Positions 1-64,000 of a stretch of DNA of 64,000 bases are shown here, in pieces. A program made the position numbers and the translations under genes. The notes beneath the pieces were generated by a model. It was not told the DNA's origin. It saw nothing but the letters and a program-made list of their open reading frames with translations, and made no database searches. Source of the DNA: an uncultured Bacteroidales bacterium (GTDB taxonomy: Bacteria > Bacteroidota > Bacteroidia > Bacteroidales > Bacteroidaceae); NCBI GenBank assembly GCA_902787575.1, contig CADAGX010000014.1, positions 46,298 to 110,297 of the forward strand. Direction: 5' to 3'. The first letter of the stretch is position 1. The number at the start of each line of letters is the position of its first letter.

Positions 1-255
1 GGCGACGAGGTGGTGCAGTTGTATATACACGACGTACTGGCCTCTGTAGCTCGCCCAATAAAAGAGCTGGTGGCATTCAAGCGCGTAACGCTGGCTGCCG
101 GAGAAACCAAGAAGGTGGAGCTCGAGGTCCCCTACCGCAGCTTCTGCCTGTGGGACGCAGACATGAACTTCCGCGTAGAGGAAGGCGAGTTCGACATTTG
201 GCTTGGACGTGATGCCGAGCAGCGCATTGCCGGCAAGAAGGTCTATGTGAAATAG
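1..255 (+). CDS. Glycoside hydrolase family 3 protein, C-terminal fragment
   Basis: Only the last 84 residues are present; the gene begins left of the window and the frame is open from base 1. The fragment is the fibronectin-III-like domain that closes many GH3 enzymes: EVVQLYIHD, then RPIKELVAFKRVTL and GEFDIWLG. It matches, motif for motif, the end of the complete GH3 gene at 5057-7276 (EVVQLYISD, RPVKELKAFRKVWL, GEFVALVG). GH3 enzymes are mostly exo-acting beta-glucosidases or xylosidases; the catalytic part is not visible, so substrate cannot be inferred. It converges with the aminotransferase gene and a strong hairpin lies between them. Confidence 0.85.
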   Translation, partial: GDEVVQLYIHDVLASVARPIKELVAFKRVTLAAGETKKVELEVPYRSFCLWDADMNFRVEEGEFDIWLGRDAEQRIAGKKVYVK

Positions 256-297
256 AAGCAAAGAACCTTCACTCGAATTTGCTCACACCACAAAAAG

Positions 298-339
298 CAT
301 CCCCTTAGCACCCCGTCACAAGCGGGAGCTAAGGGGATG
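298..339. terminator. Stem-loop between convergent genes
   Basis: A 12 bp perfect inverted repeat (CATCCCCTTAGC / GCTAAGGGGATG) with a further CCCG/CGGG inner stem lies between the GH3 fragment and the leftward aminotransferase gene. An A-run precedes it on the + strand, which gives a U-run for transcripts of the leftward operon, so it probably terminates that operon and may serve both directions. Confidence 0.75.
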
Positions 340-357
340 ACTTCGATTTGCAACCTG

Positions 358-1554
358 TTACTTCAGGCGTGCCAGCGTTTCCTTGATGCGACGCATGGCC
401 TCGACGATATTCTCGTCGCTCGTGGCGTAGCTCATACGGAAGCACTCGGGCGAGCCAAATGCATCACCGCCCACCGTAGCCACATGTCCCACCTCCAGAA
501 GGTACATGGCCAAGTCTGTGCTATTCTGTATCAGTCGGTCGCCATCGCGCTTGCCAAAGAAACTGCTGCACTTGGGGAAGAGATAGAAGGCACCCTGAGG
601 ATCGTTCACCTCAAGACCTGGAATTTCGCGTGCCAGCCGAACAATAAGGTTCTTGCGGCGTTCGAAAGCCTGACGCATCTCTTCGACACACTCTTGTGGT
701 CCGGCAAAGGCAGCCTCGGCTGCTTTCTGCGAAACGCTGCACGGGCCGCTGGTGTACTGGCCCTGCAGTTTATTGCAGCCCTTCACCACCCACTCGGGAG
801 CAGCAATGAAGCCGATACGCCAGCCCGTCATGGCATAAGCCTTGCTCACGCCGTTTATCAGCACAACGCGGTCTTTAATTTCGGGGAACTGCGCCATCGA
901 TGCATGTTCGCCCACGTAGTTTATGTGCTCGTAGATTTCGTCGGCCACTATCATCACGCGCTCGTGGCGCAGCAGCACGTCCTTCAACGCCTCCAACTCG
1001 GCGCGGCTATAGACGCTGCCCGTAGGGTTGCTGGGCGAGCAGAGGATAAGCGCACGGGTGCGCGGAGTAATGGCAGCCTCCAACTGCTGAGGCGTTATTT
1101 TGAAGTCCTGTTCGATGGTGGCCTCGACAAAGACCGGCGTTCCCTCGGCCAGCAGCACCATCTGCGGGTAGCTCACCCAGTAGGGCGCGGGGATGATAAC
1201 CTCGTCGCCAGCGTTCACCAGCGCCATCAGCGTGTTGCACACGCTCTGTTTTGCGCCGTTGGAGCAGAGAATCTGTGAGGGAGCGTACGTAAGCCCGTTC
1301 TCGCGCTGCAGTTTCTCCACGATGGCCTTACGAAGTTCGGGGTAGCCGGGCACGGGGCTGTAGCGGCTGTAATTTTCCTCCACGGCACGGATGGCAGCCT
1401 GCTTGATATGGTCGGGCGTATTGAAGTCGGGTTCGCCCACGCTCATGTTAATCACATCCACGCCTTGCGCTTTCAGTTCGCTGCTGCGCTGACTCATGGC
1501 CAGTGTAGCACTGGGTGCCAAGCGATTCAATCTGTCAGATAATTGCATTTCCAT
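358..1554 (-). CDS. Pyridoxal-phosphate aminotransferase, aspartate aminotransferase type
   Basis: A 398-residue fold-type I aminotransferase, the normal length for aspartate aminotransferases of subgroup Ib. It should move the amino group between aspartate and 2-oxoglutarate in the cytoplasm. Visible motifs: SVGEPDFNTPDH near residue 38, SPSNPTGS with the PLP-contacting Asn176, VADEIYEH with Asp205 and Tyr208, the Schiff-base lysine Lys238 in SKAYAMTGWR, and the substrate-carboxylate Arg in FRMSYA near the end. It is last in a leftward run after the permease and ribBA genes, 48 bp behind ribBA, so co-transcription is likely. ATG at 1548 is an equally possible start. Exact substrate range (aspartate, tyrosine, other) cannot be settled from sequence. 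Confidence 0.9.
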   Translation of the reverse strand: MEMQLSDRLNRLAPSATLAMSQRSSELKAQGVDVINMSVGEPDFNTPDHIKQAAIRAVEENYSRYSPVPGYPELRKAIVEKLQRENGLTYAPSQILCSNGAKQSVCNTLMALVNAGDEVIIPAPYWVSYPQMVLLAEGTPVFVEATIEQDFKITPQQLEAAITPRTRALILCSPSNPTGSVYSRAELEALKDVLLRHERVMIVADEIYEHINYVGEHASMAQFPEIKDRVVLINGVSKAYAMTGWRIGFIAAPEWVVKGCNKLQGQYTSGPCSVSQKAAEAAFAGPQECVEEMRQAFERRKNLIVRLAREIPGLEVNDPQGAFYLFPKCSSFFGKRDGDRLIQNSTDLAMYLLEVGHVATVGGDAFGSPECFRMSYATSDENIVEAMRRIKETLARLK

Positions 1555-1602
1555 ATTCTTATTTAGCCATTTAAAATGTTTTCGTTCTCCGTGAACTGTC
1601 GT

Positions 1603-2797
<1,195 letters not shown>

Positions 2798-2805
<8 letters not shown>

Positions 2806-4711
2806 GGATATGTTTCTTTTCTATTCGTTCTCTGATTTGTGTTCCTAATTTTTGTATCTGCTGCATGTCGTGCCAGAGCCGCAGGCGATAGCGCCAGATG
2901 CGGAAGAAGAAGAACAGCCCGAGCGGCAACAGTAAGCCCACGACCAGATTGTAGCGTGCATTGCGGAAGGGCCGCGTATGTGCGTCCGGCACCAGAATTG
3001 GCAAGTCGTTCAGGCGAGCCAATATCACTTTGTCTCGCGTATTGTGCAGCTCGTCCACAATGGCCTCGAGGCGGTCGTTGAGTTCTATCACATCCTTGTC
3101 CTCGGCGTAATGGAAGAAAAGCCGCAAGTAATTGGGCATCATGTAGAGGCGAGCCTTCTCTGAATACTGGGCACAGCTCTCCGTGAGATTCTGCAACTTG
3201 CCAACCAAAGCGGGATAGTCGGGGTCCTGGATGACGACTTCCTTCGGATTCAGGCGACGATGTGCCCTGAGGCCGAGCAAACGCTGGAAGAAGGTGCGAT
3301 AGCCTTCGATGTTGAAGACCACGCTGTCCTTGTTGGCGCGGTTGATGAGGAAAATGCCAATGGGCAGCAACACAGCCGAGCTGAGCCACACGCCGGAAAT
3401 GATATTCCACTGACCAGTCTTGGACATCTTCTCGCCGCCCACGTTTACTATGTAGTAGAAAATAAAAATCAGCACGCTCACCACCACTGGCACGCCCAGT
3501 CCTCCCTTGCGGATAATGGCGCCCAGCGGAGCCCCGATGAAGAAGAAAAGCAGGCACGCCAGCGAGAGGGTGAACTTGCGGTTGGCTTCTATCTTGTGTT
3601 TACGGAGCGTGAGGTTGTTGTCCGCACTTATCGTTCCACGGAAGTCATATTCTGACTGCATGAACTGCGCCTTGCGCAACGCGTTACGCCAGGCCGCCGT
3701 TCTCTTTTCTTCGGTGAGACGAGCATAAATGGAGTCGAGCGTCTCTCGGCTTTCGGCCGTTTCCTGCACAATGGCAGCCGAGTCTTGCAGCCCGCTGGGC
3801 AGTTCGCGCTCGAGGTACAAACGTCGAGCGTTGGAGGCCACAGCATGTCCGATGCTGTCTGTCATCACGGTCAGCGAGTCGATGCCCTGCACTATCTCGG
3901 GCAGTTTCTTGGTGGCTGCGTTTCCGGCGAAAAGGCTGGCGTCCATCATATTGAAGTTGCCGTCAAAGGGGATAAGGTCCACCTCGGTGATGAACGACTC
4001 GCGCATGTACGGCACGTTGGCCCGCAGCATACTGCCGCTCTGCGACTCCATGTTGCGAAAGCGCTCGCCGTTGAAGAGCGTCAGCTTGAGGTGCATCTTG
4101 TCGGCTGTGCTCTGCAGTCGCGCACTGTCGGCCAGCACAATCTGTGCGTCCTCGTAGCTGTTGGTGTTGTTGTAAATCATCACACCGTAGAGCATGCCCG
4201 TGTCTGGGTCCTTGTGCTCCACGAAAAGATTGTAGCCGGGAATCTCGTTGTAGAAGATACCTTCTGGAATTTCCAGTTCGGGCGACTTCTGCTTCATGCT
4301 CCAGATGAGCGTGGCCAGTTGCTTCGTGGCCTCGGGGCCAATCTTGTTCTGGAAATAGAAACTACCACCGCAGACCAGCAGAACGAAGCAGAAAACGGGC
4401 TGCAGGATGCGCACCAGCGGCACGCCGGCGGCCTTCATAGAGAGCAGTTCGAACTTCTCGCCCAAATTGCCAAACGAGATAAGGCTGGCCAGCAAGATGG
4501 CCAGCGGCAACGACATGGGCACGAGCGTGAGGCCGCTGTAGTAGAAAAACTTGCCCAACACGTCCCACGAGAGGCCCTTGCCGATAAGTTCCTCCACATA
4601 ACGCCACATAAACTGCATCATGAAGATGAAGAGGCAGATGAAGAACGTGCCTGCGAAAAGCAGCAGGTAGGACTTCAGGATGAAGGCATCGAGCTTGCGA
4701 ATAAGTCTCAT
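2798..4711 (-). CDS. LptF/LptG family permease (YjgP/YjgQ)
   Basis: An inner-membrane protein of the YjgP/YjgQ family, the permease partners of LptB that extract lipopolysaccharide for delivery to the outer membrane. The chosen start gives 637 residues, opening with [19 protein letters not shown]. Hydrophobic segments lie near residues 12-35, 58-75 and 100-120, then a large periplasmic domain, then a second membrane cluster near 370-460 and one more segment close to the C-terminus. The frame stays open upstream to 4804, but a TTTG-N19-TACCTTTG promoter at 4751-4781 would lie inside that extension, so the start at 4711 is preferred. The protein is longer than Escherichia coli LptF/G because of a soluble C-terminal stretch. 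First gene of the operon with ribBA and the aminotransferase. Confidence 0.85.
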
Positions 4712-4750
4712 GTGTGCGTGGCGCGCGCGTACGCGATTATATATTGTGTG

Positions 4751-4781
4751 CAAAGGTAGCACAAATGGCGCAAAGTACAAA
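4751..4781 (-). promoter_or_regulatory. Bacteroidetes-type promoter for the LptF/G-ribBA operon
   Basis: Read on the minus strand: TTTG, 19 bp, TACCTTTG. This fits the Bacteroidetes primary-sigma pattern (TTG at -33, TAnnTTTG at -7). It ends 40 bp before the preferred ATG at 4711. Confidence 0.7.
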
Positions 4782-4830
4782 GGCGGCGGCTCAAAGTTTG
4801 GCATCGAGATACAAAAAACGTCGTTTTTTC

Positions 4831-4861
4831 TTGTGTGAAACGAAAAATCTGTTTACCTTTG
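4831..4861 (+). promoter_or_regulatory. Bacteroidetes-type promoter for tRNA-Met
   Basis: TTG at 4831-4833, 20 bp, TACCTTTG at 4854-4861, ending 20 bp before the tRNA. Spacing and both elements match the -33/-7 pattern. Confidence 0.7.
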
Positions 4862-4880
4862 CAACCGCAAATCGCAGGAT

Positions 4881-4954
4881 GGCGGGATAGCTCAGCTGGT
4901 TAGAGCGTCGGATTCATAATCCGAAGGTCAAGGGTTCAAGTCCCTTTCCCGCTA
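4881..4954 (+). tRNA. tRNA-Met (CAT anticodon)
   Basis: A full cloverleaf can be folded: acceptor GGCGGGA with TCCCGCT (first pair G-U), D-arm GCTC/GAGC, anticodon stem TCGGA/TCCGA around loop TTCATAA, and T-arm AAGGG/CCCTT with loop TTCAAGT. The discriminator base is A and CCA is not encoded. Anticodon CAT could also be the lysidine-modified tRNA-Ile; the overall sequence looks like the elongator Met type. The first pair is not a C1-A72 mismatch, so it is not obviously an initiator. Confidence 0.93.
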
Positions 4955-4976
4955 CAGAGAGAAAAGAGAATGCAAT

Positions 4977-5012
4977 CCCCGGAAGTTTGGACCGTCCACT
5001 TTCGGGGTTTTT
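4977..5012 (+). terminator. Rho-independent terminator after tRNA-Met
   Basis: CCCCGGAAGT pairs with ACTTTCGGGG (one G-U), with an inner GGAC/GTCC stem, and is followed directly by TTTTT. The T-run starts a second perfect 10 bp inverted repeat (TTTTTCTGTT / AACAGAAAAA, 5008-5030) just upstream of the GH3 ribosome-binding region. Confidence 0.8.
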
Positions 5013-5056
5013 CTGTTAAAAACAGAAAAACGACACGCTAAGATAAGAAAAACGAC

Positions 5057-7276
5057 ATGAAGAAGCTACTCCTTTCTGCAGTGCTCTTGTGCGCAGCCAC
5101 ACTGAGCGCACAGACTCCCATCTATCTCGATGAGACAAAAAGCACAGAGACACGTATCTCGGACGCTATGCAACGCATGACGCTGGCCGAGAAGATTGCA
5201 CTCATCCACGCTCAGAGCAAGTTTTCGAGCCCCGGCGTGAAGCGTCTGGGCATACCGGATTTCTGGACCGACGACGGACCTCACGGAGTGCGACCCGACG
5301 TGCTCTGGGACGAGTGGCGTCAGGCCGGGCAGACCAACGACTCGTGTGTGGCTTTCCCTGCACTGACGTGTCTGACCGCCACATGGAATCCCGAACTGAG
5401 CCGCCTCTACGGCCATAGTCTGGGCGAGGAAGCGCTCTATCGGGGCAAGAACATGATTCTGGGTCCGGGTGTGAACATCTATCGCACTCCGCTGGGCGGC
5501 CGGAACTTTGAGTACATGGGCGAAGACCCGTACCTGAGCAGTCGCATGGTGGTGCCTTACGTGCAGGGAATGCAAGCGCTGGGAGTGGCCTCGTGTGTGA
5601 AACATTTCTGCCTGAACAACGACGAGGAATATCGCCATCAGGTGAACGTAGTAGTCAGCGACCGCGCCTTGCACGAGATTTACCTTCCCGCCTTCGAGGC
5701 CGCAGTAAAGGAGGGCCACGCGTGGGGCATCATGGGCGCCTACAACCTATACAAAGACCAGCATAACTGCCACAACGAGATTCTCCTGAACCAGATTTTG
5801 AAGCGCGACTGGGGTTTCGACGGTGTGGTGGTGAGCGACTGGGGCGGCGCACACGACACGGAACAGGCCGTGAAGAACGGGCTCGACATGGAGTTCGGCA
5901 CGTGGACGGACGGCCTGCAGATGGGTGCCACGAATGCCTACGACAATTACTTTATGGCTAAGGCGTATGCCGACGCCATCCTTGCCGGCAAGTACACCAC
6001 GAAGGAACTGGACGACAAGGTGCGTCGCGTGCTGCGGCTCTTCTTCCGCACCAGCATGAACCGCAATCGCTCGAATGGTTTCCTGTGCTCCGAAGCGCAC
6101 TACGAAGCCGCACAGAAGATTGCACACGAGGGCATCGTGCTGCTGCAGAACGAGGGCAACGTGCTGCCCATCGACGTGGAGAAGACGCACCGCATACTGG
6201 TAGTAGGCGAGAATGCCATAAAGATGATGACCGTGGGAGGCGGTTCGAGCAGCCTGAAGGCACAGCACGAAATCTCGCCGCTGCAGGGACTGAAGGAACG
6301 GCTGGCAGGCAAAGTAGAGATAGATTACGCTCGCGGATACGTGGGCAGCACACGCACAAGCTACAACGGAGTAAGCACGAAAGAGGACCTCAACGAGACA
6401 CGTTCGGCAGCCGAACTGCGAGCCGAAGCCGTGGAGAAGGCCAAGGGAGCGGACTACGTAATCCTCTTCGGCGGCCTCAACAAGAGTTCATACCAAGACA
6501 GTGAGGGGCACGACCGCAAGCAGATGGAACTGCCCTACGCGCAAGACAGCCTCATCGTGGCGCTGGCGCAGGCCAACAAGCGCCTGGTATATGTGAACAT
6601 CTCGGGTAACGCAGTATGTATGCCCTGGAAGAAGCAGGTGCCGGCCATCGTGCAGGGTTGGTTCATCGGCAGCGAAGCCGGGCATGCACTGGCCAGCGTG
6701 CTGGTGGGAGACGTGTGTCCCAGCGGCAAGTTGCCCTTCACATGGCCCAACAGCCTGCAGGAAGTGGGCGCGCACGCGCTGAACACCTACCCTGGAACGT
6801 GGCGAGAAGACAAGAAAATCATCGACGAGGAATACAAAGAGGGCATCTTCGTGGGCTACCGCTGGGCCGACCGACAGAAGACGAAGCCCTGCTTTGCTTT
6901 CGGGCACGGCCTGAGCTACACCACATTCCAGATTTCTAATCTCTGCGCCGACAGGAAGGAAACCACAGACGGCAACATCAACTTCACGGTGAACGTGCGC
7001 AACACGGGCAACAGGGAGGGAGCCGAAGTGGTGCAACTCTACATCAGCGACACGAAGTGCAGCGTGGAGCGACCCGTGAAGGAACTGAAGGCGTTCCGGA
7101 AAGTTTGGCTCAAACCCGGAGAAAGTCGCGACGTGACACTCAGCATCGACCGCCGCGCCCTCTCGTTCTGGGACGAGACGAAGAACGGATGGACGGCCGA
7201 GCCGGGCGAATTTGTAGCCCTGGTGGGCAACGCGTCCGACAACCTGACATGCAAGACCAAATTCACACTTAAATAA
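5057..7276 (+). CDS. Glycoside hydrolase family 3, beta-glucosidase-like, exported
   Basis: A 739-residue GH3 enzyme that should release glucose or xylose from the non-reducing end of beta-linked glycans. Residues 1-19 form a signal peptide ending ATLSAQ. The (beta/alpha)8 domain holds the KHF motif near 182 and the nucleophile Asp261 in VVVSDWGGAHD. The alpha/beta sandwich follows (about 360-600, with GEGxx-type LVVGENA and GGSS), then a fibronectin-III-like domain from about 640 to the end. There is no T9SS sorting tail, so a periplasmic location is likely. An SGNH hydrolase gene follows 8 bp downstream, suggesting an operon. No clear promoter lies between the tRNA terminator and this gene. 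Substrate is not determinable. Confidence 0.92.
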   Translation: MKKLLLSAVLLCAATLSAQTPIYLDETKSTETRISDAMQRMTLAEKIALIHAQSKFSSPGVKRLGIPDFWTDDGPHGVRPDVLWDEWRQAGQTNDSCVAFPALTCLTATWNPELSRLYGHSLGEEALYRGKNMILGPGVNIYRTPLGGRNFEYMGEDPYLSSRMVVPYVQGMQALGVASCVKHFCLNNDEEYRHQVNVVVSDRALHEIYLPAFEAAVKEGHAWGIMGAYNLYKDQHNCHNEILLNQILKRDWGFDGVVVSDWGGAHDTEQAVKNGLDMEFGTWTDGLQMGATNAYDNYFMAKAYADAILAGKYTTKELDDKVRRVLRLFFRTSMNRNRSNGFLCSEAHYEAAQKIAHEGIVLLQNEGNVLPIDVEKTHRILVVGENAIKMMTVGGGSSSLKAQHEISPLQGLKERLAGKVEIDYARGYVGSTRTSYNGVSTKEDLNETRSAAELRAEAVEKAKGADYVILFGGLNKSSYQDSEGHDRKQMELPYAQDSLIVALAQANKRLVYVNISGNAVCMPWKKQVPAIVQGWFIGSEAGHALASVLVGDVCPSGKLPFTWPNSLQEVGAHALNTYPGTWREDKKIIDEEYKEGIFVGYRWADRQKTKPCFAFGHGLSYTTFQISNLCADRKETTDGNINFTVNVRNTGNREGAEVVQLYISDTKCSVERPVKELKAFRKVWLKPGESRDVTLSIDRRALSFWDETKNGWTAEPGEFVALVGNASDNLTCKTKFTLK

Positions 7277-7284
7277 ACTACATC

Positions 7285-8037
7285 ATGCACACTACAAACA
7301 TTCGCACGCTCTGCGTGCTTCTGCTCCTGGCCGCCGCTGGCATCACGGCTACGGCCGAGGACAAAGTGCTCTGCGTCGGCAACTCCTTCACGTTTGTGAA
7401 CGACGCACACCTGCGACTGGCCGAACTGGCCGAGAGTCAGGGCCGCGACATCAAGGTGAAGGCCGTCTTCGAGGGCGGGTACACCTTCCGCCGCCATCTC
7501 TGCAACGACAAAACGCTGAAAGCACTCTCGGGCGGTCCATACGACTACGTGTTCCTGCAAGACCAGAGCCAGACGCCGGCCTATCTGGCCGAGTCGCCAA
7601 AGCGCTGCCGCCTGGTGCTGCGCGATGCAAAGGAACTGGCCGACCGCGTTCGTATCTATTCGCGCGATGCCAAGATATGGATCGAGCAGACGTGGGCCTA
7701 CGAAAAGGATAACTTCGGCAACTTCGGCTCGTGGGAGAACTTCGACCGTATGCTGCGCCGCGGCGCAAAGAAGATGGCTCGCAAGTCGCATGCCAGCGTC
7801 TCGCCCATCGGCGATGCCTTTGCCCTCTGCCGGCAGGAGCGTCCCGACATCTCGCTCTACAAGGACGACCGCCATCATCAGTCCGAAGCAGGTGCATACC
7901 TGAAGGCCTGCGTGAACTATCTGCTCATCTACGGTGAGCCGTTCAACGCCGAAGCCACCGCCTGCGGACTCGATGCCGAGCAAGCTGCCTACCTGCGCCA
8001 CGCAGCCGAGCGCATCGTACTGAAACTGAAAGACTAA
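7285..8037 (+). CDS. SGNH/GDSL-type hydrolase, exported
   Basis: A 250-residue protein with a signal peptide (about 1-24, ending TATAEDK). SGNH hydrolase features: block I nucleophile Ser34 in CVGNSFTF, an FLQDQSQ strand, and the catalytic Asp/His in KDDRHHQSE at 194-198. It resembles the DUF4886-like branch of SGNH hydrolases, whose substrates are mostly unknown; deacetylation of glycans is a common role in the superfamily. It lies 8 bp behind the GH3 gene, so it probably acts on the same glycan. The next gene, a fasciclin lipoprotein, converges on it. Confidence 0.8.
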   Translation: MHTTNIRTLCVLLLLAAAGITATAEDKVLCVGNSFTFVNDAHLRLAELAESQGRDIKVKAVFEGGYTFRRHLCNDKTLKALSGGPYDYVFLQDQSQTPAYLAESPKRCRLVLRDAKELADRVRIYSRDAKIWIEQTWAYEKDNFGNFGSWENFDRMLRRGAKKMARKSHASVSPIGDAFALCRQERPDISLYKDDRHHQSEAGAYLKACVNYLLIYGEPFNAEATACGLDAEQAAYLRHAAERIVLKLKD

Positions 8038-8073
8038 GCCAGCCGAACGGCTCGCTACAAGACGAGCTGAAAA

Positions 8074-8183
8074 ATGCGACGTGTGGCATGACGAAATGCG
8101 ACGTGTGGCGTGACGAGATGCGACGTGTGGCGTGACGAGATGCGACGCGTGGCGTGACGAGATGCGACGCGTGGCGTGAAGCG
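8074..8183 (+). repeat. 22 bp tandem repeat, five copies
   Basis: Five head-to-tail copies of the unit ATGCGACGYGTGGCGTGACG plus AG, starting at 8074, 8096, 8118, 8140 and 8162. Copies differ mainly at one T/C position and in the first (CATGACGAA) and last copies. It starts 36 bp after the SGNH stop codon. No coding function is apparent. Confidence 0.9.
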
Positions 8184-8205
8184 AAACTACACGTCGCGTG
8201 AAAAC

Positions 8206-8250
8206 AAAGAACGCGTTCTTCCATCGGGAAGGACGCGTTCTTTCTTTTTC
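8206..8250 (+). terminator. Strong stem-loop terminator between convergent genes
   Basis: AAAGAACGCGT (8206-8216) pairs with ACGCGTTCTTT (8233-8243), with an inner CTTCC/GGAAG stem and then CTTTTTC. The A-run on the other side gives a U-run for the leftward gene too, so it may act in both directions. Confidence 0.85.
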
Positions 8251-8271
8251 TTCGTCAGCAAGACGCGGAGG

Positions 8272-10419
8272 TCACCAAGTGTCTTCGGGCGTCTCGGGAT
8301 TGTCGTAAATCTCCTTCGGACAGAGTTCGATGTAGTCGAGATAGAACTCGTTCGTATTCTGGTCGAGTATAGATTTAAACCGCAGATAGTACGTCTGGTT
8401 GGGGTCCAACGTCTGGCGCGTGAGAATTCGGCGCTGGATGCGCGGGTCGCGACGCTCGGTCTCATATCCGTCGCCCTTGATGCCGTTGATTCCCTTCATT
8501 GCACCGTTGTTGCGCATACGCTTGTCCACCTCGGCCGTATAGTCCAAATCGTCGTTATCGGGCTCATAGCCAGACTCCCACGCATCGAGATTCTTGCGAA
8601 TGTCGATGGGAATACCGGTGATGGGCAGGTTTTTGGGGTTGGAACCAAAGTACACCTGCATGATACCACGCGAAGGAGTGGCCAATACCTTGTATCGCAC
8701 CTCGTAAACACCGCGACGCGGCACAGGCGGGAGCGTAATCATCATGTCGTAGTTGCCCACAGCCTTCATCTCGTCGTTGCGATAGAGCAGCCAGCCGTAG
8801 CCGTAGCCGTTGAAGTACACGAACTTGGCATCTTCGTTGATGCTGAAATTATTGAAATACTTGTACACGTGGTCGGGTGCGATGTAAACGTACTGATAAC
8901 GAGACTCGGTGGAGTTCTTGCGGCGAATCTCGTTGGTCATAGCCTCGGGGAAGAGCGACATTCCGTCGAATCGGATGCGATCTTTGGCCAAACGGTCGCG
9001 CGTGATATCGTCGTAAGCAAGCGGCGCATCGATGGGATAAACCGCAGCATTGACGATGTCATTCACGATGGTCAGCGAGTCATCGCGCAGCACCCTACAA
9101 CCCACCTTTCCGGGATCGCAGTCAATCTCGTAGCCTGTGCCCTTGCGACCGTTGTCGCAAATGGGGAAACGATTGAGGCACACACCGTTGCTCATAGACG
9201 ATTCGTAAATCTTTATGAGGCGACGCTTGCCCATCGTGGTGTAATACTCGTAAACGGGCACAGTGTACTTGTACGGCGTGCTACGATTGTAGCCAGCCTC
9301 GTTCTCGTGGTAAACCAGTTTGTCGGCTGCCACGCGGAACGGCAGGATGTGGTACGTGAGCCACTGATAGAGCATGTTGGAGGACGACGTGTAGTTGTCG
9401 TCGGCCACAAAGTTGTCTTCGTCGGAATACTGATGATTGTCCACAATCCACTGCATGAGCTTCTCCAGTGCATCGGGTGCCGTCGGGTCGATGCCCTGCG
9501 AACGCCAGAACTCGTCTTTCTCGGGGAAGAGTGTGAAACCGTACTTGCGGTGCTCGGGCATACAAGCCGATGCGCCACGATAGGTGCCGTCCTTCTGGTC
9601 CGAGAACCATCCGCCGTCCACTCTCAGGAAGTGGTCCAAGTCTTTGATTTCGCCACGCTGATAGAGGTCTTCGTACACCTCGTCGCGTACCTTCTCGAGC
9701 GTATCCATCAGACCGCAGGCTTGCAGCGCGCGGCAGAAGAGCAGGATGCCCTCTTGCTTTGTCTCTACAATCTCCTCGAAATACGAGGCGGCATTGATGT
9801 CGTTGGGTGCAATGACCTTGTGAACCTGATACAGCACACCGTTGAGCACAAGGATGTTGCGATTCCGCTCGTCTATCTCGCACTCCCCATTGATGTAGTA
9901 GTGGTCGAGCTCCGTCTCAGGCCAGTAAACAGTAAGCTTACGGTCGTTGAGGTTGGCCAGCGGGAACTCGCTGTTGTTCTCGGTGGGGAAGAGACCCAGC
10001 ACATAGCGCTGCGTGTTCTCATCCTTGCCGTCGATAATGCTGTTGCGCACAATGACGGCCCGGATGGAGTCGAGCTTCGTGCTGTCGGGGAAAGCTTTGA
10101 AGGCGTCCCACGTCGAATCAGCTATGACCTCCTGCTCCACCAGCGTCTTCAGATACTCGTGGATAGCCTGGTTCGTGGGCACGAAACAAGTGAAGTTTCC
10201 ACGCGCAGAGAGCAACTGATAAACCGTAGAAGTACTCAGTCGGCTGACGGGCACCTTCTTGAGCATGTACAAGTACTCGGAATACACATCGCTGTGATTC
10301 TCGAGATAGGAGATGACTGTACTCTCCCTGAAGACGTATCGCGCAGAGGTGTCCACCTCTTCCTTGCAGCCGGCGAGCAGCAACAGGAGGCAAATGCACG
10401 AAAGAAAGATTCTTTTCAC
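8272..10419 (-). CDS. Fasciclin-domain lipoprotein
   Basis: A 715-residue protein with a lipoprotein signal (LLLLAGC, lipid cysteine at about residue 18). The N-terminal third carries a fasciclin-like fold: YSEYLYMLKKVPVS, FTCFVPTNQAIHEYLKTL, IVRNSIIDG and LNGVLYQVHKVIAP. Fasciclin domains mediate adhesion or glycan binding. The rest (about 230-715) has no recognised domain but is rich in Tyr/Asp beta-type segments. A second gene of 714 residues at 52897-55041 is a close paralogue along its whole length. It follows the 1636-residue discoidin protein by 144 bp and converges on the SGNH gene. Surface anchoring is inferred from the lipoprotein signal. Confidence 0.82.
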   Translation of the reverse strand: MKRIFLSCICLLLLLAGCKEEVDTSARYVFRESTVISYLENHSDVYSEYLYMLKKVPVSRLSTSTVYQLLSARGNFTCFVPTNQAIHEYLKTLVEQEVIADSTWDAFKAFPDSTKLDSIRAVIVRNSIIDGKDENTQRYVLGLFPTENNSEFPLANLNDRKLTVYWPETELDHYYINGECEIDERNRNILVLNGVLYQVHKVIAPNDINAASYFEEIVETKQEGILLFCRALQACGLMDTLEKVRDEVYEDLYQRGEIKDLDHFLRVDGGWFSDQKDGTYRGASACMPEHRKYGFTLFPEKDEFWRSQGIDPTAPDALEKLMQWIVDNHQYSDEDNFVADDNYTSSSNMLYQWLTYHILPFRVAADKLVYHENEAGYNRSTPYKYTVPVYEYYTTMGKRRLIKIYESSMSNGVCLNRFPICDNGRKGTGYEIDCDPGKVGCRVLRDDSLTIVNDIVNAAVYPIDAPLAYDDITRDRLAKDRIRFDGMSLFPEAMTNEIRRKNSTESRYQYVYIAPDHVYKYFNNFSINEDAKFVYFNGYGYGWLLYRNDEMKAVGNYDMMITLPPVPRRGVYEVRYKVLATPSRGIMQVYFGSNPKNLPITGIPIDIRKNLDAWESGYEPDNDDLDYTAEVDKRMRNNGAMKGINGIKGDGYETERRDPRIQRRILTRQTLDPNQTYYLRFKSILDQNTNEFYLDYIELCPKEIYDNPETPEDTW

Positions 10420-10465
10420 GATGTCTTTAATGTTACAATGTGAGTAATCTGTTTTAGCGGAGATT

Positions 10466-10496
10466 CCCGGGCAGCCAATTTCTCTGACTGCCCAGG
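10466..10496 (-). terminator. Stem-loop after the discoidin-repeat gene
   Basis: CCCGGGCAG and CTGCCCAGG form a 9 bp stem with a 13 nt loop in the 144 bp between the discoidin protein and the fasciclin gene. It lacks a clear U-run, so it may only attenuate. Confidence 0.4.
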
Positions 10497-10563
10497 AACC
10501 ATTTCAGTGGTATCTGTCGGCGCGTCCGCCACGTGTTGCGAGCGGACTATGCCAACAGAGGAT

Positions 10564-13500
10564 TTACTTCACAAGCACCTTGCGGCCGTTGATGATGTAG
10601 AGGCCACGAACAGGCTTCTCGACGCGTACGCCGGTGAGGCTGTAGATGCCGCTCTGCTGCAGCTGCGTGGGAGCGTTGATGCCCTCGATGCCGGTGATGA
10701 ACGAGCCACCCTCGGCTTCCATCTGAGCCTTAGTAATTACGAGGAAGTGACGTGCCTTCATTGTCTGCGCGGTGCCGTTGTTCACGTACCAGCGGAGCCA
10801 GTTGGCAGTGTTGTCACCCCACTTGTAAGCCTCGCGTGCGGTGGAGATGTCTACGTATACCTTCTTCCAGTCGTCGCTGGCTGTCAGGTCTTCGAACACA
10901 TCCTTACGTTCTGCGTCGAACGAGCCAGCCACATAGTAGAGCGTACCGGCCTGCACAGGTGCGGCAGCGCTGTACTCGAACGTGAGCACGGTCTCGTCCT
11001 CAGCGAGTGCCTCGTACAAGCCAGAGAGGGCGAAGTACGGGTTGCGGCCGGTGACATTGATTTCGTAGCTGAAAGGCTCGGCATCGATTTCGGTTACCGT
11101 CACGTTGGAGCTCTTGGCCTTCGTATTGTCGTATGCCAGATAGCCGGGATACATAGCTAAGAATTCATCCTTCTTGGCCAGTGCCTGCTCTGCAGTGTAG
11201 GAGCCGTCGTAGAGGCCGTCCTCCAGTATACCCAGGTCGTCGAGGAACTTATCCATCTGCTCCGGAGTCATTGCCTGGTTCGAACCCCACTTGTCCATCA
11301 CCTTCATGTCGGCCTCGAAGAGCGTCACGTAAGCAGGTTTGGTCACATAGATGCGGTTGAAGATTTCGGTGAAGGTCTTCACCAGTTCGTACTTCTCCTG
11401 AGCCGTAGTGGCAGCCTCCACGTCGCCGATGGCCTTCTCCAGTGCTTCGCGGTCGGCCATAGCGTAGTTAGGAGTCTTCTTGTAGGTCTCGGCCTGATAG
11501 TCGGGTTCCCAAGTGAGCAGTGTCTGAGCACGTGCTGTGTCGCAGGCCAGTGCACGGTCGATACCTTCGACGCTCTGAGACGTACCCAGCTCGCCGAGGT
11601 AGAACAGACGCGTATTGCCGAAGCCTGTCCACTCGTTGGCAGTGTCGCTGGTGCCCGGGTCTTTGATACCCAGCTTCAGCGTGCCGTCGGTCACATTCAC
11701 CACAATTGTGTTCTCGTAGCGGCCGTGAGCAAAGGCATTGGCACTACCCTTCACGCCCCAGATGACCCAAGACGTGGTGTCGTTCGACAGTACATCCACG
11801 ATGGGCTTGTCGGCAATCTCGCCCTGCCAAGAAGTCTCCATCAGAGAAGCATCCTCGCTGACGCCCATCACGTAAACTGAATTCTCGTTAGCATAGAGCT
11901 GAGCAGCATAGTTGGTGCTGTAGATATCGCCATTGGGACGATAGCCGGCATTCATGCGCACTTCGTAGAGTCCGTTCTTCAGGCCGGTAAGCGTCTGGCT
12001 GATGTCCATGCGATGGTGAACGTTCTCGGCAGCAGACATGCCCACCTCGTCGTTCGTACCGAAGCTATAGCCAAACAGAGGTTTGCCCTCGTCGTCGTTC
12101 AGGTTGGAATCCCAACCGGTCCATCCTTCAGCAAAGCTGGGGTTCTTCAGCATCTTGGTGATTTCCACACCAGCCACATAGCCGGCCACCACAGCTTCTT
12201 CGAGCAGCGCGTTCATAAAGTCGATTTCGGCATAGACAGCGCTGTCGTTGAGCACGTGCTCGTCCATCACGATTGTGAAGGAGCCGTTGGGGAACACGTC
12301 GCCCGGCTCTACCGACCCGTCCAGATAGTCAGTCAACTTCACCAGAGCCTCGCTGTCGTCGAGCTCATTTTCTTCCAGATACAGCTTCACGAGGTCTTGA
12401 GCTGCCACGTACTCGTCGTAAACGCTTGCGCTCTTGGTGATGCCGTCTTGCAGAGCAATGGCTGCTTTGTAGTTGTCGAAGAGAGCCTCCATATCTGCAG
12501 ATTCCTGTACCTGACCAACAGCAGCTTCATACTCGTCGAGCAGAGTCTGACAGGCTACGATGTCACCGACAAAGAAATCAGCTGCAGACTGTGCGTACTC
12601 TGCACGGATGTCATTGAACTCATCCTCGGTGCCGAGCTTCAATTCGGTCATCTGAATGCCGTCGCCCGAGTAAGCAGCACTAACTTCCACGCGGAAGTAG
12701 CGATACGACTTCTGTAGTGCGCCTTCGGTGAAGCCGAAGTGTGCCCAGTAGAGGTTCTCGGCGGGCAGACGGTCGCGGCCCACATTCTCGCGGCTGTCTA
12801 TGAGTTCCCAACCTTCGGCATCGCGAGTAGCCTGTCCGTTGGTCTCAAAGTTACCGCCATAGAGCTTCCATGTCTTCCAGTTACGGCCGGTGTAAGTTTG
12901 GGTATCACCACCCGTCAGCAACGAGTAGAAGAAGGGCTGCAAGTTTTCGGTAGCCTTGAAGATAGAGTAGGCTCCCACTTCGGGGTTCAAGGTGCCGCCC
13001 CACTTGGTTTTCTCGTCTCCATCCACCAGTTTGCCCCAGTTCTCGTTGTCGCTCCAACCGGTATTACCCGTCAGCACGATGAAGCCACCTTCGTTGATTA
13101 CACGCTGCAGGTCTTCGATGACGCGCATCTCCTCCTTCAGTTGAGTCTCGCTGAACTCGTGTTTTTTCATAATGTTCTGGTACGAACCGTTGACGTAACG
13201 ATCGCCCGGCTCCACATCTTCAGTGAAGTAGCCTACCATGCTGGCATCGATTTCCTTCAGGTCCTCGAGATAAACTTCGATGAACTCTTCTACCAATTCT
13301 TTGTAGCTCTGATAAGCCTCGCCCGAGGCCAGAATCTTCTCTACCAGTCCGTCGAGTTTTTTTCTCAGGGCCTTCATTTCAGGTTCGCTGCCGAGCGTTG
13401 GAATCTTGGCCACGTTCTCGGTGTACTCATCGATGAGCGACTGCTGCACCGTAAGGTCGGAGTAGTCGAACTCGCTGTACTCGAGATACATGTCGCGACG

Positions 13501-15474
13501 CTGCACGATAAGGTTGGCGGCGTTGGAGAACGAGAACTCGCCCATCTGCAAGAGCGTGCCGCTGACGGCAGCCGTGATTTCGATCTTGTAATACTCGAAG
13601 GGAGTGTCGGAGGGATTGCTCAGATAGAGGTAGCACTCTGTCTTGTTGGCAGCAGGAATCTGGTCGGGACCGATGTTCTGCTTGTCGTCAATCAGCACCC
13701 AGCCCTCGGCATCCTTCGCAGCTGCATCGTCGCTGGCAAAGTTACCACCATAAATCTTATAGTCTTTCCAGTTACGGCCGGGGTTGCCGCCCGTGTCATT
13801 ACCCGTGAAGAGGCGATAGTACGTCGGAGCAATGGGACCTGCATCGGCCTTGAAGATTACGTAAGGCACCACTCCTGCAGCAGGATTCAGACACCACTTC
13901 GTGTCGTCGTTGCCATCAATCAGTTTGTCGGGATTCTCAGCTTCACCGAACCCGTCTGTACCCTCGAGGAAGATGTAACCCGTCTCGAAAGCACCTTCGG
14001 CAGCGTCGGCTGCATAGGTCTCAAAGAGCTGCTGCACGAAGGCATTCTCCTTGGCAATGGCATCGTTGTCGAGCGAGAGGTTCTCCATGATGTAGGCATA
14101 CGTGCCGTTGGCGTACGTAGCGCCGGGAGCCTCGTTGCTGTTCAGATAGTTGCCCACCACTGTGCGGCCTTCGCCTGTGATGCAGGTGTGGTTTTCGAAG
14201 TGGTAGCGCAGGTTGGCCACGAGGTTTGCATATTCTCTGTAGGCTGTCACCGAAGCGGCAATCTGCTCCTTAGCCTTATCTAACTGAGCTTTGGCTGCAT
14301 CCAATTGTGCCACGCTGGTTACTGAAGCGAGACCGGGCAGCAGAGAAGTGTATGCTTCGAGGTAGCCCTTGTAAGCAGCCTGATTCAGGTCGTACTCGGC
14401 ATACTCGTCTGCAATGGGCTTGACGTAATCGGGGAACTGCTCGGGCGTGCACAGTGTCATCTCAGACATCTGCATGTAGTTAGCTCCGTTGATAGTGGAT
14501 ACCACCACCTTGTAGTACTGGTACTCGCCTGTGACGCCCTGATTGAAGTCGAACAGCACCTGATAGTTGTTGCGGTCGGGCAGCACGTCGGTGCCAATGT
14601 TGTCGCGGCTGTCGAGCAGCACCCAGCCTTCGGCATCGTTAGTGGCAGCTGCATCGTTGGCAAAGTTACCTCCGTAGATGTCCCACTTTCTCCAGTTACG
14701 GCCTGTGTAGGCCTGGCTGTCACCACCCGTCACGAGTGCATACCATGTGGGAGTGTAGGCCTGGCTGGCCTTGAAGACGAGCCATGCGGGCAGCGAGCCC
14801 GAGCCCCACTTGTTGTACTTGTTGCCGTCTATCAGCTTACCGGCGTGCTCGTTGCCAGTGAATTCGCCGGCACTGCAGGTCAGCTCGGTGAACGTGACAT
14901 CCACCACGGGCTTCACAATCTTGCCGAAGCGGAACTCTGCCATCTGTGTCCAGTTGGCACCCTGATTGGAAATCACTTCAATCATGAAGTACTGGTATTT
15001 CTCTGTGGGCAGCTCTGTGCTGGTGAACTGCACCTCGATGCAGTTCTTGTCGGGGAGCTCCACTTCGCTGATGCCGGACTGCTCGTCGATGAGCACCCAT
15101 TTGTCGGACGTGCGAATAGCATCCTCGTCGTTTTCGAAGTTAGCAGCATAGATCTTCCAGTTGCTCCAGTTACGGCCAGTAAACTGCTCGGCGTCCGAAC
15201 CTGTGGTCAGCACATAGTTCGTCGGCACCAGCGCCTCCGAAGCCTTGAAGATGGCATAGAGGTCGTCCGAGGAGCTTTCGCCCCACTTCGTACCGTCCTT
15301 GCCGTCGAACATACAGGGAATACCCTCGCCCGTGTCCATACGCGAACCGCTCAAAGCCGTCAGTTTGATGTCGTTCTGAGCTTGAACGGCCGAAACGCCG
15401 AGGAGGAGCATCACCACGGTGAAGAGTGCGGCCTTGGCCCGACTCATCACTGAAAGAGTAGTTGTTCTCATCAT
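10564..15474 (-). CDS. Large secreted protein with four discoidin-like repeats and a T9SS sorting tail
   Basis: A 1636-residue exported protein. A signal peptide ends near residue 32 (LLLGVSAVQAQ). Four discoidin (F5/8 type C-like) units are visible from recurring signatures: a short D-G-x-x-x-T-K-W or equivalent, an IFKAS-type strand, L-x-T-G-x-D-x-x-x-x-x-G-R-N-W, then Y-x-x-N-F and a W-x-L-I-D segment. They lie near 36-190, 194-345, 500-650 and 800-960. Helical spacers with Tyr-rich coiled segments separate them. A further beta-sandwich-like region follows near 1105-1260. The last ~40 residues (IYSLTGVRVEKPVRGLYI) are a T9SS type A-like tail, so it should be secreted by the system at 33.9 kb and bound to the surface. 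Binding partners are unknown. Confidence 0.85.
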   Translation of the reverse strand: MMRTTTLSVMSRAKAALFTVVMLLLGVSAVQAQNDIKLTALSGSRMDTGEGIPCMFDGKDGTKWGESSSDDLYAIFKASEALVPTNYVLTTGSDAEQFTGRNWSNWKIYAANFENDEDAIRTSDKWVLIDEQSGISEVELPDKNCIEVQFTSTELPTEKYQYFMIEVISNQGANWTQMAEFRFGKIVKPVVDVTFTELTCSAGEFTGNEHAGKLIDGNKYNKWGSGSLPAWLVFKASQAYTPTWYALVTGGDSQAYTGRNWRKWDIYGGNFANDAAATNDAEGWVLLDSRDNIGTDVLPDRNNYQVLFDFNQGVTGEYQYYKVVVSTINGANYMQMSEMTLCTPEQFPDYVKPIADEYAEYDLNQAAYKGYLEAYTSLLPGLASVTSVAQLDAAKAQLDKAKEQIAASVTAYREYANLVANLRYHFENHTCITGEGRTVVGNYLNSNEAPGATYANGTYAYIMENLSLDNDAIAKENAFVQQLFETYAADAAEGAFETGYIFLEGTDGFGEAENPDKLIDGNDDTKWCLNPAAGVVPYVIFKADAGPIAPTYYRLFTGNDTGGNPGRNWKDYKIYGGNFASDDAAAKDAEGWVLIDDKQNIGPDQIPAANKTECYLYLSNPSDTPFEYYKIEITAAVSGTLLQMGEFSFSNAANLIVQRRDMYLEYSEFDYSDLTVQQSLIDEYTENVAKIPTLGSEPEMKALRKKLDGLVEKILASGEAYQSYKELVEEFIEVYLEDLKEIDASMVGYFTEDVEPGDRYVNGSYQNIMKKHEFSETQLKEEMRVIEDLQRVINEGGFIVLTGNTGWSDNENWGKLVDGDEKTKWGGTLNPEVGAYSIFKATENLQPFFYSLLTGGDTQTYTGRNWKTWKLYGGNFETNGQATRDAEGWELIDSRENVGRDRLPAENLYWAHFGFTEGALQKSYRYFRVEVSAAYSGDGIQMTELKLGTEDEFNDIRAEYAQSAADFFVGDIVACQTLLDEYEAAVGQVQESADMEALFDNYKAAIALQDGITKSASVYDEYVAAQDLVKLYLEENELDDSEALVKLTDYLDGSVEPGDVFPNGSFTIVMDEHVLNDSAVYAEIDFMNALLEEAVVAGYVAGVEITKMLKNPSFAEGWTGWDSNLNDDEGKPLFGYSFGTNDEVGMSAAENVHHRMDISQTLTGLKNGLYEVRMNAGYRPNGDIYSTNYAAQLYANENSVYVMGVSEDASLMETSWQGEIADKPIVDVLSNDTTSWVIWGVKGSANAFAHGRYENTIVVNVTDGTLKLGIKDPGTSDTANEWTGFGNTRLFYLGELGTSQSVEGIDRALACDTARAQTLLTWEPDYQAETYKKTPNYAMADREALEKAIGDVEAATTAQEKYELVKTFTEIFNRIYVTKPAYVTLFEADMKVMDKWGSNQAMTPEQMDKFLDDLGILEDGLYDGSYTAEQALAKKDEFLAMYPGYLAYDNTKAKSSNVTVTEIDAEPFSYEINVTGRNPYFALSGLYEALAEDETVLTFEYSAAAPVQAGTLYYVAGSFDAERKDVFEDLTASDDWKKVYVDISTAREAYKWGDNTANWLRWYVNNGTAQTMKARHFLVITKAQMEAEGGSFITGIEGINAPTQLQQSGIYSLTGVRVEKPVRGLYIINGRKVLVK

Positions 15475-15557
15475 GTTTGAAACGTTTTTGTTAAAATGGT
15501 TAATACTTTGTTTTATGTTTTATTTTGTATATTTTTTTGCGCTACACGCTGTGTTGG

Positions 15558-15565
15558 CAAAGATA
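15558..15565 (-). promoter_or_regulatory. -7 element for the discoidin-repeat gene
   Basis: Minus-strand TATCTTTG, 84 bp ahead of the ATG at 15474. No clear TTG is seen at the -33 distance. The AT-rich leader between 15475 and 15557 is otherwise featureless. Confidence 0.5.
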
Positions 15566-15633
15566 CGCTAATTTTTCTTAACTGCAGGTACTTTCTTTGT
15601 TAAAGATTGTAAACGGCCGACACGCCGCCTCTC

Positions 15634-18600
15634 CTACTTCACCAATATCTTGCGGTCACCAACTATGTAAACGCCGCGTTGGAGCGACGGATGCGACACG
15701 TCGTTTTTCTGAATCTTGCGGCCCTGCAAATCGAAGATGGCTGTGCCGTCAGGAGAGACGTCGCGTCGAACTCCGCCCACTGCATCAGGCCAAGCGAAGA
15801 AGAAGGGGTAGAGGCAATAGTTGACGGCTCCCATCGTGGTGTCGTCGGTGTGCGAATCCAGTAGCACCCACGAGCCATCCTGCTCGTTCTGCGTCTTCAC
15901 GTTGCTGCCCCAGAGTGTCCACGTGGCAGGATTGCGACTGGGGTATTTCTGTGTATCGTTGGCTGTGTACATGCAGTATCCAACGGGCTTGATGATGCTG
16001 CCCGCATCGAAGAAACAGCGGACGCCCATGCTGGGGACTGCTGCACAGAACTTGGTGTGTGTATCCTTGTCGCAGAGTTTATCCCACGACTCGGTGGTCT
16101 TATATCCCTCCTGCGTGCAGTAGTAGATGCTTAGGTCTGCGTACGACTGGAACGCTTCGTCCATCAGTTCGAATTCGCCAAGCTGCATGCCAGTGCCACC
16201 CATCTGCATGGCTGCTATGTGTAGCATGTAGTACTGGAAGCCGTCGGGAGCAGGACTGACGGTGACACGACACTGCGAGAAGATGCCTTGCATTCCGGGC
16301 ACCTCCACGGTGATAATGGCCTCGCCTTCGGCCACAGCTGTCACCACACCGCCCTTATCCACCACAACCACTGTCTCGTCGCTGCTGCTCCAGCGCAGGT
16401 TCTCCAGTGCGGCAGTGGCCGGTGTGGCTACGACGCTGAGCTGTGTGCGACCGCCCACCACCATCTCGCAGACCGAGGGTTGCACGGCGATGGATTGGAT
16501 GCTGCGGTCGAGCAGGAAGTCGTAGGGCATAAAGTTGGTGGCTTTGAGCACGGACGAGTACACTTGCTCGTCGAGCACCTCCCACACATCAGCGTCGGGG
16601 TCTTCGGTATAGACGTCGCTATACGAGAGCGTCCACGAGACAGGGTTTCGTCCGCTGTTGGACTGCGTATCGTTGGCCGTATAGATGCGATAGCCGTAGG
16701 CATCGACGTCCTCTCCGGCATCGAAGAGGAAATATGCGCGACCGTAGAAGACCGAGCAGTACTTGGTGCCGGTGGAGTTGTCGGCCACGAGCGGCCAGTC
16801 TTCGGCTGCTATGCTACTTGGTGTGGCGCCATAGACGCGCAGGTTCTCCATCTCCTCCATGCTACCGTCCAGCAGGTCGAACTCAGAGAACTGTATCAGG
16901 TTGCCACTGGCCACGGCCGAGATGTCGAGTTTGTAGTAGCGGTGACCGTGTGCGTTGGGATTTTCGTTCGTGTATCGGCCGTCGGCATAGTACACCCTGC
17001 CGTGTCGTATGCTGAGCACGGGATGGCTGTCGCGTCCCTTACCATTGTCGAGATTCTGGCGCCAGAGCGGAGCAGAGAGTGGCTCGTTCAGCATCCAGCA
17101 GAGCTCGCCGTTGGCCAGTTGCGCGGCCGTGAAAAGTGTGGCTTGCGGGTACTGCAGGTCGAAGCAGCCTTCGAGCATCAGGGTGGACGAGGCTGCAAAC
17201 TCGCTGCCACCCGTAGCTCCTGCCACGGATGCTGTGTTGTAGCAGCCGCTCAGTGTGGCCTTGCCACTCGTGTTCCATCCCATCATGGCAGCCGCCAGAG
17301 AGTCGGACGATACGAGGCCCGTGTTGTAGCAGTTCTCCATCACCACCTCGGCGCGGTAGCCAGCACCCAAGATGCCGCCGGCCATAGAAGTGCGAGCCAG
17401 AACGCTGGCTTCGTTGCCACAGGCGCGGAAGCTGACAGCGCCACGCTGTGCACGTCCGGCAATGCCACCCACATACGTGTCTCCCACAAAGGAGCACGAG
17501 GCATCGAGCACCAGATTCTCCACCTCGGCACCGTCGCCAAGGAAGCCGAAGAGTCCCACATAGCGAGTGCCTTCTACATGCAGGTTGCGAATGGTATGCC
17601 CGCGGCCGTCGAAGTGCCCTTTGAAGGGCCATGCCGCCGTGCCCGCCGGCTGGAACTTACTGCCGAAGAACGACATGTCGAGGTCAGCATTCAACTGCAC
17701 TTTAGACGTCGTGCTCAGCTGGCCGCCATTGAGCTGCAGGGCAAAGTTCACAAGGTCGTAAGGTGTGTTTATCTGATAGATGCCGTTCACCAACTGCAGC
17801 GGACCGAAGGCCAGCTTCTTGTCCATCCAGTCGATGCGTCCGCTGGCATAGTTCTTCACATTGTCCATCTCGGCTTCCCACGAGCCCCAGACCACAGGGT
17901 TGCAGTGCACCTTCTGCAGCAGGTAGGGCCAGCGGATGAAGTTCAGTCGGGCCGAGGCTCGTGTGAGTTCGCGCAGCGAGTCGATATACTGCTCTATGTT
18001 CTGGTGCGTGAAGATGCTGTCCTCGCGCAGCCGTGCCCACATCTCCTGCAGTTGGCCCATTGCACTCTGGTCGGATAGGATGCGCGATACGAACTGGCGC
18101 CAGTTGCCAGCACCGCGCACCGGGTAGGTCCACTCCTCGCGTTCGTTGCCGGGATAGACGCTGAAATCGTTCTCCAGCGAGAGGTCGTTGTCCCACACGG
18201 GCCCCGTGTAGATGAGCGAGTCGCCACGTTCCTTGTACATATACACCTGCCAGAGCATGTCGGTGTTGCCCGAGAACTCGTTGGCGAGGAAATACTTCAG
18301 GAAGGAGTCCAAGTCGAGCATCGGCCGATAGCCGTTCTCGGGGTCGGTATAGTTCGAGGCAAATACACGCTCCTCCATGGCGTTGAAATAGTCGCGGATG
18401 TAGCGGTACTGCACCTGCTGTATCACATCGTCCTCAGGTTCGTGCACCGAGATGGGGTTGCCGCGCGAGGACGTGAAGTTTATCGGGTCGCCGCTGGCAT
18501 AGCCGTTCATCTCAATGAGGTATCCGCCCGTCAGTGCCTCGCCCTCGATGTCCGTCTCCGTCATCTCTGTGATGGGGATGCGTTCGGGGTTGCTGCTCAC

Positions 18601-19557
18601 ATGGTCCGTCAACTGGTAGCAGCCGCGGTACTCGCCGTTCAGCAGCAGGTCCACGCTGCGACACCAGGGTGTGAAGGGCATGCCGATGCGTTGGCTCACC
18701 TCGAAGGCTATATTGTTGCGCACCAGCGTCTTGTCGCCAAAGCTATTGACGAGCGTCCACTTCTTGGCCTTGGCTGGCGATTCGTCGCGCTCCGAGCCCT
18801 TGAACATGTGGTGCTTCTTCTCGTCGGCAAACTTTATGCGGTAGGGTTTGTTCTCGTGCGAGGCAGAGTAGTTGCCGCGCACACGTGTCAGTATGGGATA
18901 TTCCTGTATGCGTCGGCCTCCGTCGTAGACAATCGTCACGTTCGACACGAAGTCCTGCCCTTTGGACTGCGGCACATAGTTGTCCTGCACATGAATGCTC
19001 ACAGTGGGTAGGTCGGTCACCTGATAGAAGAGGCTGTCCGTACCTTCGCCCTCGTGGCCGTAGAACTCCAGCTCGGCCACCTGCGAGCGCGACTTGTCGG
19101 GACCCACATAGCGCACGTAGCGAAAACCGCGCGTCACCTTCACACCGAAGCGAGTCATGCCGGTGGAGGCTGGCGTATCGTCCACCAGATAGAGCGGCAC
19201 AGCATCCATGAAGTCCGGGCTGTTGGCACCCTCGAAGATGCCAAGCTGCATCTTGCGCGCACCGCTCAGCCCGCCATAAGGCTGCAGGCCCACACGACTG
19301 ATGACATGCGGCGTGCCCAAGTCCAAGCCCACCCAACCCATACTCGGGTCGTAGGCCGAGAAATACGTATCTGCACTTCCGTCGAACGCACAGGCCGGTG
19401 TGTTCACCGTGGTGCTGTACGTGCCACTCTGCGGGTTGTAGCTACCCGAGCCGATGGGCGTACCCGTCAGCACCTTGTCCGCAGAGGCTGCCCACAATGG
19501 CAGAGCCACACAGACGACCGACAGAAGGATGCGAAAAATATGTAGCCGTTTCTTCAT
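15634..19557 (-). CDS. Secreted CotH-kinase-like protein with GLUG, Ig-like and discoidin domains and a T9SS tail
   Basis: A 1307-residue modular cargo protein. A signal peptide ends near 26 (ALPLWAASA). A discoidin-like unit comes first (about 45-165: FDGSADTYFS, GLDLG). A CotH-type domain follows (about 185-560): RVRGNYSASHENKPYRIKF, LRNN-like VRNNIAFEVSQ, GEYRGCYQLTDHV and WDNDLSLEND. CotH proteins are atypical protein kinases in spore coats; the function of secreted Bacteroidetes versions is unknown. GLUG-like repeats lie near 650-800, then a discoidin unit, a Big_2-type Ig domain (near 1080-1160) and another discoidin unit. The end (IFDLQGRKIQKN ... GVYIVGDRKILVK) is a T9SS sorting tail. 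It has its own promoter at 19596-19627. Confidence 0.83.
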   Translation of the reverse strand: MKKRLHIFRILLSVVCVALPLWAASADKVLTGTPIGSGSYNPQSGTYSTTVNTPACAFDGSADTYFSAYDPSMGWVGLDLGTPHVISRVGLQPYGGLSGARKMQLGIFEGANSPDFMDAVPLYLVDDTPASTGMTRFGVKVTRGFRYVRYVGPDKSRSQVAELEFYGHEGEGTDSLFYQVTDLPTVSIHVQDNYVPQSKGQDFVSNVTIVYDGGRRIQEYPILTRVRGNYSASHENKPYRIKFADEKKHHMFKGSERDESPAKAKKWTLVNSFGDKTLVRNNIAFEVSQRIGMPFTPWCRSVDLLLNGEYRGCYQLTDHVSSNPERIPITEMTETDIEGEALTGGYLIEMNGYASGDPINFTSSRGNPISVHEPEDDVIQQVQYRYIRDYFNAMEERVFASNYTDPENGYRPMLDLDSFLKYFLANEFSGNTDMLWQVYMYKERGDSLIYTGPVWDNDLSLENDFSVYPGNEREEWTYPVRGAGNWRQFVSRILSDQSAMGQLQEMWARLREDSIFTHQNIEQYIDSLRELTRASARLNFIRWPYLLQKVHCNPVVWGSWEAEMDNVKNYASGRIDWMDKKLAFGPLQLVNGIYQINTPYDLVNFALQLNGGQLSTTSKVQLNADLDMSFFGSKFQPAGTAAWPFKGHFDGRGHTIRNLHVEGTRYVGLFGFLGDGAEVENLVLDASCSFVGDTYVGGIAGRAQRGAVSFRACGNEASVLARTSMAGGILGAGYRAEVVMENCYNTGLVSSDSLAAAMMGWNTSGKATLSGCYNTASVAGATGGSEFAASSTLMLEGCFDLQYPQATLFTAAQLANGELCWMLNEPLSAPLWRQNLDNGKGRDSHPVLSIRHGRVYYADGRYTNENPNAHGHRYYKLDISAVASGNLIQFSEFDLLDGSMEEMENLRVYGATPSSIAAEDWPLVADNSTGTKYCSVFYGRAYFLFDAGEDVDAYGYRIYTANDTQSNSGRNPVSWTLSYSDVYTEDPDADVWEVLDEQVYSSVLKATNFMPYDFLLDRSIQSIAVQPSVCEMVVGGRTQLSVVATPATAALENLRWSSSDETVVVVDKGGVVTAVAEGEAIITVEVPGMQGIFSQCRVTVSPAPDGFQYYMLHIAAMQMGGTGMQLGEFELMDEAFQSYADLSIYYCTQEGYKTTESWDKLCDKDTHTKFCAAVPSMGVRCFFDAGSIIKPVGYCMYTANDTQKYPSRNPATWTLWGSNVKTQNEQDGSWVLLDSHTDDTTMGAVNYCLYPFFFAWPDAVGGVRRDVSPDGTAIFDLQGRKIQKNDVSHPSLQRGVYIVGDRKILVK

Positions 19558-19595
19558 ACGCGCGCGTTCTTAATAATAATATAATAATTGCGGGG

Positions 19596-19627
19596 CAAAG
19601 ATAGTACAATTATCCGAGACACACAAA
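19596..19627 (-). promoter_or_regulatory. Bacteroidetes-type promoter for the CotH protein gene
   Basis: Minus-strand TTTG, 20 bp, TATCTTTG; both elements and the spacing fit the consensus. The -33 element overlaps the U-run of the upstream gene's terminator. It ends 38 bp before the ATG at 19557. Confidence 0.75.
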
Positions 19628-19668
19628 TAAAGGGCGGTGTAATTTATTTTTCCTAAACTACACCGCCC
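19628..19668 (-). terminator. Terminator of the His-rich protein gene
   Basis: On the minus strand GGGCGGTGTA pairs perfectly with TACACCGCCC around a 17 nt loop, followed by TTTATTTG. It lies 42 bp past the stop codon of the 148-residue gene. Confidence 0.8.
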
Positions 19669-19710
19669 CGTCAGTTATCAGTTATAAAGAAGCTTTTTCA
19701 ACGTTTGCCA

Positions 19711-20157
19711 TCAGTGCATCAGAGCGTTGATGAGTGCGCCCACTGCTATGCCGGCTGCCACACCACCCACCACCGGTGCCACGTCGGCTGCACAGATATG
19801 GGAGTGGAAGTGAGCCACAGGGTGACCGTAGTAGTAGTCGGGTGCGAAGTAGGTATCGTACCAGTACCAGCGGCTGTCGCGCAGGTAGCCCCAGCGTCCT
19901 CCGTGGTAACGTACACGACCCTCCCAGCCGGGCAGGAATCCACGAGCATCCACGTAGTGGTGCATCGGACGACCCACATGGTGAGCCACAGGCACTGCGT
20001 GGTGGCGATGCATCGCGGGTGCTGGAGCCCGATGCGACATCCTCACTTCGCGATAGTCACCGCGGCGACCGCTCACTACACGTCCTCTGGCGTCTGCGTT
20101 AACACTTGCCATCATCATGGCCATCATTGCTATCAGGAAAAATACATTGCGTTTCAT
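19711..20157 (-). CDS. Small exported His-rich protein of unknown function
   Basis: 148 residues. A signal peptide spans about 1-23 (FFLIAMMAMMMASVNADA). The mature part is rich in His and Arg with clusters such as HRHHAVPVAHH, GRPMHHY and HFHSH, and in aromatic residues (WYWYDTYF, YYY). A glycine/alanine-rich stretch near the end (VVGGVAAGIAVGALINALM) could form a glycine-zipper membrane segment. The His clusters suggest metal binding, which is inference only. It is a single-gene unit with its own promoter (20234-20265) and terminator (19628-19668). No family is recognised. Confidence 0.75.
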   Translation of the reverse strand: MKRNVFFLIAMMAMMMASVNADARGRVVSGRRGDYREVRMSHRAPAPAMHRHHAVPVAHHVGRPMHHYVDARGFLPGWEGRVRYHGGRWGYLRDSRWYWYDTYFAPDYYYGHPVAHFHSHICAADVAPVVGGVAAGIAVGALINALMH

Positions 20158-20233
20158 AGTCGTAAGTTTTAGAAGGGTTATCTATACTGTTTCTTACTCT
20201 CTGTTTTGTGACTTTTATTTCCTTTTGTCACCG

Positions 20234-20265
20234 CAAAGATACGGCGCTTTCCGAGGGTATTCCAA
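20234..20265 (-). promoter_or_regulatory. Bacteroidetes-type promoter for the His-rich protein gene
   Basis: Minus-strand TTG, 21 bp, TATCTTTG; about 77 bp ahead of the ATG at 20157. Confidence 0.65.
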
Positions 20266-20334
20266 CGGATTTCTCCTAAACCGCAATATGAATTTCCCTA
20301 AATCGTGGGGGAAATCCCTACGGGCAACTCAGTC

Positions 20335-20369
20335 CATAGTTCATAGTTCATAGTCCATAGTGCATAGTT
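20335..20369 (+). repeat. Heptamer tandem repeat (CATAGTT-type), five copies
   Basis: CATAGTT, CATAGTT, CATAGTC, CATAGTG and CATAGTT follow one another without gaps. Confidence 0.85.
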
Positions 20370-20415
20370 GTAGGACAATGCCCTGCATTGTCATTCCTCC
20401 TTCGTCAGCAAAAGC

Positions 20416-20498
20416 CCCTCCCCTCGGGCAATCGCGCGTTATGCGTTCAAGCGATTGGTGAGGGCGAAGCCCGAAGACGGGCAAGGTTAGGAGGGGGC
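20416..20498 (+). repeat. ~84 bp interspersed repeat, left arm
   Basis: Starts CCCTCCCCTCGGG, continues with a core CAATCGC ... GCGATTG that is itself an imperfect palindrome, and ends GGGGGC. The reverse complement of 21069-21152 matches it with few differences. The core recurs at 23983-24011. Confidence 0.8.
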
Positions 20499-20823
20499 TT
20501 GATGTGTCCCGTGCCATGCGGTCTTTGACAAGCAAAGACCCTACAGCGAGCCAGGTGCTTCGCAAATAGTAGACATCACGGGTAGGGAATTTGCTTGTCA
20601 AATTCCGAAAATAGCAAGGCGTGATGTGCCTCGTGTTGTTTGTTCGGGCGGCCTACGGCCTTGAAATTATATTTAGAATTAGGATTTAAAATTAAACGAA
20701 AGGCGGTTAAATAGAATTTTAAATATGAATTTTAAATTAAATTTTGAGCGAAGCGACCATTTCTACCACCATTTTCGGAATTTGACAAGCCTTGCCCGCC
20801 TTCGGGAATGGGGAGGGGGCTAC

Positions 20824-20854
20824 AAAAAAGCCCCTCTCCGTTTGGAAAGGGGCT
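20824..20854 (-). terminator. Terminator of the 57-residue small gene
   Basis: On the minus strand AGCCCCTTTCC and GGAGAGGGGCT form a stem with a short loop, followed by TTTTTT. It begins 20 bp past the TAA at 20874, good support that the small gene upstream is real. Confidence 0.8.
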
Positions 20855-20873
20855 GTATCGGGGAAGGATGTGT

Positions 20874-21047
20874 TTACCACTGCTGGTCCCACACATTCCT
20901 CTGCTTCGTGCGATACGAAGTGTTCACATCATTCTGGTTAAAGCCGGTGTCGCCATTCTTGTATATGCGAACCTGGCTTTCTGCCACCATCTGCTCTGTG
21001 CCCAGCTCCACCTGGAGCATCACGGGCTTAATATATGGATTCTTCAT
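20874..21047 (-). CDS. Small 57-residue protein, MK(N/K)xYxxPxM-type, next to a GLUG cargo gene
   Basis: Frame ATG 21047 to TAA 20874. The protein starts MKNPYIKPVMLQVELGTEQM, continues VAESQV and ends NVWDQQW. The pattern of a short basic start, Y-x-x-P-x-M, a short beta-type hydrophobic run, then MVA-S and a polar, Trp-containing tail is shared with the 56-residue gene at 63459-63629. Both lie directly downstream, on the same strand, of a large discoidin/GLUG secreted protein gene. There is no classical signal peptide. A rho-independent terminator follows. Function is unknown; a peptide that works with, or is co-expressed with, the neighbouring cargo is inference. Confidence 0.7.
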   Translation of the reverse strand: MKNPYIKPVMLQVELGTEQMVAESQVRIYKNGDTGFNQNDVNTSYRTKQRNVWDQQW

Positions 21048-21068
21048 ATTACTTAAACTTGAACCACA

Positions 21069-21152
21069 GCCCCCACCCTAGTCTCCCCGTCTTCGGACTT
21101 TGTCCTCACCAATCGCTTGAACGCATAACGCGCGATTGCCCCGAGGGGAGGG
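21069..21152 (-). repeat. ~84 bp interspersed repeat, right arm
   Basis: Inverted copy of 20416-20498. Together the arms bracket 570 bp that includes the small gene and its terminator. Confidence 0.8.
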
Positions 21153-21189
21153 CGTGAGATGTTAGGCGTTAGGATTATCTTTTAGAATT

Positions 21190-23555
21190 TCAAATTATTC
21201 TTTTGTCACTACTCCCCTCCCTCGGGAGGGGCTTGGGGGAGCTCGTTCCGTCGGAGAGCAGGATGTTCAGCGTCTTCACTCCGGCTGGTGCTGCGATGTA
21301 CGAGCGGAAGGCTGTGGCAGTAGCGCCGTCGGTGGTCAGACCGAAGTATGTGCCGTCGCTGCTCAACTTGTAGAAGCCTGCACCAAGAGCGTCATTGTTG
21401 GTGAACGTACCCTTAACGGTACCGCTGTTGTCCACGTCCTTCACCATTGCCACGTTGCTCATCGTGCCGAAGTTGAAGTCGCTCGTCACGGATGCGAAGC
21501 AGGGCGTGCCTGCTGCAACCTCCTCGTCCACTTCATTCAGCGTCACGGCGTCAGTGCCCACTGCACTCAGTGTAAAAAGCTTGCTGCCGCTGGGCAAATC
21601 CGATTTCTTTATAGCGAACGGCAGGCACAGGCTGTGGTAACCGCCCGCTTCCAGCATGCGGTTGTACGCCAGACTCGTGGCCGTGAAGTTGCCCGTGGCA
21701 GAGAAGTCTTCAGTGTCAGTCAGCGTCATGCTTGAGAGCGTGAAGTTGCTCTCGCTGTTTGCATAATATTTATTTATACCCGACGTAACGGTCTCGTACA
21801 CCTTGGGGCCTTGAAACACTGGGTGAGCATCCGTGCCAATGGCTTGTCCAAAAATGCTGCTGGGCAGTTTGTAACAAAGTTCGCCGCTGGACACGGCAAC
21901 CTCTCCGTTGCGGTAGTCATAGTTGTTGGTGTGAGTTCCTCCTCCATTGCGGAAAAAATCTGCATCAGCATTGTTCTCTGTATTTTTTGCCACACCGATA
22001 TTAAAGCATTCCTGCACGAGATTATTACTTCCTACCCAACCAGACAAAGCGCCGCCTTCGTGGTGAGAATTAACAGTTCCTGCATTATAGCATTGCCATA
22101 ATTCTAATCTTGCACCACCTGACATATTACATCCAAATATGCCAGCGCCATTAGCACCGCTTGTCGTCACATCAGCTTCGTTTCCGCAATGACGGATGTA
22201 GACAAAGCCGCCCGCATTGCTTCCACCAGCTATAGCACCCACATAGTTGTTGCCCTTAACTACACCTTTGGTCAGAATATTCTGTATATCCACGCCTCCG
22301 GTTACAACACCAAAGAGACCCTGATAGTCGGCTGAGGTGTTTGTCATATTCAGCGTCACAGTCTTATATTGTCCGTCGAAAAGAGCCTTATAAGGATATG
22401 ACGTGTTTCCTATTGGCGTCCACGAAACCTCAGAAAGATCTATGTCCGTTGTAATTTTACCCTTAATGGTGTTGCGGCCTGCATTAACCATAGAAGCGAA
22501 AGAAACGAACTTTCCGGCATTCGTTATCTGGTAAACACTGCTGGCGTCGGTCGCAGGTGCTTCGGGAGAGAGACATTTTGTGCAGAAGCCTTCGGACGAA
22601 TAACTGTGAGTCTCTGTCTGCTCAGTAATGATTGCAATTTCTGCCATCTGTATGTAACGGGATGGAATCTCATCGAAGGTAAATCGGTATTGGCTATAAG
22701 CTGCATCGCCGTAGCACTGCAGCAGGCAGGGATAGTAATTTTTTGCCTGCAAGCCGGTATAACCTGTACGGAGGCTTATGGTGCTCCATGTCTCACCGTC
22801 ATTGCTGCCTTCCACCTTTATAGAACGAGGATTGCGGCCTGAATTACTTTGTGTATCATTTCCCGTCGTAAATAGGAATCCTGTTATTTTGGCTGCACTT
22901 GTAGCTGTCACCGTCAAAGTTGTAGGATTGCTGTTGCCTTCCAACTTGGTGCCAGTCTTTCCATCCATTGCATTAGGCCTCGAGCCTGTATTCGATGCGT
23001 TACTGTCTGTATAAGAAAATCCGACAGCCGAAGGAATCAGCTTAAGTTCAGAAATCTGGAAGCAACCATCGTTGCTATCCTTGTCAGTAACACTGAATTT
23101 GAAATACTTGTATGCGGTTGAAGTATTACAGAAGTAAGTATAGGATTTGTAGTTCTCGTAATCTTCCTCCAACCAATTGTCATCGGCCTGCTGGTTGATG
23201 ATTACCCAGGTCTCCTGATCATTACTTCCATACAGTGTCCACGTTTTCGGAAGGCGTTTGTAAGACTTGTTGTCATTAGCAAGCGTTATCGTATAGCCTT
23301 GCAGATGAGTAGCCTCAGATGCTTCTGCTAATATATAAGTAGCATCCGAACTGGGATTGGCCATCCATTTTGTGCCAGTATTGCCATCGAGAGCATGTTT
23401 GGGTAAAGTACCATTAGTCCAAGGACCTTGCGAACCTCCGTTCTCTCCAATTGGCGAGAACGTGACTTGAGCATTAGAAATGCCCCCCCAACCAAAAGGA
23501 AAGCGATGCTGGCGAGCAGCGTTTTCATGGGGTTACGATAGTTTTGTTTCATCAC
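21190..23555 (-). CDS. Secreted discoidin/GLUG protein, frameshifted at a G7 tract and lacking its sorting tail
   Basis: Two minus-strand frames make one gene. The first (from ATG 23555 or 23528) encodes a signal peptide, MKTLLASIAFLLVGG. The second, open from about 23480 to the TGA/TAA at 21190 and with its own first ATG at 23364, encodes the mature protein. They join at a run of seven G (C7 at 23483-23489 on the + strand); one extra G would give VGGGISNAQVTFSP and a normal leader. The body has two discoidin-like units (DGNTGTKW, WTLYGSND; DGKTGTKLEG, TGNDTQSNSGRNPRS), then GLUG-like repeats (YQGLFGVVTGG, NYVGAIAGGSN). The end runs into SSPKPLPREGSSDK, encoded by repeat DNA, where a T9SS tail is expected. 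It could be a pseudogene, a phase-variable gene or a sequencing artefact. Confidence 0.75.
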
Positions 23556-23601
23556 TTAAATTTGTTAGTTATTAATGTTTGAATTTTTAGTATCACGGCG
23601 G

Positions 23602-23632
23602 CAAAGATAGAACATTATATTTGATTTACAAA
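23602..23632 (-). promoter_or_regulatory. Bacteroidetes-type promoter for the frameshifted discoidin/GLUG gene
   Basis: Minus-strand TTTG, 19 bp, TATCTTTG, 47 bp ahead of the ATG at 23555. It supports the reading that the true gene start is in the signal-peptide frame and not at 23364. Confidence 0.75.
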
Positions 23633-23974
23633 ATTTTACACATAATAATTAATGTAACGAGCGCGAGTGAGGATGTGGGCAGAGGGATGTGTGGCGCGTG
23701 TCGCCCGCGTGGAAGAAAGTATGTAAATCGAATTTTCGATTCACATCGCGATGCAAGACGGTACGCGCCTTTTGTGTGTCATTCTGAGGGAGCGAAGCGG
23801 AGGAAGAATCTCAAGTCATATTGTATGAGATCTGCCACCCTCGGGCAGAGCACTGCCCTCACCAAGCTTTCAGGCACGAAACGACATCGAGTCGTTTCTC
23901 TGCGGCCCGGGCTTGCCTATCGTCGGGATGACAAGGAGGCGGGATGACGTGATGAACGCATCTAACGCTTCGCT

Positions 23975-24019
23975 CTGTAGGGCAATCGCGCGTTATGCGC
24001 TCAAGCGATTGCCCTACAG
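23975..24019. repeat. Palindromic repeat, third copy of the CAATCGC core
   Basis: CTGTAGGGCAATCGC (23975-23989) and GCGATTGCCCTACAG (24005-24019) are perfect inverted copies around a 15 nt loop. The inner core is the same as in the ~84 bp repeats at 20.4 and 21.1 kb, and the flank CCCTACAGCGAGCCA also occurs near 20540. Confidence 0.8.
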
Positions 24020-24135
24020 CGAGCCAAAAACAACAGTCTCCCAAAAATCACTTAAAAATTATCAAACGGCGGGGAATGAAGGACTTACAAGGGTTTACAT
24101 CTTCCCGCTACAAAATACAGACACAAACGTTACGA

Positions 24136-24295
<160 letters not shown>

Positions 24296-24350
24296 CACAT
24301 GGTTACATCACAAAAGTAATGAAGTTTTTCAAAATAAAGATACGCTAAAA

Positions 24351-24383
24351 TTTGAAAACCGCATACTCAATGTTGTAACTTTG
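24351..24383 (+). promoter_or_regulatory. Orphan Bacteroidetes-type promoter
   Basis: TTTG at 24351-24354, 21 bp, TAACTTTG at 24376-24383. It lies 147 bp upstream of a second, equally good promoter for the GalM gene. It could be a second promoter giving a long leader, or drive a short RNA. Confidence 0.55.
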
Positions 24384-24497
24384 CCACGTGTCGCAGAGAT
24401 GAATGCGACGCGTCGCGTGGGCGCATGCGACGCGTGGATATTGAGGAGGTGCGGCGATGTTACAATTGTGTGTAACATGAAAAATATTGGGCTGCGA

Positions 24498-24530
24498 TTT
24501 GCATATTCCGAATTAAATTGCCTAACTTTG
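24498..24530 (+). promoter_or_regulatory. Bacteroidetes-type promoter for the GalM-like lipoprotein
   Basis: TTTG at 24498-24501, 21 bp, TAACTTTG at 24523-24530, 55 bp ahead of the ATG at 24586. Confidence 0.75.
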
Positions 24531-24585
24531 CGGACGTAAAGGACAGAAAACACACTTACTAACCAATTAAAAAACACACGAAGAA

Positions 24586-25746
24586 ATGAAAAAGATTCTT
24601 TTTGCAGGTCTCATCCTTGCAGCTGGCATGAGCATTGTCTCTTGCAACCCGAAGCCTAAGACTACGACCGAGGAGAACGCTCTGACGCTCTCGGGTTTGA
24701 ACCCCGCCGACTTCCAGACAGACAGCACGCAGCTGTATGTGCTGAAGAACGAGGCTGGAATGGAGGTTTGCTTCACAAACTTCGGTGGCCGCATCGTGAG
24801 CATCATGGTGCCCGACAGGGACGGTGTGATGACGGATGTTTGTCTGGGACACGACAACATTGCCGACTATGTGAAGTATGGTGCACAGGGTTGCAACTTC
24901 GGCGCCCTGATTGGCCGCTATGGCAACCGCATCGGCAACAGCAAGTTCACACTGGACGGTGTGGAATATCAGCTCATCGCCAACAACAACGGCAACAGCT
25001 TGCACGGCGGTGGCAAGACGGCTTTCCACAACCGCATCTGGGATGCTAATCAGGTGGACGACAAGACGCTGGAATTCACCACCTTCAGCCCCGACGGCGA
25101 GGATGGCTACCCCGGCAACCTGAACGTGAAGGTGACGTACTCGCTGAGCGAGGACAACGCACTGCAGATCAGCTACGAGGCAACGACCGACAAGGCCACC
25201 GTGCTGAACCTGACGAACCACTGCTACTTCAACCTGAGCGGCGACGGCAGCAAGGATTGTCTGAACGAGACGCTCTGGCTGGATGCCGACCAGATTACGG
25301 CCGTGGATGCCAACGTGCTGACCACCGGCGAGTTCCTGCCCGTGGAGGGTACACCGTTCGACTTCCGCACACCGGCTGTGGTGGGCGATGGCATCGACAA
25401 GACGGACAACGAGCAGATTGCCAACGGCAACGGTTACGACCACAACTGGGTGCTGAACAACCCGGGCGACATCACCAAGTGCTTCGGCTGCATCAGCGAC
25501 CCGACAACGGGCATCGAGATGAAGATGTTCACCGACCAGCCGGGCGTGCAGTTCTATGCCGGCAACTTCCTGGATGGCAGCTTCGTGGGCAAGAAGGGTG
25601 TGAAGTATCCGCGTCGCAGCGCTTTCTGCTTCGAGACGCAGCACTATCCCGACAGCCCCAACCAGCCGGCCTTCCCCAGCACGACACTGCTGCCGGGCGA
25701 GACTTACGCCACCACTACCATCTACCAGTTTGGCGTGGCTGAGTAA
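24586..25746 (+). CDS. Aldose 1-epimerase (galactose mutarotase family), lipoprotein
   Basis: A 386-residue protein that should interconvert alpha and beta anomers of galactose or other aldoses. It has a lipoprotein signal (AAGMSIVSC, lipid cysteine near residue 20), so it acts in the periplasm or at the outer membrane and not in the cytoplasm as the classical enzyme does. Mutarotase motifs: FGGRIVSIMVPD, GRYGNRIGNSKF, the active-site His in NLTNHCYFNL (near 208), YDHNWVLN, and the catalytic Glu in AFCFETQHYPDSPN (near 349). Exported epimerases usually go with sugar uptake from polysaccharides. It is a single-gene unit with its own promoter and a terminator at 25775-25808. Confidence 0.92.
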   Translation: MKKILFAGLILAAGMSIVSCNPKPKTTTEENALTLSGLNPADFQTDSTQLYVLKNEAGMEVCFTNFGGRIVSIMVPDRDGVMTDVCLGHDNIADYVKYGAQGCNFGALIGRYGNRIGNSKFTLDGVEYQLIANNNGNSLHGGGKTAFHNRIWDANQVDDKTLEFTTFSPDGEDGYPGNLNVKVTYSLSEDNALQISYEATTDKATVLNLTNHCYFNLSGDGSKDCLNETLWLDADQITAVDANVLTTGEFLPVEGTPFDFRTPAVVGDGIDKTDNEQIANGNGYDHNWVLNNPGDITKCFGCISDPTTGIEMKMFTDQPGVQFYAGNFLDGSFVGKKGVKYPRRSAFCFETQHYPDSPNQPAFPSTTLLPGETYATTTIYQFGVAE

Positions 25747-25774
25747 AGAATTGGCCTTACGACCAGAAACGCAG

Positions 25775-25808
25775 GCATCCCACCCCCGCAAAGGCGAAGG
25801 TGGGATGC
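25775..25808. terminator. Stem-loop between convergent genes
   Basis: GCATCCCACC and GGTGGGATGC form a perfect 10 bp stem between the GalM-like gene and the leftward porin gene. No long U-run follows on either strand. Confidence 0.7.
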
Positions 25809-25831
25809 TGCTGTTATACAGGGATGAGCGT

Positions 25832-27226
25832 TTAGAACGTCAGGTTGGCGCCTACACCGAAGACGCGGTTCTTGCGATAGTAATGGTCGGTCTTTGCACC
25901 GGCAGCGGTGGCGGTGGTGACATCGCGTGTGTGATAGAAATTGTGCATGTAGCCGAGGTCGATGTCGAGGTGCTGCGTGGCATGTATGCGGGCACCCAGT
26001 CCGATGGCATTGCTGCTGACGTTGAAGCTGAGGTCGTTCATGTAGGCGTCGCTCAGGCGGTAGCGAGTTATCTGCCAGCTGCCGCTCAGCGTGAGCCACT
26101 TGCAGAGGTCGTATTCTGCACCGGCCGAGAACTCGAGCGTGCCCTTGTCGATGAGGTCCTGCTTGTTGCCCTCCTTAGTAGCTTGCTTGTCGAAGTAGTA
26201 GTGCCAGCCGCCCATCAGACGCAAGGCCGAGCAAGGGCTGTATTGGGCTCCGGCTGTCAGTATGCCGGGTATGTCTTCGCGCACCTTGCGCCCGTCGGCA
26301 AACTGGCCGAGCGTGGCATTGGTGGCAGCCACAGCGGCTGTGTAGGCGTTCATCTCGGACTTGTTCTTGAGGCTCAGACGGGTGGGCAGTTCGTACTTGA
26401 CGGCGAGGTTCCAGTGCTCGTTGGCCTTCCAGTCGAGACCGATGATGGGTGTCACACCGAAGCCCGTCTGGTCGGTATTCAGGTCGAGGCTGTTGGCAGC
26501 GAGGTCGGCGGTAGTCAACGGGGTCGTGGCGGGGTACACATAGTAACCCTTGACGTCGGTCACCCAGCCGTTGTAGTTGTTGGTGGCATAGACAACACGC
26601 AGACCCAGCGAGACCGACAGGTTGTCGAGTATCTTGTACGTGCCGCCCAGGGTGAAGCAGAACTGATAGTTGCGACCCTTCATGTACTCGTTGAGACTGT
26701 AGCCGCGGAAGGCAGCCTGAGCAGCAGGCGCAGGCACTCCATTCGCCACCAGATTGGAGACGATGCCAGACATAATCTGACCGGCATAGAGCGCCTCGAA
26801 GGAGCCGAGTCCCTGGTCGAACTCACACTTGCCGCCACCGCCACCGAGTGCGAAAGCAAGGTTGGCACTCCAGCGGCCATCCCAGTTGTACGATGCCTGC
26901 AGCGAAGGAATGATGGGTGCATTGGCATCGCCCTCGAAACGATGCGTCGCCTGCGGGTTGGCTGTGTTGGTGGCAAAGAGAGGGAACGTGGTGGTGATGT
27001 CGCGACTCTGCTTGGCGCTCTGAATGTTGAGACTCAGGTGCAGGCCCGGCGACAGGAAGGCCGTGCCAGCCGGGTTGGCATAGAGGCCCGTTATGTCGAT
27101 GATGCCGTCCTGGCTCATCTGGCGCAGGAACGATGCGTTCTGGTTCGTGTTTGTGAGTAGGCCTCCGGCCACAGCTTGCGATGCGTAGATGCCGCAGGCC
27201 ACGATAAAGCACAATGTTTTCTTCAT
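25832..27226 (-). CDS. FadL/OmpP1/TodX-family outer-membrane porin
   Basis: 464 residues from the chosen ATG at 27226, where a signal peptide begins (MKKTLCFIVACGIYASQAVAG). The frame is open to 27415, but a promoter at 27261-27293 sits inside that extension. The mature N-terminus GLLTNTNQNASFLRQMSQDG matches the plug (hatch) region of FadL-type channels, followed by the NPAG motif in LYANPAGTAFL and alternating beta strands to a C-terminal strand ending GVGANLTF with a terminal Phe. The family moves fatty acids and other hydrophobic molecules across the outer membrane. PorV of the T9SS is also FadL-like, but this N-terminus is the transport type, so a T9SS role is unlikely. Confidence 0.85.
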   Translation of the reverse strand: MKKTLCFIVACGIYASQAVAGGLLTNTNQNASFLRQMSQDGIIDITGLYANPAGTAFLSPGLHLSLNIQSAKQSRDITTTFPLFATNTANPQATHRFEGDANAPIIPSLQASYNWDGRWSANLAFALGGGGGKCEFDQGLGSFEALYAGQIMSGIVSNLVANGVPAPAAQAAFRGYSLNEYMKGRNYQFCFTLGGTYKILDNLSVSLGLRVVYATNNYNGWVTDVKGYYVYPATTPLTTADLAANSLDLNTDQTGFGVTPIIGLDWKANEHWNLAVKYELPTRLSLKNKSEMNAYTAAVAATNATLGQFADGRKVREDIPGILTAGAQYSPCSALRLMGGWHYYFDKQATKEGNKQDLIDKGTLEFSAGAEYDLCKWLTLSGSWQITRYRLSDAYMNDLSFNVSSNAIGLGARIHATQHLDIDLGYMHNFYHTRDVTTATAAGAKTDHYYRKNRVFGVGANLTF

Positions 27227-27260
27227 AATAAACTTTGTATTGGTTTTCTTAAATCGGCCG

Positions 27261-27293
27261 CAAAGGTAAGCCAAAGAATGACATTGCACGCAA
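27261..27293 (-). promoter_or_regulatory. Bacteroidetes-type promoter for the FadL-like porin
   Basis: Minus-strand TTG (27291-27293), 22 bp, TACCTTTG (27261-27268), 34 bp ahead of the preferred ATG. Spacing is at the long end of the usual range. Confidence 0.6.
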
Positions 27294-27455
27294 GAATATC
27301 CTACAAAAATGCTTTTTACACCGTATTTTCGTTCATTTTGTCCTATCGTCGTATTATTACGTCCTGTAAAAATGCTTCGTGCGGCAAATGTTAAAAGAAA
27401 TGACATCTTGCACATTTTTTCCGGCTCACGTGCGCGCGAAACGAAAGATTATGAG

Positions 27456-27463
27456 TACCTTTG
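27456..27463 (+). promoter_or_regulatory. -7 element for the lamin-tail/CotH gene
   Basis: TACCTTTG, 35 bp ahead of the ATG at 27499. No clear -33 TTG. It supports starting the gene at 27499 and not at 27379, where the frame opens. Confidence 0.5.
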
Positions 27464-27498
27464 CATTAGCTAACAACAAAAAAAGAAGAAAGAGAACG

Positions 27499-30400
27499 AT
27501 GAGGAGTTGCAGAATATTAGTGACACTGCTGCTGGCGGGGCTTGCACAACTGTCGGCCAAAGCACAGCTGACACCGACCGACATGATGGCCGACTCCATC
27601 TGCATCAACGAGATAATGGTTGGAAACTACGACCAGTTTGTAGATCCAAGCTGGAACTATGGTGCGTGGGTGGAGCTGTTCAACCGCTCGGGCCAGGAAA
27701 TGGACTTCAAAGGATGCTGGGTGAGCGACGACCCTGACAGCCTGATGAAGTACCACATCACAGAGCCGCACGTACTGCCGCCACACGGATTTCTGAACCT
27801 TTGGTTCGACCATCACGACAAGTACTGCCCGAGCCAGTTGCGCATGTCGTTTGACGAAGACGGCGGCACCTTCTACCTCTGCGACCCATACGGCCACCTT
27901 ATTCTGCAGGCCGACTATCCGCCAGCCATCCTGCGATGCAGCTATGCACGACGGACAGACGGCGACAACGAGTGGGGCTATACGGGCACGCCCACACCTG
28001 CTGCAACCAACGGCGAGCAGACGCTCTGCAGCGAACAGTTGGCACCGCCCGAGGTGAGCCACGAGAGTTGTGTCTTCCCGCAACGTCTCACCATCACCGT
28101 CACCATACCCGAAGGATGCACACTCCGCTACACCAAGGACGGCAGCACACCGACCAAGACACACGGCACGATTACTCGCATCGGCCGCTTCAACCTGACG
28201 GAGACCACTGTGATGCGCTTCCGACTCTTCTGCGACGGCATGCTGCCCAGCGATGTAGTGACTCGCACCTACGTGAACGAGGCGTTCGACATTCCCATCC
28301 CCATCGTCTCGATTGCCACCAACTCCACAAACCTCTACAGCGCCGAGCTGGGCATCTTCACCCGCGGCACCAACGGCCGTGCCGGACTGGGAGAGACCAC
28401 GCCATGCAACTGGAACATGGACTGGGACCGCCCGCTCAACTTTGAGTTCATCACGGCCGAGGGCAAGGGAGTCATCAATCAGGAGGTCACCGTCAAACGC
28501 AACGGAGCCTACAGCCGCCGATACACACCATACGGATTCAAGGTCAAGGCCGAGAAACTGCTGGGCGACAACCGTCTCCGCTACCAGTTCTTCCCCCACA
28601 AGCCACACCTGCGCCACAAGCAAATGGTGTTCCGCAGTGCCGGAAACGACTACAACAGCCGCCTGCGCGACCCAGCCGTGCAGCACATTGCGCTGCTGAG
28701 CGGCCTGAATCTGGACATACAGGGCTACGAGCCAGTGGTGCACTTCATCAACGGTCTCTACCGCGGTACAATCAACATGCGCGAGCCGAACAACAAAAAC
28801 TACGTCTTTGCAAACTACGGATACGACGAGGAGGAGATAGACTTCTTCGAGATGGACGGCGACTCGGGATACGTGCAGATGGCCGGCGACCGCACCGCAT
28901 GGGAGCGGCTCTACACACTGGCTCAGACGGCCTCCAATGCCGACAGCTATCGCGAAATCTGCACACTGCTCGACATCGACGAGTTTTGCAACTACATGGC
29001 CGTGGAGTTCTATCTGGGCAACGACGACTGGCCAAAGAATAACTTCAAGTGTTGGCGCCCACGGGCTGAAAACGGACGCTTCCGAGTCATCACCTACGAC
29101 ATCGACCATGCCTTCAACCTTACCGACGTCTTCAAGTCGTTTGCCAACAAGAAGAACTGGACTTGGAACCCGCTCTACAACGAGTTCAGCGAGCCAATTC
29201 CACGCATCACGGGCGAGGTGGAGATAGTAACCATCTTCCTCAACCTACTCAAGAACGCCGAGTTCTGCCGCCACTTCATCGATGCTTTCTGCATCGTGGC
29301 CGGCTCTGTCTACGATCCTAACCGCGCCGAAGCTATCCTGCGCGAACTTTGCACACGCGTGGAAGAGATACAACTGCAGCCCGACAACGGCTACGGGCGC
29401 AACGTCTCGCCCTGGAACACAGGCAACACGCTGATAGAGAGATTCCACGGGCGGCACGCCGAGATGTATCCCATACTGGAGGCCTACAAGGCATTCGGAC
29501 TCGCAGGTGTGACACCGCAGGACGTCTCGCTCTCGGCCAACACAGAGGGCGCTCGCCTCTTCGTGAACGACCAGATTGTGCCCACGGGCAAACTCATCGG
29601 ACGTCTCTATCCGCCCATCCATCTCCGGGCCGAAGCACCCGCAGGCTACCGATTCTCGCAGTGGAAGCTGGTGGGAGGCAAAGTGACAGGCACGCAGCAG
29701 ACACTCATCCCGTCGCGCTCGGAATGGAGCTACTACGACAAGGGAAGCCTCGACGCTACAGCCACTTGGAATACGTCGGCCTACAACGACTCGCGCTGGT
29801 CGAAGGGCTACGGACCGCTGGGCTACGCCAAAGACAACACACAGTTCAGCACGATTCTGGACTACGGAGGCGACACCAGCAACCGCCGCACCACCTTCTA
29901 CTTCCGCCACCACTTGACACTCGACGAGGAACCGACGGCCGACGATGTGTTCCAGCTGGGATTCAGCGTCGATGACGGAGCCGTTGTGTACGTGAACGGC
30001 ACCGAAGCCTTCCGCACAAACATGCCCACCGGCACGGTGAAGTATGCCACGTTCAGCTCGGGCGCATCGTCCAACAACCCCGACCAGGGAACTACGATGC
30101 TCAGTCCCACGCTGTTCAAACGCGGCGACAATGTGATTGCAGTGGAGGTGCATAACAACAACAAGACGAGCAGCGACATCTATTGGGACGCATCGCTGAC
30201 GCTGCGCCGCTCCATCAACACCGGCACCACTATGCTGGGCGACACACCCGAGATAGACTTGCCCGAGGGCGCCGAGATGGAACTGCAGGCTCTCTTCGTG
30301 CGCGACGAGCAGGCCGCAGCAGCACTGCCGCCAGTCGTCATCAACGAAGTGGCAGCCTCGGGCAGCATGTTCGTGAACGAGCACTTCAAGAAGGAAGACT

Positions 30401-31086
30401 GGGTGGAACTCTTCAACACCACAGACGAGGACATCGACCTCGAGGGCTACTACCTCTCGGACGACGTAGACCAACCCACCAAATGCTGCATCACAAGCGG
30501 CGAGCAGCAGGTCAGCACCATACTGCCGGCCCACGGCTACCGCATCGTATGGTGCGACAAGTCGCCAGCCGTCAGCGAGCTGCACGCATCCTTCAAGTTG
30601 GCAAACGCCGACCAAGCTTACGTGGTACTGACGTCGCCCGACCGTTTGTGGGCCGACACGCTCATCTACTGCGCACACGACGGCACAGAGAGTTTCGGAC
30701 GGTTCCCCGACGGCACACGCCAGACCTATCGTTTCTCGCGCCCGACCATCGAGAAGTGGAACACGATGACCATGCTTTCCGAACGCTGGCAGGGCGAGCC
30801 TGTGACGGGTACGGGCGGCGATGGCATCAACGAGACGATGGCTTCGCGCGACGGTGGACTGAGCATACAGCCACGATCCTCGGCATTGCTCATACACAGC
30901 GAGGAAGCTCAGACGGCCACACTCAGCGTCTATACACTGGGCGGCTCGATGGTGATGCACACCGACGTGCCGATGCAGGATGGACGTGGCGAAGTGAACA
31001 TCTCGCTCCTAGCACGCGGCACCTACGTGGCCCGCATCACAGACAGCACAGGACACAGCGTGGCTACGAAGTTCAGCAGGAACTGA
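27499..31086 (+). CDS. Secreted lamin-tail/CotH protein with a T9SS tail
   Basis: 1195 residues from ATG 27499, which begins a signal peptide (LVTLLLAGLAQLSAKAQ). The frame opens at 27379, but the upstream part is basic and lies over a promoter element. Domain order: a lamin-tail-like domain (about 30-160: ICINEIMVGNYDQF, WVELFNRSG); a chitobiase-type C-terminal-like domain (near 205-240: TLRYTKDGSTPT); a CotH-like domain (near 270-560: KRNGAYSRRYTPYGFKVKAE, GLYRGTINMREPNN, ITYDIDHAFN); a jelly-roll with WNTSAYNDSRW and DDGAVVYVNG (near 740-880); and a second lamin-tail domain (near 940-1080). The end (LSVYTLGGSMVM ... GTYVARITDSTG) is a T9SS tail. Molecular function is unknown; adhesion or surface phosphorylation are possibilities. 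Confidence 0.83.
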   Translation: MRSCRILVTLLLAGLAQLSAKAQLTPTDMMADSICINEIMVGNYDQFVDPSWNYGAWVELFNRSGQEMDFKGCWVSDDPDSLMKYHITEPHVLPPHGFLNLWFDHHDKYCPSQLRMSFDEDGGTFYLCDPYGHLILQADYPPAILRCSYARRTDGDNEWGYTGTPTPAATNGEQTLCSEQLAPPEVSHESCVFPQRLTITVTIPEGCTLRYTKDGSTPTKTHGTITRIGRFNLTETTVMRFRLFCDGMLPSDVVTRTYVNEAFDIPIPIVSIATNSTNLYSAELGIFTRGTNGRAGLGETTPCNWNMDWDRPLNFEFITAEGKGVINQEVTVKRNGAYSRRYTPYGFKVKAEKLLGDNRLRYQFFPHKPHLRHKQMVFRSAGNDYNSRLRDPAVQHIALLSGLNLDIQGYEPVVHFINGLYRGTINMREPNNKNYVFANYGYDEEEIDFFEMDGDSGYVQMAGDRTAWERLYTLAQTASNADSYREICTLLDIDEFCNYMAVEFYLGNDDWPKNNFKCWRPRAENGRFRVITYDIDHAFNLTDVFKSFANKKNWTWNPLYNEFSEPIPRITGEVEIVTIFLNLLKNAEFCRHFIDAFCIVAGSVYDPNRAEAILRELCTRVEEIQLQPDNGYGRNVSPWNTGNTLIERFHGRHAEMYPILEAYKAFGLAGVTPQDVSLSANTEGARLFVNDQIVPTGKLIGRLYPPIHLRAEAPAGYRFSQWKLVGGKVTGTQQTLIPSRSEWSYYDKGSLDATATWNTSAYNDSRWSKGYGPLGYAKDNTQFSTILDYGGDTSNRRTTFYFRHHLTLDEEPTADDVFQLGFSVDDGAVVYVNGTEAFRTNMPTGTVKYATFSSGASSNNPDQGTTMLSPTLFKRGDNVIAVEVHNNNKTSSDIYWDASLTLRRSINTGTTMLGDTPEIDLPEGAEMELQALFVRDEQAAAALPPVVINEVAASGSMFVNEHFKKEDWVELFNTTDEDIDLEGYYLSDDVDQPTKCCITSGEQQVSTILPAHGYRIVWCDKSPAVSELHASFKLANADQAYVVLTSPDRLWADTLIYCAHDGTESFGRFPDGTRQTYRFSRPTIEKWNTMTMLSERWQGEPVTGTGGDGINETMASRDGGLSIQPRSSALLIHSEEAQTATLSVYTLGGSMVMHTDVPMQDGRGEVNISLLARGTYVARITDSTGHSVATKFSRN

Positions 31087-31128
31087 CGCCACACGTGGCA
31101 TAAAAATTTTCACAGCTAGCATTCAGGA

Positions 31129-31175
31129 GGACGTAGTGTCTTATGCGCGTGCGCGTACATAATTTTTATACGTCC
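31129..31175. other. Inverted repeat in the intergenic gap
   Basis: GGACGTA and TACGTCC, 33 bp apart, with GC-alternating and T-rich sequence inside, in the 139 bp before the aldo/keto reductase gene. A weak GCCAC/GTGGC stem plus AAAAATTTT at 31087-31110 may end the upstream transcript. No TAnnTTTG element was found here. Confidence 0.35.
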
Positions 31176-31225
31176 GCCATGCAACCTTTTGGCCGCTGGG
31201 CTGTCAAACAAAGAAACCCGACATT

Positions 31226-32590
31226 ATGGCAAAGAAAGAATCACACGACATCAACCGACGCCAATTCCTCATTGGCTCGGCATCGGCCTTCTCGCTGATG
31301 GCCTTCAGACCGCTGCACTCGGTGGCAACACCCTTCTCCGCTGCAGACGCGCAACAAGAGACTCAGACCACCACGGGCGGCACAGGAATGACCTACCGCA
31401 CACAGAATGGCAGCGGCGAGAAGATTTCGCTGCTGGGATTCGGCATGATGCGCCTGCCACGCGAGCAGGAGCAAGTGGACCGTCTGGTGGACTACGCCAT
31501 CGAACACGGCATCAACTACTTCGACACCGCACCCATCTACGGCCAAGGGCGCAACGAGGGAGTCACAGGCCGCACACTGAGTCGTTTCCCGCGCGAGAAG
31601 TTCTACGTGGCCACGAAGATGTCAAACCAGAACCGCGACCTGTGGTCTTTCGAGCGGTCGAAAGAGATGTACGAGAACTCGTTCCGCCAGTTGCGCGTGG
31701 ACCACATCGACTACTACCTGCTCCACAGCGTAGGCAGCGGCGGTATGGATGCACTGCGCGGCCGCTTCCTCGACAATGGCCTGCTGGACTTTCTGCTCAA
31801 GGAGCGCGAGGCCGGACGCATACGCCACTTGGGATTCAGCTATCACGGCGACGTGAAGGTCTTCGACTGGCTGCTCGACCACAACGACACATATCACTGG
31901 GATTTCGTGCAGATACAGATGAATTACTTCGACTGGAAGTATGCCGTTCGCAACCGCCGGCGTGGCGACGCCAACGCCGAGTACCTCTACAAGCGGCTCG
32001 CGAAGCTGGGCATCCAGTGCGTCATCATGGAACCAATTCGCGGCGGTAGCCTGGCCAACGTGGCCGACGACATACGCCAGCAACTGCGCCACTCGCGGCC
32101 CGACGACAGCCCTGCACGCTGGGGCTTCCGCTGGGTGGGCTCGCACCCCAACGTGCTGACTACACTGAGCGGCATGAACCGCATGGAGCACATCGAAGAG
32201 AACGTGGCCACCTTCTCGCCGCTGGAACCCTGCACCAAGGTGGAGGAAGCACTGCTGGCACGCGTGGCCGACAAGATGGCTGGCATACCCACCATCGGCT
32301 GCACCACCTGCGCCTACTGCATGCCCTGCCCCTACGGAGTGGACATCCCAGGCAACTTCGCATTCTACAATGCCGCTGCCACCAAGGGCACCCTACCCTC
32401 GTCCGACGCGCCGGCTGCTGAATACAAGAAGCGCCTGAAAGAATACACGACGGCATACGAAGAGACCATCCCCAAGAAGGAGCGCGCCAATCGCTGTCAG
32501 GACTGCGGCGAATGCCTGAAGAAATGTCCGCAGCAGCTGCTCATACCCACCCACATGAAGCGGCTGGTGGAACTTACGAAGAAGAAATAA
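31226..32590 (+). CDS. Tat-exported aldo/keto reductase with C-terminal 4Fe-4S motifs
   Basis: 454 residues. The N-terminus has a twin-arginine signal (NRRQFLIGSASAFSLMAF), so the folded, cofactor-loaded protein should be exported. The aldo/keto reductase barrel (about 60-340) shows the catalytic tetrad in FDTAPIYG (Asp, Tyr), ATKM (Lys) and LLHSV (His). The C-terminal part carries ferredoxin-type cysteines in CTTCAYCMPCPYGV and CQDCGECLKKCP, typical of the Fe-S-containing aldo/keto reductase subgroup. The substrate is unknown. The gene leads a tight run with a covalent-FMN-type protein (17 bp) and an MBL hydrolase (7 bp), suggesting an electron-transfer partnership outside the cytoplasm. Confidence 0.88.
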   Translation: MAKKESHDINRRQFLIGSASAFSLMAFRPLHSVATPFSAADAQQETQTTTGGTGMTYRTQNGSGEKISLLGFGMMRLPREQEQVDRLVDYAIEHGINYFDTAPIYGQGRNEGVTGRTLSRFPREKFYVATKMSNQNRDLWSFERSKEMYENSFRQLRVDHIDYYLLHSVGSGGMDALRGRFLDNGLLDFLLKEREAGRIRHLGFSYHGDVKVFDWLLDHNDTYHWDFVQIQMNYFDWKYAVRNRRRGDANAEYLYKRLAKLGIQCVIMEPIRGGSLANVADDIRQQLRHSRPDDSPARWGFRWVGSHPNVLTTLSGMNRMEHIEENVATFSPLEPCTKVEEALLARVADKMAGIPTIGCTTCAYCMPCPYGVDIPGNFAFYNAAATKGTLPSSDAPAAEYKKRLKEYTTAYEETIPKKERANRCQDCGECLKKCPQQLLIPTHMKRLVELTKKK

Positions 32591-32607
32591 CACAGAAACA
32601 AGACGTA

Positions 32608-33006
32608 ATGAAAAGAAAACTTACATTGGCAAGCCTTGCTGCTGCGGCCATTTTTGTGCTTACGAGCCAGACGCAGGAGGAACCCATCATGTGGGAAGAG
32701 CGAGGAATGACGGCCATCAACACTGCCACGCTGGCCACCGACGTGGAAGGCTACGCCGGCGCCACTCCGGTGATTGTATATATCAAGAACGACAAGGTGG
32801 AGCGCGTGGAGCCGCTGCCCAACGAAGAAACGCCTAAGTACTTTGCCCTGATGAGCCGCAAGCTGCTGGGGAAATGGAAAGGGATGCCGGCCAAGAAAGC
32901 CGAAACGGCAAAAGTGGATGCCGTGACGGGGGCCACGATGTCTTCCGACGCCGTCATCGAGAACGTGCGACGCGGAGTGGCCTACTACAACCATTTCAAA
33001 CGCTGA
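32608..33006 (+). CDS. FMN-binding domain protein, exported
   Basis: 132 residues from ATG 32608, where a signal peptide begins (KLTLASLAAAAIFVLTS). The frame opens earlier (32512) inside the reductase gene, which is unlikely to be used. The FMN_bind domain fills the rest. The flavinylation motif is DAVTGATMSS, with Thr110 expected to carry FMN by a phosphoester bond made by ApbE; no apbE gene is in the window. Such proteins pass electrons outside the cytoplasmic membrane. Next to the Fe-S aldo/keto reductase it is a plausible electron donor or acceptor for it, which is inference from context. Confidence 0.85.
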   Translation: MKRKLTLASLAAAAIFVLTSQTQEEPIMWEERGMTAINTATLATDVEGYAGATPVIVYIKNDKVERVEPLPNEETPKYFALMSRKLLGKWKGMPAKKAETAKVDAVTGATMSSDAVIENVRRGVAYYNHFKR

Positions 33007-33013
33007 AAAGACC

Positions 33014-33748
33014 ATGAGACTCATCCTCTCCCTCCTCGGCGCACTGCTGGCGATGCACGTGGCCGCTGCGACACCATACGAAGTAGATACCTTCCAGACA
33101 CAGAGCGGCAAGAAAGTACTCTTCACAGCCCTGAAGCACGCCAGCATACGCATCAGCTACGAAGGCACAGAGATACAAATCGACCCGGTGCGGAAGTTGG
33201 GCCAACGCGTCACCGACTACACTGCGATGCCCAAGGCTGACTTCATCCTGGTGACGCACGAGCACGGCGACCACTTCGACCGCGAGGCCATACAGCAACT
33301 CTCGACAGCCCACACACGTCTCGTCACCAACAGCCGCTGCAGCGACATGCTGGGCTACGGCCTGACACTGAAGAACGGCGAGGGCACTCGGCTGACAAAA
33401 GACATCAGTCTGACGGCCGTACCAGCCTACAACACCACACCGGGCCGTGAGAAATATCATCCGAAAGGACGCGACAACGGATACGTACTTACAATCGATG
33501 GACTGCGCATCTACGTGGCCGGCGATACAGAGGACATACCAGAGATGGCAGCACTGAAGGACATAGACATCGCCTTCCTGCCCTGCAACCAGCCTTACAC
33601 GATGACACCCGAACAGTTGGCGAAAGCAGCACAGACGATACGTGCAAAGACCGTCTTCCCCTATCATTATGGGCAGACCGACGTCAGTCAGCTGCCCGCC
33701 ACACTGCAGAAAGACGGCATCGACGTCAGAATCCGACACTACGAATAG
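33014..33748 (+). CDS. MBL-fold metal-dependent hydrolase, exported
   Basis: 244 residues with a signal peptide (LLGALLAMHVAAA, about 1-19). The beta-lactamase-fold zinc site is clear: HEHGDHFD at 82-89, a GDTEDIPEM segment and HYGQTD near the end. It matches the UlaG-like L-ascorbate-6-phosphate lactonase / YjjU-type group of MBL hydrolases (HASIRISYEGTEIQIDP at the start). The substrate is unknown. Third in the reductase - FMN protein - MBL run; a hairpin follows at 33755-33781. Confidence 0.85.
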   Translation: MRLILSLLGALLAMHVAAATPYEVDTFQTQSGKKVLFTALKHASIRISYEGTEIQIDPVRKLGQRVTDYTAMPKADFILVTHEHGDHFDREAIQQLSTAHTRLVTNSRCSDMLGYGLTLKNGEGTRLTKDISLTAVPAYNTTPGREKYHPKGRDNGYVLTIDGLRIYVAGDTEDIPEMAALKDIDIAFLPCNQPYTMTPEQLAKAAQTIRAKTVFPYHYGQTDVSQLPATLQKDGIDVRIRHYE

Positions 33749-33754
33749 CCAACA

Positions 33755-33781
33755 GACGGGGCCTCCACAGGAAGCCCCGTC
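33755..33781 (+). terminator. Stem-loop after the MBL gene
   Basis: GACGGGGC and GCCCCGTC form an 8 bp stem 7 bp past the stop codon. There is no U-run, so termination may be partial and some transcripts could run on into the T9SS genes. Confidence 0.5.
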
Positions 33782-33868
33782 CGTCGTATCCTGCCACACG
33801 TCAGAAACGGCTCGAAGGCAGCCCAATGACAACAAAGAAATAGAAAAAATAACAATACACATACAATA

Positions 33869-33888
33869 AACGACCCGCGGCGGTCGTT
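33869..33888 (+). promoter_or_regulatory. Hairpin in the porP leader
   Basis: AACGACC and GGTCGTT form a 7 bp stem with loop CGCGGC, ending 11 bp before the porP ATG at 33900. The stem could influence ribosome access or stabilise the operon mRNA. Confidence 0.4.
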
Positions 33889-33899
33889 ATTCACAAAGG

Positions 33900-34838
33900 A
33901 TGAAAAGACAGCTCTGGATAGTAATGCTGCTGGTCAGCGTGGGCGCGAAGGCTCAGTTCGACGCAGTCTTTACCAACTCTTGGGCGCTGCAGTCCTTCTA
34001 CAACCCTGCAGCGGCAGGCTTGGATGGGCTGCTCGATGTGCAGGCTGCCTACAGTATGCAGATGGCGGGCTTCGAAAACGCTCCGGCCACCATGTACGTA
34101 GGCGCAGACCTGCCGGTCTTCTTCCTCAGCCCGAGCCATGGCATGGGCGCCGGCTTCCTCAACGACAACGCCGGACTCTTCAGCACGAAGAAAATCTACG
34201 TGCAGTATGCATACCACCAGAAGCTGTGGGGCGGCAGGCTAAGCGTAGGTGTTCGTCCGGCACTGCTCACCGAAGGGTTCGACGGCTCGAAGCTCGATGT
34301 CAATGAAGACAACGACCCAGTCTTCGCCTCGAGCGAGGTAAACGGCAACGCCTTCGACCTCGACGCAGGAGTGCGATACAGCTACAAGCAAGTGTGGTAC
34401 GCCGGACTCAGCGCTGCACACTGCCTCGGAGCACGCATAACAATGGGCGACGACAAGACTTACAAAGTGGAAGTGGACCCAAACTTCTTCGTCACCGGAG
34501 GCTACAAGCTGAAGTTCAGACAGCCGCAATACGCCCTGATGGCCGATGCAATCATGCGCACAGACTTGCAAGCATGGAAAGCCGACCTGACAGCCCGACT
34601 GGCATACGAGGGAGAGAAACTGAAGATGTACGCCGGCCTGCTCTACAGCCCTACACGCAGCGTGGGCGGCCTGCTGGGATTCAATTTCCACGGCGTGAAC
34701 ATCGGGTACTCATACGAGATGTTCACCACGGGCATCGGAGCACTGCACGGGACACACGAGCTGGTGCTTGGATATCAGACAGACCTCAACCTCTTCAAGA
34801 AGGGGAAGAACAAACACAAAAGTGTACGCCTGCTCTGA
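33900..34838 (+). CDS. porP: Type IX secretion system outer-membrane protein PorP/SprF family
   Basis: 312 residues. A signal peptide (MLLVSVGAKAQ, about 1-19) precedes the PorP/SprF hallmark FTNSWALQSFYNPAAAGLDG, then beta-barrel strands with alternating aromatic residues (IYVQYAYHQKLWGGRLSVGVR, AFDLDAGVRYSYKQVWYAGL). PorP is an outer-membrane subunit linked to the PorK/PorN ring and needed for T9SS secretion and attachment of cargo. It is the first of five consecutive T9SS genes in the same order as in Porphyromonas gingivalis (porPKLMN). Confidence 0.93.
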   Translation: MKRQLWIVMLLVSVGAKAQFDAVFTNSWALQSFYNPAAAGLDGLLDVQAAYSMQMAGFENAPATMYVGADLPVFFLSPSHGMGAGFLNDNAGLFSTKKIYVQYAYHQKLWGGRLSVGVRPALLTEGFDGSKLDVNEDNDPVFASSEVNGNAFDLDAGVRYSYKQVWYAGLSAAHCLGARITMGDDKTYKVEVDPNFFVTGGYKLKFRQPQYALMADAIMRTDLQAWKADLTARLAYEGEKLKMYAGLLYSPTRSVGGLLGFNFHGVNIGYSYEMFTTGIGALHGTHELVLGYQTDLNLFKKGKNKHKSVRLL

Positions 34839-34911
34839 GACACGACAAGACAAGAAATAAGAAACGATAAAATATGCGGCACGGCCGCAAGAAAAACAAA
34901 ATAAAAGAGCG

Positions 34912-36396
34912 ATGAAGAAGAAAAGCCTAATAATGGTAGTTGTGGCACTGGCCAGTTGCTACACAATGACGGCCTGCATGGGTTCGTCGTCCACGGCCAA
35001 CGCCACAGGCGGCGAGCTTACCGGAGTCCGCGGCGCTGCTTACAACGAGCCTACGCCCTTCGGAATGGTGGCAGTACGCAAGGGTTCGCTGAAAGTCGGC
35101 CTCGAGAACAACGACACCTTATGGGGTTCGGAATTTCCTACACGCGAAATCAGCGTAGACGGCTTCTGGATGGACGAGAAGGAAGTGAGCAATGCCAAGT
35201 ATCGTCAGTTCGTGTACTGGGTTCGCGACAGCATCATCCGCGAGCGCCTCGCCGACCCCGCCTACGGAGGCGACGAGACATACAAGATAGAAGAGGACAA
35301 AGACGGCAATCCCATCACGCCGCACCTCAACTGGAGCAAGTCGATTCCTTGGCGCAAAGCCAACGAAGATGAGCAGCGCGCCATCGAAAGTGTCTTTGTG
35401 ACACACCCCATCGACGGCACCAAGATGCTGGATGCGAGCCAAATGAACTATCGCTACGAAATCTACGACTACGCAGCCGCAGCACAGCGTCGCTACAGAC
35501 TGAATCCCGAGGAGCGTGACCTGAACACCGACAACGAGGTAAGTTCGGAAGCTGTAATCATCAGCAAGGATACGGCGTGGATTGACGACGACGGAAAGAT
35601 TGTACGCCAGACCATCACACGTCCGTTGTCTGGGCCGTGGGACTTCCTCAACACGTATATCGTGAATATCTTCCCGGATACGACCTGCTGGGTGAACGAT
35701 TTCCCCAATGCAGACAACGAACGCTACATGAAGCTTTATTTCAACAACCCTGCCTACGACGACTACCCCGTGGTGGGAGTGACGTGGGAACAGGCCAACG
35801 CTTTCTGCGCATGGCGCACCGATTTCCTGCTGAAGGGACTCGGCGGCTACGCCAAACAGATACAGCGCTACAGATTGCCCAGCGAAATTGAATGGGAATT
35901 TGCAGCACGTGGCAAGGAAGGCAACCCATTCCCATGGGAAAGCAAGGAAGTGAAGAGCGACAAGGGCTGCTTCTACGCGAACTTCAAGCCCGACCGCGGC
36001 AATTACACACAAGACGGTAGCCTTATTACCAGCAAGTGCGGAATTTTCAGCGCCAACAGCAACGGCCTCTACGATATGGCAGGAAACGTGGCGGAGTGGA
36101 CCAGCACGGTTTACACCGAGTCGGGAGTCGAGGGAATGAGCGACATGAATCCTGAACTGCGCTACAATGCCGCCAAGGAAGACCCGTACCGCCTGAAAAA
36201 GAAAAGCGTGAGAGGCGGCTCGTGGAAGGACCCCGAAAGCATGATACGCAGTGCTTGGCGCTCGTACGAGTATCAGAATCAGCCGCGCTGCTACGTGGGA
36301 TTCCGCTGCGTACGCTCGATGGTCTTCGACAAGACGGGCAACAACGGGAAAACAAAGACCGCCGCTGCGGCCAGCGCACGCAAGACGCGCAAGTGA
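34912..36396 (+). CDS. porK: T9SS lipoprotein PorK (GldK-like)
   Basis: 494 residues with a lipoprotein signal ending TACMGSS. The body is a formylglycine-generating-enzyme/sulfatase-modifying-factor fold: VDGFWMDEKEVSNAKYRQF, VGVTWEQANAFCAWR, RLPSEIEWEFAARG, NGLYDMAGNVAEWTS and VRGGSWKDPESMIRSAWR ... VGFRCVRS. In GldK/PorK this fold is structural. PorK and PorN form a large periplasmic ring anchored to the outer membrane. Second gene of the T9SS operon, 73 bp after porP. Confidence 0.94.
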   Translation: MKKKSLIMVVVALASCYTMTACMGSSSTANATGGELTGVRGAAYNEPTPFGMVAVRKGSLKVGLENNDTLWGSEFPTREISVDGFWMDEKEVSNAKYRQFVYWVRDSIIRERLADPAYGGDETYKIEEDKDGNPITPHLNWSKSIPWRKANEDEQRAIESVFVTHPIDGTKMLDASQMNYRYEIYDYAAAAQRRYRLNPEERDLNTDNEVSSEAVIISKDTAWIDDDGKIVRQTITRPLSGPWDFLNTYIVNIFPDTTCWVNDFPNADNERYMKLYFNNPAYDDYPVVGVTWEQANAFCAWRTDFLLKGLGGYAKQIQRYRLPSEIEWEFAARGKEGNPFPWESKEVKSDKGCFYANFKPDRGNYTQDGSLITSKCGIFSANSNGLYDMAGNVAEWTSTVYTESGVEGMSDMNPELRYNAAKEDPYRLKKKSVRGGSWKDPESMIRSAWRSYEYQNQPRCYVGFRCVRSMVFDKTGNNGKTKTAAAASARKTRK

Positions 36397-36438
36397 GGAA
36401 AGAAAGAAAAATTAATTCGGCTAAACGTATAGAAAGCA

Positions 36439-37344
36439 ATGAATCCGATAGCAAAATTGCAAAAGTGGTTGGACTCTCCTTCGGGCCAGGTCTTTATGAA
36501 TTACACCTACAGCTGGGGAGCAGCCGTCGTCATCTTGGGAGCTTTGTTCAAGCTGACACACATCCCGGGCGCTAACCTAATGTTGTTCATTGGTATGGGC
36601 ACCGAGGTTTTCGTCTTCTTCATTTCCGGTTTTGAAAAGACGTACGAAAAGGTTCCACACAGCGAAGGTCAGGCGGCCGGAGGCGGCCAGACCGTTGTGG
36701 TGGCTGGCGGTGGCACACCGCTGGGCGAAGATGTGGAGTTGCCGCAAGGTCCAATCGTCATTGGTGGCGGTGCAGCAGCCGGCTCCGTAGTGGGCGGTCC
36801 GATTGTGGCTGGCCCTGTGGTGCAAGGCGGTGCGAACATCGACCCAGAAGCACTGGCCGCAGGAACAGGACTGAGCGCTGCTGCCGCCAATCTGGCAGCA
36901 GCCGGACAAGCTGCAGCCGAGGCACAACTGGCACTCAGCCAGCTTGGAAATGGCGGACAAGGCGTAGATGCCAACACCATCAAGGCCACCGACCCGAAAG
37001 ACATTGAGGAGGCCGTAAAGAACTACGCTGAGGAACTGAAGGAACTGACCGAAGTGCTCGGCCGTGTGAAGGAGCAAGCCGCTCGGATGAGCACCGACAG
37101 CGAGGAGATGGAGAACCTCAACCGTACGCTCACAGGCATTGCCACCGTTTACGAACTGCAGTTGCGCAACATCAGCAAGCAGGTTTCTACGATAGAGCAA
37201 ATCGACGAACAGACTCGCCGCATGGCACAGCAGATTGAGGAACTCAACAATGTCTATGCCCGCATGATTCAGGCACTCACCGTGAACATGGGAACTGCAC
37301 CCGTGGCAGCACAGAACAAGAAGGCCGAAGCATCGGAAGAGTAA
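36439..37344 (+). CDS. porL: T9SS inner-membrane motor protein PorL (GldL-like)
   Basis: 301 residues. Two membrane helices near 25-44 and 47-66 carry a buried Lys38 and Glu56, matching the charged pair conserved in GldL/PorL proton channels. PorL forms the stator-like ring around PorM and couples proton flow to work in the outer membrane. After the helices is a long Gly/Ala/Val-rich, low-complexity linker (about 78-165), then a cytoplasmic coiled-coil region (about 175-285, KELTEVLGRVKEQAARM ... RMAQQIEELNNVYARM). The linker is unusually long and glycine-rich for the family as I know it. 42 bp after porK. Confidence 0.92.
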   Translation: MNPIAKLQKWLDSPSGQVFMNYTYSWGAAVVILGALFKLTHIPGANLMLFIGMGTEVFVFFISGFEKTYEKVPHSEGQAAGGGQTVVVAGGGTPLGEDVELPQGPIVIGGGAAAGSVVGGPIVAGPVVQGGANIDPEALAAGTGLSAAAANLAAAGQAAAEAQLALSQLGNGGQGVDANTIKATDPKDIEEAVKNYAEELKELTEVLGRVKEQAARMSTDSEEMENLNRTLTGIATVYELQLRNISKQVSTIEQIDEQTRRMAQQIEELNNVYARMIQALTVNMGTAPVAAQNKKAEASEE

Positions 37345-37422
37345 GGCTGCACGCGCTCCTGCGCAAGGCAACGTCCGGAGAACTGAATAAACAAGAAACA
37401 CAAATATCATTCTCGAAGAGAA

Positions 37423-38988
37423 ATGCCGATAAAGAAGAAAAGAATATCGCCTCGCCAAAAGATGATAAATCTGATGTACGTGGTCCTTATGGCCATGCTG
37501 GCGCTGAATGTGTCGAGCGACGTGCTGAATGGTTTCTCTCTGGTGTCGGACAGTCTGAATAAGTCTACGCAGAATTCCAACGAAGCGAACCAAGGAATTT
37601 ATGCCGAGTTCGAGAAGCAGATGAAAACGAACCCGACCAAGGTTAAGACGTGGTACGACAAAGCGCAGTACGTGCGAAGCATCAGCGACTCGCTGTACAA
37701 TCTGGCCGAAGAACTGAAGCTGGCCATTGTGCGAGAGAGCGACGGCAAGGACTGCGACGTACAGAACATCAAAAACCGCGAGGACCTCGAGGCCAGCACA
37801 CAGGTGATGCTTTCGCCCACCAAAGGTCGCGGCAAGGAACTCTACAACAGTATCAACAGCTACCGCGAGCAGATTGTGAAGATGGTGACCGACAAGGAGA
37901 AGAAAGAAATCATCAGCAGCAATCTCAGCACAGATGTCCCGCAAAAAGGCAAAGTGCAGGGAAAGAACTGGCAGGAGTATATGTTCGAGAATATGCCCAC
38001 GGCAGCAGCCGTGACGCTGCTCACCAAATTGCAAAACGATGTGCGTTATGCAGAAGGCGAAGTGCTGCACAATCTCATCAGCAATGTGGATGTGAAGGAT
38101 ATTCGCGTAAACCTGTTGGATGCCTACGTCATTCCCAACTCGCAGACCGTGGTGCAAGGCGGACGCTTCAGTGCACAAATCTTCATGGCAGCCGTCGATA
38201 CCACTCGCCGCCCCACCATCTATGTTGGCGGCAAGCAGATACAAAGCGACAAGGGGCTGTATGAAATCGTCTGCAACAAGACGGGCGACTTCACACTGAA
38301 CGGATACATAGAGATGATGGACGGCTCGGGAGAGACCGTGCGCCGCGACTTCTCGCAGAAGTACACGGTGGTGGCTCCGAGTGCAACCGTCAGCGCCGAC
38401 ATCATGAACGTGCTCTACGCCGGATACGACAATCCCATGAGCGTCAGTGTGCCGGGTGTTCCCCGAAATCAAATCAGCTGCACTATGACCGGCGGCTCGC
38501 TCACTCCCAAGGGCGACGGACATTTCATTGCACGGCCCTCCACACCCGGCACGGATGCTGTCATCACTGTTCATGCGCAGCACGACGGCCGCAGCCAGGA
38601 GATGGGAAAATTCACTTTCCGTGTGCGTAAGTTGCCCGACCCGACGGCCTACATTGCATACACCGATGCCAATGGCAATCAGGAGCGCTTCCGAGGCGGC
38701 GGTTTCAGCAAGCAGACACTCATGGGCACGGGCGGCATTGGCGCGGCCATAGACGATGGACTGCTCAACATCGCCTTCCAGGTGCAGAGTTTCGAAACGG
38801 TGTTCTACGATGCAATGGGCAACGCAGTTCCATACAAGAGCAGTGGCGCCAACTTCTCCGACCAGCAGAAAAACCAGATGCGAGGCTTGGCACGCAACAA
38901 ACGATTCTACATCACCAACATTCACGCCAAAGGCCCCGATGGCATAGAACGTACACTGAATGGTGCAATGGAGGTGATAATAAAATAA
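37423..38988 (+). CDS. porM: T9SS motor/shaft protein PorM (GldM-like)
   Basis: 521 residues. A short basic N-terminus is followed by one transmembrane helix (about 16-33, INLMYVVLMAMLALNVS), then a large periplasmic region. Family signatures: NVSSDVLNGFSLVSDSLNKS and a C-terminal set of beta domains (VVQGGRFSAQIFMAAVD, VSVPGVPRNQISC). In solved GldM/PorM structures these beta domains form a dimeric shaft that contacts the PorK/PorN ring. Together with PorL this is the T9SS motor. 78 bp after porL. Confidence 0.94.
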   Translation: MPIKKKRISPRQKMINLMYVVLMAMLALNVSSDVLNGFSLVSDSLNKSTQNSNEANQGIYAEFEKQMKTNPTKVKTWYDKAQYVRSISDSLYNLAEELKLAIVRESDGKDCDVQNIKNREDLEASTQVMLSPTKGRGKELYNSINSYREQIVKMVTDKEKKEIISSNLSTDVPQKGKVQGKNWQEYMFENMPTAAAVTLLTKLQNDVRYAEGEVLHNLISNVDVKDIRVNLLDAYVIPNSQTVVQGGRFSAQIFMAAVDTTRRPTIYVGGKQIQSDKGLYEIVCNKTGDFTLNGYIEMMDGSGETVRRDFSQKYTVVAPSATVSADIMNVLYAGYDNPMSVSVPGVPRNQISCTMTGGSLTPKGDGHFIARPSTPGTDAVITVHAQHDGRSQEMGKFTFRVRKLPDPTAYIAYTDANGNQERFRGGGFSKQTLMGTGGIGAAIDDGLLNIAFQVQSFETVFYDAMGNAVPYKSSGANFSDQQKNQMRGLARNKRFYITNIHAKGPDGIERTLNGAMEVIIK

Positions 38989-39025
38989 ACGAAGCAGAGA
39001 GTTCAGACTTTAAAGTTCAAGAGAT

Positions 39026-40075
39026 ATGAAAAGAATATCCATTTTTATCATAACCTTGGCGCTGGCAGGTGCCACTGCAGTGGCGCAACCGGCCAAGCGA
39101 CGTTCCACCACGAGCACAGCCGCAGCACAGAAGCCGACTGCCGCAGCCACACAGAAGAGCGACCGCGCTGCACTGCAATTTCCCACTGCTGCAGCCATGC
39201 CCGAAGACGTGGTGTGGAAGCGCGACATCTACCGCCAACTCGATCTTATGCGCGACAAGAACGCACCCATGTACTATCCCGTGGAGCCTGTGGGCCGCCA
39301 AGTGAATCTTTTCACCTATCTGTTCCGCCTCATCCTGACGGGGCGCGTGCAGGCCTACACGTACAAACTGGACGGCAACGAGTCGTTCGAGGAGAAAGAC
39401 AAGCTGGCCGTGAAGGATATGCTCGAGCGCTATGGCATTTTCTACGAGGAGAAAGACGGAAAGCCGACGGTGGCAGACAGCGATGTGCCCAGTGCCGAAG
39501 CCACTCGATACTACATCAAGGAGAGTGTCTACCTCGATCAGCGCACGGGCACGTTCAGCACCAAGGTGACGGCCCTCTGCCCCATCCTGATGCGCGAGGA
39601 CGAATTCGGAGGCGAAGCCACTGCCTACCCGCTCTTCTGGGTGAAGTACGATGACGTGGCGCCCTACCTCACGCGGTTGCCCATGATGGGAAGCAATCTG
39701 AACAATGTTTCCAACATGACGGCCAACGACTTCTTTACCATGAACCGCTACGAAGGTAAAATCTACAAGACGAACAACCTGCAGGGCAAGGTGTTGCAGA
39801 ACTACTGCGAGACGGACTCCGCACTGATGCGCGAGCAGCAGAAAATAGAGAAGCAGCTGAGCGACTTCGAAGAAGGCGTTTGGGGACACGTGGCAGCCGA
39901 CACGACAGACAGCGTGCCCACGCAGACGGAAGGCAACAAGAAGTCCGTTCGCCGGAGCACGCCGGCCAAGACGTCCACCTCCGCATCCTCCAGCAGCCGA
40001 CGCCGCACAGGTGGCGCCTCGGAGCAGAAGGCCAAGAGCGCTCCGTCTGTCAGTGCGCGCCGCCAGAGACGATAA
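39026..40075 (+). CDS. porN: T9SS periplasmic ring protein PorN (GldN-like)
   Basis: 349 residues with a signal peptide (SIFIITLALAGATAVAQ). The PorN/GldN core shows DVVWKRDIYRQLDLMRDKNAPMYYP, NLFTYLFRLILTGRVQAYTY, ESVYLDQRTGTF and TALCPILMREDEFGGEA (each seen as a continuous motif). The core is flanked by low-complexity stretches: an Ala/Thr/Gln-rich N-terminal piece (about 22-50) and a basic Ser-rich tail (about 300-349, RRSTPAKTSTSASSSS and SARRQRR). The protein completes the PorK-PorN ring. Last gene of the T9SS run, 37 bp after porM. Confidence 0.93.
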   Translation: MKRISIFIITLALAGATAVAQPAKRRSTTSTAAAQKPTAAATQKSDRAALQFPTAAAMPEDVVWKRDIYRQLDLMRDKNAPMYYPVEPVGRQVNLFTYLFRLILTGRVQAYTYKLDGNESFEEKDKLAVKDMLERYGIFYEEKDGKPTVADSDVPSAEATRYYIKESVYLDQRTGTFSTKVTALCPILMREDEFGGEATAYPLFWVKYDDVAPYLTRLPMMGSNLNNVSNMTANDFFTMNRYEGKIYKTNNLQGKVLQNYCETDSALMREQQKIEKQLSDFEEGVWGHVAADTTDSVPTQTEGNKKSVRRSTPAKTSTSASSSSRRRTGGASEQKAKSAPSVSARRQRR

Positions 40076-40145
40076 ATCGGGAGACTCCCGCATCCTCCCA
40101 TTCGCGAGGCGTAAACCTACCCCTCCACACCTTCAATCCGCAGCC

Positions 40146-42611
<2,466 letters not shown>

Positions 42612-42629
42612 TTCTGGATTAGGGAGTAT

Positions 42630-42702
42630 GGATTAGGGAATAGAGTTTTTAGAATTAGAGGTTCAGCCAAACTCAATTCCCCTGTTCTTTATTCCCTAAT
42701 CC
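42630..42702. repeat. 13 bp inverted repeat after priA
   Basis: GGATTAGGGAATA (42630-42642) and TATTCCCTAATCC (42690-42702); a second GGATTAGGGA copy lies at 42615. It sits between convergent priA and the Sel1 gene and could form a hairpin or be part of an interspersed repeat. Confidence 0.6.
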
Positions 42703-42720
42703 GAAAGCCCCTTTAAGGAA

Positions 42721-43311
42721 TTAAGGAGCCTTTTTCAGCAACTGCAGGATATCTTTTGCATCCTGATCGCCCTGTGCAGCGTCAGCACGCAGCTCAGCCA
42801 TAATTTCCTTGCCATCCTTCTCATTGCTGACAGCCTTCTTGAAGAGCGAGATCGCCTTGGCGCGATTTTCTTCCACGCCCTTTCCTTTCAAGTAGCACTT
42901 GCCGAGTGCCAATTGACCATCGGCATTGCCCTTTGCTGCGGCCTTGCGGAAATACTCCACAGCCTTGGCGCGATCCTTTGTCGTTCCCTCTCCGTTCTTA
43001 TAGCACTTGCCCATCTGGTATTCAGCCTTTGCATAACCCTGAGCAGCCGATTTCGAATACCATGCGAAGGCGGCTTTCTCGTCCTCCCTCACACCGTAGC
43101 CTTTGTCGTAGCAGCGGCCCAGCCGATACTGAGCCTTCTTATGTCCCTTTTCAGCAGCCGCCTTCAGTTTTGGCACTGCCTGCTTATATTCTTTTGCATC
43201 GTAGAAAGCCTTGCCTTCTGCGTAGAGCACATCAGGATGCTGAGCGGAGAGCGTGCCGCAGACAGCCATCAGCAGGGCGGCGAGGAAGAAGATTTTAGTT
43301 TTCATTGTCAT
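42721..43311 (-). CDS. Sel1-like repeat protein, exported
   Basis: 196 residues with a signal peptide (FFLAALLMAVCGTLSAQ). At least three Sel1 repeats of about 36 residues follow: AQYRLGRCYDKGYGV, AEYQMGKCYKNGEGT and GQLALGKCYLKGKGV, with AxxWYxKAAxxG-type helices between them. Sel1/TPR-like repeats mediate protein contacts. ATG 43305 (MKTK) is an equally good start and leaves more leader after the promoter at 43324-43354. It is a single-gene unit. Partner unknown. Confidence 0.85.
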   Translation of the reverse strand: MTMKTKIFFLAALLMAVCGTLSAQHPDVLYAEGKAFYDAKEYKQAVPKLKAAAEKGHKKAQYRLGRCYDKGYGVREDEKAAFAWYSKSAAQGYAKAEYQMGKCYKNGEGTTKDRAKAVEYFRKAAAKGNADGQLALGKCYLKGKGVEENRAKAISLFKKAVSNEKDGKEIMAELRADAAQGDQDAKDILQLLKKAP

Positions 43312-43323
43312 TCGTTAATGAGT

Positions 43324-43354
43324 CAAACATAGTTTTTTCGGTTTCGCGGTGCAA
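43324..43354 (-). promoter_or_regulatory. Bacteroidetes-type promoter for the Sel1 protein gene
   Basis: Minus-strand TTG, 20 bp, TATGTTTG; consensus spacing. Confidence 0.65.
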
Positions 43355-43499
43355 TATTACAAAAATTACACGAGAAAAAAGTTTTCCGACGTGTTAAATT
43401 TTTGTTACGACACGTCGTTTTTGCCGAAACCATGCCTCGAAGTCTGACATGCGAAAGGCAAAATATCAGAAACTATTATGCATTGTGATATTTTTGTCG

Positions 43500-43507
43500 T
43501 ATCTTTG
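43500..43507 (+). promoter_or_regulatory. -7 element for the antiporter-subtilase gene
   Basis: TATCTTTG, 23 bp ahead of the ATG at 43531. No well-placed TTG at -33. Confidence 0.5.
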
Positions 43508-43530
43508 CACGAGAAAAGAGAGTAAGAACG

Positions 43531-46500
43531 ATGCTTTTGGCCGTCATGCTACAGAATGCGGGCAGTGCGCTCGTCACGGACCCCACATGGGTGTTCCTGC
43601 TTGTGCTGGCAATGATACTGCTGGCACCCCTGCTGCTGCGCCGCCTACGTGTGCCACACATCATCGGTCTCATCATAGCTGGAATTCTGGTAGGTCAACA
43701 CGGATTTAACATACTGGAGCGCGATAGTTCGTTCGAGTTGTTTGGCAACGTTGGCATTTACTACATCATGTTCCTTGCCGGCCTGGAGTTGAATATGGGC
43801 AGCGTGCGCCAGTACGGCTGGCAGGGGCTGGCCTTCGGCCTGCTTACGTTTCTATTGCCATTCGGTGTGGGAATGCTGACGGGGCACTTCGTGCTCGGAC
43901 TTGGAACGGCTGCCAGCCTGCTTTTGAGCTGTATTCTTGCTTCCCACACGCTGGTGGCATACCCAATTGTGGGGCGTTACGGACTGGGGCGCCACCGCAC
44001 GGCCGTAATCAGTGTCGTAGCAACGGCGTTCGCCATATTCGCGGCACTGCTGACGCTGGCCTTGGTTGTGGGCAGTATGGACGGCGACAGCAATCCTACG
44101 AAATGGATTTTCTTCGCCCTCAAGTGTGCAGTCTACGGATTCATCGTGGCCTATATTTTCCCGCGCGTGGGCCGCTGGTTCCTGCGACGCTACGAAGAAA
44201 GCGTGGCGCAGTATATTTTCATCCTCGTCATGGTGTTCTTGAGTGCGGCACTGGCTGAGCTGGCCGGACTGGAGGGGCTGCTTGGTGCCTTTCTGGCAGG
44301 TCTGGCGCTGAATCGCCTGATTCCGCACACCAGCCCGCTGATGAGCCGCGTCGAATTTGTGGGCAACGCACTGTTCATCCCTTACTTCCTTATCGGAGTT
44401 GGCATGATAATAGACCTGCGAATCCTGCTTAGCGATTCGGGGACGATACGCGTCATTTTAGCACTTGTGTTGGCTGCCACCCTCTCAAAGTGGCTGGCGT
44501 CATGGCTGATGGCGCGGCTCGCACGCATGGGCGGAGAGAGCATGTGGCTGATGTTCGGCCTCACGAACGCACACGCCGCAGGCGCCTTGGCCATTGTGAT
44601 GGTTGGTACCAAGCCTGAGGTGAATCTCATCGACCCATCTTTGCTGAGCGGCACGGTAATGCTGATTCTGTTTTCGTGCATCATCAGCGGATTTGCCACC
44701 AGCTACGGCGCACGACAACTGGCGCTGAGCGACACCAGTCTGGAAGACAACCGCGGTTCGTATCACGGCAAGTGTCTGGTCACGTATTCGCAAGCCGACG
44801 CTGTGAATATGATGACGCAACTGGCCATCCTCATCCGCAACCCGTACATCCCTGACAGCCTGATGGGGCTGGCCGTAACGTATGATGGCGAGGAAGGGAA
44901 CGAGAAGCACCGCATGGCACAGCAGATGCTGGAGCAGGCTAAGACGATAGCCGCAGCGGCAGACGTGCAAATGGCCACGCTGAGCCGCATGAGCAGCAAT
45001 ATCTCGAACGGCATCCTGCACACGTTGCGCGAATATGATGCTGGCGAAGTGATTTTCTGCCTCACGGACCGCGAGACGGGCCTGCCCAAGACGGCGTTGG
45101 GAAACACCATAGAGGCCGTTTTGGCTACCACGCACCGCGAAGTGATGGCCGTGCGAGCCATTGTGCCGCCCGGCACGCTCCGCCAGGTACAAGTGGCAGT
45201 ACCCGCAAAGGCCGAGTACGAGGTAGGATTCTATAAGTGGCTGGAGCATCTCTGCCGAATCGGCGAGCAGACGGACTGCCGCATGGAGTTTCGGGCGCAT
45301 CCCGACACGATGAAATACATACAGGGTTACATGGGACAGAAACATCCGCACGTGCGAGCCACTTTCACACCCATGACCCGATGGGGTGACCTGAGCAAGC
45401 TCTATGGCAAGCTGGGAGAAGACCAGATGCTGGTGCTCGTGTCGGCACGCCCGGGCTTCATCAGCCATACTTCGGCACTCGACAACCTGACACAGATGGT
45501 GCACCAGCATTTCGCCGACACCAGTGTGATGCTGCTCTTCCCCGACCAATGGGGCGACCCACTGGAGAGCGTCTCGGTTTTCTCGCCCAATGGCATGGCC
45601 GTCACACGTCAGCAAAACTCTTTATTCGGCTGGCTGCGGCGCCGCTTCTTCGCTGCCGGCTGTCTGCTGCTGGCCGCCCTGCTGCCGCTGCAGGCACAAA
45701 GGGCAGACCTGAGTAAGATGTCTCCGCTTGTACGCCGTGCTGCCCTAAGCGCCTCGCCCACGCGGGCCGCCATAGAAGATGAGAGCGAGCCTGCAGTGTG
45801 CGCCTTAGTACGTACCACACGTGCTGGTGTACTGCCCGAGCATGGCTGTCGCAGTCTGGCCTCGTGGGGAGACATACACATCGCACGGATTCCACTCTGC
45901 CGACTGGCCGCCCTCTCGAAGCGACCTGAGGTGCTGCGCATCGAAGCACGCGAGCCGTGCCGTGCACAACTTGACACCGCACTCATCATCACCCGAGCCG
46001 CGGCACTGCATCAGCCTGCAGACGACAGGCTGCCGCTAATGGGAGAAAATGTGGTGATGGGCGTGATGGACATCGGCTTCGACTTGACGCATCCCACGTT
46101 CCGCATGGCCGACACGGGCCGCCTGCGCATCAGCGCCTTCTGGGACCAGCTCGATTCGCTACGCATGGGGGCTGACACGCTCTTCGTGGGCCGCCAGTTC
46201 ACCTCGCCCGAAAACATCCTTGCCAAAGCCCACGCCACTGACGGCTACAGCCAGTTCCACGGCACGCATACGGCAGGAATAGCATGCGGCAGCGGACACG
46301 GCGGCAACTTTGCAGGCGTGGCACCCAAGGCAGACATCTGTCTGGTGGCAAACGCCGTGTCAGAGGATCTGCCGCTCATCCCAGAGGAACGACGCTTTCT
46401 CTACACATCGGCCACCAACCTGCTTGGTTTCAAATTTATCTTTGATTACGCTGAGCGATGCGGCCGTCCGTGCGTAATTTCTTTCAGCGAGGGCGCCTAC

Positions 46501-47712
46501 CAAGACCTCTACGGAGACGACCAGTTGGCCTACGAAGTTCTCGACTCCATGGTGGGCAGCGGGCGTATCATCTGCGCTGCGGCCGGAAACCTGGGCCGCT
46601 ACCTCACTTACCTGCACAAGCCTGCCGGACAAACGTCGGCACGGAGCCTCCTGCAGTTCGAGTCGCAGAAGGCATACTACACGTTGCGCTCGTCGGACAA
46701 GACACAGGTGCGGCTCTCCTTCCTGACAGCACCCGAGCATGTACTGGCCGAGCGCGTTGTCACCACGGCCGAGATACTCGCCTGCCCCGACAGCCTGCTG
46801 CGCGACACAGTGCAGTTCGACGAGAAAGCATACGCACTGACTATGGCCGCCTACCCCACCTGCTACGATTCCACACGCTGGGCCACGGAATTGCTGCTCG
46901 AGAGCCTGGCCGGCGAAGAGAACCGCACGTACCGCGTCCTGCTCACACTGGAGGGACGCGAGCAGGAAGTGGAGGCCTTCGCCTCGGGTGGACATTTTGC
47001 CAACTCCAGCCTCTTCCCCGACTACCAGCAGGCCCAGTTCAGCCACAGCATACACACACCAGGCAGCGCGCCGAGCGTCATCTGCGTAGGCTCGACAGCC
47101 TACAGAACGGGCGTCCGCAACTTCGAAGGCCAGTGGCAACCGCTGGATGCCGGCTCCGGCGGACTACGTACCACCACCAGCAGCGTCGGGCCCACACTGA
47201 CGGGACTGGTGAAACCCGACGTGATGGCTCCCGGACAGAACGTCATCTCGGCCATGAGCAGCTTCTATCTCGAGAAAAACAAAGAGAGCTGGGACGCCAG
47301 CTACGATGTGGAACGATTTTTCTACGAGGGACGCGAATACTCGTGGAACGCACAATCGGGCACTTCCATGTCCTGTCCACTGGCAGCCGGCATCATTGCC
47401 CTATGGCTCCAAGCGTGTCCCACCCTGTCGCCACAGCAGGCAATGGAGACCATTGCAGCCACCAGCCGACAGCCCGAGGCCGCACTCAGCTACCCAAACA
47501 CGCAGTACGGCTACGGCGAGATTGACGCCGAAGCAGGACTGCACTACATTCTGCGCCACTTTGCAGGCATCGAGAATCCGTCGACAGGCGGCACGAAAAA
47601 AATGACAGCCATTTTCGATCTTTGCGGCAGGCGGATTTCCGAAAACCACGTGCGACACGGAATTTACGTCCTGCAGTTTTCAGACGGAAGCACCAAGAAA
47701 ATAAAATTCTGA
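43531..47712 (+). CDS. Cation/proton antiporter fused in frame to a secreted S8 subtilase with a T9SS tail
   Basis: One open frame of 1393 codons. Residues about 15-390 are a CPA2/KefB-like antiporter with 12 or so membrane helices (VPHIIGLIIAGILVG, FLAGLELNMG, LEGLLGAFLAGLALNR), then a cytoplasmic universal-stress-protein-like region (about 405-680). With no stop, a second protein follows. Met689 (ATG 45595) starts a perfect signal peptide (LRRRFFAAGCLLLAALLPLQAQ), then a subtilase with Asp847 (VMDIGFDLTHP), His910 (FHGTHTAG) and Ser1279 (SGTSMSCPLAAG), and an ending IFDLCGRRISEN ... GIYVLQF like a T9SS tail. It may be a true fusion, two proteins from one frame with internal start at 45595, or a recent loss of the antiporter stop codon. 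Confidence 0.85.
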   Translation: MLLAVMLQNAGSALVTDPTWVFLLVLAMILLAPLLLRRLRVPHIIGLIIAGILVGQHGFNILERDSSFELFGNVGIYYIMFLAGLELNMGSVRQYGWQGLAFGLLTFLLPFGVGMLTGHFVLGLGTAASLLLSCILASHTLVAYPIVGRYGLGRHRTAVISVVATAFAIFAALLTLALVVGSMDGDSNPTKWIFFALKCAVYGFIVAYIFPRVGRWFLRRYEESVAQYIFILVMVFLSAALAELAGLEGLLGAFLAGLALNRLIPHTSPLMSRVEFVGNALFIPYFLIGVGMIIDLRILLSDSGTIRVILALVLAATLSKWLASWLMARLARMGGESMWLMFGLTNAHAAGALAIVMVGTKPEVNLIDPSLLSGTVMLILFSCIISGFATSYGARQLALSDTSLEDNRGSYHGKCLVTYSQADAVNMMTQLAILIRNPYIPDSLMGLAVTYDGEEGNEKHRMAQQMLEQAKTIAAAADVQMATLSRMSSNISNGILHTLREYDAGEVIFCLTDRETGLPKTALGNTIEAVLATTHREVMAVRAIVPPGTLRQVQVAVPAKAEYEVGFYKWLEHLCRIGEQTDCRMEFRAHPDTMKYIQGYMGQKHPHVRATFTPMTRWGDLSKLYGKLGEDQMLVLVSARPGFISHTSALDNLTQMVHQHFADTSVMLLFPDQWGDPLESVSVFSPNGMAVTRQQNSLFGWLRRRFFAAGCLLLAALLPLQAQRADLSKMSPLVRRAALSASPTRAAIEDESEPAVCALVRTTRAGVLPEHGCRSLASWGDIHIARIPLCRLAALSKRPEVLRIEAREPCRAQLDTALIITRAAALHQPADDRLPLMGENVVMGVMDIGFDLTHPTFRMADTGRLRISAFWDQLDSLRMGADTLFVGRQFTSPENILAKAHATDGYSQFHGTHTAGIACGSGHGGNFAGVAPKADICLVANAVSEDLPLIPEERRFLYTSATNLLGFKFIFDYAERCGRPCVISFSEGAYQDLYGDDQLAYEVLDSMVGSGRIICAAAGNLGRYLTYLHKPAGQTSARSLLQFESQKAYYTLRSSDKTQVRLSFLTAPEHVLAERVVTTAEILACPDSLLRDTVQFDEKAYALTMAAYPTCYDSTRWATELLLESLAGEENRTYRVLLTLEGREQEVEAFASGGHFANSSLFPDYQQAQFSHSIHTPGSAPSVICVGSTAYRTGVRNFEGQWQPLDAGSGGLRTTTSSVGPTLTGLVKPDVMAPGQNVISAMSSFYLEKNKESWDASYDVERFFYEGREYSWNAQSGTSMSCPLAAGIIALWLQACPTLSPQQAMETIAATSRQPEAALSYPNTQYGYGEIDAEAGLHYILRHFAGIENPSTGGTKKMTAIFDLCGRRISENHVRHGIYVLQFSDGSTKKIKF
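45595..47712 (+). CDS. Possible separate subtilase product from an internal start
   Basis: Alternative reading of the second half of the frame above: 705 residues from ATG 45595, with its own basic N-region and signal peptide, all three catalytic residues and a T9SS-type tail. Such a protease would be exported through Sec and then the T9SS. The His-Ser distance (369 residues) is much longer than in subtilisin, showing a large inserted domain. No clear ribosome-binding site or promoter is seen before 45595, since this region codes for the antiporter C-terminus, so the internal start is plausible but unproven. Confidence 0.45.
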   Translation: MAVTRQQNSLFGWLRRRFFAAGCLLLAALLPLQAQRADLSKMSPLVRRAALSASPTRAAIEDESEPAVCALVRTTRAGVLPEHGCRSLASWGDIHIARIPLCRLAALSKRPEVLRIEAREPCRAQLDTALIITRAAALHQPADDRLPLMGENVVMGVMDIGFDLTHPTFRMADTGRLRISAFWDQLDSLRMGADTLFVGRQFTSPENILAKAHATDGYSQFHGTHTAGIACGSGHGGNFAGVAPKADICLVANAVSEDLPLIPEERRFLYTSATNLLGFKFIFDYAERCGRPCVISFSEGAYQDLYGDDQLAYEVLDSMVGSGRIICAAAGNLGRYLTYLHKPAGQTSARSLLQFESQKAYYTLRSSDKTQVRLSFLTAPEHVLAERVVTTAEILACPDSLLRDTVQFDEKAYALTMAAYPTCYDSTRWATELLLESLAGEENRTYRVLLTLEGREQEVEAFASGGHFANSSLFPDYQQAQFSHSIHTPGSAPSVICVGSTAYRTGVRNFEGQWQPLDAGSGGLRTTTSSVGPTLTGLVKPDVMAPGQNVISAMSSFYLEKNKESWDASYDVERFFYEGREYSWNAQSGTSMSCPLAAGIIALWLQACPTLSPQQAMETIAATSRQPEAALSYPNTQYGYGEIDAEAGLHYILRHFAGIENPSTGGTKKMTAIFDLCGRRISENHVRHGIYVLQFSDGSTKKIKF

Positions 47713-47737
47713 CCATAACACACAGAAAATACGACCC

Positions 47738-50464
47738 ATGACTAAGTTTAAGACACTCCTCGCATTGTTGCTGCTCACGCCAAGTTTGACGGCAATGGCC
47801 ATCCGCACCACAGCACTGAAGTGCGAAATGCTCTCCAACCCCTGCGGAATCAACACCACACAGCCCAACCTCAGCTGGCAGATACCCGTCGATTACAACG
47901 GCATCGCGCAGAAAGCCTACGCCATTTTGGCCGCCACGACACCCGAGAAACTCAACGAGCAAGATGCCGACCTGTGGAACACCGGACGCATCGAGTCGGG
48001 GCAATCCGTCTGGGTGAAATACGGTGGCAAGGCACTCGCCTCGCGCAGCGTCGTGTACTGGAAAGTGAAAGTCTGGGACGAGGCAGGCAAGGAGTCCGGC
48101 TGGAGCCAGACGGCACGCTTCACGGTGGGACTGCTCAAAAGCACCGACTGGAGCGCCCGCTACATCGGAATGGAACGCGCCGACAAAGCCGAATTGCCAC
48201 AACTGTGGCAGACATTCCAGTGCCCGGCCGACAAACCGACGGCTTTCCTGCACATCAGCACGCTGGGCTACCACGAAATCTACATCAACGGCCGCCGAGT
48301 GGGCAACGATGTGCTCACGCCTTCCGTGGTTGTCTTCCACAAACGCAGTCCCGCCATGTGCTATGATGTCAGCGACTTGCTGCAACAGGGAGAAAACGAC
48401 ATCGTAATCTGGCTCGGCAAAGGTTTCTACGACGGAAAGTGCTGGGGCGCAGTAATCAACGGGCCTTATGCAATGGCACAAGTGGAGATGAAAGACGGAA
48501 ACGGCTGGCGCACCCTCGTCGGAACCGACAAGACGTGGCGCACGCGCCGCAGCGGATATTATCATCCCGGCTGCTGGGCAGACAACGCCTTTGACGGCGA
48601 AGTGGTGAAAGCAGCCGAGCTATTGCCCGACCTGACACGTGCCTCGCTCGAGACTGCAGAATGGAAGCCAGCTTTCGAAGCCGAAATTCCCGAACGCCTC
48701 ATCACGCCCATGATGTGTGAGCCGAACCGAATCTTCGACGCCCTGCGGCCCAAGGACATCCGCCAGTTCGCACCCGGCGTGTGGCTCGTAGATATGGGAC
48801 GGAGCGTAGTGGGATGGACGAAAGTGCGCTTCAGTCAGCTGCGTGCCGGCCAAGCCATCAACATCAGCTACTGCGACATGCTGGGTATGAACGGCGACTT
48901 CGAATACGGCGTGTTCACCGACCGATACATTGCACGTGGCAGCGACGAAGAAACATTCGAGAACAAATTTAACTACCACGCCTACCGCTACATCAAGCTC
49001 AGCGGACTCGACCGCGCACCCAGTTACGACGACATCACCTCCTACCTTATCCACACAGGCTACGACGTACGCTCTTCCTTCGTGTGCAATGACGAGGAGA
49101 TAAACGCCATACACAACATGATACACTACACCTTCCAGTGTATCACACAGAGCGGCTACATGGTCGACTGCCCGCACCTCGAGCGCGGCGGGTACGGTGG
49201 CGACGGCAACTCGTCCACGCTGTCCGCCCAGCTGATGTACGACCTCTATCCGCTCTACACCAACTGGCTGCAGGCTTACGGCGACGAACAGGCAGACAAC
49301 GGAGACCTGCCGCATACTGCACCTTCGTATAAACAATGTGGCGGAGGCCCCTATTGGCTCGCCTTCATCGCCAACGCCCCGTGGCAAACTTATCTGCAGT
49401 ACGGCAACAAGGAATTTCTAGAACGTTACTATCCGCATATGAAGCGTTTCGCCGCCTTTGCCGAGCAATATATGCCAGACGGCATGCTCAACATCAAAAA
49501 TCGCTGGCCCAACAACCGACTCCACAACTGGTTCCTTGGCGACTGGGCGCTGCCAAACGAAGAGCACCAGCACGACGAAGAAAGTATCGACGTGGTGAAT
49601 TCTTGCACAATGAGCTGGGTTTACCAGATAATGGCCAAGACAGCTGCACTGCTGGGCAAGGCAGACGAGCAGGAGACCTATCAGAAGAAGCACGACGCCA
49701 TCAACCAGCGCATCTACGAGACGCTCTATCATCCCAAACAGAAGGTGTATGCCAACGGCTTGCAGCTCGATATGGCATTTCCGCTCCTCGTAGGCGCAAC
49801 ACCAAACGAGAAAGCCGCCAGTCGTGCCAATCAGACTTTACGCGACATTACTTACAACCGATATGACGGCCATCTCCACACAGGTCTCGTGGGCGTGCCC
49901 ATCCTTACGCAGTGGCTCACGCAAGCTGGCGAAGGTCAGCTGATGTACGACATGCTGAAGAAACGCAGCTTCCCGGGTTACCTTTATATGATAGAGAACG
50001 GCGCAACCACCACTTGGGAGCATTGGAACGCCACACGCAGCCGCATACATAACTGCTACAACGGCATCGGCTCGTGGTTCTATCAGGCACTGGCCGGAAT
50101 AGTGAGCGACGAAGACGCACCGGGATACAAACATTTCTTCCTGCGGCCGCAGATACCCGACGGCATCCGCTTTGTGCGCTGCTGCAAGCCCACGCCATAC
50201 GGCGAAATCCTTGTGGACTGGACGCTGTCGGAGCACACGATGGACCTGAAACTGACCGTGCCGGCTGGCACAACAGCCACGCTGGAGATGCCCTTCGAGG
50301 CAAAAAGCGTGGAGATCGCTTCCAAACGCCCGCCGCGTCGCGGACTTGTGTACAGCGATAAGGAGAAAACCACCGACACAGGCTGGCGCAACGAAGCACA
50401 CGACCCCAAGCAACCGCTCCAGCTCACAAGCGGCAAGCACCGCATCGTTTACCATCTGAAATGA
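47738..50464 (+). CDS. Alpha-L-rhamnosidase (glycoside hydrolase family 78)
   Basis: 908 residues with a signal peptide ([15 protein letters not shown]). The layout is that of bacterial GH78: N-terminal beta domains with [33 protein letters not shown] and an [17 protein letters not shown] jelly-roll (to about 300), an (alpha/alpha)6 barrel with the conserved [14 protein letters not shown] carrying the acidic catalytic residues, and a C-terminal beta-sandwich. It should remove terminal rhamnose from plant pectin or glycosides. There is no T9SS tail. It begins 26 bp after the subtilase stop and is followed closely by the LolD-like gene. Confidence 0.9.
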
Positions 50465-50471
50465 GTTAAGC

Positions 50472-51125
50472 ATGATACAACTTCGCGACATCACCAAAAG
50501 TTTCGGCGCGCTGCAAGTATTGCGAGGCATTGACCTCGGCATCAGCAAAGGCGAAGTAGTCTCCATTGTCGGCCCAAGCGGCGCCGGAAAAACTACGTTA
50601 CTGCAGATAATGGGCACACTCGACAGCCCGACCAGTGGCCGTGTCATCATCAACGGGCAAGATGTAAGCCAACTGGGGCAGCGCCGGCTGGCGCATTTCC
50701 GCAACCAGCACATCGGTTTCGTCTTTCAGTTCCACCAGTTGCTGCCCGAGTTTACCGCACTGGAGAACGTGATGATTCCGGCCTTCATAGGTGGTTCCGG
50801 ACGAAAGGAAGCACGCGAGCGAGCACTCGAACTGCTGCAATTCATGGGATTACAGGAGAGAGCCGACCATAAGCCAAGCGAACTCTCGGGCGGCGAGAAG
50901 CAGCGAGTGGCAGTGGCACGTGCACTGGTGAACAAACCGGACGTGGTAATGGCCGACGAGCCAAGCGGCAGCCTCGACAGCCAGAACAAGGAAGAACTCC
51001 ACCGCCTGTTCTTTGACCTGCGCGACAGGTACGGACAAACTTTTGTCATTGTCACACACGACGAGACACTGGCTGCCATGACGGACCGCACCATTCACAT
51101 GATAGACGGACGGCTGAAAGATTAA
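50472..51125 (+). CDS. ABC transporter ATPase, LolD/MacB type
   Basis: 217 residues, a lone nucleotide-binding subunit. Walker [10 protein letters not shown], signature [15 protein letters not shown], Walker [13 protein letters not shown] and the switch His in VTHDE are all intact. The sequence pattern ([20 protein letters not shown]) is typical of LolD, which powers release of lipoproteins from the inner membrane, and of its relatives MacB/FtsE. No permease gene is adjacent, so the partner is elsewhere. It starts 8 bp after the GH78 gene, 12 bp before the cvfB-like gene. Confidence 0.88.
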
Positions 51126-51136
51126 GGAAACTACGT

Positions 51137-52030
51137 ATGACAGAAATACTATTGGGCAAGACAAACCACCTGCGGCTCGTAAAACAGGTGGATTTCGGCT
51201 ACTACCTCGAAGGCACCATTCGCGGCAACCGCACCGAGGTGCTGCTGCCTGCGGGAGAAGTGGACGCAGAGCGTTTCCCTGCCGGCTTCGGCACCGACGA
51301 AAACACGGAGTACTGGCTCGATGTCTTCATCTACCTCGATCAGGAAGAACGTGCCGTGGCTACGATGCGAAAGCCACTGGCCGAGGTGGGCGACTTCGCA
51401 TTTCTCGAAGTGGCGTGGGTCAATAATTTTGGCGCCTTCATGCACTGGGGCCTCCAAAAGGACCTTTTCGTGCCCTTCCGCGAGCAAAAAATGAAAATGC
51501 AGAAGGGACGAAGCTATATCGTGCATCTGCACATCGATCCCACCACGTACCGCATTGTTGCCAGCGCCAAGATTGAACGCTACCTCAGTCAGGAAACTCC
51601 GCCCTATCACGCCGGAGACGAGGTGGATATCCTCATCTGGCAGAAAACCGACCTCGGACTGAAAGTTATCGTAGACAATCGCTTCGGCGGCCTGCTGTAC
51701 GACGACCAAATCTTCCGTCAGGTGCGGACCGGCGACCGTCTGAAGGCGTACGTCACACAGGTGCGGCCCGACGGAAAACTCGACCTTTCGCTGCAGGCCA
51801 AAGGCCAAAAAGCCGTCACCGACTTCAGCGCCACACTGCTCGCCCACATCCGTGCCAACGGCGGCCGCTCGGAACTTTCGGACAAGAGCCCGGCCGAAGA
51901 AATCTACGCGCTCTTTGGCGTAAGCAAGAAGGTCTTCAAAAAGGCCGTGGGCGACCTTTATCGCCGCCGCCTCATCACAATCACGGACGAAGCCCTCGAA
52001 CTGGCCGATGCGAAGCAAGACAATTTATAA
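51137..52030 (+). CDS. CvfB-like S1-domain RNA-binding protein
   Basis: 297 residues with repeated S1-type beta barrels (DFGYYLEGTIRGNRTEVLLP near 15; FLEVAWVNNFGAFMHWGLQKDLFVPF near 80; GLKVIVDNRFGGLLYDDQIF near 175) and a C-terminal winged-helix segment (LFGVSKKVFKKAVGDLYRRRLI). This is the CvfB layout known from Staphylococcus and Streptococcus, where it affects virulence gene expression by binding RNA. A cytoplasmic location is expected. Its last bases overlap the open frame of the next gene but not that gene's preferred start. Confidence 0.88.
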   Translation: MTEILLGKTNHLRLVKQVDFGYYLEGTIRGNRTEVLLPAGEVDAERFPAGFGTDENTEYWLDVFIYLDQEERAVATMRKPLAEVGDFAFLEVAWVNNFGAFMHWGLQKDLFVPFREQKMKMQKGRSYIVHLHIDPTTYRIVASAKIERYLSQETPPYHAGDEVDILIWQKTDLGLKVIVDNRFGGLLYDDQIFRQVRTGDRLKAYVTQVRPDGKLDLSLQAKGQKAVTDFSATLLAHIRANGGRSELSDKSPAEEIYALFGVSKKVFKKAVGDLYRRRLITITDEALELADAKQDNL

Positions 52031-52049
52031 ACGACAAAAAAAGAAGAAT

Positions 52050-52862
52050 ATGACCACACTCATCCGACACCTTGTGTTACTACTCTTTTTCCTCTGCCTC
52101 GCGTCCCATACTACGGCGCAGACGCCACAGAACATCCGTCAGCTGAAACAGTTTGGCTGCGAACTGGCAGACTCCGCCCTGATGCAGAAGGTGGCGCGAA
52201 AATGTCAGTTCAGCCAGAACCGCGGAAAGTCGGTAGCTGTCTTTGGAGGCAGTCTTTCGGTAAATAAGGAGAGCCAAGCCGCAAAAATCATGTGGCGCGA
52301 ATATCTTAACATGCATGTCACGGACTACGGCCACGGCGGCTACGGATTTTCGTCGTTACAGGGCTCTATTCTCGACCAAGTGAATCGCGCCAGGAAACAT
52401 GATATCTATATTCTCTGGGCCAGTACGAACGATTACACAAATAACCGCGAGCCAGGGACACCTCAGGACTACACCGAGGCAGATGGTTTCGACGAAACGA
52501 AACTCGTCACGCAGTGTGGTGGACTGAATTATTGCATTCGCAAACTTCGCGCAAAGAATCCCGCCGCCACCATCTACGTTTTCGGCTCTCTCCCCTTCTG
52601 GTGGAACTCCGGCGGATACGATGCCACGAGTACTGAGACCAATCAGACGGGTCACAACTTTGGTTACTACGTAGAGTTGCAGCGGCAGGTCGCAGAGCAA
52701 CAAGGCGTACTATTCTTCGACCAGTTCCGCCTTCCGTGTCTTAATATGGATACCAAGGGCCGCTACTATCTGGGCGACAACCTGCACATGAATTACAACG
52801 GGTACGCCAACGTGGGCCTCTACCAACTTTATTTCCTCGCCACGGAAAAAACGCTGCGCTGA
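52050..52862 (+). CDS. SGNH/GDSL hydrolase, exported
   Basis: 270 residues from ATG 52050; the frame is open from 52008, but the signal peptide (HLVLLLFFLCLASHTTAQ) starts at 52050 after a purine-rich AAAAAAGAAGAAT. Features of the fold: VFGGSLSVN block with the probable nucleophile Ser, HGGYGFSSLQG, WASTNDYT (block III-like) and DNLHMNYNGY with catalytic Asp and His. Probable esterase or deacetylase; substrate unknown. It is the last gene of the GH78-LolD-CvfB run and converges on a fasciclin lipoprotein gene 34 bp away. Confidence 0.8.
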   Translation: MTTLIRHLVLLLFFLCLASHTTAQTPQNIRQLKQFGCELADSALMQKVARKCQFSQNRGKSVAVFGGSLSVNKESQAAKIMWREYLNMHVTDYGHGGYGFSSLQGSILDQVNRARKHDIYILWASTNDYTNNREPGTPQDYTEADGFDETKLVTQCGGLNYCIRKLRAKNPAATIYVFGSLPFWWNSGGYDATSTETNQTGHNFGYYVELQRQVAEQQGVLFFDQFRLPCLNMDTKGRYYLGDNLHMNYNGYANVGLYQLYFLATEKTLR

Positions 52863-52896
52863 CGCAACCGATTTTCTCGCCTACGCAACATACCAT

Positions 52897-55041
52897 TTAC
52901 CAGATGTCTTCCGGTGTCTGCGGATTGTCGTAGATTTCCTTGGGACACAGCTCGATGTAATCCATATAAAGCTCGTTTGTCTGCTGGTCGAGTATGGATT
53001 TTAATCGCAGATAGTATGTTTTTCCGGGGTCGAGCGTTTCGCGCAGCAGGATGCGACGCAGGCAAATAGAATTCCAACGCTCGGTATAGGACGTGGATCC
53101 AGCACGCGTGATGGATACCGCCCCGTTCATAAATCCATTGTTGCGCAAGCGATGATCCACTTCGGCGTTATAATCCATGTCGTCGGGCGAGTCAGCCTCC
53201 CATCCGGTGAGCGGATTTTCGAGCGTGACACGCAAGTCCATCGGGATTCCCGTGACGTGCAGATGATTTGGGTCGGAGCCAAAATAAACTTGCGTGATGC
53301 CGCGTGCACCGGTGGCAATCACCTTATATCGCACCTCGTACGTCCCACGTCGTGGCACGGGCGGCAGCGTGAACGTCATGTCGTAGTTGCCGATGGCTTT
53401 CATCTCGTCGTTTGTATAGTTTTCCCAGTCGTAATGATAGCCATTGAAGTAGACAAACATGGCATCATCGTTCACACTCATATTTTCAAAGTATTGATAT
53501 ACGGAATTGGGCGGTATGTAGATGTGCATGAACTGCTCTTGGTTGGAATCCTTCTTGCGAATCTCGTTCGTCATGGCTTCGGGGAAGAGCGCCATGCCGT
53601 CGAAACGGATTCGTTCTCGCGCCAGATTATTGCGTACGACATCGCTGTAGCTTAGCGGCGCATCGATGGGGAAAATATTGGCGTTCGAGATGTCGTTCAC
53701 CACGGTCAGCGGCCCCTCGCGGTCCACTCGGCATCCCACTTTCTGCGCATCGCATGAGATTTCCTTGCCCGTGCCTTTGCGTCCGTTGTCGATGACGGGG
53801 AAACGATTCAGACAGACGCCGTTGCTCATCGACGACTCGTAGAGTTTCAGCAGACGGCGCGCGCCCATGGTTGTGTAGTATTCATAGACGGGGCACACGT
53901 ATCGATGTGGATTGTGCCACGAGTAGCCGTACTCGTTCTCGTGGTACACCATCTTGTCGGCCTGCAGCCGCATGGGCAGAATGTGGTATGTCACCCACTG
54001 ATAGAGCATGTTGCGGGGCGAAGTATAATCGTTGTCGGCCACCAACTGATACTCGTCGGAGTACTGATGATTGTCCACAATCCATGCCGTAAGCCGCTCC
54101 AGCGCATCTGTGGCCTGCGGATCGATGCCCTGCGAGCGCCAGAACTCGTCTGTCTCGGGGAAGAGTGTAAAACCGACGAGCCGATGCGGCGGAGCATAGG
54201 CATGCGCATCCTGATTGGGACGTGGATCCACGAATCCCTTGTGCAGGAAGTGCTCCAAGTTGGGGATGAGTCCACGCTCGTACAGGTCTTCGTACACCTC
54301 GTCACGCTCCACAGAGAGCGTGTCCAGCAGTCCGCAAGCTTGCAGTGCACGCGAAAAGAGCAGGATGCCCTCGCGTTTCTCGTCGAGCAACGTTTCGAAA
54401 TACGTGGCGGCAGTGACGTCGTTGGGCGCTATCACCTTATGAATCTGATGCACGACACCATTTAGCAGTTCGATGTCGCGGTTGCGCGAATCGATATGGC
54501 AGACGCCGTTGATATAGTACTCGTCGAGTTCGTCGTCCGGCCAGCTGACCGTCAGTTTGTGCTCGCAGAGATTTGCCAGCGGCAGCGTACCATTTTTTTG
54601 CGTAGGGAAGTATGAAATCAGGAAGCGCTGCGACTCCAAATCCGCCCCGTCGATAATGCTATTCTTGACGATAACCTGCCGGATGGAGTCGAGCTTCGCA
54701 CTGTCGGGAAAGGCGGCCCACGTAGGTTCGGCTATCAGGCCTGTGTCTACCAGCTGTTGCAGATACTCGTGGATGGCGTCGTTTGTGGGTGCAAAGCACG
54801 TGTAATTTCCGCGGGCGGACATCAACTGATAGAGTGTGGACTGACTGCGCCGGCTCACTGGCACCTTCTTGAGCAGCTCCACATACTCCGAATAGTCGTC
54901 CGGATGCTTCTCGAGGTAGCTTACCACGGTATTCTCGGTGAAAACATAGCGCGCCGACGTGTCAATCTCCTCGCTGCAGGCAAGAAACGACAGACACGTA
55001 GCCACGAGGCCGAGCAGTGCATTTTTTCTTATCTTACACAT
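52897..55041 (-). CDS. Fasciclin-domain lipoprotein, paralogue
   Basis: 714 residues with a lipoprotein signal (CLSFLACSEE). It is a clear paralogue of the 715-residue protein at 8272-10419: both share EIDTSARYVF or EVDTSARYVF, KKVPVSR, SARGNxTCFxPTN, the IVKNSIIDG/IVRNSIIDG motif, WRSQGIDP, MLYQWxTYHILP, YYTTMG, SSMSNGVCLNRFP and the end CPKEIYDNPxTPEDxW. The N-terminal third is the fasciclin part. It has its own promoter. Again it converges on an SGNH hydrolase gene. Confidence 0.82.
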   Translation of the reverse strand: MCKIRKNALLGLVATCLSFLACSEEIDTSARYVFTENTVVSYLEKHPDDYSEYVELLKKVPVSRRSQSTLYQLMSARGNYTCFAPTNDAIHEYLQQLVDTGLIAEPTWAAFPDSAKLDSIRQVIVKNSIIDGADLESQRFLISYFPTQKNGTLPLANLCEHKLTVSWPDDELDEYYINGVCHIDSRNRDIELLNGVVHQIHKVIAPNDVTAATYFETLLDEKREGILLFSRALQACGLLDTLSVERDEVYEDLYERGLIPNLEHFLHKGFVDPRPNQDAHAYAPPHRLVGFTLFPETDEFWRSQGIDPQATDALERLTAWIVDNHQYSDEYQLVADNDYTSPRNMLYQWVTYHILPMRLQADKMVYHENEYGYSWHNPHRYVCPVYEYYTTMGARRLLKLYESSMSNGVCLNRFPVIDNGRKGTGKEISCDAQKVGCRVDREGPLTVVNDISNANIFPIDAPLSYSDVVRNNLARERIRFDGMALFPEAMTNEIRKKDSNQEQFMHIYIPPNSVYQYFENMSVNDDAMFVYFNGYHYDWENYTNDEMKAIGNYDMTFTLPPVPRRGTYEVRYKVIATGARGITQVYFGSDPNHLHVTGIPMDLRVTLENPLTGWEADSPDDMDYNAEVDHRLRNNGFMNGAVSITRAGSTSYTERWNSICLRRILLRETLDPGKTYYLRLKSILDQQTNELYMDYIELCPKEIYDNPQTPEDIW

Positions 55042-55060
55042 TTTTTACCTTTTTACACCG

Positions 55061-55091
55061 CAAATGTAGCACTTTTCAGCGAACCGACAAA
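55061..55091 (-). promoter_or_regulatory. Bacteroidetes-type promoter for the second fasciclin gene
   Basis: Minus-strand TTTG, 19 bp, TACATTTG, close to the ATG at 55041, giving a very short leader. Confidence 0.65.
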
Positions 55092-55135
55092 GAAATGACG
55101 TGTACTTTCGGCCAATACTACACGTGGCAAACACA

Positions 55136-55174
55136 GAAACTGCCTGTCGCAGAAAAATTGCGACAGGCAGTTTC
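55136..55174 (-). terminator. Terminator after the GH92 gene
   Basis: GAAACTGCCTGTCGCA and its exact reverse complement form a 16 bp stem with a 7 nt loop, 37 bp past the stop codon of the GH92 gene. TTTC-rich rather than a pure U-run follows. Confidence 0.75.
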
Positions 55175-55210
55175 CGTCATGTCAAAAGGCCGCACCCAAG
55201 ATGCAGCGCA

Positions 55211-57247
55211 CTAATACCAGAAGACGAGCTCGCCGCCCTTCACCAACTCGCTGTGCTGGATGCGGAAGTCACGCAACCTCCTGCCATTCCACGTAACGCG
55301 TCGCAGGGGCTGCTTTGCATCGCGGCGGCCACTGGTGCGGATGACAGTCTTGGTCATGCCGCCGTCGCCCAGCCGCAGTTCAGCGCTGTCAAACAGCGGA
55401 GAGAATAATTCGTACTGCGGCTCGCCCACCACCAGCGGGTAGAGGCCAAGAGAGGCGAAAACGAACCACGCGCTCATTGTGCCATCGTCTTCGTCCATTT
55501 CGGGGCAGTAACCACGAGACGCATTGCGGAAGGCGTGGCCCACGAAGGGCGTGGGATACGCGTCGTTGCCGCCGTAGCGATGCGTCGTGCTGTCGAGCGC
55601 CAACTCGCGCACGATGATGCCTGTGCGCGCAGGCTTGCCCAGCCGTCCGAAAAGGAAGGGAACGTGGATATCAGGTTCGTTGCCCTGATTATAGAGTTGC
55701 TCACGGAAGAAAGTCTCCAGCTGGCTGGCCAGTCGCGAGCGTCCGCACAGGCGTGCCATGCGGTCGAGATACATCGGAGCGCCCCAGCGATACTGCCAGC
55801 GCGTGCCCTGATAGAGGCCGTTGCCCTTCATCTTGGTATAACTATCGTCGATACGCATGAATTCGCGCGGCCAAATGGAGTCGAAGAGCTGTTCGCCACG
55901 AGCCGCGAAGCGTTGGCCGTCGGCCGTGTGCCCCAATTCGTGCGCCAACTGCCCGAGCGCCCAAAAGTCGGACGCGGCCTCGAGACACTGGTCGGGCGAG
56001 CGCAGCGGCAAGCGCAGGGCCTCAGCCACCATGCCGGCGTAGGAAGGACGCAGGTCGGACGCTGAAATCAGACCCTTACGCAGTGCATCCAGCAAAGTGG
56101 CTATGGCATGCTCGGTGCGCACCGTCGGCACACATTCGAAGGGCGTGGACCAGTCTTGCTTGCCCGTTATGTAGAGCTGTGCCAGCGACCACATAATGTC
56201 GCGGCTGCGCTCGGGCTGCAAGAGTGCGATGAGAGGGAATTTGGTGCGATACGTGTCCCAAAGCGACCACGAACTATAATACGGACGAAGGGCAGTGTGA
56301 GCCTTGCCGTCGGTGCCCATGTATTCGGTCAGCACCTCGTCTGTCACCAGGAACGGGCTGTGCATGACGCGATAGAGCGACGTGTAGAACATCGTGCGCT
56401 CGTCGGCCGTTCCGCCGGTCACGCTGGCGCGGCTCAGCACATCGGTCCACTGCCGGGCGGCATCGGCACGCACCTGCTCGAACGACTGGCTCCACACCAT
56501 CTTCTCGGAGACACGCGTCAGCTGTTCCTCGAGTCCAGTAGAGAGTACGATACGCAGCTCCACCGTATTGTCTGCCGAGGAAGCAAACCGCAAAGCTGCC
56601 TTCCCGTCCTCCTGCATTTCAGTCGCAAACGGACGGTTGGAGAAAATTCGATAGTAGAGGTGATAACGTCCGCGACCGCACGTATTGCGACTCTCTACGT
56701 AACCTGCGGCCGTACGCTCGTCCAGCACGCGGAAGTCGGAAGCGTGCACACGCTCGAAACTCGACCGCGGATTCACCAGCAACGTCGGGCGACTACCGGC
56801 CGGGAAGACGTAGCGCTCCACGGCCATGCGCGACGTAGCCGAAAGACCGACCTGCACACCGTTGCTCAGACGCGCGGCATAATAACCTGGCACGGCCTGC
56901 TCGCTGGCCTTGTCGATTTGCACTTCGCCTTCGGCCGCAGCCGTGGCCGATACCAGAGGCAACACGGACACATTACCGCCGCAGCCACTGCCACCCACAC
57001 CCGAAAGACGATTGACTGAAATGCCCGAAATGGTCGGCACCTCGAAGTCGTAGCCAGGATGCTGACGCGGCTTACTGTCGGGGCACACCTGCACCATGCC
57101 AAAAGGCACCGTGGCGCCAGGCGACATCTGGCCGTAATCGTTGGCCGTGCCCACAAAGAGATTTACCTGCGGCTCGCCGTCCGCCCAAGCCGACACTCCG
57201 AAACACAAGGCACAAAGCACCGGAAAAAGAAAGCGTCTATTCATCAT
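55211..57247 (-). CDS. Alpha-mannosidase, glycoside hydrolase family 92
   Basis: 678 residues with a signal peptide (LCALCFGVSAWA). GH92 signatures: VNLFVGTANDYGQMSPGATVPFGMVQ at the start of the mature protein, GYDFEVPTISGISVNRLSGVGGSGCGG, SLWDTYRTKFPLIALLQP, and the end part with ENDDGTMSAWFVFASLGLYPL-type MDEDDGTMSAW carrying catalytic acidic residues. GH92 enzymes are calcium-dependent exo-alpha-mannosidases, usually acting on host N-glycans or yeast mannan. No sorting tail is present. Single-gene unit between a terminator and a divergent promoter region. Confidence 0.92.
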   Translation of the reverse strand: MMNRRFLFPVLCALCFGVSAWADGEPQVNLFVGTANDYGQMSPGATVPFGMVQVCPDSKPRQHPGYDFEVPTISGISVNRLSGVGGSGCGGNVSVLPLVSATAAAEGEVQIDKASEQAVPGYYAARLSNGVQVGLSATSRMAVERYVFPAGSRPTLLVNPRSSFERVHASDFRVLDERTAAGYVESRNTCGRGRYHLYYRIFSNRPFATEMQEDGKAALRFASSADNTVELRIVLSTGLEEQLTRVSEKMVWSQSFEQVRADAARQWTDVLSRASVTGGTADERTMFYTSLYRVMHSPFLVTDEVLTEYMGTDGKAHTALRPYYSSWSLWDTYRTKFPLIALLQPERSRDIMWSLAQLYITGKQDWSTPFECVPTVRTEHAIATLLDALRKGLISASDLRPSYAGMVAEALRLPLRSPDQCLEAASDFWALGQLAHELGHTADGQRFAARGEQLFDSIWPREFMRIDDSYTKMKGNGLYQGTRWQYRWGAPMYLDRMARLCGRSRLASQLETFFREQLYNQGNEPDIHVPFLFGRLGKPARTGIIVRELALDSTTHRYGGNDAYPTPFVGHAFRNASRGYCPEMDEDDGTMSAWFVFASLGLYPLVVGEPQYELFSPLFDSAELRLGDGGMTKTVIRTSGRRDAKQPLRRVTWNGRRLRDFRIQHSELVKGGELVFWY

Positions 57248-57277
57248 TTCTGCTTCTATACTATGTTTTTAGCTTTG

Positions 57278-57285
57278 CAAAGATA
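57278..57285 (-). promoter_or_regulatory. -7 element for the GH92 gene
   Basis: Minus-strand TATCTTTG, 31 bp ahead of the ATG at 57247. The -33 position is AT-rich without a clear TTG. Confidence 0.55.
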
Positions 57286-57326
57286 CAAAAAATAATACAT
57301 AATGTGATAATCTCGGAAAAAGATTG

Positions 57327-57334
57327 TATCTTTA
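57327..57334 (+). promoter_or_regulatory. Weak -7-like element for the DUF4964/DUF4965 gene
   Basis: TATCTTTA, one base off TAnnTTTG, 37 bp ahead of the ATG at 57372 in the divergent intergenic region. Confidence 0.35.
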
Positions 57335-57371
57335 CACGCGTAATATGTATTTAGGATAACTCGCAAGCGAA

Positions 57372-60029
57372 ATGATAAAAAAAGTATTGTGCCTCGTCAC
57401 ACTTGCGGCACTTGCGCTCGGAACCAATGCCAGCGATGCAGATTTCTTCACACCAGTAAAAACCAACGCCCTGCGCCTGCCATCGGTGCCGCTGGCTGTT
57501 GTTGATCCGTATTTCTCCATTTGGACACAGTACGATCACCTCTACGACGGCTCGACAGAACACTGGTCGGGCCACACGTCGAAGCCACTGACTGGCGTAC
57601 TGCGCGTGGACGGAAAAGCCTATCGCTTCATGGGTGTCTGCAACGAGACCATCCTACCTACTGCCGTAGAAGGAAACTGGAGCGGCCAGTACACCAACAC
57701 CACACCTTCCGCCAAGTGGATAGACGTGGACTTCGACGATTCGTCGTGGAAGACGGGTCAGGCTGCATTTGGCGGAGGCGACAACAGCTACAAGAACATT
57801 AACACCGACTGGAATGGCTCGAGCGGCGACATTTGGGTGCGCCGAACCTTCGAACTCTCGAACGTGGACCCGAACAGTGCCTACTCCGTCATCTATAAGC
57901 ACGACGACACCTTTGAACTGTATCTCAACGGCACACGAATTGCCAACACGGGCTACAGCTGGAACGTATCGGGCGCTAAGGTGGATATCACACCCGACAT
58001 GCTGCGCACGGGCAAGAACGTGCTGGCTGCGCACTGCCACAATGCAACCGGCGGCGCATACGTGGACTTCGGCCTCTTCAGAAACGTGATGCAGGAAGCG
58101 GTGCAGACAAGATGCGTGGTTATGCCCACTAGCACTTACTACTCGTTCCGCTGCGGCGACGTGGACCTCGACCTCGTCTTTACGACGCCTTTTGTGATGA
58201 AAGACTTGGACCTCTTCTGCACGCCCATCGTTTACATCTCGTATCAGGCCAAAGCCAACGACGGCAAGGAACACGATGTGGAAGTTTACATCGAGACATC
58301 GTCCGAACTGGCAGTCAGAAATACAACTCAGAAAGCCGTGGCCATACGTCAGGCCACCGGGCCGCTCACCTATCTGCGTGTCGGAAATCAGGAACAGAAC
58401 CCGCTAAGCCACTCGTCCGACATCGTAGACTGGGGTTACTTCTATCTGGCTAAAGAAAACGTAGATAAGAAAACGCTCGGCCTGAAGCTGCACAAAGACA
58501 TATTGGACGAGTTCCTGCAGAATGGCAACGTGACGCCCGCAGTGGGACAGCGCACCTCGGTGAACGGCATCTACTATTCGATGGTTTACGTAGACAGTCT
58601 GGGAACTGTGGACAGCGATGGCGCACGCGACTTCACGATGCTAGGCTACGACGACACGTACAGCATTCAGTACCACGGCCAAAACCGCAGGGGATACTGG
58701 ACACAAAACGGGAAAGTGACCATCCGACAGCGCTTCGAGAACCTGCAGGCGAACTACGACAGCATTATGACGCTCTGTCGCGAGCAGGACTTGCAGATAT
58801 ACAACGACGCATTCGAGTACGGCGGCGCCAAGTATGCCGAAATCTGCTGCGCTGTATACCGGCAGGCTAACGCTGCACACAAACTGGTGACAGACACCAA
58901 GGGAAATCTGATGTATATGAGCAAGGAGAACACCAGCGGAGGATTCATCAACACACTCGATGTAACCTACCCGTCGGAGCCGCTCTACCTCATCTACAAC
59001 TGCGACTTGGCTAAAGCCATGCTTACGCCCGTATTCGAATACACGGCGCTCGGCAAATGGCACGGCAAGTGGGCCAACCACGATCTGGGCAACTACCCGA
59101 GGGCAAACGGTCAGACCTACGGCGGCTCCATGCCGGTAGAGGAATGCGGCAACGCGCTGACACTGATGGCGGCCATCGCACGCATAGACAATGACCTCGA
59201 CTACGTGGAGCGCTACTGGAGTATTATGACGGGCTGGGCCGATTATCTGGTGGAGAACGGCAAGGACCCCGAAAACCAGCTTTGCACGGACGACTTCATG
59301 GGCAAGTCGGAGCGCAATGCCAACCTCGCCGTGAAAGCCATCATGGGCGTGGCCTCGTACAGCGAACTGGCTAACATGCTCGGCAAGACTGAGACGGCCA
59401 CCGAATACATGGAGAAAGCACAGGAAATGACAACATACTGGTCGCGCAACGCGCTCTCCACCACCGGCGGCACACACTATCTGCTCAACTTTGGCGCAGA
59501 CGGTGCCACCTGGAGCAACAAATACAACATGGTGTGGGACAAACTGTGGGGTTGGAACCTATTTAAAAGCGTACGCACGCGCGAACTGGCATTCTACCAG
59601 AACAAGATGACGACCTACGGCCTGCCACTTGACAACCGCCAGAGCCATTGCAAGAACGATTGGCACATGTGGACAGCATCGCTCACAGACACCAAAACGG
59701 CGCTGGCACGCTACATAAACCCGATGTGGAAGTTCATCAACGAGTGTCCCACACGTGTGCCCGTCACCGACTGCCACTTCTGCAGCAACGCCTCGCGCAG
59801 TCTCTTCCATGCCCGCAGCGTGGTGGGTGGATACTGGATGGTGGTATTCATGAATAAGTTCTTGGCAGGCGAGCTGACACCCACACCCATCATGCCTACC
59901 ATGGCACCGGCCATCAACACACTGCCGCAGTATTTCGACCTCGAAGGCCGCAAACTCAGCACGCCGCCCGCCAGCGGCATCTACCTGATGCGAGACACCA
60001 ATGGCCGCACCCGCAAGATTGCAAACTAA
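57372..60029 (+). CDS. DUF4964/DUF5127/DUF4965/DUF1793 family exported protein with a T9SS-like tail
   Basis: 885 residues with a signal peptide (LCLVTLAALALGTNAS). The start (RLPSVPLAVVDPYFSIWTQYDHLYDG and HWSGHTSKPLTGVLRVDG) and the helical second half (GGSMPVEECGNALTLMAAIA, LCTDDFMGKSERNANLAVKAIMG) match the glutaminase-A-like family built of these four DUFs; many members occur in glycan-degradation loci and the activity is unclear. Inserted near 95-235 is a jelly-roll (WIDVDFDDSSWKTGQAAFGG, DDTFELYLNGTRI) similar to GH2-type sugar-binding domains. The end (YFDLEGRKLSTPPASGIYL) looks like a T9SS sorting tail. The GLUG cargo gene follows 47 bp downstream with no visible promoter, so they may be co-transcribed. 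Confidence 0.82.
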   Translation: MIKKVLCLVTLAALALGTNASDADFFTPVKTNALRLPSVPLAVVDPYFSIWTQYDHLYDGSTEHWSGHTSKPLTGVLRVDGKAYRFMGVCNETILPTAVEGNWSGQYTNTTPSAKWIDVDFDDSSWKTGQAAFGGGDNSYKNINTDWNGSSGDIWVRRTFELSNVDPNSAYSVIYKHDDTFELYLNGTRIANTGYSWNVSGAKVDITPDMLRTGKNVLAAHCHNATGGAYVDFGLFRNVMQEAVQTRCVVMPTSTYYSFRCGDVDLDLVFTTPFVMKDLDLFCTPIVYISYQAKANDGKEHDVEVYIETSSELAVRNTTQKAVAIRQATGPLTYLRVGNQEQNPLSHSSDIVDWGYFYLAKENVDKKTLGLKLHKDILDEFLQNGNVTPAVGQRTSVNGIYYSMVYVDSLGTVDSDGARDFTMLGYDDTYSIQYHGQNRRGYWTQNGKVTIRQRFENLQANYDSIMTLCREQDLQIYNDAFEYGGAKYAEICCAVYRQANAAHKLVTDTKGNLMYMSKENTSGGFINTLDVTYPSEPLYLIYNCDLAKAMLTPVFEYTALGKWHGKWANHDLGNYPRANGQTYGGSMPVEECGNALTLMAAIARIDNDLDYVERYWSIMTGWADYLVENGKDPENQLCTDDFMGKSERNANLAVKAIMGVASYSELANMLGKTETATEYMEKAQEMTTYWSRNALSTTGGTHYLLNFGADGATWSNKYNMVWDKLWGWNLFKSVRTRELAFYQNKMTTYGLPLDNRQSHCKNDWHMWTASLTDTKTALARYINPMWKFINECPTRVPVTDCHFCSNASRSLFHARSVVGGYWMVVFMNKFLAGELTPTPIMPTMAPAINTLPQYFDLEGRKLSTPPASGIYLMRDTNGRTRKIAN

Positions 60030-60076
60030 GAACGCAATAAAAACCCTTTTATTTACTAACTTAATTACAAACAAAC

Positions 60077-63000
60077 ATGAAACAAAAGATTCTTTTGCTC
60101 ATCTTCGCTCTCTTTGCCGGAGTGGGCATAATGAAAGCCGAAGAGTACTACCTCGTAGGAGGCTGTACAGACAGCGGATGGAGCGCCGGTGTATGGGAAA
60201 GAAGTGCCGTACGTGCTTATCCGACTGGAGCCAGCACTTGGGCATGTGCCCTGAAACTTACCACCGGCGAAGGCGATGACGGGCGCTTCAAGATTCCCAA
60301 CACATCAGGTGGATGGGATGGCTTCTGGGCTCCCGCGCAAGGAACTGTGTTGACCTCTGAATGGACAGACCTCAACACCAGCGGCGAAGGCGACAATAAA
60401 TTTTGCGTGGCCGAGGAAGGATATTACCTCGTGACATTCGACACCGCCACAAAGAAGATTAAGGCAGAAAAACTGACGGCTCCCGCCAAAGTTGGCGACT
60501 ACTACCAGATTGGCACCTTGAGCGACTACTACTGGTTTGCTGCCTACATCGCCACAGACGACACAAAGAATGCGAAGGCACAACTGACGGCCGACCTCGA
60601 CTTCAGCGGCGCCGCATTCCTGCCTCTGGCTTCCGACAAGCACAAGTTCAAAGGCGAATTTGACGGACAGACTCACGCCATCAACAATGCCACACTCGAC
60701 TGCGCTTACAACTTCGTCGGACTATTCACATACATTGGTGACGGAGCATACATTCACGACCTCACCATCGGCGCCAGCTGCTCCTTCAAGGGAAATGCCA
60801 AGGTGGCCGGAATCGCTGGTTTTGCACGCGACGGAGGCACCGTGACGCTGACAAACGTCATCAACTGCGCCACCATAACCGGAAGCAACGAGGGCAAAAA
60901 CATCAATGCTGCCGGACTTATTGGCTGCTCAGAAGATGGCACTAAGATTATTGCCACCAACTGTGCCAACGCAGGTAATGTTTCTGGCGCCAACGAATGC
61001 GCCGCATTCTGCGGCTGGTGCCAAGGCGGAACCACCTTCACAAACTGCTGGAACGTGGGTGACATCTCGGGTATTGACGGCTCTAATCAATTATATCGCA
61101 ACAATTCGGCTGCAATCGTGAATTGCTTCGACCTCACCGCAATCGGAAATCAGGGCACGAAGATGGAGAAAGCCAAGATGTCCACGGGCGAATTCTGCTA
61201 TATACTGAACGGCAACCAGAGCAGCATCAATTGGTATCAGGCTGTCGGTACAGACAATATACCTTATCCCTTCGCATCACACGGACAAGTCTATGCCAAT
61301 GGAGAGCTGAAGTGCGACGGCACGAGCGCAGGCGGAGCACTGACATACTCCAACTCCAACGAGTCTGTCATTCCACCTCACACCTTCGGCGCAAACGGCA
61401 TGTGCTCTGTTTGTAATCATGCCGGTGCTCAGCCCACGCTGACAGACGGCGTTTACCAGATTGCAAACATTGGCAACCTCTTCTGGTTCTCCAATTTCGT
61501 GAACGAAGGCAACACCGCAGCCAACGCAGCCCTGACGGCAGACGTGGAGCAGGGAACAGTGGAACTCCAGCCCATCGGCAACCCCTCGAATCTCTATAGC
61601 GGTACGTTCGACGGTAAGTTCAACAGCGTGACTCTGAACATGAACAATGCTTCGTCCGACTACCAAGGCCTCTTTGGTGCAGTGACCGGCGGTGCCACGT
61701 TCAAGAATCTTATCGTCAAAGGCTCTGTAAAAGGCAAGGCTTCTGTGGGTGGTATCGTAGGCGGTAGTACTGGTGGTGGTACAATTACGTTCACAAACTG
61801 CGGAAACGAAGCAGAAGTTACGGCAAGTGGTAAAAACGGTGCCGGCCTTTTCGGCGTGAACATGCTTAGTGCAGCCACTGTAACCTTTACGAATTGCTAC
61901 AACACAGGCGACATCACCTCTAGCAGCGAAGGTGGAGCCATCTCTGGCTGGATTGGCGATGGCAGCAAGGGTTCTGCAGTAACAAGCTGCTTCAACATTG
62001 GTAAAATCACGAACGGCGACTTCGTACGTAGCAACGGCGGTAAACTTACCAACACCTACGACAAGCGTAATGGCGAAGCTGAGATTGCAAGTGGCGAACT
62101 CTGCTATAACCTCAACGGTAATCAGGCTAACATTGCCTTCTATCAGACCATCGGTACGGATGCATATCCGACACTGATTAGCTCGCGCGGCCAGGTGTAC
62201 AGACTGGAAGGTCCCACCTATGCCAACACGAACGAGGTGGACGGCGTGTTCCAAATCTCCAACCCCTACGAGCTGATAGCATTCAGCAAGTATGTGAACG
62301 CTGGCAACAATTCGGCCAACGGACGTCTGACGGCAGACATCGACATGAAGGATGTGGCTAACTTCACTCCCATCGGTCTCTTCTCTGACGATCCCGTATA
62401 CAATCCTCCCACACCTTCCTACAACGGTACGTTCGATGGCAACAACCACGTCATCAAGAACCTGACCATCACGCTCGACGAGCCGTTCGAGGCTGGTCTC
62501 TTCAGCCGTTGCGTGGGTAGCTCGAGCGTTAGCAACCTTGGTATCATCGGTGCCAACATCACCAGCAACGCCGGTATCCGTACTGGTGTGATTGCCGGTC
62601 TTACTTCCACAAAGATCAGAGGCTGCTACACACAGGATGTGACCATCACAACATCGAACGCACAGAAAGGTGGTATTGCAGGCGTATTCTATACAAGCGG
62701 CGCCAGCCCCACCAAGTGCTACACGACCTATGAGACACTTGGTACGATGGATTCCGGCGCAGGAGCTGACGTTAGCTTCGCAGGCAGCGATGTAACCACG
62801 ATGGGCCCCACCGGCGAACTCTGCTGGAAACTTACAGACGACTCCTTCAAACCCACTGCTGCATGGCGTCAGAACATCGGCACAGACGAATATCCCACAC
62901 GCGACACCTCTCACGGCTTCGTACAGAAGATTTCTGCTGCTGGCTACGCCACTCAGAGCTTGGCCGAGGATGTAACCATTCCCGCTGGCATGAAGGCTTA

Positions 63001-63457
63001 CGCCGGCAAGGTGAACGGTCAGTACATGACGCTCACTGAGATTGAGAACAAGATTCCGGCCAACACCGGTGTAGTGCTTGAGGCAGCAGCAGGCTTCTAC
63101 AGCTTCATTCCTACCACAGGCGCAGCAGCCGTAGCCGACAATGACCTCGTGGCTGCTGTAGAAAAAGTTACTAAAGCTAACATCAAAGGCAACTATGTGC
63201 TGGCCGTTGTGGACGAGGTTGTAGGTTTCTATGAGGCCACCAACGCTGCAGCGCTGGCAGCCGGCAAGGCATACCTGCCTGCAAGTGCTGTTACCGCTGG
63301 CGTGAAGGCTGTAACGTTCGGCACTCCTACGAGTCTAATTTCTCCCATCGAGGAGAAGGAAGAGGGAGCTCCCGTCATCTACGATCTCTCTGGCCGCCGC
63401 GTGGAGAAAGCCACGAAGGGCCTGTATATCATCAATGGTAAAAAGATCCTGAAATAA
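60077..63457 (+). CDS. GLUG-repeat secreted protein with a T9SS tail
   Basis: 1126 residues with a signal peptide (LLIFALFAGVGIMKAEE). The first ~115 residues (YYLVGGCTDSGWSAG, FAPAQG-like FWAPAQGTV, EEGYYLVTFD) resemble the sugar-binding domains of SusE/SusF-type proteins. A long set of GLUG-like units follows (VGLFTYIGDG, YQGLFGAVTGG, ASVGGIVGGSTGG, VIAGLTSTK), spaced by CYNTGDI/CFNIG-type turns, from about 150 to 900. The last part (APVIYDLSGRRVEKATKGLYI) is a T9SS sorting tail. GLUG proteins are often adhesins or peptidase-linked, but no enzyme domain is visible here. The small gene 63459-63629 begins one base after the stop. Confidence 0.85.
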   Translation: MKQKILLLIFALFAGVGIMKAEEYYLVGGCTDSGWSAGVWERSAVRAYPTGASTWACALKLTTGEGDDGRFKIPNTSGGWDGFWAPAQGTVLTSEWTDLNTSGEGDNKFCVAEEGYYLVTFDTATKKIKAEKLTAPAKVGDYYQIGTLSDYYWFAAYIATDDTKNAKAQLTADLDFSGAAFLPLASDKHKFKGEFDGQTHAINNATLDCAYNFVGLFTYIGDGAYIHDLTIGASCSFKGNAKVAGIAGFARDGGTVTLTNVINCATITGSNEGKNINAAGLIGCSEDGTKIIATNCANAGNVSGANECAAFCGWCQGGTTFTNCWNVGDISGIDGSNQLYRNNSAAIVNCFDLTAIGNQGTKMEKAKMSTGEFCYILNGNQSSINWYQAVGTDNIPYPFASHGQVYANGELKCDGTSAGGALTYSNSNESVIPPHTFGANGMCSVCNHAGAQPTLTDGVYQIANIGNLFWFSNFVNEGNTAANAALTADVEQGTVELQPIGNPSNLYSGTFDGKFNSVTLNMNNASSDYQGLFGAVTGGATFKNLIVKGSVKGKASVGGIVGGSTGGGTITFTNCGNEAEVTASGKNGAGLFGVNMLSAATVTFTNCYNTGDITSSSEGGAISGWIGDGSKGSAVTSCFNIGKITNGDFVRSNGGKLTNTYDKRNGEAEIASGELCYNLNGNQANIAFYQTIGTDAYPTLISSRGQVYRLEGPTYANTNEVDGVFQISNPYELIAFSKYVNAGNNSANGRLTADIDMKDVANFTPIGLFSDDPVYNPPTPSYNGTFDGNNHVIKNLTITLDEPFEAGLFSRCVGSSSVSNLGIIGANITSNAGIRTGVIAGLTSTKIRGCYTQDVTITTSNAQKGGIAGVFYTSGASPTKCYTTYETLGTMDSGAGADVSFAGSDVTTMGPTGELCWKLTDDSFKPTAAWRQNIGTDEYPTRDTSHGFVQKISAAGYATQSLAEDVTIPAGMKAYAGKVNGQYMTLTEIENKIPANTGVVLEAAAGFYSFIPTTGAAAVADNDLVAAVEKVTKANIKGNYVLAVVDEVVGFYEATNAAALAAGKAYLPASAVTAGVKAVTFGTPTSLISPIEEKEEGAPVIYDLSGRRVEKATKGLYIINGKKILK

Positions 63458-63458
63458 T

Positions 63459-63629
63459 ATGAAGAAGATGTATTTATCGCCTGCTATGGAAGTAGCTTTC
63501 GTACAGGCCACAGAGATTCTTGCAGCCAGCTTGCCAATCGGCAAGGGCACAGTTTCCGGCGGCGACGCGCTGGGTAAAGAAAATAACTGGGACATCTTCG
63601 GCGGCGAAGACGAAGAAGATGCCGAATAA
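63459..63629 (+). CDS. Small 56-residue protein, second copy of the MKxxYxxPxM type
   Basis: ATG at 63459, a single base after the GLUG gene's TAA, so translation is probably coupled. The protein starts MKKMYLSPAMEVAFVQATEI, continues LAASLPIGKG, GGDALGKENNWDIF and ends in an acidic run GGEDEEDAE. It shares the short basic start, Y-x-x-P-x-M, the beta-type run and the (L/V)A-S turn with the gene at 20874-21047; the tails differ but both hold Trp. There is no signal peptide. A strong terminator follows at 63656. Function unknown; the tight link to a T9SS cargo gene is the main clue. Confidence 0.75.
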   Translation: MKKMYLSPAMEVAFVQATEILAASLPIGKGTVSGGDALGKENNWDIFGGEDEEDAE

Positions 63630-63655
63630 CGTGACTTGAATCACGCACAATCAAT

Positions 63656-63685
63656 AAAGGCGGGCTATTTGCCCGCCTTTATTAT
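63656..63685 (+). terminator. Terminator of the GLUG/small-protein unit
   Basis: AAAGGCGGGC and GCCCGCCTTT form a perfect 10 bp stem with loop TATTT, followed by ATTATTTC. Confidence 0.85.
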
Positions 63686-63718
63686 TTCTATAAGTGACGC
63701 TATACTAACCCTAAACTA

Positions 63719-63791
63719 TCCCGGAAATCCCAGATAACCTCAGGATTTCCGGGATTCTTATATTCTCTAGAAACTCTGACAACTCAGAGTT
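63719..63791. other. Two inverted repeats in the gap before the rRNA operon
   Basis: TCCCGGAAATCC (63719-63730) and GGATTTCCGGGA (63743-63754) are exact inverted copies; AACTCTGA (63772-63779) and TCAGAGTT (63784-63791) are another pair. TCCGAGT-type short repeats continue to 63838. No gene is visible between 63630 and 63904. Confidence 0.7.
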
Positions 63792-63862
63792 CTCCGAGTA
63801 CTCAGATTATTCCGAGTCCTCCGAGTCCTCCGATTACTCCCCCGTCCCACCAAAACACAAGA

Positions 63863-63893
63863 AGCCCCCGTGCAACATCCTTGCACGGGGGCT
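63863..63893 (-). terminator. Terminator of the leftward rRNA operon
   Basis: AGCCCCCGTGCA and TGCACGGGGGCT form a perfect 12 bp stem 12 bp past the 5S 3' end; on the minus strand it is followed by TCTTGTGTTTTGG. Confidence 0.75.
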
Positions 63894-63904
63894 CTCGCTC
63901 GAAA

Positions 63905-64000
<96 letters not shown>

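Follow-up and report, generated by a model that had tools for sequence, protein, structure and literature searches.

To our knowledge, few bacterial polyproteins are divided at an internal signal peptide, cytochrome b/c1 being an example. In FbcH, the cytochrome b/c1 polyprotein of Bradyrhizobium, one chain holds both a membrane protein and an exported one, which are separated at an internal signal peptide. KefC, a CPA2 antiporter, has a nucleotide-binding domain at its C-terminus. Among the open-access matches listed, no paper on bacterial polyproteins with internal signal peptides, FbcH included, was found. Among the clostridial Csp proteases, CspBA is itself a fused protein that is cut apart, and the prodomain of CspB remains bound to the protease and inhibits it, as described in portions of PMC3567191. 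Furthermore, Ala↓Gln after a hydrophobic core (the arrow marks a predicted cleavage site) is the pattern of the Bacteroidetes Q-rule for signal peptidase I, as set out in portions of PMC5837995 and PMC10653852.

The window, by which we mean the whole stretch of 64,000 nucleotides of an uncultured Bacteroidales bacterium that was analyzed, contains a single frame of 1393 codons (43531..47712, plus strand) with an ATG start and, according to the ORF listing of the window, no internal stop. In this ORF, a CPA2/KefC-like antiporter and its C-terminal domain come first, then a segment that resembles a signal peptide, and last an S8 subtilase that has its triad (Table 1). The original prediction, made from the letters of the sequence, that an antiporter and a subtilase share one frame of this length was borne out by the ORF listing and by Pfam. 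We consider it likely, with a probability of about 0.7, that the ORF encodes a genuine, conserved polyprotein in which the antiporter acts as the vehicle for the protease, and a cut by signal peptidase I behind residue 722 frees a Csp-like subtilase into the periplasm. The two halves of FbcH, as we know it, belong to one complex, whereas here an ion antiporter is joined to a protease without a known relation to it. If the polyprotein reading is correct, the locus would make it possible to test in nature whether a signal peptide behind a multi-spanning protein undergoes export and cleavage and whether the Q-rule applies there. It would also mean that a gene annotation named after one half conceals the other half. 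No description of an antiporter-protease fusion was found in the open-access literature, most subscription papers lying outside that scope.

Table 1. Features of the fused ORF and of the genes downstream of it (positions in the window; residues are those of the fused protein)
Feature	Position	Strand	Evidence or remark
Entire fused ORF	43531..47712	+	1393 aa plus stop; single frame shared by 37 other genomes of the genus
Na_H_Exchanger transmembrane domain (CPA2, KefC/NapA-like), residues 27-390	43609..44700	+	Pfam, PDB relatives, hydropathy
Antiporter C-terminal domain, residues 400-685, weakly Usp-like, presumed cytosolic	44728..45585	+	Aligned in fused and single antiporters
Basic tail/linker, residues 686-705, proposed n-region of the signal peptide	45586..45645	+	pN/pS 0.24, close to that of the antiporter
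In-frame ATG, codon 689, proposed internal start	45595..45597	+	Thr in 36/38 fused rows
Hydrophobic core and c-region of the putative internal signal peptide, residues 706-722, ending Leu-Gln-Ala	45646..45696	+	Junction rows, hydropathy
Gln723, N-terminus predicted to arise through signal peptidase I (Q-rule)	45697..45699	+	Ala↓Gln in 38/38
Subtilase prodomain, about residues 755-805	45793..45945	+	AlphaFold model, block pLDDT 88-92; Csp fold matches
Catalytic Asp847	46069..46071	+	38/38
Catalytic His910	46258..46260	+	38/38
Oxyanion-hole Asn1020	46588..46590	+	38/38
Insert rich in strands, approximately residues 1027-1157, lying between Asn1020 and Ser1279 (compared to the Csp jelly roll)	46609..47001	+	Model and Foldseek
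Catalytic Ser1279 (GTSMS)	47365..47367	+	38/38
Short C-terminal tail (FDLCGRR...GIYV...KKIKF), three modelled strands	47602..47709	+	TIGR04183: no match
Downstream gene, presumably alpha-L-rhamnosidase-like	47738..50464	+	Between fusion and lolD
Presumed lolD-like ABC ATPase	50472..51125	+	Usual downstream neighbor of the antiporter

The single frame is conserved within the genus. When relatives were searched for the same fusion, as the original prediction had suggested, antiporter and subtilase were found in one frame in at least 38 of the 139 genomes of the genus, the window and 37 further genomes; the search used the antiporter end plus the subtilase, and the frames were then read in 60 fetched loci. 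In the 37 further genomes the frames have 1378-1649 codons and the subtilase is 41-60% identical to that of the window, and recurrence at such divergence excludes chance. The fusion is real and old, and the sequences indicate selection on its product. The genus also contains both single antiporters and stand-alone subtilases. In a family-wide search of 399 genomes, this subtilase was found at E values up to 1e-60 in 40, and in the 29 genomes outside the genus that have it all frames are of 479-815 codons and none (0/29) is fused. With the whole protein as the query, matches at E up to 1e-30 were obtained in 374 of the 399 family genomes, and all full-length fused ones among the matches listed were from the genus. 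In two out-of-genus genomes, G220 and G386, the alignment continues past the antiporter end only via several stops. As for the composition of the set, three of the records that carry the fusion come from metagenome assemblies, the fused locus L084 is cut at the 5' contig end, L032/L033/L034 are apparently the same records as L081/L083/L084 and were counted once, and L092/L096, L095/L097, and L112/L114 are near-identical fused rows. In L108 (minus strand, frame 1372-6319), approximately 200 more codons are open upstream of the antiporter, which gives 1649 codons in total.

The first half of the protein matched Na_H_Exchanger (PF00999) with E 4e-48 and 164.6 bits against a cut-off of 26.2, hydropathy analysis placed 13 hydrophobic segments before residue 400, and its nearest solved relatives by sequence are KefC, the best PDB match, and a Na+/H+ antiporter. 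It shares the Na_H_Exchanger domain with CPA2 antiporters such as KefC and NapA, and it differs from KefC in having a C-terminal domain that is weakly Usp-like and is followed by the subtilase. The NCBIfam model TIGR00932 gave 111.8 bits, below its cut-off of 238.3, and therefore the names KefB, which the original prediction had used, and KefC apply by resemblance only. The stress-protein-like domain proposed behind it survives as a weak resemblance, since Usp (PF00582) reached E 0.13 and 13.3 bits in the window protein, under its cut-off of 24. No Usp match was obtained in either of the two fused relatives scanned, and one single antiporter from outside the genus gave E 2e-4, also under the cut-off. 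A structure model of the antiporter half, made from 4 sequences, had a mean pLDDT of 38.3 and was too poor for use.

The second half matched Peptidase_S8 (PF00082) with E 1.2e-29 and 104 bits against a cut-off of 21.8. Asp847, His910, and Ser1279, where the original prediction had placed the catalytic residues, and the oxyanion Asn1020 are each kept in 38/38 fused rows, as in S8 subtilases. By sequence, the nearest solved relatives of this half are germination proteases, CspB among them. Residues 385-1393 were modelled (mean pLDDT 62.9) with a prodomain of high confidence and a subtilase core that bears a strand-rich insert, and the closest solved folds are those of the clostridial Csp proteins: the best 11 Foldseek matches were CspA, CspB, and CspC, with TM-scores of 0.70-0.73 by target and identities of 17-20%. 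The likeness of the insert to the Csp jelly roll is tentative, being taken from this whole-fold match. The fused state of CspBA is a further point of likeness. In contrast to the Csp proteins, the subtilase described here is joined to an antiporter through a signal peptide, belongs to a different phylum, and shares only 17-20% identity with them in the best 11 fold matches. Furthermore, the NCBIfam CspBA model gave 55.6 bits against a cut-off of 1250, and the term Csp-like is therefore meant only as a claim about how the protein may work. Because the CspB prodomain stays bound and inhibitory, it is possible, by analogy, that the released subtilase is latent.

The C-terminal end had been read as a T9SS-like tail and the protease as T9SS cargo, which our results do not uphold. 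The tail is short and strand-rich, and TIGR04183 (T9SS type A sorting domain) does not match it; the fused subtilase was absent among the 20 matches of this model in its own genome at E up to 1, the window tail alone matched 0 families, and the two fused tails tested gave no match to the type A model. Three stand-alone subtilase tails tested matched the same model weakly, under the cut-off. T9SS machinery is present in the genome, as judged from SprA, the T9SS gene searched (SprA_N, E 1.1e-219). Elsewhere in the window, the T9SS type A model has a sorting-domain match over its cut-off at 30883-31074, within an open frame of 1238 codons. The stand-alone S8 subtilases L035-L050, from other genomes, resemble the fused subtilase in sequence (39-45% identity), in a signal peptide that is visible in most of them, and in a similar mature start, and they differ from it in being separate genes.

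At the junction, the antiporter of all 38 fused rows ends in a basic tail, with the consensus ...PNGTAVQRQPRSLGGLIRR.FF in the larger clade, and a hydrophobic core follows. The linker, residues 686-705, resembles the natural C-terminus of single antiporters. When the rows were inspected by eye, the core was closed by Ala↓Gln in 38/38, and the mature sequence began with Gln-Arg-Pro in 24/38; the same mature start was found in 8/16 of the stand-alone relatives L035-L050 (15 of the 16 visible). A stricter signal-site pattern was found at 35/38 junctions, L086-L088 being those that fail. A -3/-1/+1 pattern with a wider set of residues at -3 was found at 37/38 junctions as compared with 82/531 other hydrophobic segments of the same antiporters, and because the motif also occurs after these other segments, its presence does not prove cleavage. 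The junction combines the features of a Q-rule substrate, namely a basic n-region, a hydrophobic core, a small residue at -1, and Gln at +1. Pooled pairwise pN/pS, whose values are descriptive only with synonymous sites near saturation, was 0.24 in the tail and 0.26 in the first mature residues, both of which are constrained, as compared with 0.63 in the core. The core thus varies in sequence, yet its hydrophobicity and its frame are kept, and the junction frame is open in 38/38 rows with all length changes in frame. A helix was modelled at residues 698-714 with low confidence, and the signal core is long and irregular in L108 and some others. A promoter and terminator scan detected nothing near the junction.

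The genome carries Peptidase_S26 matches and a glutaminyl-cyclase homolog that is close to solved glutamine cyclotransferases. In the Ala↓Gln behind a hydrophobic core, and in the presence of signal peptidase I and glutaminyl-cyclase homologs in the genome, the locus resembles the Q-rule substrates of signal peptidase I treated in portions of PMC5837995 and PMC10653852. It differs from those substrates in that the signal peptide is internal, approximately 700 residues into the chain and after a multi-spanning antiporter. For pyroglutamate formation, inner-membrane proteins are referred to as not yet tested in the portion of PMC5837995 that deals with it.

Translation of antiporter and subtilase as one chain is well supported by the sequence. 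The Arg-rich cytosolic tail would then provide the n-region for a signal peptide inside the chain, because the hydrophobic core and the Ala↓Gln site come after it, and Sec would move the subtilase to the periplasmic side. A cut by signal peptidase I after Ala722 would leave the antiporter with one extra transmembrane segment, and Gln723, then the N-terminus of the freed subtilase, would probably be cyclized to pyroglutamate, as the Q-rule suggests. Judging from its family, the Csp-like S8 protease would presumably be activated by self-cleavage of the prodomain. Fixed 1:1 synthesis and delivery through the membrane insertion of the antiporter might be the gain from such an arrangement; alternatively, and just as speculatively, the protease may merely have been locked in once it had lost its own start codon. 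Among the options of the original prediction was a true fusion whose protease might be released by cleavage at the internal AQ site, and it is this option that we favor, with 38 fused genomes and Ala↓Gln in each of the 38.

A recent loss of the antiporter stop codon in this genome, or an assembly or sequencing error, has next to no probability. Single antiporters and stand-alone subtilases do coexist in the genus, in line with such an event, but the fused frame is present in 37 other genomes and the 38 fused subtilases form one clade (100/99), and both explanations were rejected because many diverged genomes have the frame in common. The case that had been named as evidence against the fusion, a relative in which antiporter and subtilase are separated at the same place, was not found in 16 single-antiporter loci (14 from the genus and 2 from outside) and in 7 more with flanks of approximately 1.5 kb. 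Internal initiation, in which two proteins would be made from one mRNA with the subtilase start in the same frame inside the 3' end of the antiporter, is improbable as a general explanation. The window has an ATG at codon 689, and before the core an ATG is found in 9/38 rows and some ATG, GTG, or TTG in 31/38; however, column by column, a start position before the core is conserved nowhere, 29/38 rows lack an ATG in the stretch from the antiporter end to the core, and 7/38 have none of ATG, GTG, and TTG there. The open junction frame in every row, with its in-frame length changes, argues against internal initiation as well. As a general mechanism, the start proposed at 45595 was rejected because codon 689 is Thr in all but two of the rows. 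One ATG is invariant (38/38) and lies a few residues past the site of predicted cleavage, so that a protein begun there would lack a signal peptide. In individual species, the start-like codons of 31/38 rows may permit an internal start. It is also unlikely, in our judgment, that the junction stays uncleaved as a permanent extra transmembrane helix, by which the antiporter would hold the subtilase on the periplasmic face under the control of its ion or pH state. Such a tether would suit the positively flanked hydrophobic segment and the conservation of the fused chain in 38 genomes, and it would suit a prodomain that stays bound and inhibits, as in the fold relative CspB (in the cited portions of PMC3567191). 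However, Ala↓Gln and a mature start of the secreted type are kept and the sequence of the core is not, as in a cleavable signal peptide, and a Q-rule residue would be needless for a permanent anchor.

With the cleaved polyprotein as the preferred reading, the benefit of the linkage can be considered separately. Tentatively, the antiporter may be a delivery half whose insertion obligatorily exports the Csp-like protease through a leader cut by signal peptidase I, with 1:1 coupling of the two, and the module may have been fused again to a glycosyltransferase in a like manner. It is also conceivable, at somewhat less than even odds, that the linkage is neutral, the protease having landed between the antiporter and lolD without a start of its own and without any functional tie, which would be compatible with a polyprotein. 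Consistent with neutral linkage, members of the same subtilase family overlap an upstream gene or are fused to a glycosyltransferase, and seven genomes with the subtilase elsewhere carry a single antiporter. The triad in 38/38 rows and the constrained linker, on the other hand, show selection on the product, though not on the linkage itself. The fusion to a glycosyltransferase was seen in one assembly of one genome, G119, at locus L117 (2462-5809, minus strand), where the subtilase is joined in frame to a GT2 glycosyltransferase (Pfam) through a signal-peptide-like hydrophobic segment ending in Ala-Ser-Cys↓Gln; G119 has a single antiporter elsewhere. An in-frame TTG lies ahead of the hydrophobic segment, and internal initiation is therefore possible at L117. 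In L120 (at about 5973), L121, and L122, the start of a stand-alone subtilase overlaps the stop of the upstream gene as ATGA, which makes overlap with an upstream gene a likely route to fusion. The upstream neighbors in L120-L122 are glycosyltransferase-like by eye only.

The phylogenetic trees suggest more than one possible history. In the antiporter trees, the fused rows fall into two clades, one of 6 that includes the window and one of 32, with single antiporters between them, and well-supported branches force two changes. An antiporter tree in which all fused rows were held together was not rejected (p-AU 0.27). In the subtilase tree, from which L123 (cut at a contig end), L124 (N stretches), L044, L045, and L048 were left out, all 38 fused rows form the single clade mentioned above, divided into the same 6 and 32. 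The lolD tree needed four changes and was poorly resolved. One fusion with later losses appears to be favored by these trees, and two parallel fusions would be possible.

In the 35 fused loci that were compared, the fused ORF is followed, on its own strand and at a spacing of -4 to 818 bases, by a gene for an ATPase that we take to be lolD-like, and in 15/35 the start of lolD overlaps the fused ORF by 4 bases (ATGA type). In the window, L081, and L082, another gene precedes lolD, and the one in the window, which we assume to be alpha-L-rhamnosidase-like, has a similar counterpart in the other two. Among the 16 single-antiporter loci, 8 have lolD directly behind the antiporter on the same strand within 50 bases, with the 4-base overlap in 5, and one has it 706 bases away; lolD was also close behind the antiporter in 7/7 further single-antiporter genomes. 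Because antiporter and lolD are adjacent in loci without the fusion, the subtilase sits between two usual neighbors. No subtilase was found near the single antiporters in the 16 loci (mostly 4-5 kb downstream, approximately 0.8 kb in L133) or in the 7 others, and in three of the 16, L129, L134, and L137, no lolD was found within the stretch fetched. In the remaining four of the 16 (L130, L131, L132, and L136), the lolD-like gene lies tail to tail with the antiporter.
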